Assembly (NCBI GenBank): GCA_902796705.1
Contig: CADBQF010000243.1
Location: forward strand, 1 to 15,464
Direction of reading: 5' to 3'
Source of the DNA: Ruminococcus flavefaciens
GTDB taxonomy: Bacteria > Bacillota > Clostridia > Oscillospirales > Ruminococcaceae
Length of the DNA: 15,464 nucleotides
Below, piece by piece: positions 1-15,464 of this stretch (positions are counted from its first letter, which is position 1; the number at the start of each line of letters is the position of its first letter). The position numbers and the translations under genes were made by a program. Below the pieces are notes generated by a model. It made no database searches, was not told the origin of the DNA, and worked only from the letters and a program-made list of their open reading frames with translations.

Positions 1-45
1 GTCCCGTCAGGGGAAATTTCATGTTAAAAGTCTTTGGAAGGGGGT

Positions 46-82
46 GTGGGGGAGAACCTTTCCTCAGAAAGGTTTCCCCCAC
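46..82. repeat. GC-rich palindromic hairpin downstream of spoVM
   Basis: The left arm (46-61, GTGGGGGAGAACCTTT) and right arm (68-82, AAAGGTTTCCCCCAC) are complementary over 15 pairs with one bulged base, around a 6-nt loop (62-67). It starts about 40 nt after the spoVM stop, so it could end or protect the 3' end of the operon mRNA. However, neither side is followed by a clear U-tract: the minus-strand continuation is C-rich. The flank and the sequence style resemble short palindromes that I recall as dispersed in ruminococcal genomes; that is memory, not a search. It could be a weak terminator, a dispersed repeat, or both. Confidence 0.6.
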
Positions 83-122
83 AAAAGCCACCCTCTGCTT
101 ACAGGTACGAGCCTTAGCTGTT

Positions 123-206
123 TTACTCCTCGTCTTTTTTTATGCGGAAGATGACTCTGAGGAGGCCGGAGATGAACTTCGGGCTTCTGATAACTACTAT
201 CTTCAT
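123..206 (-). CDS. spoVM: SpoVM, stage V sporulation small membrane-binding peptide
   Basis: A 27-codon ORF, too short for usual gene calling. It begins MKIVVIRSPKFISG and ends FRIKKDEE. It aligns without gaps to B. subtilis SpoVM (26 aa, begins MKFYTIKLPKFLGG): the N-terminal Met-Lys, the Pro9-Lys10-Phe11 core, the Gly at 14, and an amphipathic segment with a basic C-terminus. In B. subtilis SpoVM lies as an amphipathic helix on the forespore membrane, senses its convex curvature and anchors the coat ATPase SpoIVA; Pro9 matters for this. An ideal Shine-Dalgarno (GGGAGGG, 214-220) ends 7 nt before the ATG. The position directly after thiN matches Bacillus. The upstream spacer can fold over the Shine-Dalgarno (see 212-255). 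That the host makes endospores is inferred from this gene. Confidence 0.9.
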   Translation of the reverse strand: MKIVVIRSPKFISGLLRVIFRIKKDEE

Positions 207-211
207 ATGTA

Positions 212-255
212 ATCCCTCCCTTGATGATATATCTCATTATATTCAGGGGAGGGAT
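212..255 (-). promoter_or_regulatory. Hairpin that would sequester the spoVM ribosome-binding site
   Basis: In the minus-strand RNA, the 5' arm AUCCCUCCC (255-247) is perfectly complementary to the 3' arm GGGAGGGAU (220-212). After one mismatch (246/221) three more pairs form (245-243 with 222-224), leaving an 18-nt loop (225-242). The 3' arm contains the whole spoVM Shine-Dalgarno. The structure has no U-tract, so it does not look like a terminator. The pairing is seen directly; the regulatory role is inferred. Confidence 0.55.
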
Positions 256-265
256 ATTCTGTTAC
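236..265 (-). promoter_or_regulatory. Candidate internal promoter for spoVM
   Basis: On the minus strand a perfect TATAAT (241-236) lies 18 nt downstream of GTAACA (265-260), which matches TTGACA at 4 of 6 positions and overlaps the thiN stop. Transcription would begin near 229, inside the loop of the 212-255 hairpin, giving an mRNA with a free Shine-Dalgarno. In B. subtilis spoVM is transcribed under sigma-E. The overlapping 8-mer AATATAAT shares 6 of 8 bases with the sigma-E -10 consensus, but I see no well-spaced sigma-E -35. The sigma factor is therefore undecided, and an AT-rich spacer can produce such boxes by chance. Confidence 0.3.
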
Positions 266-882
266 ATTGCGGAGCGGACTATGAGTGCCGTTCCGGAAGA
301 TATTTCAAGATATGCACTTTCAGATGCTATCTCGTTGCTCACGCCGAGCGGAAAGCTTCTTGTGAGCGTGTAGTCGGTAAGCGGATATTTCACGCCTGTC
401 ATGCTGTCGATATGTACCTCGTCTGACACGGCAAATACCGAGAAATACCAGTTCTCACGCAGAGGAAAGATATGCTCCCCTGCCCCTGCGAGCATCATCT
501 CGTTGCGGCTGTCAGAAATTATCATACTGCCGCCGTGTTCCATTACGAAAGTCATCGTCTGGATATTGGCTATAGTGTGATCGATGCGGCCGCCCGTTCC
601 GCCGTAGAGGACTATTTTTTCAGCTCCTCTTTCGAGTGCTGTCCTGACGGCGAGCATCGTGTCGGTATCGTCTTTTTCGGGGACGCTGCGGTGTATCTCG
701 ATGCCGCCGGGAAGCTCTCCGGAATAGGAATCGAAGTCGCCAACGAGGATATCCGGCTTTATACCGAGAGCGGAGGCATATTCATATCCTCTGTCGGCAC
801 ATATCACGATATCTCCGGATTCCACTCTGATATGCGATGTATCATCTATGACACCGCCTGCAAATATACGGCAAGTCTTCAT
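262..882 (-). CDS. thiN: Thiamine pyrophosphokinase
   Basis: Transfers pyrophosphate from ATP to thiamine, giving thiamine diphosphate, the last step of thiamine salvage in the cytoplasm. The 206-aa product has the expected family length. Visible motifs are CADRG (28-32), GDFDS (48-52), EKDDTD (69-74), GGTGGRIDH (94-102) and SNE near the C-terminal substrate site (182-184). The ATG at 882 overlaps the rsgA stop as ATGA and has AAGGAG 11 nt upstream. A GTG four codons earlier sits directly on that Shine-Dalgarno, so I reject it. In Bacillus rpe lies between rsgA and thiN; here the two genes touch, so rpe must be elsewhere. spoVM follows after a 55-nt spacer. Confidence 0.93.
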   Translation of the reverse strand: MKTCRIFAGGVIDDTSHIRVESGDIVICADRGYEYASALGIKPDILVGDFDSYSGELPGGIEIHRSVPEKDDTDTMLAVRTALERGAEKIVLYGGTGGRIDHTIANIQTMTFVMEHGGSMIISDSRNEMMLAGAGEHIFPLRENWYFSVFAVSDEVHIDSMTGVKYPLTDYTLTRSFPLGVSNEIASESAYLEISSGTALIVRSAM

Positions 883-1739
883 TTTAGCTCCCACTCCTTT
901 AGCTGTTTAGCTTCTTCATACATAGCCTTGTAGCTCTCGTGGCGGCTCTCCGAGATATCTCCTGACTTTACAGCTTCAACTACTGCACAGCCTTTTTCGC
1001 ATATATGGCCGCAGTCACGGAAAAGGCAGTTTTCGGTATATTCCCTGAATTCCCTGAAACAGCCGGCAAGCTCCTCCTTGCGGATTATATCGTACCTGTT
1101 TGTCTCGAATGTGGAAAATCCGGGGGTATCGGCTATATATCCGCCGTCTGAGAGCTTGTAGAGCTGTGCGTGGCGGGTGGTGTGCTTACCTCTGCCGAGC
1201 TTTCGGCTTATCTCTGCTGTGGGGATATCAAGCGTCGGATCGACGGCGTTGAGGAGCGTAGACTTTCCTGCTCCGGAATTGCCTGTCAATGCACTTACCT
1301 TTCCACGCAGAAGCTCACGTACAGCTTCGATGCTGCTCTCGTCGGAATAATCAGCTTCGAGGACTTTTATGCCTATCCTGCTGTATATCTCCTTGACGGG
1401 AGTGCTGTCTCCGAGGTCGGTCTTTGTTATCACGACAGCCGGGGTGATGCCTTTATACTCGGCTATCGCTATGAATTTATCGAGAATAAGATAATTCGGT
1501 GCAGGACTGCAAGTGGACACAATAAATATCAGCTGATCTAAATTTGCAAGAGGCGGACGGATCAAATGATTCTTCCTCGGAAGTATCTCGCTGATGACTC
1601 CGTCTTTTATCTCCACATGGTCGCCTGCACACGGACTTATGCCCTTATTGCGGAAGATACCTCTTGCCTTGCACTCATATATGCCGTCAGGGGACTCTAC
1701 TGTATAGAGTCCCCCGACACATTTAGTTATTAATACCAT
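879..1739 (-). CDS. rsgA: RsgA/CpgA, circularly permuted GTPase of 30S ribosome assembly
   Basis: A late 30S assembly factor that binds near the decoding site and is released on GTP hydrolysis. At 286 aa it is close to B. subtilis CpgA. An N-terminal OB-fold (about 1-65) precedes the permuted GTPase: G4 TKTD (105-108), G1 P-loop GNSGAGKST (153-161), G2 region around GRGKHTT (182-188) and G3 DTPG (204-207). A C-terminal zinc knuckle uses C238, C243, H245 and C251. The ATG lies inside the 3' end of prkC (10-nt overlap), so its translation is probably coupled to the kinase. In B. subtilis CpgA is a substrate of PrkC, which fits this adjacency. The stop overlaps thiN by 4 nt. Confidence 0.96.
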   Translation of the reverse strand: MVLITKCVGGLYTVESPDGIYECKARGIFRNKGISPCAGDHVEIKDGVISEILPRKNHLIRPPLANLDQLIFIVSTCSPAPNYLILDKFIAIAEYKGITPAVVITKTDLGDSTPVKEIYSRIGIKVLEADYSDESSIEAVRELLRGKVSALTGNSGAGKSTLLNAVDPTLDIPTAEISRKLGRGKHTTRHAQLYKLSDGGYIADTPGFSTFETNRYDIIRKEELAGCFREFREYTENCLFRDCGHICEKGCAVVEAVKSGDISESRHESYKAMYEEAKQLKEWELK

Positions 1740-3997
1740 TCGCTTCCGTCGCCGCCGCCCTGAGCGTTAGGATCCCAGTTAGGATCAACGTATTCTGTTG
1801 TCGACTCTGTCCACGGTTCTGTCCACTCTGTCGGAGCTTCTGTAGGAGCCTCTGTCGGAGCTTCTGTAGGAGCTTCAGTTGTCTTGTTGAATCCGCCTAC
1901 TGACTCGAATGCACCTCTGATATCCTCGCTCTGCTTGCTTACGCTGCCTGATGCGAAGTTGAAGATATACTTACCAAGCTGTGTTCTTGCGTTAGTATTA
2001 ACATTTGTAAGCACAACGGTAACCTCAACGTTCTCGCCTGAGCCCTTGATGTTCTGTGTGATCTGGTTCATCTCCGGAACGAGAATGATTCCTGATGTAT
2101 CCACGTTTGTAGTACCGTCTTCATTTGTTATCATAAAGTCAATAGCAAATCTTCCGTTTGCGTCTGTCGGGAAAGGAATCGTGAACGGGATCTCGCCGTC
2201 AGGAGCTTCACCGCTGCTGACATAGAGTATGATCTCGCTGCCTTCGTCTACCTTTTCGCCCTTAGCGATGCTCTGCTCAACTACGATGCCTTCCTTCTCG
2301 TAAGAAGCCTTAGGCTCTGTCTTAGGCTTGAGTCCTCTGTACTCTGCGATAGCTACAGCGTCGTCAGCGTCCATACCAACGAAGTCTTCAACGCTTACCT
2401 GACCTGCTTCAACGCCCATGCTTACATAGAGGATAACTGTTGAACCCTTGTGTACTTCTGTACCAGCCTCAGGCTCGGACTTGATAACGTAGCCCTTCTG
2501 GACATCTGTGCTTGCGGAGTTCTTTATCTCGACTTTAAGACCTCTCTGAACGAGCTGATCTCTTGCCATGTCTGCGTTCATCTCTGATACCTTCGGTATC
2601 TCAACTGTCTCCATGCCCTTACTGATCTTTACACGGAGCTTGTCGCCCTTCTTGAAAGGAGTTCCGGCTTCGATGCTCTGCTCGAAGATAAGGCCTGCAT
2701 CGAGTTCGTTGTATTCCGAACCGTCATCGACGAATTTGATGTTGTTTCCGTACTGGCTGACAGCGTCATTGTAATCCATACCGTAGAAGTCAGGCATCTT
2801 CATGTCGCCGTTCTTGCCGTCGCCCTTGAGGAGTCCTCCGAGGAGCGTTGCCACGAAGAGAACTGCTACGATGATAACTACTACTACAACAGCAGTAAGT
2901 ACAGGAACTACGAGTGAAGAACGCTCTTCTTCCTCATCATCGTCATCGTCTTCATAGTATCCGTTGTTGTATGCAGGACGCTGCTGATATCTCTGTCCCT
3001 GGTCGGGATAAAGGGCAGCGGCACTTGCTGATCTCTGACCGGAGTAAACGTTCTGTCTTGCCGGCTCAGGTTCTTTCTCTGCAACAGCAGCAGCCTGCTG
3101 AGACGTATTGAAGAAACGTGTATCCTCTGCGTCTTCGCTCTCTTCCTGATAATAACCGAAGGTAATGGCAGGATTTGCCTTGAATGCCTCGATATCGCTT
3201 ATCATTTCGGCAGTAGTCTGATATCTGTCAGCAGGATTCTTTTCCATGGCACGAAGTACGATCTCTTCGAGTCCGTCCGGGATATCGGGATTTATAGCTC
3301 TCGGACGCTCCGGGATATCGTGCATATGCATTACTGCGATAGCAACGGGGTTATCGCTGTCGAAAGGCTTCTTTCCGGTGAGCATCTCGTACATCATAGC
3401 ACCTACGGAGTAGATATCGCTCTTTGCATCTGTTACAGAGCCGCTTGCCTGCTCAGGGCTGATGTAGTGTACGCTCCCGATAGCCTGATCGGTAGCTGTC
3501 TTGCCCTCCTCACGGGCAAATTTGGCTATGCCGAAATCCATGACCTTGATAGTTCCGTCTGTGAACATCATGATGTTCTGCGGCTTTATGTCACGGTGAA
3601 CTATGCCCTTGTCGTGTGCGTGCTGCAATGCACGGAGTATCTGTATCACGAAGTGGACTGTATCTTTCCATGTGAGCACCTGTTCCTCTTCGATATACTC
3701 TTTAAGGGTTATGCCGTCGATGTACTCCATTACGATATACTGTATCTTGTCAGAGAATCCGACATCGTAGATCCTTACGATGTTCGGGTGTGACAGAACG
3801 GCGATAGCCTTTGATTCGTTCCTGAATCTGCGGAGGAACTCCTCATTCTCGGAGTATTCCTTCTTGAGTATCTTGATCGCAACAGGCTTGTTGTCGATCA
3901 CGTCAACTCCCTTGTAGACTTCTGCCATGCCTCCCACGCCGATAAGCTCGGTTATCTCATACCTTCCGTCGAGCTTCTTGCCAATGTTCTTATCCAT
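1730..3997 (-). CDS. prkC: PASTA-domain Ser/Thr protein kinase (PrkC/Stk type)
   Basis: Membrane kinase that senses cell-wall muropeptides or lipid II and phosphorylates cytoplasmic targets; the family governs growth, cell-wall homeostasis and spore germination. The product is 755 aa. The kinase domain (about 12-273) is intact: G-loop GVGGMAEVY (20-28), K42, E61, HRDIKPQN (134-141), DFG (154-156) and the activation loop before SPEQ (180-183). A low-complexity juxtamembrane region (about 280-360) ends in an acidic run (349-358). One membrane helix follows (about 362-388), then three PASTA repeats (about 398-461, 464-528, 534-597), a beta-rich domain (about 600-695) that may be Ig-like, and a Thr/Pro/Glu/Trp-rich tail with four TEAP repeats. 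AGGAGG lies 7 nt before the ATG. stp is 16 nt upstream. Confidence 0.97.
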   Translation of the reverse strand: MDKNIGKKLDGRYEITELIGVGGMAEVYKGVDVIDNKPVAIKILKKEYSENEEFLRRFRNESKAIAVLSHPNIVRIYDVGFSDKIQYIVMEYIDGITLKEYIEEEQVLTWKDTVHFVIQILRALQHAHDKGIVHRDIKPQNIMMFTDGTIKVMDFGIAKFAREEGKTATDQAIGSVHYISPEQASGSVTDAKSDIYSVGAMMYEMLTGKKPFDSDNPVAIAVMHMHDIPERPRAINPDIPDGLEEIVLRAMEKNPADRYQTTAEMISDIEAFKANPAITFGYYQEESEDAEDTRFFNTSQQAAAVAEKEPEPARQNVYSGQRSASAAALYPDQGQRYQQRPAYNNGYYEDDDDDEEEERSSLVVPVLTAVVVVVIIVAVLFVATLLGGLLKGDGKNGDMKMPDFYGMDYNDAVSQYGNNIKFVDDGSEYNELDAGLIFEQSIEAGTPFKKGDKLRVKISKGMETVEIPKVSEMNADMARDQLVQRGLKVEIKNSASTDVQKGYVIKSEPEAGTEVHKGSTVILYVSMGVEAGQVSVEDFVGMDADDAVAIAEYRGLKPKTEPKASYEKEGIVVEQSIAKGEKVDEGSEIILYVSSGEAPDGEIPFTIPFPTDANGRFAIDFMITNEDGTTNVDTSGIILVPEMNQITQNIKGSGENVEVTVVLTNVNTNARTQLGKYIFNFASGSVSKQSEDIRGAFESVGGFNKTTEAPTEAPTEAPTEAPTEWTEPWTESTTEYVDPNWDPNAQGGGDGSEWY
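1827..1874 (-). repeat. Tandem array of four 12-bp units in prkC (TEAP linker)
   Basis: Four consecutive 12-bp units (plus strand TCTGTCGGAGCT / TCTGTAGGAGCC / TCTGTCGGAGCT / TCTGTAGGAGCT) encode the TEAP repeats at about PrkC residues 707-722. The third and fourth units nearly copy the first two, so the array may have grown by duplication of a 24-bp block. Such in-frame arrays are prone to slippage and would change linker length without breaking the gene. Confidence 0.85.
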
Positions 3998-4013
3998 TAC
4001 CTTTCCTCCTGTT

Positions 4014-4739
4014 TTAGTCAGAAATTACCGCAACAGTTACATTATCACGGCCGCCCTTGTCAAGGGCAAGTTGAATCAGTTCTGCTGGAGCATCATCGAT
4101 ATCTGCCTTTGAGATGATGCTGTATATCTCATCGTCTGTGCAGTAGCCCGAAAGACCGTCCGAGCATAGCAGCAGACTGATTTTATCGTCATAGTCAATG
4201 ATGAAGATATCGGTATCTACGGTCTTTTCCACGCCGACTGCCCTTACGAGCATATGTCTCTGCGGATGAGTATCGATCTCTTCTTCGGATATCTTGCCTC
4301 TCTGGTAAAGCACCGTCGAGACGTTGTGATCGGTAGTTATCCTTGCAAGGCCGCTCCCCGTGACGAGGTAAGCCCTGCTGTCGCCTACATTGGCGATGAA
4401 TGCCGATCGTGATGTGACGAAAGCCGCCACGCAGGTCGTTCCCATGCCGAAATTCTTGAAATCGAGCCTTGCACGGGTGTAGATCACGGAATTTGCTGCC
4501 GAGACTGATGCGATGAGCAGTTTGCGTATCTCATCATCGTCGAGGCTCTCGCTGTAACCGGCAGAGAATCTCTGGAAGAATTCCTCAACAGCGATCGTGC
4601 TTGCTTCCTTGCCGGCACGCTCTCCTCCCATTCCGTCGCACACGACGGCGAGGACGTTATGCCCGAAGTATTCACATCTCACTGCGTCCTGATTTTCTTC
4701 TCTTGTGAGTCCGATATCGGTACCCGATCTGAATCTCAA
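4014..4739 (-). CDS. stp: PP2C-family Ser/Thr protein phosphatase (PrpC/Stp)
   Basis: Metal-dependent phosphatase that reverses phosphorylation by PrkC; cytoplasmic and soluble. The 241-aa product has every PP2C motif: REENQD (13-18), DGMGG (35-39), GTT (100-102), GDSR (119-122), LCSDGL (191-196) and RDNVTV (231-236), with metal-ligand Asp at 18, 35, 194 and 232. The start is TTG at 4739, overlapping the rlmN stop as TTGA. It is supported by a GGAGG 9 nt upstream and by the protein beginning directly at the family's N-terminal strand. The weak start and the overlap suggest that phosphatase output depends on rlmN translation. prkC follows after 16 nt, the usual phosphatase-kinase pair. Confidence 0.95.
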   Translation of the reverse strand: MRFRSGTDIGLTREENQDAVRCEYFGHNVLAVVCDGMGGERAGKEASTIAVEEFFQRFSAGYSESLDDDEIRKLLIASVSAANSVIYTRARLDFKNFGMGTTCVAAFVTSRSAFIANVGDSRAYLVTGSGLARITTDHNVSTVLYQRGKISEEEIDTHPQRHMLVRAVGVEKTVDTDIFIIDYDDKISLLLCSDGLSGYCTDDEIYSIISKADIDDAPAELIQLALDKGGRDNVTVAVISD

Positions 4740-5803
4740 ATACCAGCACCTCCGTTCGCATTTGCCTGTTTGTCAGCGTCACGCCGGAGCTGACCGCAGG
4801 CTGCCTCTATATCGCTTCCGAGAGTCCTTCTGACAGTTGCGTTAATGCCTTTCTTTTCGAGGCGTTTTGCAAAAGCGGCAGCAGCGGAGCGTGTCGTCCT
4901 GTAGCTGCGTTCCTTTACCTTATTTACGGGTATGAGGTTCACATGACAGTTGATGCCACGCAGAAGAGCTGCAAGTTTCGCTGCATCTTCTTCAGAAGAA
5001 TTCACATCGTCGATGACTGCGTATTCAAAGGTAATACGCCGACCTGTTGTTTTTATATAGTATCTGCACGCTTCCATGAGCTGCGTGATATTATATTTTT
5101 TGTTCACCGGCATGATCTCGCTCCTGCCTTTATCGTCGGGACAGTGGAGCGACACAGACAGTGTTAGCTGGAGCTTCATGTCTGCGAGTTCGTATATCCT
5201 CGGAACGATGCCGCACGTTGAAAGTGAAACGTGTCTCAGGCTGAGGTCATTGCCGCCGCTGTCTGATATCAGCCGCAGGAATTTTGTGACATTCTCAAAA
5301 TTATCGAGCGGTTCACCGATGCCCATGAGAACTATGCCTGATACCCTTATACCGGCATCTTTCTCGGTCTGATAGATCTGCATCAGTATCTCAGACGGTT
5401 CAAGGCTCCTTACGAATCCGGCTATTGCCGACGCACAGAAACGGCAGCCCATTTTGCACCCGACCTGTGTGGATACGCATATGCTGTGTCCGTAGCTGTA
5501 CTCCATCAAAACGGTCTCGACAAAATTGCCGTCCGGAAGCCTATACAGATATTTTACAGTATTATCTATGGAAGATTCAAGCTTTTTCTGCACAAATAGT
5601 CCATTTATACAAAATTTTTCTTTCATGTACTGACGCAATTGGACAGATATATCAGTCATTTCATCAAAATCGAACACTCTTTTCACATGGAGCCACTTGT
5701 ATATCTGTTTTGCCCTGAATTTTTTCTCGCCAGCCTGTCCGAGTATGTCTCCGATCTCGTCACAGGTGAGACTCATTATATCAGTTTTTTCCAAATGTTC
5801 CAC
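4736..5803 (-). CDS. rlmN: RlmN, dual-specificity 23S rRNA/tRNA (adenine-C2) methyltransferase
   Basis: Radical-SAM enzyme that methylates C2 of A2503 in 23S rRNA and of A37 in some tRNAs, supporting decoding fidelity. The product is 355 aa. The cluster motif C116-x3-C120-x2-C123 binds the 4Fe-4S cluster, MGIGEPLDN (160-168) is the SAM-binding GGEP-like motif, and the C-terminal Cys in EAACGQL (C336) matches the catalytic cysteine that forms the protein-RNA adduct. The N-terminal accessory domain (about 1-95) is present. I keep the GTG at 5803 because the family begins a few residues before the SLT-E/D-EL helix and GGTGAG lies 10 nt upstream. An ATG nine codons later lacks a good Shine-Dalgarno. 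The rsmB stop is 6 nt upstream. Confidence 0.95.
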   Translation of the reverse strand: MEHLEKTDIMSLTCDEIGDILGQAGEKKFRAKQIYKWLHVKRVFDFDEMTDISVQLRQYMKEKFCINGLFVQKKLESSIDNTVKYLYRLPDGNFVETVLMEYSYGHSICVSTQVGCKMGCRFCASAIAGFVRSLEPSEILMQIYQTEKDAGIRVSGIVLMGIGEPLDNFENVTKFLRLISDSGGNDLSLRHVSLSTCGIVPRIYELADMKLQLTLSVSLHCPDDKGRSEIMPVNKKYNITQLMEACRYYIKTTGRRITFEYAVIDDVNSSEEDAAKLAALLRGINCHVNLIPVNKVKERSYRTTRSAAAAFAKRLEKKGINATVRRTLGSDIEAACGQLRRDADKQANANGGAGI

Positions 5804-5809
5804 CTGCCG

Positions 5810-7126
5810 TTATCTCACCTTTCTGAATTTTGCCACAAAAAAGCCGTTCCCATACATTTCCGGCAGAAAATCCATTCTGCTGCACGGCTCCACGCCCGGA
5901 AGCTCCGGAAGTGTGACCGGTTCAAGCTCCGGACACTCGCTGAGAAGCCTGTCGCAGACATCGCCGTTCTCGGCTTTCCGGACTGTACACGTCGAGTAAA
6001 CGAGTATGCCGCCCGGCCTGAGATATCTCACCGCATTGTGAGCAATATCGTACTGGATCTGCGGAAGTCCGGCGAAGTCGGATATGCTCTTGTACTTTAT
6101 CTCCGGCTTGCTCCGTATGACTCCGAGACCGGAACACGGAACGTCGCAGAGTATTTTACTGAACTGCGGCAGCGACTCATCAAATTTCGATGCGTCACGG
6201 GGAGAAGCCTTTATATTTTCAAGGCCGAGCCTTCCGGCACCGTCCTTTATGAGCTTCACACGCTTTTCGTGGAGGTCGGAAGACCATATCTCTCCGCCGG
6301 GGGAATATTCAGCCATAGTGAACGTTTTTCCGCCGGGAGCTGCACACATATCGTACACGATATCGCCGCTCTCCGGAGATACTGCCTTGCAGCAGAACTG
6401 CGATTCAAAGCTCTGTACGTGGAAATATCCGGCTTCAAAAGCCTTTGTGCGGATAATATCTCCGCCGCCTTTTACCGCAAAGCAGCCGGGGAGGATATCT
6501 TCCATTGAAATGATGTTCTCTTTTCCGACAACACCTCCGAGTGTATCACAGAGCAGGTCAGAAGTACAACGCAGAGGATTCCGCCTGATATAGACCGTAT
6601 CTTTTCTGATATCCGGATCAAGCAGCGATAATGCGTTGTTTTCCATAAGCTCACGGATCATTTCCTCCGGGGCGGAAAATTCAACTGACAGCCGCCCGAT
6701 GCTTCCCGGCTCTCCGGGGAGATCAAACTTCTTGTCACGGCGGAGAAAATTCCTGAGAATGGCATTGACCATGCCTGACGCACTCGTCTTGCCTGCCTTT
6801 TTCGCAAGGAGGACGGACTCATTGACTGCGGCACTGTCGGGAATGCTTTCCATGTAGAGTATCTGGTACAATCCGCACCGCAATATATTTAAAATTATGC
6901 TGTCGAGCTTGTTCAGCGGACGTGATGAAAGTCCGGAAATGATATGGTCGAGCGTTATCCTTCTCTCGATCACTCCGTAGTAGAGAGCCGAGCAGAACGC
7001 CTTGTCCCTCTGCTCCATATCAGATCTGCTGAGGGTGTTTCCCAGTTGGATATTTGAATAGCTGCCGCTCCTGAACGTTTTGTCCAGGAGCTTTACAGCC
7101 GTAAGTCTTGGTTCTGTACTGCTCAT
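5810..7126 (-). CDS. rsmB: RsmB, 16S rRNA (cytosine-967-C5) methyltransferase
   Basis: Methylates C5 of C967 in 16S rRNA using SAM. The 438-aa protein has an N-terminal NusB-like RNA-binding domain (about 5-135) and a C-terminal Rossmann methyltransferase domain. Motif I is DMCAAPGGKT (259-268), and the acidic SAM-ribose contact lies in SSDLHEKR (282-289). The two catalytic cysteines are in DVPCSGLG (C331) and STC (C380). The segment before motif I reads VQSFESQF, where relatives usually have VQDxSSQL, a mild divergence. The ATG overlaps the zinc-peptidase stop as ATGA, and only a weak purine stretch precedes it, so translation is probably coupled. Confidence 0.94.
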   Translation of the reverse strand: MSSTEPRLTAVKLLDKTFRSGSYSNIQLGNTLSRSDMEQRDKAFCSALYYGVIERRITLDHIISGLSSRPLNKLDSIILNILRCGLYQILYMESIPDSAAVNESVLLAKKAGKTSASGMVNAILRNFLRRDKKFDLPGEPGSIGRLSVEFSAPEEMIRELMENNALSLLDPDIRKDTVYIRRNPLRCTSDLLCDTLGGVVGKENIISMEDILPGCFAVKGGGDIIRTKAFEAGYFHVQSFESQFCCKAVSPESGDIVYDMCAAPGGKTFTMAEYSPGGEIWSSDLHEKRVKLIKDGAGRLGLENIKASPRDASKFDESLPQFSKILCDVPCSGLGVIRSKPEIKYKSISDFAGLPQIQYDIAHNAVRYLRPGGILVYSTCTVRKAENGDVCDRLLSECPELEPVTLPELPGVEPCSRMDFLPEMYGNGFFVAKFRKVR

Positions 7127-7803
7127 CTTCTTCTTGTACTGAGGATAAGCCTGAGAAGCTGGAGAAGTGATACGACGAGTGCAGTCACGTAAGTCATAGC
7201 TGCTGCTCTGAGTACCTTTTTCGCCTTGGGTATCTCGCTGCTTTCAAGGATATAGCAGGAATCGAGCGTCTTCAAAGCTCTGCTGCTCGCATCGAATTCT
7301 ACCGGGAGCGTAACGATCTGGAAGAGAACGACTGCTGCGAACATTCCGATAGACAGATAGATGAGCGGTGTTCCTATCGTCATCTCACTGAGGACGATGC
7401 CTATAAGAAGCACGAAATACCACAGTCTGGAGCAGATATTCGTTACAGGAACAAGCTTGCTCCTGATGACGATAGGCGTGTAGTTCTCTGCGTGCTGACA
7501 GGCATGGCCGCACTCATGAGCAGCCACTCCGATAGCGGATACGGAAGTTTTCCCGTATACAGCATCGGAAAGTCTTACGACATTTGCAGACGGATCGTAG
7601 TGATCCGTGAGATTTCCGCTTATATGCTCTATCCTTACGTTTTGCAGGCCGTTATTGTCGAGGATCTGCCTTGCTACCATATCGGCTGTCAGACCTCGTG
7701 AGTTGAGCTGCTTGCTGTACTTCTTGAATGTCAGTGAGACATTGATCTGTGCTGCGATCGGCAGCAGGATCATAGCCAGTATAAAAAGTATATACAAACC
7801 CAT
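7123..7803 (-). CDS. YugP-type membrane zinc metallopeptidase
   Basis: A 226-aa membrane protein of the neutral zinc metallopeptidase family (B. subtilis YugP, Pfam Zn_peptidase_2). An N-terminal membrane helix (about 3-22) is followed by a soluble segment, the zinc site HECGH (96-100), hydrophobic segments at about 123-144, 146-168 and 197-221, and a basic C-terminus (RRR). The conserved LPVEFDASSRA (166-176) may supply the third zinc ligand through E169. The physiological substrate is unknown to me. An excellent Shine-Dalgarno (GGAGGT) sits in the 13-nt gap after fmt. Its place between fmt and rsmB differs from B. subtilis but fits clostridial versions of this cluster as I recall them. Confidence 0.88.
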   Translation of the reverse strand: MGLYILFILAMILLPIAAQINVSLTFKKYSKQLNSRGLTADMVARQILDNNGLQNVRIEHISGNLTDHYDPSANVVRLSDAVYGKTSVSAIGVAAHECGHACQHAENYTPIVIRSKLVPVTNICSRLWYFVLLIGIVLSEMTIGTPLIYLSIGMFAAVVLFQIVTLPVEFDASSRALKTLDSCYILESSEIPKAKKVLRAAAMTYVTALVVSLLQLLRLILSTRRR

Positions 7804-7816
7804 ATTATACCTCCGT

Positions 7817-8746
7817 TCAGCCTAAGATATCGCCTTTATTGAGTTTTCTTCCACGAAGGAAGTCAGCGGTCTTCATACGCTTTCCGCCTTCGAGCTGTAT
7901 CTCTGTGAATGAGATACATTTTCCGTCACCGCATTTCACGGTGAACTTTTCGGGAACGACGATGCTGCCGTTCTCTGCGTCCGGAGCAATATCGTCCGAT
8001 AATTCAGATGCAAATACTTTCAGCCTCTTTCCGCCGAGCATAGTGAAGCCTGTGACTCCACGGACGGTATTGTGTACCTGCGATGCCGGCTTCGAGAAAT
8101 CGAGAGCACTCATCTCTTTCTTTATCATCGGAGAATAGCTGGAGAGCGAATCGTCCTGCTTTTCCGGAACGAGCGTGCCGTTTTCGACAGCTTCGAGAGT
8201 TTTCATCAGAACTTCTCCGCCCATTTCCGAAAGGCGTGCGTAAAGCTCCTGATAAGTCTCATTTTCGCCTATCTCCGTCTTTTCTCTGATAAGCATATCG
8301 CCTGTATCGAGTCCCTCTGACATCTGCATCGATGTTACGCCGGTCTCCTTTTCGCCGTTGAGGATACACCAGTTTATAGGAGCAGCTCCCCTGTAAGCCG
8401 GGAGAAGTGAGGCGTGGATATTTATGCAGCCGTGTGCCGGGAGTTCAAGTATCTCCTTCGGGAGTATCTGACCGTATGCTGTAACGACTATGAGGTCGGG
8501 AGCAATATCGTTCAGAATTTTCATAGACTCCTCTGCATCTTCGCCCTTTCTGAGCGAGATCGGCTGATAGACGGGAATGTCATATTCAAGTGCAGCACTC
8601 TTCACGGGAGTCGGTATCATCTTGTATCCTCTGCCCTTCGGCTTGTCGGGCTGAGTGAAAACTGCTGCTACTTCGTGGCTGCTCTCCGCAAGGACTTTCA
8701 GGCACGGGACAGCAAATTCAGGTGTTCCCATGAACACTATCTTCAT
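7817..8746 (-). CDS. fmt: Methionyl-tRNA formyltransferase
   Basis: Transfers formyl from 10-formyl-THF to Met-tRNA(fMet), producing the bacterial initiator. The 309-aa product has an N-terminal formyltransferase domain starting MKIVFMGTPEFAVP, the active-site segment CINIHASLLPAYRGAAPI (N109, H111) and GLDTGDM (D147), and a C-terminal tRNA-binding domain (about 205-309). I start at the ATG at 8746: it matches the invariant family N-terminus and has GGAGG 8 nt upstream. An in-frame ATG twelve codons earlier lies inside def and has no support. The neighbour def removes the formyl group, so the two opposed steps are co-expressed. Confidence 0.97.
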   Translation of the reverse strand: MKIVFMGTPEFAVPCLKVLAESSHEVAAVFTQPDKPKGRGYKMIPTPVKSAALEYDIPVYQPISLRKGEDAEESMKILNDIAPDLIVVTAYGQILPKEILELPAHGCINIHASLLPAYRGAAPINWCILNGEKETGVTSMQMSEGLDTGDMLIREKTEIGENETYQELYARLSEMGGEVLMKTLEAVENGTLVPEKQDDSLSSYSPMIKKEMSALDFSKPASQVHNTVRGVTGFTMLGGKRLKVFASELSDDIAPDAENGSIVVPEKFTVKCGDGKCISFTEIQLEGGKRMKTADFLRGRKLNKGDILG

Positions 8747-8750
8747 TGTA

Positions 8751-9212
8751 TCATTCCTCCTTTGGTACGAAGAATTCCTCAACTATCTCGGTGAAAACGT
8801 GGCCGTCGAGGTGATCGTTCTCGTGGCATACGCACTGAGCTCCGAGAGCGGTGAAGTCACGTTCATACCAGTTTCCGTTCCTGTCCTGAGCTTTGAGGTG
8901 ACAGCTCATAGGACGTGTGACGATGCCCCAAACATTCGGGCATGAAAGGCAGCCTTCCTGAACACGCTGCTTTCCCTCTTTCATCGTTACTTCGGGGTTT
9001 ATGGCTTCAAAGCTTCCCTCTTCGAGGTGCATTATGAATATCCTCCTGCACAGACCGATCTGAGGTGCAGCGAGTCCGAGTCCCTGAGCCTTGTCAAGAG
9101 TCTCGTGCATATCATCAAGGAGGGTGGCAAGCTTCTCGTCAAATTTGTCAACAGGCTTGCAGACCTTGTGGAGACTTTCGTCCTTATCTGTCAGTATTTT
9201 TCTGAGTGCCAT
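8751..9212 (-). CDS. def: Peptide deformylase
   Basis: Metalloenzyme that removes N-formyl from nascent proteins at the ribosome exit. From the chosen start the product is 153 aa, with all three motifs: GLGLAAPQIG (44-53), EGCLSCP (86-92, metal ligand C88) and HENDH (130-134, with H130, E131 and H134). Starting MALRKIL resembles many family members. Of two in-frame ATGs, the one at 9221 is only 1-2 nt after the AAGGA Shine-Dalgarno, while the one at 9212 is about 10 nt away, so I prefer 9212; the alternative adds three residues. The priA stop lies 15 nt upstream of the chosen start. The GAGGA at the gene's end serves as the fmt ribosome-binding site. Confidence 0.95.
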   Translation of the reverse strand: MALRKILTDKDESLHKVCKPVDKFDEKLATLLDDMHETLDKAQGLGLAAPQIGLCRRIFIMHLEEGSFEAINPEVTMKEGKQRVQEGCLSCPNVWGIVTRPMSCHLKAQDRNGNWYERDFTALGAQCVCHENDHLDGHVFTEIVEEFFVPKEE

Positions 9213-9227
9213 TTTATCCATATCCTT

Positions 9228-11678
9228 TCATACGCCTGCATCGCCGTTCATATCGGCATAAAGGCTAACACCGGACATATCCCTGAGCTTTGAGGACTCT
9301 TTGAGGATACTGCTGATGAAGCCACGCATCTCGGCATTGTTTTTGCATTTTATGATTATCCTGTAGCGGTACTTTCCGTTGAGTTTCCCGTAGGAACATC
9401 TCACCGGGCCAAGCACACGCACGGGAGTTTTCGGCTGTAATCTCCGCAGGGAAGCTCTCATAAGCTCCATGACGGCATCTGTGCCTTTTTTGACTTGTTC
9501 CTCTGTATTTCCGGCAAAAGCGAGTATGCACATATCGCATATCGGCGGAAATATCATGGCACGGCGGATAGCTATCTCCTCATTGTAGAAAGCCTTGTAG
9601 TCCTGACCGGCAGCGAGATTCATGACGTAGTGGTCGGGCATGAAAGTCTGCAAGACCGCTCTGCCCTTCTTCTCTCCTCTGCCGCTCCTGCCTACTACCT
9701 GCGTGATGAGCGAGAATGTTCTCTCATAGCTGCGGAAATCTCCGGCGAAGAGAGCTTTATCGACCGAAAGCACGCCGACGAGCGTTACATTCGGGAAGTC
9801 GAGTCCCTTGCCTATCATCTGAGTACCTGCCATGATGTCGTATTCTCCCCTCCTGAACGCATTGAAGCCTTTTTCGTAGGAATATCTTGAAAAAGTCGTA
9901 TCGGCGTCCATTCGCAGTATCCTTGCCTGCGGGAAATACATATTAAGTTCTTCTTCGAGCTTCTGAGTGCCGAAACCCATATGTCTGAGCCGCACCGAGC
10001 CGCAGGTCGGGCATTTTTCCGGCATTTCGGAAACATAGCCGCAGTAGTGGCACATCATGCGATCGTTTTTCTTGTGGTATGTCAGCGGAACTGAGCAGTT
10101 CGGGCAGTATACCGGCTGGGAGCAGTCACAGCAGTTTATTATAGTATGATAACCTCTCCTGTTGAGAAGAAGTATCGTCTGCTCGCCGTTTTCGAGATTC
10201 TGTTTTATCTCATTTGTAAGACGGCGGCTGAATTCTGTTATATTGCCGCAGCTCCGCTCTTCGTTCATATCGACTATCTCGACATCGGGAAGAATGCTGC
10301 TGCTGTAGCGGTGCTTCATCTCAAGGAGGTGATACACGCCTTTTTCAGCGTAGTAATAGCTCTCCACCGACGGAGTTGCCGACGCAAGGAGCAGAACTGC
10401 CCCGTGATACGCACATCTCTGTTTTGCGATGTCATGAGTATAGTATCTCGGTGAACTTTCCGATTTATACGAACGTTCGCCTTCTTCGTCGAGTATAATT
10501 ATGCCTATGTCCTCAAGGGGGGCAAAAACGGCACTTCTCGTACCGATGACGATATCGGCTTCGCCACGCTTTATCCGCTTGTACTCGTCAAATCTTTGAA
10601 ATAAAGAAAGACCACTGTGTATAACTGCTACACGTTCTCCAAACAATGCTTTAAATCTTCTTTGCACCTGTGGAGTAAGACCTATCTCCGGTATAAGAAG
10701 CATCGCCTTCTTTCCGGAAGATATGGTAAAATGTATGAGTTTTTCAAATACAGATGTCTTTCCGCTGCCTGTGACTCCGTGGAGGAGGAAGACTTCCGGT
10801 CTGCCGGAGGCTATCCTCTTTGACACGGCATCGAATACGTTCTGTTGTTCTTCTGAAAGTACTATGTTTTCAGGAGACACTCTTTCATATTCTTCAGAAT
10901 CAACTATTCGATAATATTCAGCTTCATATTCTTCTGCTGCACCTTTTTCCGCAAGGTTTTTTATAACAATAGGAGTTACACCACACATATACGCAGCTTC
11001 ATTTACCGTCATTGCACCATTATCCATTAGAAAATCGGCAACTTTTTTCTGCTTTTCAGTAAGACTTATTTCTTCTGGAGAATCAAGATATCTTTGTGTA
11101 AGGCGTACACTTTTAACGTAAGCATCTTTTACATTCTGACGAAACTTATCATTAGGGCAAAGCAAACCTTTCTTACAAAGCTCATCTAAATATTTTCTTC
11201 CATTCGCAGTAATATGTTCCTCTATTATAGAATCAAATTCCTGTTCATTTTTCGACAAACGAAGCTTTTTCAACAGCTCTGAACCATTTACTGATAAATC
11301 CTTACTGCTATAGTTACTTTGTAAAAGAATATACTTCTCCGATATCTTTATTGACATAGCAGGAGAAAGCATAGTTTTAACAGCATCAAACCACGTACAA
11401 AAAGTACGGCTATGGAGGTATTCAGCAAGTCCAAGGAGTTCTTCCGAAAGAACAGGTTTTATATCTATAACCGAAATTATAGATTTTAACCCTTTTGTTT
11501 CGCTTTTTGAAAGTCGAAAAATCATTCCGACTCTATGATTATTTCCTATGCCAAAAGGAACTATTACACGGCAGCCACAAGCTATTGTCTGAGATAATTC
11601 TTCTGGAATTGCATATGAAAAAAGCTTATCAAAAGAATACAATGCCGAGCTGACGGCAATTTCCGCTGTAAGGGACAT
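9228..11678 (-). CDS. priA: PriA, primosomal 3'-5' DNA helicase for replication restart
   Basis: Recognises stalled forks and D-loops and reloads the replicative helicase. The 816-aa protein has an N-terminal 3' DNA-binding domain (about 1-105), a poorly conserved winged-helix region (about 130-265) and a superfamily 2 helicase core: Walker A GVTGSGKT (301-308), motif II DEEG (397-400), SATPS (433-437) and motif VI QVVGRSGRG (660-668). The zinc-binding insert has four CxxC pairs (C516/C519, C525/C528, C543/C546, C556/C559). Motif II ends in Gly where most PriA have His. The 5' third, roughly 10855-11640, is much more AT-rich than the rest. The ATG shares one base with the rpoZ stop (TGATG) and has no clear Shine-Dalgarno, so translation is probably coupled. 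Confidence 0.95.
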   Translation of the reverse strand: MSLTAEIAVSSALYSFDKLFSYAIPEELSQTIACGCRVIVPFGIGNNHRVGMIFRLSKSETKGLKSIISVIDIKPVLSEELLGLAEYLHSRTFCTWFDAVKTMLSPAMSIKISEKYILLQSNYSSKDLSVNGSELLKKLRLSKNEQEFDSIIEEHITANGRKYLDELCKKGLLCPNDKFRQNVKDAYVKSVRLTQRYLDSPEEISLTEKQKKVADFLMDNGAMTVNEAAYMCGVTPIVIKNLAEKGAAEEYEAEYYRIVDSEEYERVSPENIVLSEEQQNVFDAVSKRIASGRPEVFLLHGVTGSGKTSVFEKLIHFTISSGKKAMLLIPEIGLTPQVQRRFKALFGERVAVIHSGLSLFQRFDEYKRIKRGEADIVIGTRSAVFAPLEDIGIIILDEEGERSYKSESSPRYYTHDIAKQRCAYHGAVLLLASATPSVESYYYAEKGVYHLLEMKHRYSSSILPDVEIVDMNEERSCGNITEFSRRLTNEIKQNLENGEQTILLLNRRGYHTIINCCDCSQPVYCPNCSVPLTYHKKNDRMMCHYCGYVSEMPEKCPTCGSVRLRHMGFGTQKLEEELNMYFPQARILRMDADTTFSRYSYEKGFNAFRRGEYDIMAGTQMIGKGLDFPNVTLVGVLSVDKALFAGDFRSYERTFSLITQVVGRSGRGEKKGRAVLQTFMPDHYVMNLAAGQDYKAFYNEEIAIRRAMIFPPICDMCILAFAGNTEEQVKKGTDAVMELMRASLRRLQPKTPVRVLGPVRCSYGKLNGKYRYRIIIKCKNNAEMRGFISSILKESSKLRDMSGVSLYADMNGDAGV
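10570..11640. other. AT-rich, compositionally atypical segment within priA
   Basis: Hand counts of 60-nt lines give 18-22 G+C at 10861-10920, 11041-11100, 11101-11160, 11221-11280 and 11281-11340 (30-37%), against 34 of 60 (57%) at 9601-9660 and 32 of 60 at 10501-10560. Lines between 10561 and 10740 are intermediate (38-42%), with a return to about 50% at 10741-10860. Normal composition resumes for the first dozen priA codons (after about 11640). The reading frame is intact throughout. The cause is inferred (see findings). Confidence 0.7.
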
Positions 11679-11887
11679 CAGTCAGTGTTGGTGGGATTTG
11701 TGTAAACTATCTTACACTTTCCGCTTGCTATCTCCTCAACAGCCGTTTTTACGGGCTTTTCTTCAAGCACCTGATTATTCTCGTAGAGTTCGTCCGTTAT
11801 CTCTCTTGCACGCTTTGCAACGGCGATAACGAGTGAGTAGGGACTCTCATTCTTTGAAATTATCTGGTTTACTGCTGGTCTTAACAT
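11678..11887 (-). CDS. rpoZ: RNA polymerase omega subunit
   Basis: Small subunit that helps RNA polymerase assembly by holding the beta-prime subunit. The product is 69 aa, normal for Firmicutes. The N-terminus ([20 protein letters not shown]) and the segment AVAKRAREITDEL (22-34) match the family, and the KPVKTAVEEIASGK helix (44-57) is typical. The ATG overlaps the gmk stop as TAATG, with GAGGTG 8 nt upstream. The stop overlaps priA by one base; coaBC, which sits here in Bacillus, is missing. Confidence 0.95.
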   Translation of the reverse strand: MLRPAVNQIISKNESPYSLVIAVAKRAREITDELYENNQVLEEKPVKTAVEEIASGKCKIVYTNPTNTD

Positions 11888-12486
11888 TATTTCAACACCT
11901 CATTTATAATATCGCCCGAATTTGCAGCCTTGAGCTTCTCTGCACGCATAACGGCAAAGAAATCGTCTACTGCATCTTCAAGAGCGTCGTTGACAATGAC
12001 GTAATCATACTTTTCGGCAAGAGCTATCTCGCCTGCTGCCTGTGAGATCCTCTCCTCGATGACTTCCTGAGTCTCTGTGCCTCTCTTGTTGAGACGGCGG
12101 CGGAGTTCGCTCACGGAAGGCGGAGCGATGAAGATGAAGACCGCATCAGGACGCTTCTGACGTATCTTCATAGCACCCTGTACTTCTATCTCAAGGATAA
12201 CATCTATGCCTTTTTCGAGGTACGGATCGACTTCCGAGAGGAGCGTTCCGTAGTAATTGCCGCAGTATTCGGCATACTCCAGGAACATATCCTTACCGAT
12301 ACGATCCTCGAAGTCCTCACGGCTTATGAAGTGGTAGTTCACGCCGTCCACATCGCCCGGACGTGGGGAGCGTGTCGTTGCAGACACCGAACACCTGAAT
12401 CCGTCGTTTTTGAGGATCTGTTCGAGCATCGTGCCTTTTCCGCAGCCTGACGGAGCGGAGAATACTATGAGTCTTCCTTTACTCAT
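11887..12486 (-). CDS. gmk: Guanylate kinase
   Basis: Phosphorylates GMP to GDP with ATP, a step in GTP and (p)ppGpp supply. The 199-aa product has the expected length. The P-loop [10 protein letters not shown] (10-19), the GMP-binding region [19 protein letters not shown] (35-53), YYGT (78-81), the lid motif RLNKRGTE (131-138) and DYVIVND (161-167) are all present. The ATG lies 8 nt inside the remA 3' end, and an AGGAGG about 11 nt upstream falls in remA codons. In Bacillus (p)ppGpp inhibits this enzyme; that is family knowledge and is not visible here. Confidence 0.96.
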
Positions 12487-12736
12487 CTTCGTCTTGACCT
12501 CCTGAACCGTTTATCCTTGCAGCGAGAGTCTCTGTTATGAGTGACGAGAGGACGATATGTCCGCTGTCCATGACTATCACTGCCCTTGTCTTCCTGCCGT
12601 AGGTGGCATCTATCGCCATGCCGCTGTCCCTTGCCTCCTGGACGAGTCTCTTGACGGGGGCGGATTCGGGGCTGACTATCGATATTATCCTGTCGGCAGA
12701 TATCATATTTCCGTAACCGATACTTATGAGCTTCAT
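12479..12736 (-). CDS. remA: RemA-family DNA-binding regulatory protein (DUF370)
   Basis: An 85-aa protein close to B. subtilis RemA, with the signature [20 protein letters not shown] (18-37) and [19 protein letters not shown] (42-60). B. subtilis RemA oligomerises, binds DNA and activates biofilm-matrix and osmoprotection operons. The family is also conserved in non-biofilm Firmicutes beside gmk, where its targets are unclear. The C-terminus is an acidic tail (QDEDE). The ATG follows the yloC stop by one base and lacks a good Shine-Dalgarno, so translation is probably coupled to yloC. Confidence 0.93.
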
Positions 12737-12737
12737 A

Positions 12738-13616
12738 TCATTCTATGTTCTGGATCTGCTCACGTATCTTTTCTATCTCAGCCTTCATATCGACAACGAT
12801 CTTCGTAACGCTGAGATCCTGTGCCTTTGAGCCGATAGTATTGACTTCACGGTTCATCTCCTGAACGATGAAATCGAGCTTTCTGCCGACCGCATCGCTG
12901 CTGTCGAGCATATCCCTGAGCTGGGAGATGTGGCTCCTGAGGCGGACAGTCTCCTCATCGACTGCTATCTTTTCAGCAAAAACGGCAGCCTCGGTAACGA
13001 TACGCTGCTCGTCGATGTCCTTTGATTCGAGTATCTCAGAGAGCTTCTGGCGGAGCTTGTTCCTGTAGTTCTCCACAGTCTTGGGAGAAAGCTCCTCTAC
13101 CTGACCTACCATTGAGAGGAGGAGGTCTGTCTTTGCGATGATATCGCTGCGGAGCTTGCTGCCCTCTGTCTCACGCATTGCTACAAATTTATCAAGTGCT
13201 TCCCCGGCGACTTCGGCGATGTCGTGCCATATCTGCTCCTCGTTGTCGGGAGCTTTCGTAACGCTGAAAATATCCGGGAGCTTGATGAGCTTTGAGAGGG
13301 AGAGGTCATCTTCAAGCGAGAATTCGTCCTTGATGCTCCTGAGTGCATTTATGTACCCCTGAGCGACTGATCTGTTCACTGTGATCTCGGTATCTTTTGC
13401 CTCGATATTGATGACTGTAACGGAGACTTCTGCCTTGCCTCTTGTTATGCCGGTCTTGAGGAGGGCTTTGAGTTTTTCGTCGATATAACTGTAGGAACGT
13501 GGTATGCGTGATGAATATTCATAGTATCTATGATTAACAGAGCGTATCTCGACAAGGATATCCCTGCCGCCTATGATCTTCTGGGCTCTGCCATAGCCTG
13601 TCATGCTTTTAAGCAC
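12738..13616 (-). CDS. yloC: YicC/YloC-family endoribonuclease
   Basis: A 292-aa member of the YicC family, of which E. coli YicC and B. subtilis YloC are reported endoribonucleases. The N-terminal signature SMTGYGRA (4-11), SVNHRYYE (26-33) and the C-terminal [13 protein letters not shown] (253-265) are diagnostic; a helical middle part links them. I keep the GTG at 13616 because relatives start four residues before MTGYGR. The ATG at 13604 has the better-spaced AAGGTG and remains possible (288 aa). It is the first gene of the operon, about 45 nt from the predicted transcription start. Confidence 0.92.
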
Positions 13617-13660
13617 CTTATCGCCTGCTTTCTTTTTATTCTTTATTGCATAACTATACG

Positions 13661-13697
13661 ATTATATTATTATACCATGAACGCACTCAAAATGCAA
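13661..13697 (-). promoter_or_regulatory. Promoter(s) of the yloC-spoVM operon
   Basis: On the minus strand TTGCAT (13697-13692), a 17-nt spacer and TATAAT (13674-13669) preceded by TGG make an extended -10 sigma-A promoter with a weak -35. A second TATAAT (13666-13661) lies 18 nt from TTGAGT (13690-13685), giving a possible overlapping second start. The leader to the yloC GTG would be about 45 nt. It is the only good promoter I see ahead of the whole 13.5-kb gene block. Confidence 0.7.
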
Positions 13698-13704
13698 GCA
13701 TTTT
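13689..13704. promoter_or_regulatory. Perfect 7+7 dyad over the operon -35 (candidate operator)
   Basis: AAAATGCAAGCATTTT is an inverted repeat of 7 bp around a 2-bp centre. It covers the -35 TTGCAT at 13692-13697. A second AT-only palindrome, ATTTTATAAAAT (13700-13711), overlaps it. Symmetry and position suit a dimeric repressor site. No regulator can be named from the sequence, and the AT-rich arms make chance possible. Confidence 0.35.
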
Positions 13705-13756
13705 ATAAAATTTATGGCAGGTCAGCCCTCATATTCTCCATGTTATCAAAATATAC

Positions 13757-13785
13757 TTGATTTATTTTCTGAAATGTGGTAAAAT
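13757..13785 (+). promoter_or_regulatory. Promoter of the hydrolase-tex unit
   Basis: TTGATT (13757-13762), a 17-nt spacer and TAAAAT (13780-13785) preceded by TGG form a sigma-A promoter with an extended -10. Transcription would start near 13792, which makes the ATG at 13793 essentially leaderless and supports the start at 13820. Its -35 lies 60 bp from the -35 of the divergent operon. Confidence 0.7.
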
Positions 13786-13819
13786 ATTTATTATGGATCT
13801 TTCACGAGGGAGGTTTTTG

Positions 13820-14815
13820 ATGAATTACAAGAATATCGAACCGGAATTCATGGTGTCTGAATATATCATCAACGGCGGGACTGACTGCCGTGTTCCGGGA
13901 CTCTGTATAAGCATCGCCGTTCACCGTCCCAAAGGCGAACCGTGCGGTATCGTCCAGTTCATACACGGTATGAGCGAGCATAAGGAAAGGTACTTCCCTT
14001 TCATGGATCACCTTGTCGAAAAGGGTTATATATGTATAATCTCCGACAACCGTGGCCACGGAAAGAGCGTCGTTTCGCCGGAAGACCTCGGTTATATGTA
14101 TGACGAGCCGGAATACTTCATGCCCCACGACCAGGAGTGGATATATACCTTTGCGGACAGGCTTTTCCCCGATCTGCCGCATTTCATCATCGCTCACAGC
14201 CTCGGTTCTCTCATAGCAAGATGTATGCTCAACAGGAGGAAGATAACTCCGGACGGCGTGTTCCTGCTCGGTACTCCGTGTTACAACAAGCTCTCGGCTG
14301 CGGTGGATATGCTCGGTTCTGATTTTCTCAATAAGTTCGGTGAACGCTACAGAAGCACCGCTGTCAGCAGCTTCTCGGAGAATTTCTTCAACAGGAGATT
14401 CGGTGACGTTCCGCACTCGTGGATAAGCAGCGATCCCGAAACTGTAAGACATTTCACAGAAGATCCGCTCTGCGGCTTCACATATACTTTAAAGGGTTAC
14501 GCCGGTGTTCTGAGCATCATGAAGAGAGCCTATACTCCCGCTCCTGATGATGTACGCACTCCGACAAGTATCCCTGTGCATCTCATCTCCGGAAAGGACG
14601 ATCCGTGTATGTTCTCGGAGGAGAAGTTCTTCAGCTCCGTGGCTGCACTCGAAAATATGGGCTACATGAACGTTACCCACAGGCTCTACCCCGGCATGAG
14701 GCATGAGGTGCTGAATGAAATGGATAAAATGACCGTCTGGAACGATATTGCGGAAAAACTCGCACTCTGGTCATCGTCAGTTGACATCTCCTCCAGACGC
14801 AGTGAAAGGATTTAA
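13820..14815 (+). CDS. Alpha/beta hydrolase, monoacylglycerol lipase-like (serine hydrolase)
   Basis: A 331-aa alpha/beta hydrolase of the Hydrolase_4 (lysophospholipase/monoacylglycerol lipase) type, cytoplasmic with no signal peptide. Visible elements are the oxyanion-side HGMSEH (49-54), DNRGHG (76-81), the nucleophile elbow AHSLGS (S127), the acid in SGKDDP (D260 or D261) and the catalytic H295 in GMRHEVLNE (292-300). The elbow's first Gly is Ala. The substrate cannot be read from the sequence; a lipid or other ester is likely from the family. The start at 13820 is chosen for GGGAGG 6 nt upstream; in-frame ATGs at 13757 and 13793 lie at or before the predicted transcription start. tex begins 2 nt after the stop, so the two are likely co-transcribed. 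Confidence 0.88.
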   Translation: MNYKNIEPEFMVSEYIINGGTDCRVPGLCISIAVHRPKGEPCGIVQFIHGMSEHKERYFPFMDHLVEKGYICIISDNRGHGKSVVSPEDLGYMYDEPEYFMPHDQEWIYTFADRLFPDLPHFIIAHSLGSLIARCMLNRRKITPDGVFLLGTPCYNKLSAAVDMLGSDFLNKFGERYRSTAVSSFSENFFNRRFGDVPHSWISSDPETVRHFTEDPLCGFTYTLKGYAGVLSIMKRAYTPAPDDVRTPTSIPVHLISGKDDPCMFSEEKFFSSVAALENMGYMNVTHRLYPGMRHEVLNEMDKMTVWNDIAEKLALWSSSVDISSRRSERI

Positions 14816-14817
14816 AT

Positions 14818-15464
14818 ATGGATATTAACAGTACACTTGCAAAAGAATTCGGGATAAGACTTGAACAGGTCGAAAATACTGTTGCTCTTATCGATGACGA
14901 CCAGACGATACCTTTTATCGCCCGTTACCGTAAGGAACTCACCGGTTCTCTCGACGACCAGATACTCCGTGAACTCTACGACAGGCTCATGTATCTGAGA
15001 AATCTCGAAAAACGCAAGGAAGAAATAACAAACGCTATCACCGAGCAGGAGAAGATGACTCCGGAGATCGAAGCCGCTATCAGTGCCGCTGCTACTCTCG
15101 TGGAAGTCGAGGATATCTACCGCCCGTTCAAACCCAAGAGACGCACCCGTGCCGGCATCGCCCGTGAGAACGGACTCGAACCGCTCGCTGTCCTCATCAT
15201 GGAACAGGACGGAAAGACCGATCCCGAAAAGGAAGCTGAGGCTTTCATCAACGAGGAAAAGAAGATAAACGACGTTCAGACCGCTTTGCAGGGTGCTATG
15301 GATATCATCGCTGAGGATATCTCCGATGATGCCGATATCAGAAAGAAGCTCCGTACTCTCGCAGGCGAAAAGGGTTCTATCGTCACAAAGGCTGCAGATC
15401 CCGAAGCAGAGAGCGTTTATACCAATTACTATGACTACTCCGAACCCGTCAGCAAAGTCGCAGA
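14818..15464 (+). CDS. tex: Tex-family S1-domain RNA-binding protein, 5' part
   Basis: The first 215 codons of a Tex-family protein, cut by the window edge (relatives are about 700-780 aa). My translation shows the N-terminal signatures IPFIARYRKELTGSLDD (31-47), VEVEDIYRPFKPKRRTRA (95-112) and, near the end, YYDYSEPV. Tex proteins are nucleic-acid-binding and are tied to transcription processes and stress tolerance; the YqgF-like, HhH and S1 domains would lie beyond the window. AAAGGA lies 7 nt before the ATG. The close spacing to the hydrolase suggests shared transcription; no promoter is seen between them. Confidence 0.95.
   Translation, partial: MDINSTLAKEFGIRLEQVENTVALIDDDQTIPFIARYRKELTGSLDDQILRELYDRLMYLRNLEKRKEEITNAITEQEKMTPEIEAAISAAATLVEVEDIYRPFKPKRRTRAGIARENGLEPLAVLIMEQDGKTDPEKEAEAFINEEKKINDVQTALQGAMDIIAEDISDDADIRKKLRTLAGEKGSIVTKAADPEAESVYTNYYDYSEPVSKVA

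Follow-up and report, generated by a model that had tools for sequence, protein, structure and literature searches.

The 55-nt gap between thiN and spoVM in Ruminococcus flavefaciens probably functions as a translation lock whose state depends on where transcription starts, with spoVM kept off in read-through RNA and on in sporulation RNA that begins within the loop of a hairpin. The gap lies in the window, by which we mean the whole 15,464-nt stretch of DNA analysed. In the mechanism that we propose, spoVM would close a growth operon, with no terminator separating it from the genes upstream, and read-through RNA from this upstream housekeeping operon would fold so that the spoVM Shine-Dalgarno (SD) sequence is paired, a structure supported by the comparisons below; SpoVM would then presumably not be made from this RNA. 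During sporulation a mother-cell RNA polymerase, of the sigma-E or sigma-K class to which the promoter points, would start close to positions 229-230, and the resulting RNA, without the 5' arm of the hairpin, would have an open SD from which SpoVM could be made. SpoVM inhibits FtsH (PMC1838920), and the likely benefit would be that an FtsH-inhibiting membrane peptide is kept out of growing cells.

The thiN-spoVM gap and its hairpin

The coordinates of the locus are collected in Table 1. A run of 15 genes ends with thiN and spoVM and, as the original prediction for this DNA had it, a gap of 55 nt separates these two, at 207-261 on the minus strand. We take the order of the run to be yicC-remA-gmk-rpoZ-priA-def-fmt-(peptidase)-rsmB-rlmN-prpC-prkC-rsgA-thiN-spoVM, the names other than spoVM and thiN being our assumption; an rpoZ-like ORF lies at 11678-11887. 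The spoVM product had no Pfam match. No intrinsic terminator (a GC stem followed by a T run) was found in window positions 1-1000, and T-rich runs, scored irrespective of stems, were present in 7 of 78 gaps of relatives. On the 3' side of spoVM, positions 46-82 hold a near-perfect inverted repeat (GTGGGGG...AACCTTTC...GAAAGGTT...CCCCCAC), a dispersed repeat or terminator-like element whose core recurs at unrelated sites (e.g. L231, L170, L386), and a 27-base stretch behind spoVM (100-126) has a second copy of 96% identity elsewhere in the genome, at G000:C212:5972-5998.

Table 1. Features of the thiN-spoVM locus in the window (all on the minus strand)
Feature	Position	Description	Basis
spoVM	123..206	27 codons; ATG 206-204	NCBIfam SpoVM_broad NF033436, E 2.5e-13
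thiN (thiamine diphosphokinase)	262..894	upstream gene; stop codon 264-262	TIGR01378 E 1e-42, PF04263, PF04265
spoVM SD	221-215	AGGGAGG; within 3' arm	
3' arm of lock	212..220	holds all but the first base of the SD	predicted fold
5' arm of lock	247..255	pairs with 220-212, 9 perfect pairs	predicted fold
Upper stem and loop	222..245	245-238 with 231-227 and 224-222; carries the -10	predicted fold
Putative -10 element	236..244	GAATATAAT; inside the stem-loop above the arms	mother-cell sporulation type
-35-like element	260..265	GTAACA; overlaps thiN stop codon	

Folding recovered the nine-pair stem over the SD that had been predicted, together with the mismatch (246/221) and the three pairs beyond it, followed by five more. 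The gap RNA folded at -20.4 kcal/mol (z -3.2), which 2 of 200 dinucleotide shuffles equalled, and the stem was still predicted to form in a 261-nt RNA around the gap. The predicted SD-opening cost was 18.0 kcal/mol for read-through RNA vs 1.2 for loop-started RNA, the former being the highest value in the run (0.9-7.6 for the other 14 genes, whose SD positions were chosen mechanically and include several weak SDs). The cost was 11.0 kcal/mol when the 5' arm was shuffled and 9.6 when the upstream sequence was, with 0% and 2% of the respective shuffles reaching the native value; part of the opening cost in the window is therefore composition.

Conservation and covariation of the pairing in relatives

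Of 100 genomes of the genus, 96 yielded a ThiN. Most thiN-spoVM gaps in relatives measured 45-70 nt, and four were larger, at 82-229 nt. We tabulated 85 spoVM leaders and took further the 80 that contained exact GAATATA[AC]T, the motif of the -10, which left L025, L057, L072, L088, and L109 out of the 80-leader counts; our widest set comprised 114 distinct spoVM leaders of the genus. Of these five, L025 and L088 showed long arm pairings by eye, and in L109 (G054) and L072 (G004) we noted insertions in the loop between the -10 and the SD, with flanking arms complementary by eye. The spoVM start was non-ATG in 37 of the 114 distinct leaders (18 TTG, 16 GTG, 2 ACG, and 1 CTG), possibly a second brake on translation, and some of these starts may be assembly errors. 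One genome, G030, contained two spoVM-like copies with similar leaders (L022, L173), one of them cut by a contig end.

Arm swaps argued strongly for specific pairing. Across all 80 leaders, native arms gave -14.6 kcal/mol vs -10.2 for swapped arms, with 0 of 20,000 permutations reaching the native mean, and the 42 leaders of less than 75% identity gave -14.6 vs -10.3 kcal/mol (sd 0.40; 0 of 20,000). Against this, RNAalifold returned no consensus structure and no pairs from the full 77-row MAFFT alignment, presumably because the arm registers shift. As both register and loop length vary among leaders, we relied on the swaps, which need no alignment, and on pair counts in a subset sharing one register (47 of the 80 leaders, reduced to 39 with distinct arms; the other 33 leaders do not enter the count). 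The 39 rows were picked by their 3' sequence TA[TC]A[TC]C, a choice that sets the inner six pairs in advance, so the weight of the covariation falls on the outer ten. In these rows 80.9% of cells were paired, compared with 72.9% after shuffling and 30.6-53.2% with slid partners; 72 cells were changed on both sides vs 33.9 +- 4.3 shuffled; and the covariation score was 0.280 vs 0.143 +- 0.012 shuffled and 0.087-0.202 with slid partners. The other two of the five measures were weak, namely the number of pairs with change on both sides (9 vs 8.1; 152 of 500 shuffles reached 9) and the number of further pair types (24 vs 20.7; reached by 10 of 500 shuffles). Pair 13-38 was CG in 14 rows, GC in 13, and AU in 6 (33 of 39), and with the six unpaired rows excluded it underwent at least six state changes on the ThiN tree, each on both sides. 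Compensatory changes in the arms, proposed at the outset as a check, were present in the 39-row covariation, and we concluded that the swaps and these counts support the SD-sequestering hairpin as a real structure in relatives, conserved with covariation.

A covariance model (R1) built from the 39 source rows matched just upstream of spoVM in 81 of 119 spoVM-bearing genomes of the genus, a figure that holds partly by construction because all source rows came from the first 100 genomes; in the remaining 25 genomes, 24 of which have spoVM, it matched in 17. Matches away from spoVM (11 of 93) were all weak, with E values of 3e-5 to 0.005. Across 197 genomes of the order the window's genome alone gave a strong match, and by pattern search no spoVM was found at the matches in seven other order genomes (E 1.7e-4 or worse). 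A cassette pattern search gave 31 record matches, 27 of them in Ruminococcus, and a spoVM-like ORF followed in 27 of the 31. Of the four others, one preceded yabP (L333, a Ruminococcus MAG), one an asparagine synthase gene (L357, an Oscillospiraceae MAG), and one a BH0509-family ORF (L330, a MAG labelled Lysinibacillus); the last, in a Parabacteroides record (L344), preceded no recognised gene start.

Extent of the proposed lock and its genomic context

Averaged over the 80 leaders, the predicted cost of SD opening was 7.25 kcal/mol in read-through RNA, 4.19 with the 5' arm dinucleotide-shuffled, and 1.34 in loop-started RNA, for which we assumed a start 6 nt downstream of the -10. Seventy-five of these leaders exceeded their own shuffle mean and 42 exceeded 95% of shuffles. 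In the set of 114, 97 were above the shuffle mean (17 at or below it) and 61 above 95% of shuffles (53 not), so the lock is common, not universal. The original prediction had named relatives that keep the SD but lose the complementary arm as evidence against it, and such relatives do in part occur: of 96 leaders in the thiN context, 12 did not rise above the mean of their shuffles, although three of these, L041, L067, and L400, still cost 5.0-8.2 kcal/mol to open; examples of unlocked leaders behind thiN are L056, L082, L085, and L391. In other genera of the family a similar promoter was often kept, and 1 of 13 leaders was above 95% of shuffles, in a test that covered 13 of 29 loci, two of the 13 without a -10 found.

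If the lock were due to read-through, it should vanish where no co-directional gene lies upstream. We saw no clear loss where no gene reads into spoVM, a result rather against the simple rationale. Four divergent copies (L167-L170) have a TSCPD-domain gene as neighbour (by profile match for L167 and L169) and, judged by protein and leader sequences, form two closely related pairs; they still showed pairing, with SD-opening costs of 10.6, 6.9, 9.3, and 9.4 kcal/mol, respectively. Among copies behind co-directional genes other than thiN, L050, L399, and L401 were locked at close distance and L018 was locked at 160 nt, and L392, L395, L398, and L402, which follow a co-directional gene after 44-61 nt, were unlocked. 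The idea in the original prediction that the hairpin exists to silence read-through mRNA thus drew no confirmation from gene context, and because locking does not track context, the purpose of the lock is less certain than its structure.

These same contexts bear on an unlikely alternative, in which the hairpin serves the upstream housekeeping mRNA, as a 3' border that stabilises it or as a site where it is processed or cut, and covers the SD as a side effect. An RNA role at that site would also select for pairing, and the hairpin does stand right after the thiN stop codon in most species, but the arms include the SD to a degree beyond that of shuffled arms, and relocated copies that are not behind thiN (L050, L018, L401) keep the hairpin. 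The first of these, relocated behind trpA (TIGR00262), has kept arms of its own (AATCCTCC/GGAGGATT).

The predicted promoter in the loop

A consensus scan paired TATAAT (241-236) with GTAACA (265-260) at a spacer of 18 and 10 of 12 matches, and sites that good occurred at 2 per 1000 bases vs 1.1 expected. The promoter placed by the original prediction at this TATAAT, inside the loop, was retained; its -10 is better written as the longer, sporulation-type GAATATAAT (244-236), because the GAA is conserved too. Exact GAATATA[AC]T occurred in 80 of the 85 leaders, which were unselected, and in 105 of 114 in the full distinct set, and the promoter was the most conserved part of the thiN-spoVM gap. 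The AAC of the -35 had a constant position in 67-68 of 80 leaders, and L018, a copy that is not behind thiN, retains it. From the -10, transcription would start near 229-230, inside the loop, and a promoter so placed would yield a transcript without the 5' arm.

To characterise the class of the -10 we compared regions upstream of several genes of the same genus. The motif G[A/C]ATAnnAT was present upstream of spoIIIAA in 22 of 25 cases and of sipL in 14 of 19 (0.5 and 0.1 in shuffles), and in 69 of 74 spoVM regions, these last being preselected for GAATATA[AC]T. It was present in 0 of 24 rnpB upstream regions, where TTGAC (24 of 24) and TGnTAnnAT (21 of 24) were found. TTGAC occurred in none of the spoVM, spoIIIAA, and sipL upstream regions tested, and 0 of 74 spoVM regions had TTGAC or TGnTAnnAT. 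A sigma-A reading of TATAAT was dropped after the rnpB comparison, the TTGACA plus TGnTATAAT type being absent at spoVM. As to the identity of the genes compared, 0 of 40 genomes gave a spoIIIAA assignment above the TIGR02858 cut-off; the three spoIIIAA proteins scanned matched PF19568 well over its cut-off, with spoIIIAB- and spoIIIAC/AD-like genes following in the locus L260, and two sipL proteins scanned matched PF12673 (SipL), other members of the sets not being scanned individually. We used sipL, the preceding gene, in place of spoIVA because spoIVA lies inside an operon, with no promoter to compare in the preceding 130 nt. The window's genome contains a spoIIIAA-like gene, and spoIVA was not found in this assembly, which is 88.7% complete.

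According to two papers, B. subtilis spoIIIA and spoIVA are sigma-E genes and spoVM is listed as sigma-E-activated (PMC517825), C. difficile sipL, spoIVA, and spoVM are sigma-E dependent, and B. subtilis spoVM requires SpoIIID (PMC5607322). Since the spoVM -10 is shared with spoIIIAA and sipL, known sigma-E genes elsewhere, we read it as of the mother-cell type, and the motif comparisons support this sigma-E/K class over sigma-A. AAC[ACG] at the -35 distance was found in 59 of 74 spoVM, 3 of 25 spoIIIAA, and 3 of 19 sipL regions. The AC fits the sigma-K -35. With a -35 unlike those of spoIIIAA and sipL, spoVM may be transcribed by sigma-E with an activator or by sigma-K. Elsewhere in the family, spoVM is often preceded by GCATAGTAT or a similar site, close to the sigma-E/K -10 consensus CATAnnnT.

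A promoter within an inverted repeat also brings up the reading that the repeat acts as DNA, as an operator for a dimeric regulator or as part of the promoter, with no RNA role. We regard this as decidedly unlikely, even though the promoter lies at the centre of the repeat, the conserved upper arms (TGAATATA/TATATCA) are found again upstream of yabP and the asparagine synthase gene in related genomes, and divergent copies without a read-through gene keep the pairing. The sequence of the outer arms varies between species while their complementarity is kept, which is unusual for a protein site, and sipL, with a -10 of the same class, is almost without the repeat and has nearly no lock (2 of 19 leaders above 95% of shuffles).

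Very unlikely, in our judgement, is a pairing without selection, explained by the match of a pyrimidine-rich promoter spacer to a purine-rich SD. Composition clearly contributes, as the spacer positions are C/T rich and shuffled arms retain a mean opening cost well above that of loop-started RNA, but native arms exceed composition-matched shuffles and swaps, and the upper stem, which lies outside the SD, covaries. That the long leader is a switch opened by a signal (a thiamine ligand, temperature, or a protein), with read-through RNA translated conditionally, is hardly credible. Switches of that kind do look like an SD-sequestering stem beside a thiamine gene, but no Rfam covariance model matched window positions 1-1000 even at E 1 and the promoter explains the conserved loop sequence.

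Possible locks at other sporulation genes

The start-site-dependent lock that we prefer for spoVM may have a counterpart at spoIIIA. Twenty-six of 30 spoIIIA leaders (L245-L274) were usable, and in these the -10 G[A/C]ATAnnAT lay between the arms, which in a fair share of the species would form an SD-covering hairpin, with 10 of 26 above 95% of shuffles and 6 below the shuffle median. Arm swaps among 24 non-redundant leaders gave -11.0 kcal/mol for native vs -8.46 for swapped arms (sd 0.51; 0 of 20,000). In the wider promoter test 18 of 25 spoIIIAA leaders were scorable, one third of them above 95% of shuffles, and in the window's own genome the spoIIIA leader (L269 / L364, G000:C22) gave 7.5 vs 3.2 kcal/mol shuffled. 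By eye, many spoIIIA operons are preceded by a terminator-like hairpin and a T run.

The yabP leader (L333, about 7134-7210, minus strand) reads TGAATATAAT...TATATCA...GGAGG, and its lock did not go beyond shuffles (5.7 vs 4.1 kcal/mol, with 16% of shuffles reaching the native value). Scanning two genomes for a -10 with SD and ATG gave 44 matches, and 30 loci were folded; by eye the scanned loci were mostly non-sporulation and mostly unlocked, and we do not claim a genome-wide lock device. Tentatively, and with more doubt than confidence, we suggest that Ruminococcus might recurrently use promoter-in-loop SD locks to silence mother-cell sporulation genes in read-through RNA, at least at spoVM and spoIIIA, where the arms are unrelated in sequence and the geometry is the same, such that an RNA element and a sigma factor together would set the stage of translation.

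Relation to known systems and biological meaning

A review describes how, at phage T4 gene e, long transcripts begun at upstream promoters occlude the ribosome binding site by folding, and those from adjoining promoters, which lack the 5' strand, are translated, with an effect of about 100-fold (PMC3014915). The original prediction had drawn this parallel, and we take it up, in that the spoVM lock would work likewise, with long RNA locked and short RNA open in the predicted folds. The differences are that gene e, encoding lysozyme, is a phage gene with late promoters and a measured effect, whereas spoVM is a gene of the bacterial chromosome with a sporulation-type promoter. An SD-covering stem, part of which is missing from the RNA of a later promoter, has also been described for T4 I-TevI, I-TevII, I-TevIII, and segB and for Aeh1 mobE (PMC2988022). 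The spoVM SD would similarly lie in a stem, with a promoter placed to skip the 5' arm, but those genes are phage homing endonucleases and spoVM is a sporulation gene, and we claim no sequence kinship between them.

Compared by description with spoVM of B. subtilis and C. difficile, the Ruminococcus gene would share mother-cell sporulation transcription, and the available parts of those accounts describe no lock hairpin (PMC5607322, PMC517825). Among the open-access literature matches listed, none reported that spoVM, or any sporulation gene reached by read-through from a growth operon, has an SD lock, in keeping with the earlier impression that such a lock was undescribed for spoVM. Within the genus, endospores and a full sporulation gene set have been reported for R. 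bromii (PMC5814915).

If our reading is true, a control device of the phage T4 type acts on a bacterial developmental gene, and a 55-nt gap would tell growth RNA from sporulation RNA by its start site, without a protein or a terminator. This would explain how a growth operon can end in a gene for a possibly harmful peptide. A further warning would follow, namely that RNA-seq reads covering spoVM in growing Ruminococcus are no proof of SpoVM synthesis, and the -10 motif would provide a promoter signature for mother-cell genes of Ruminococcus.
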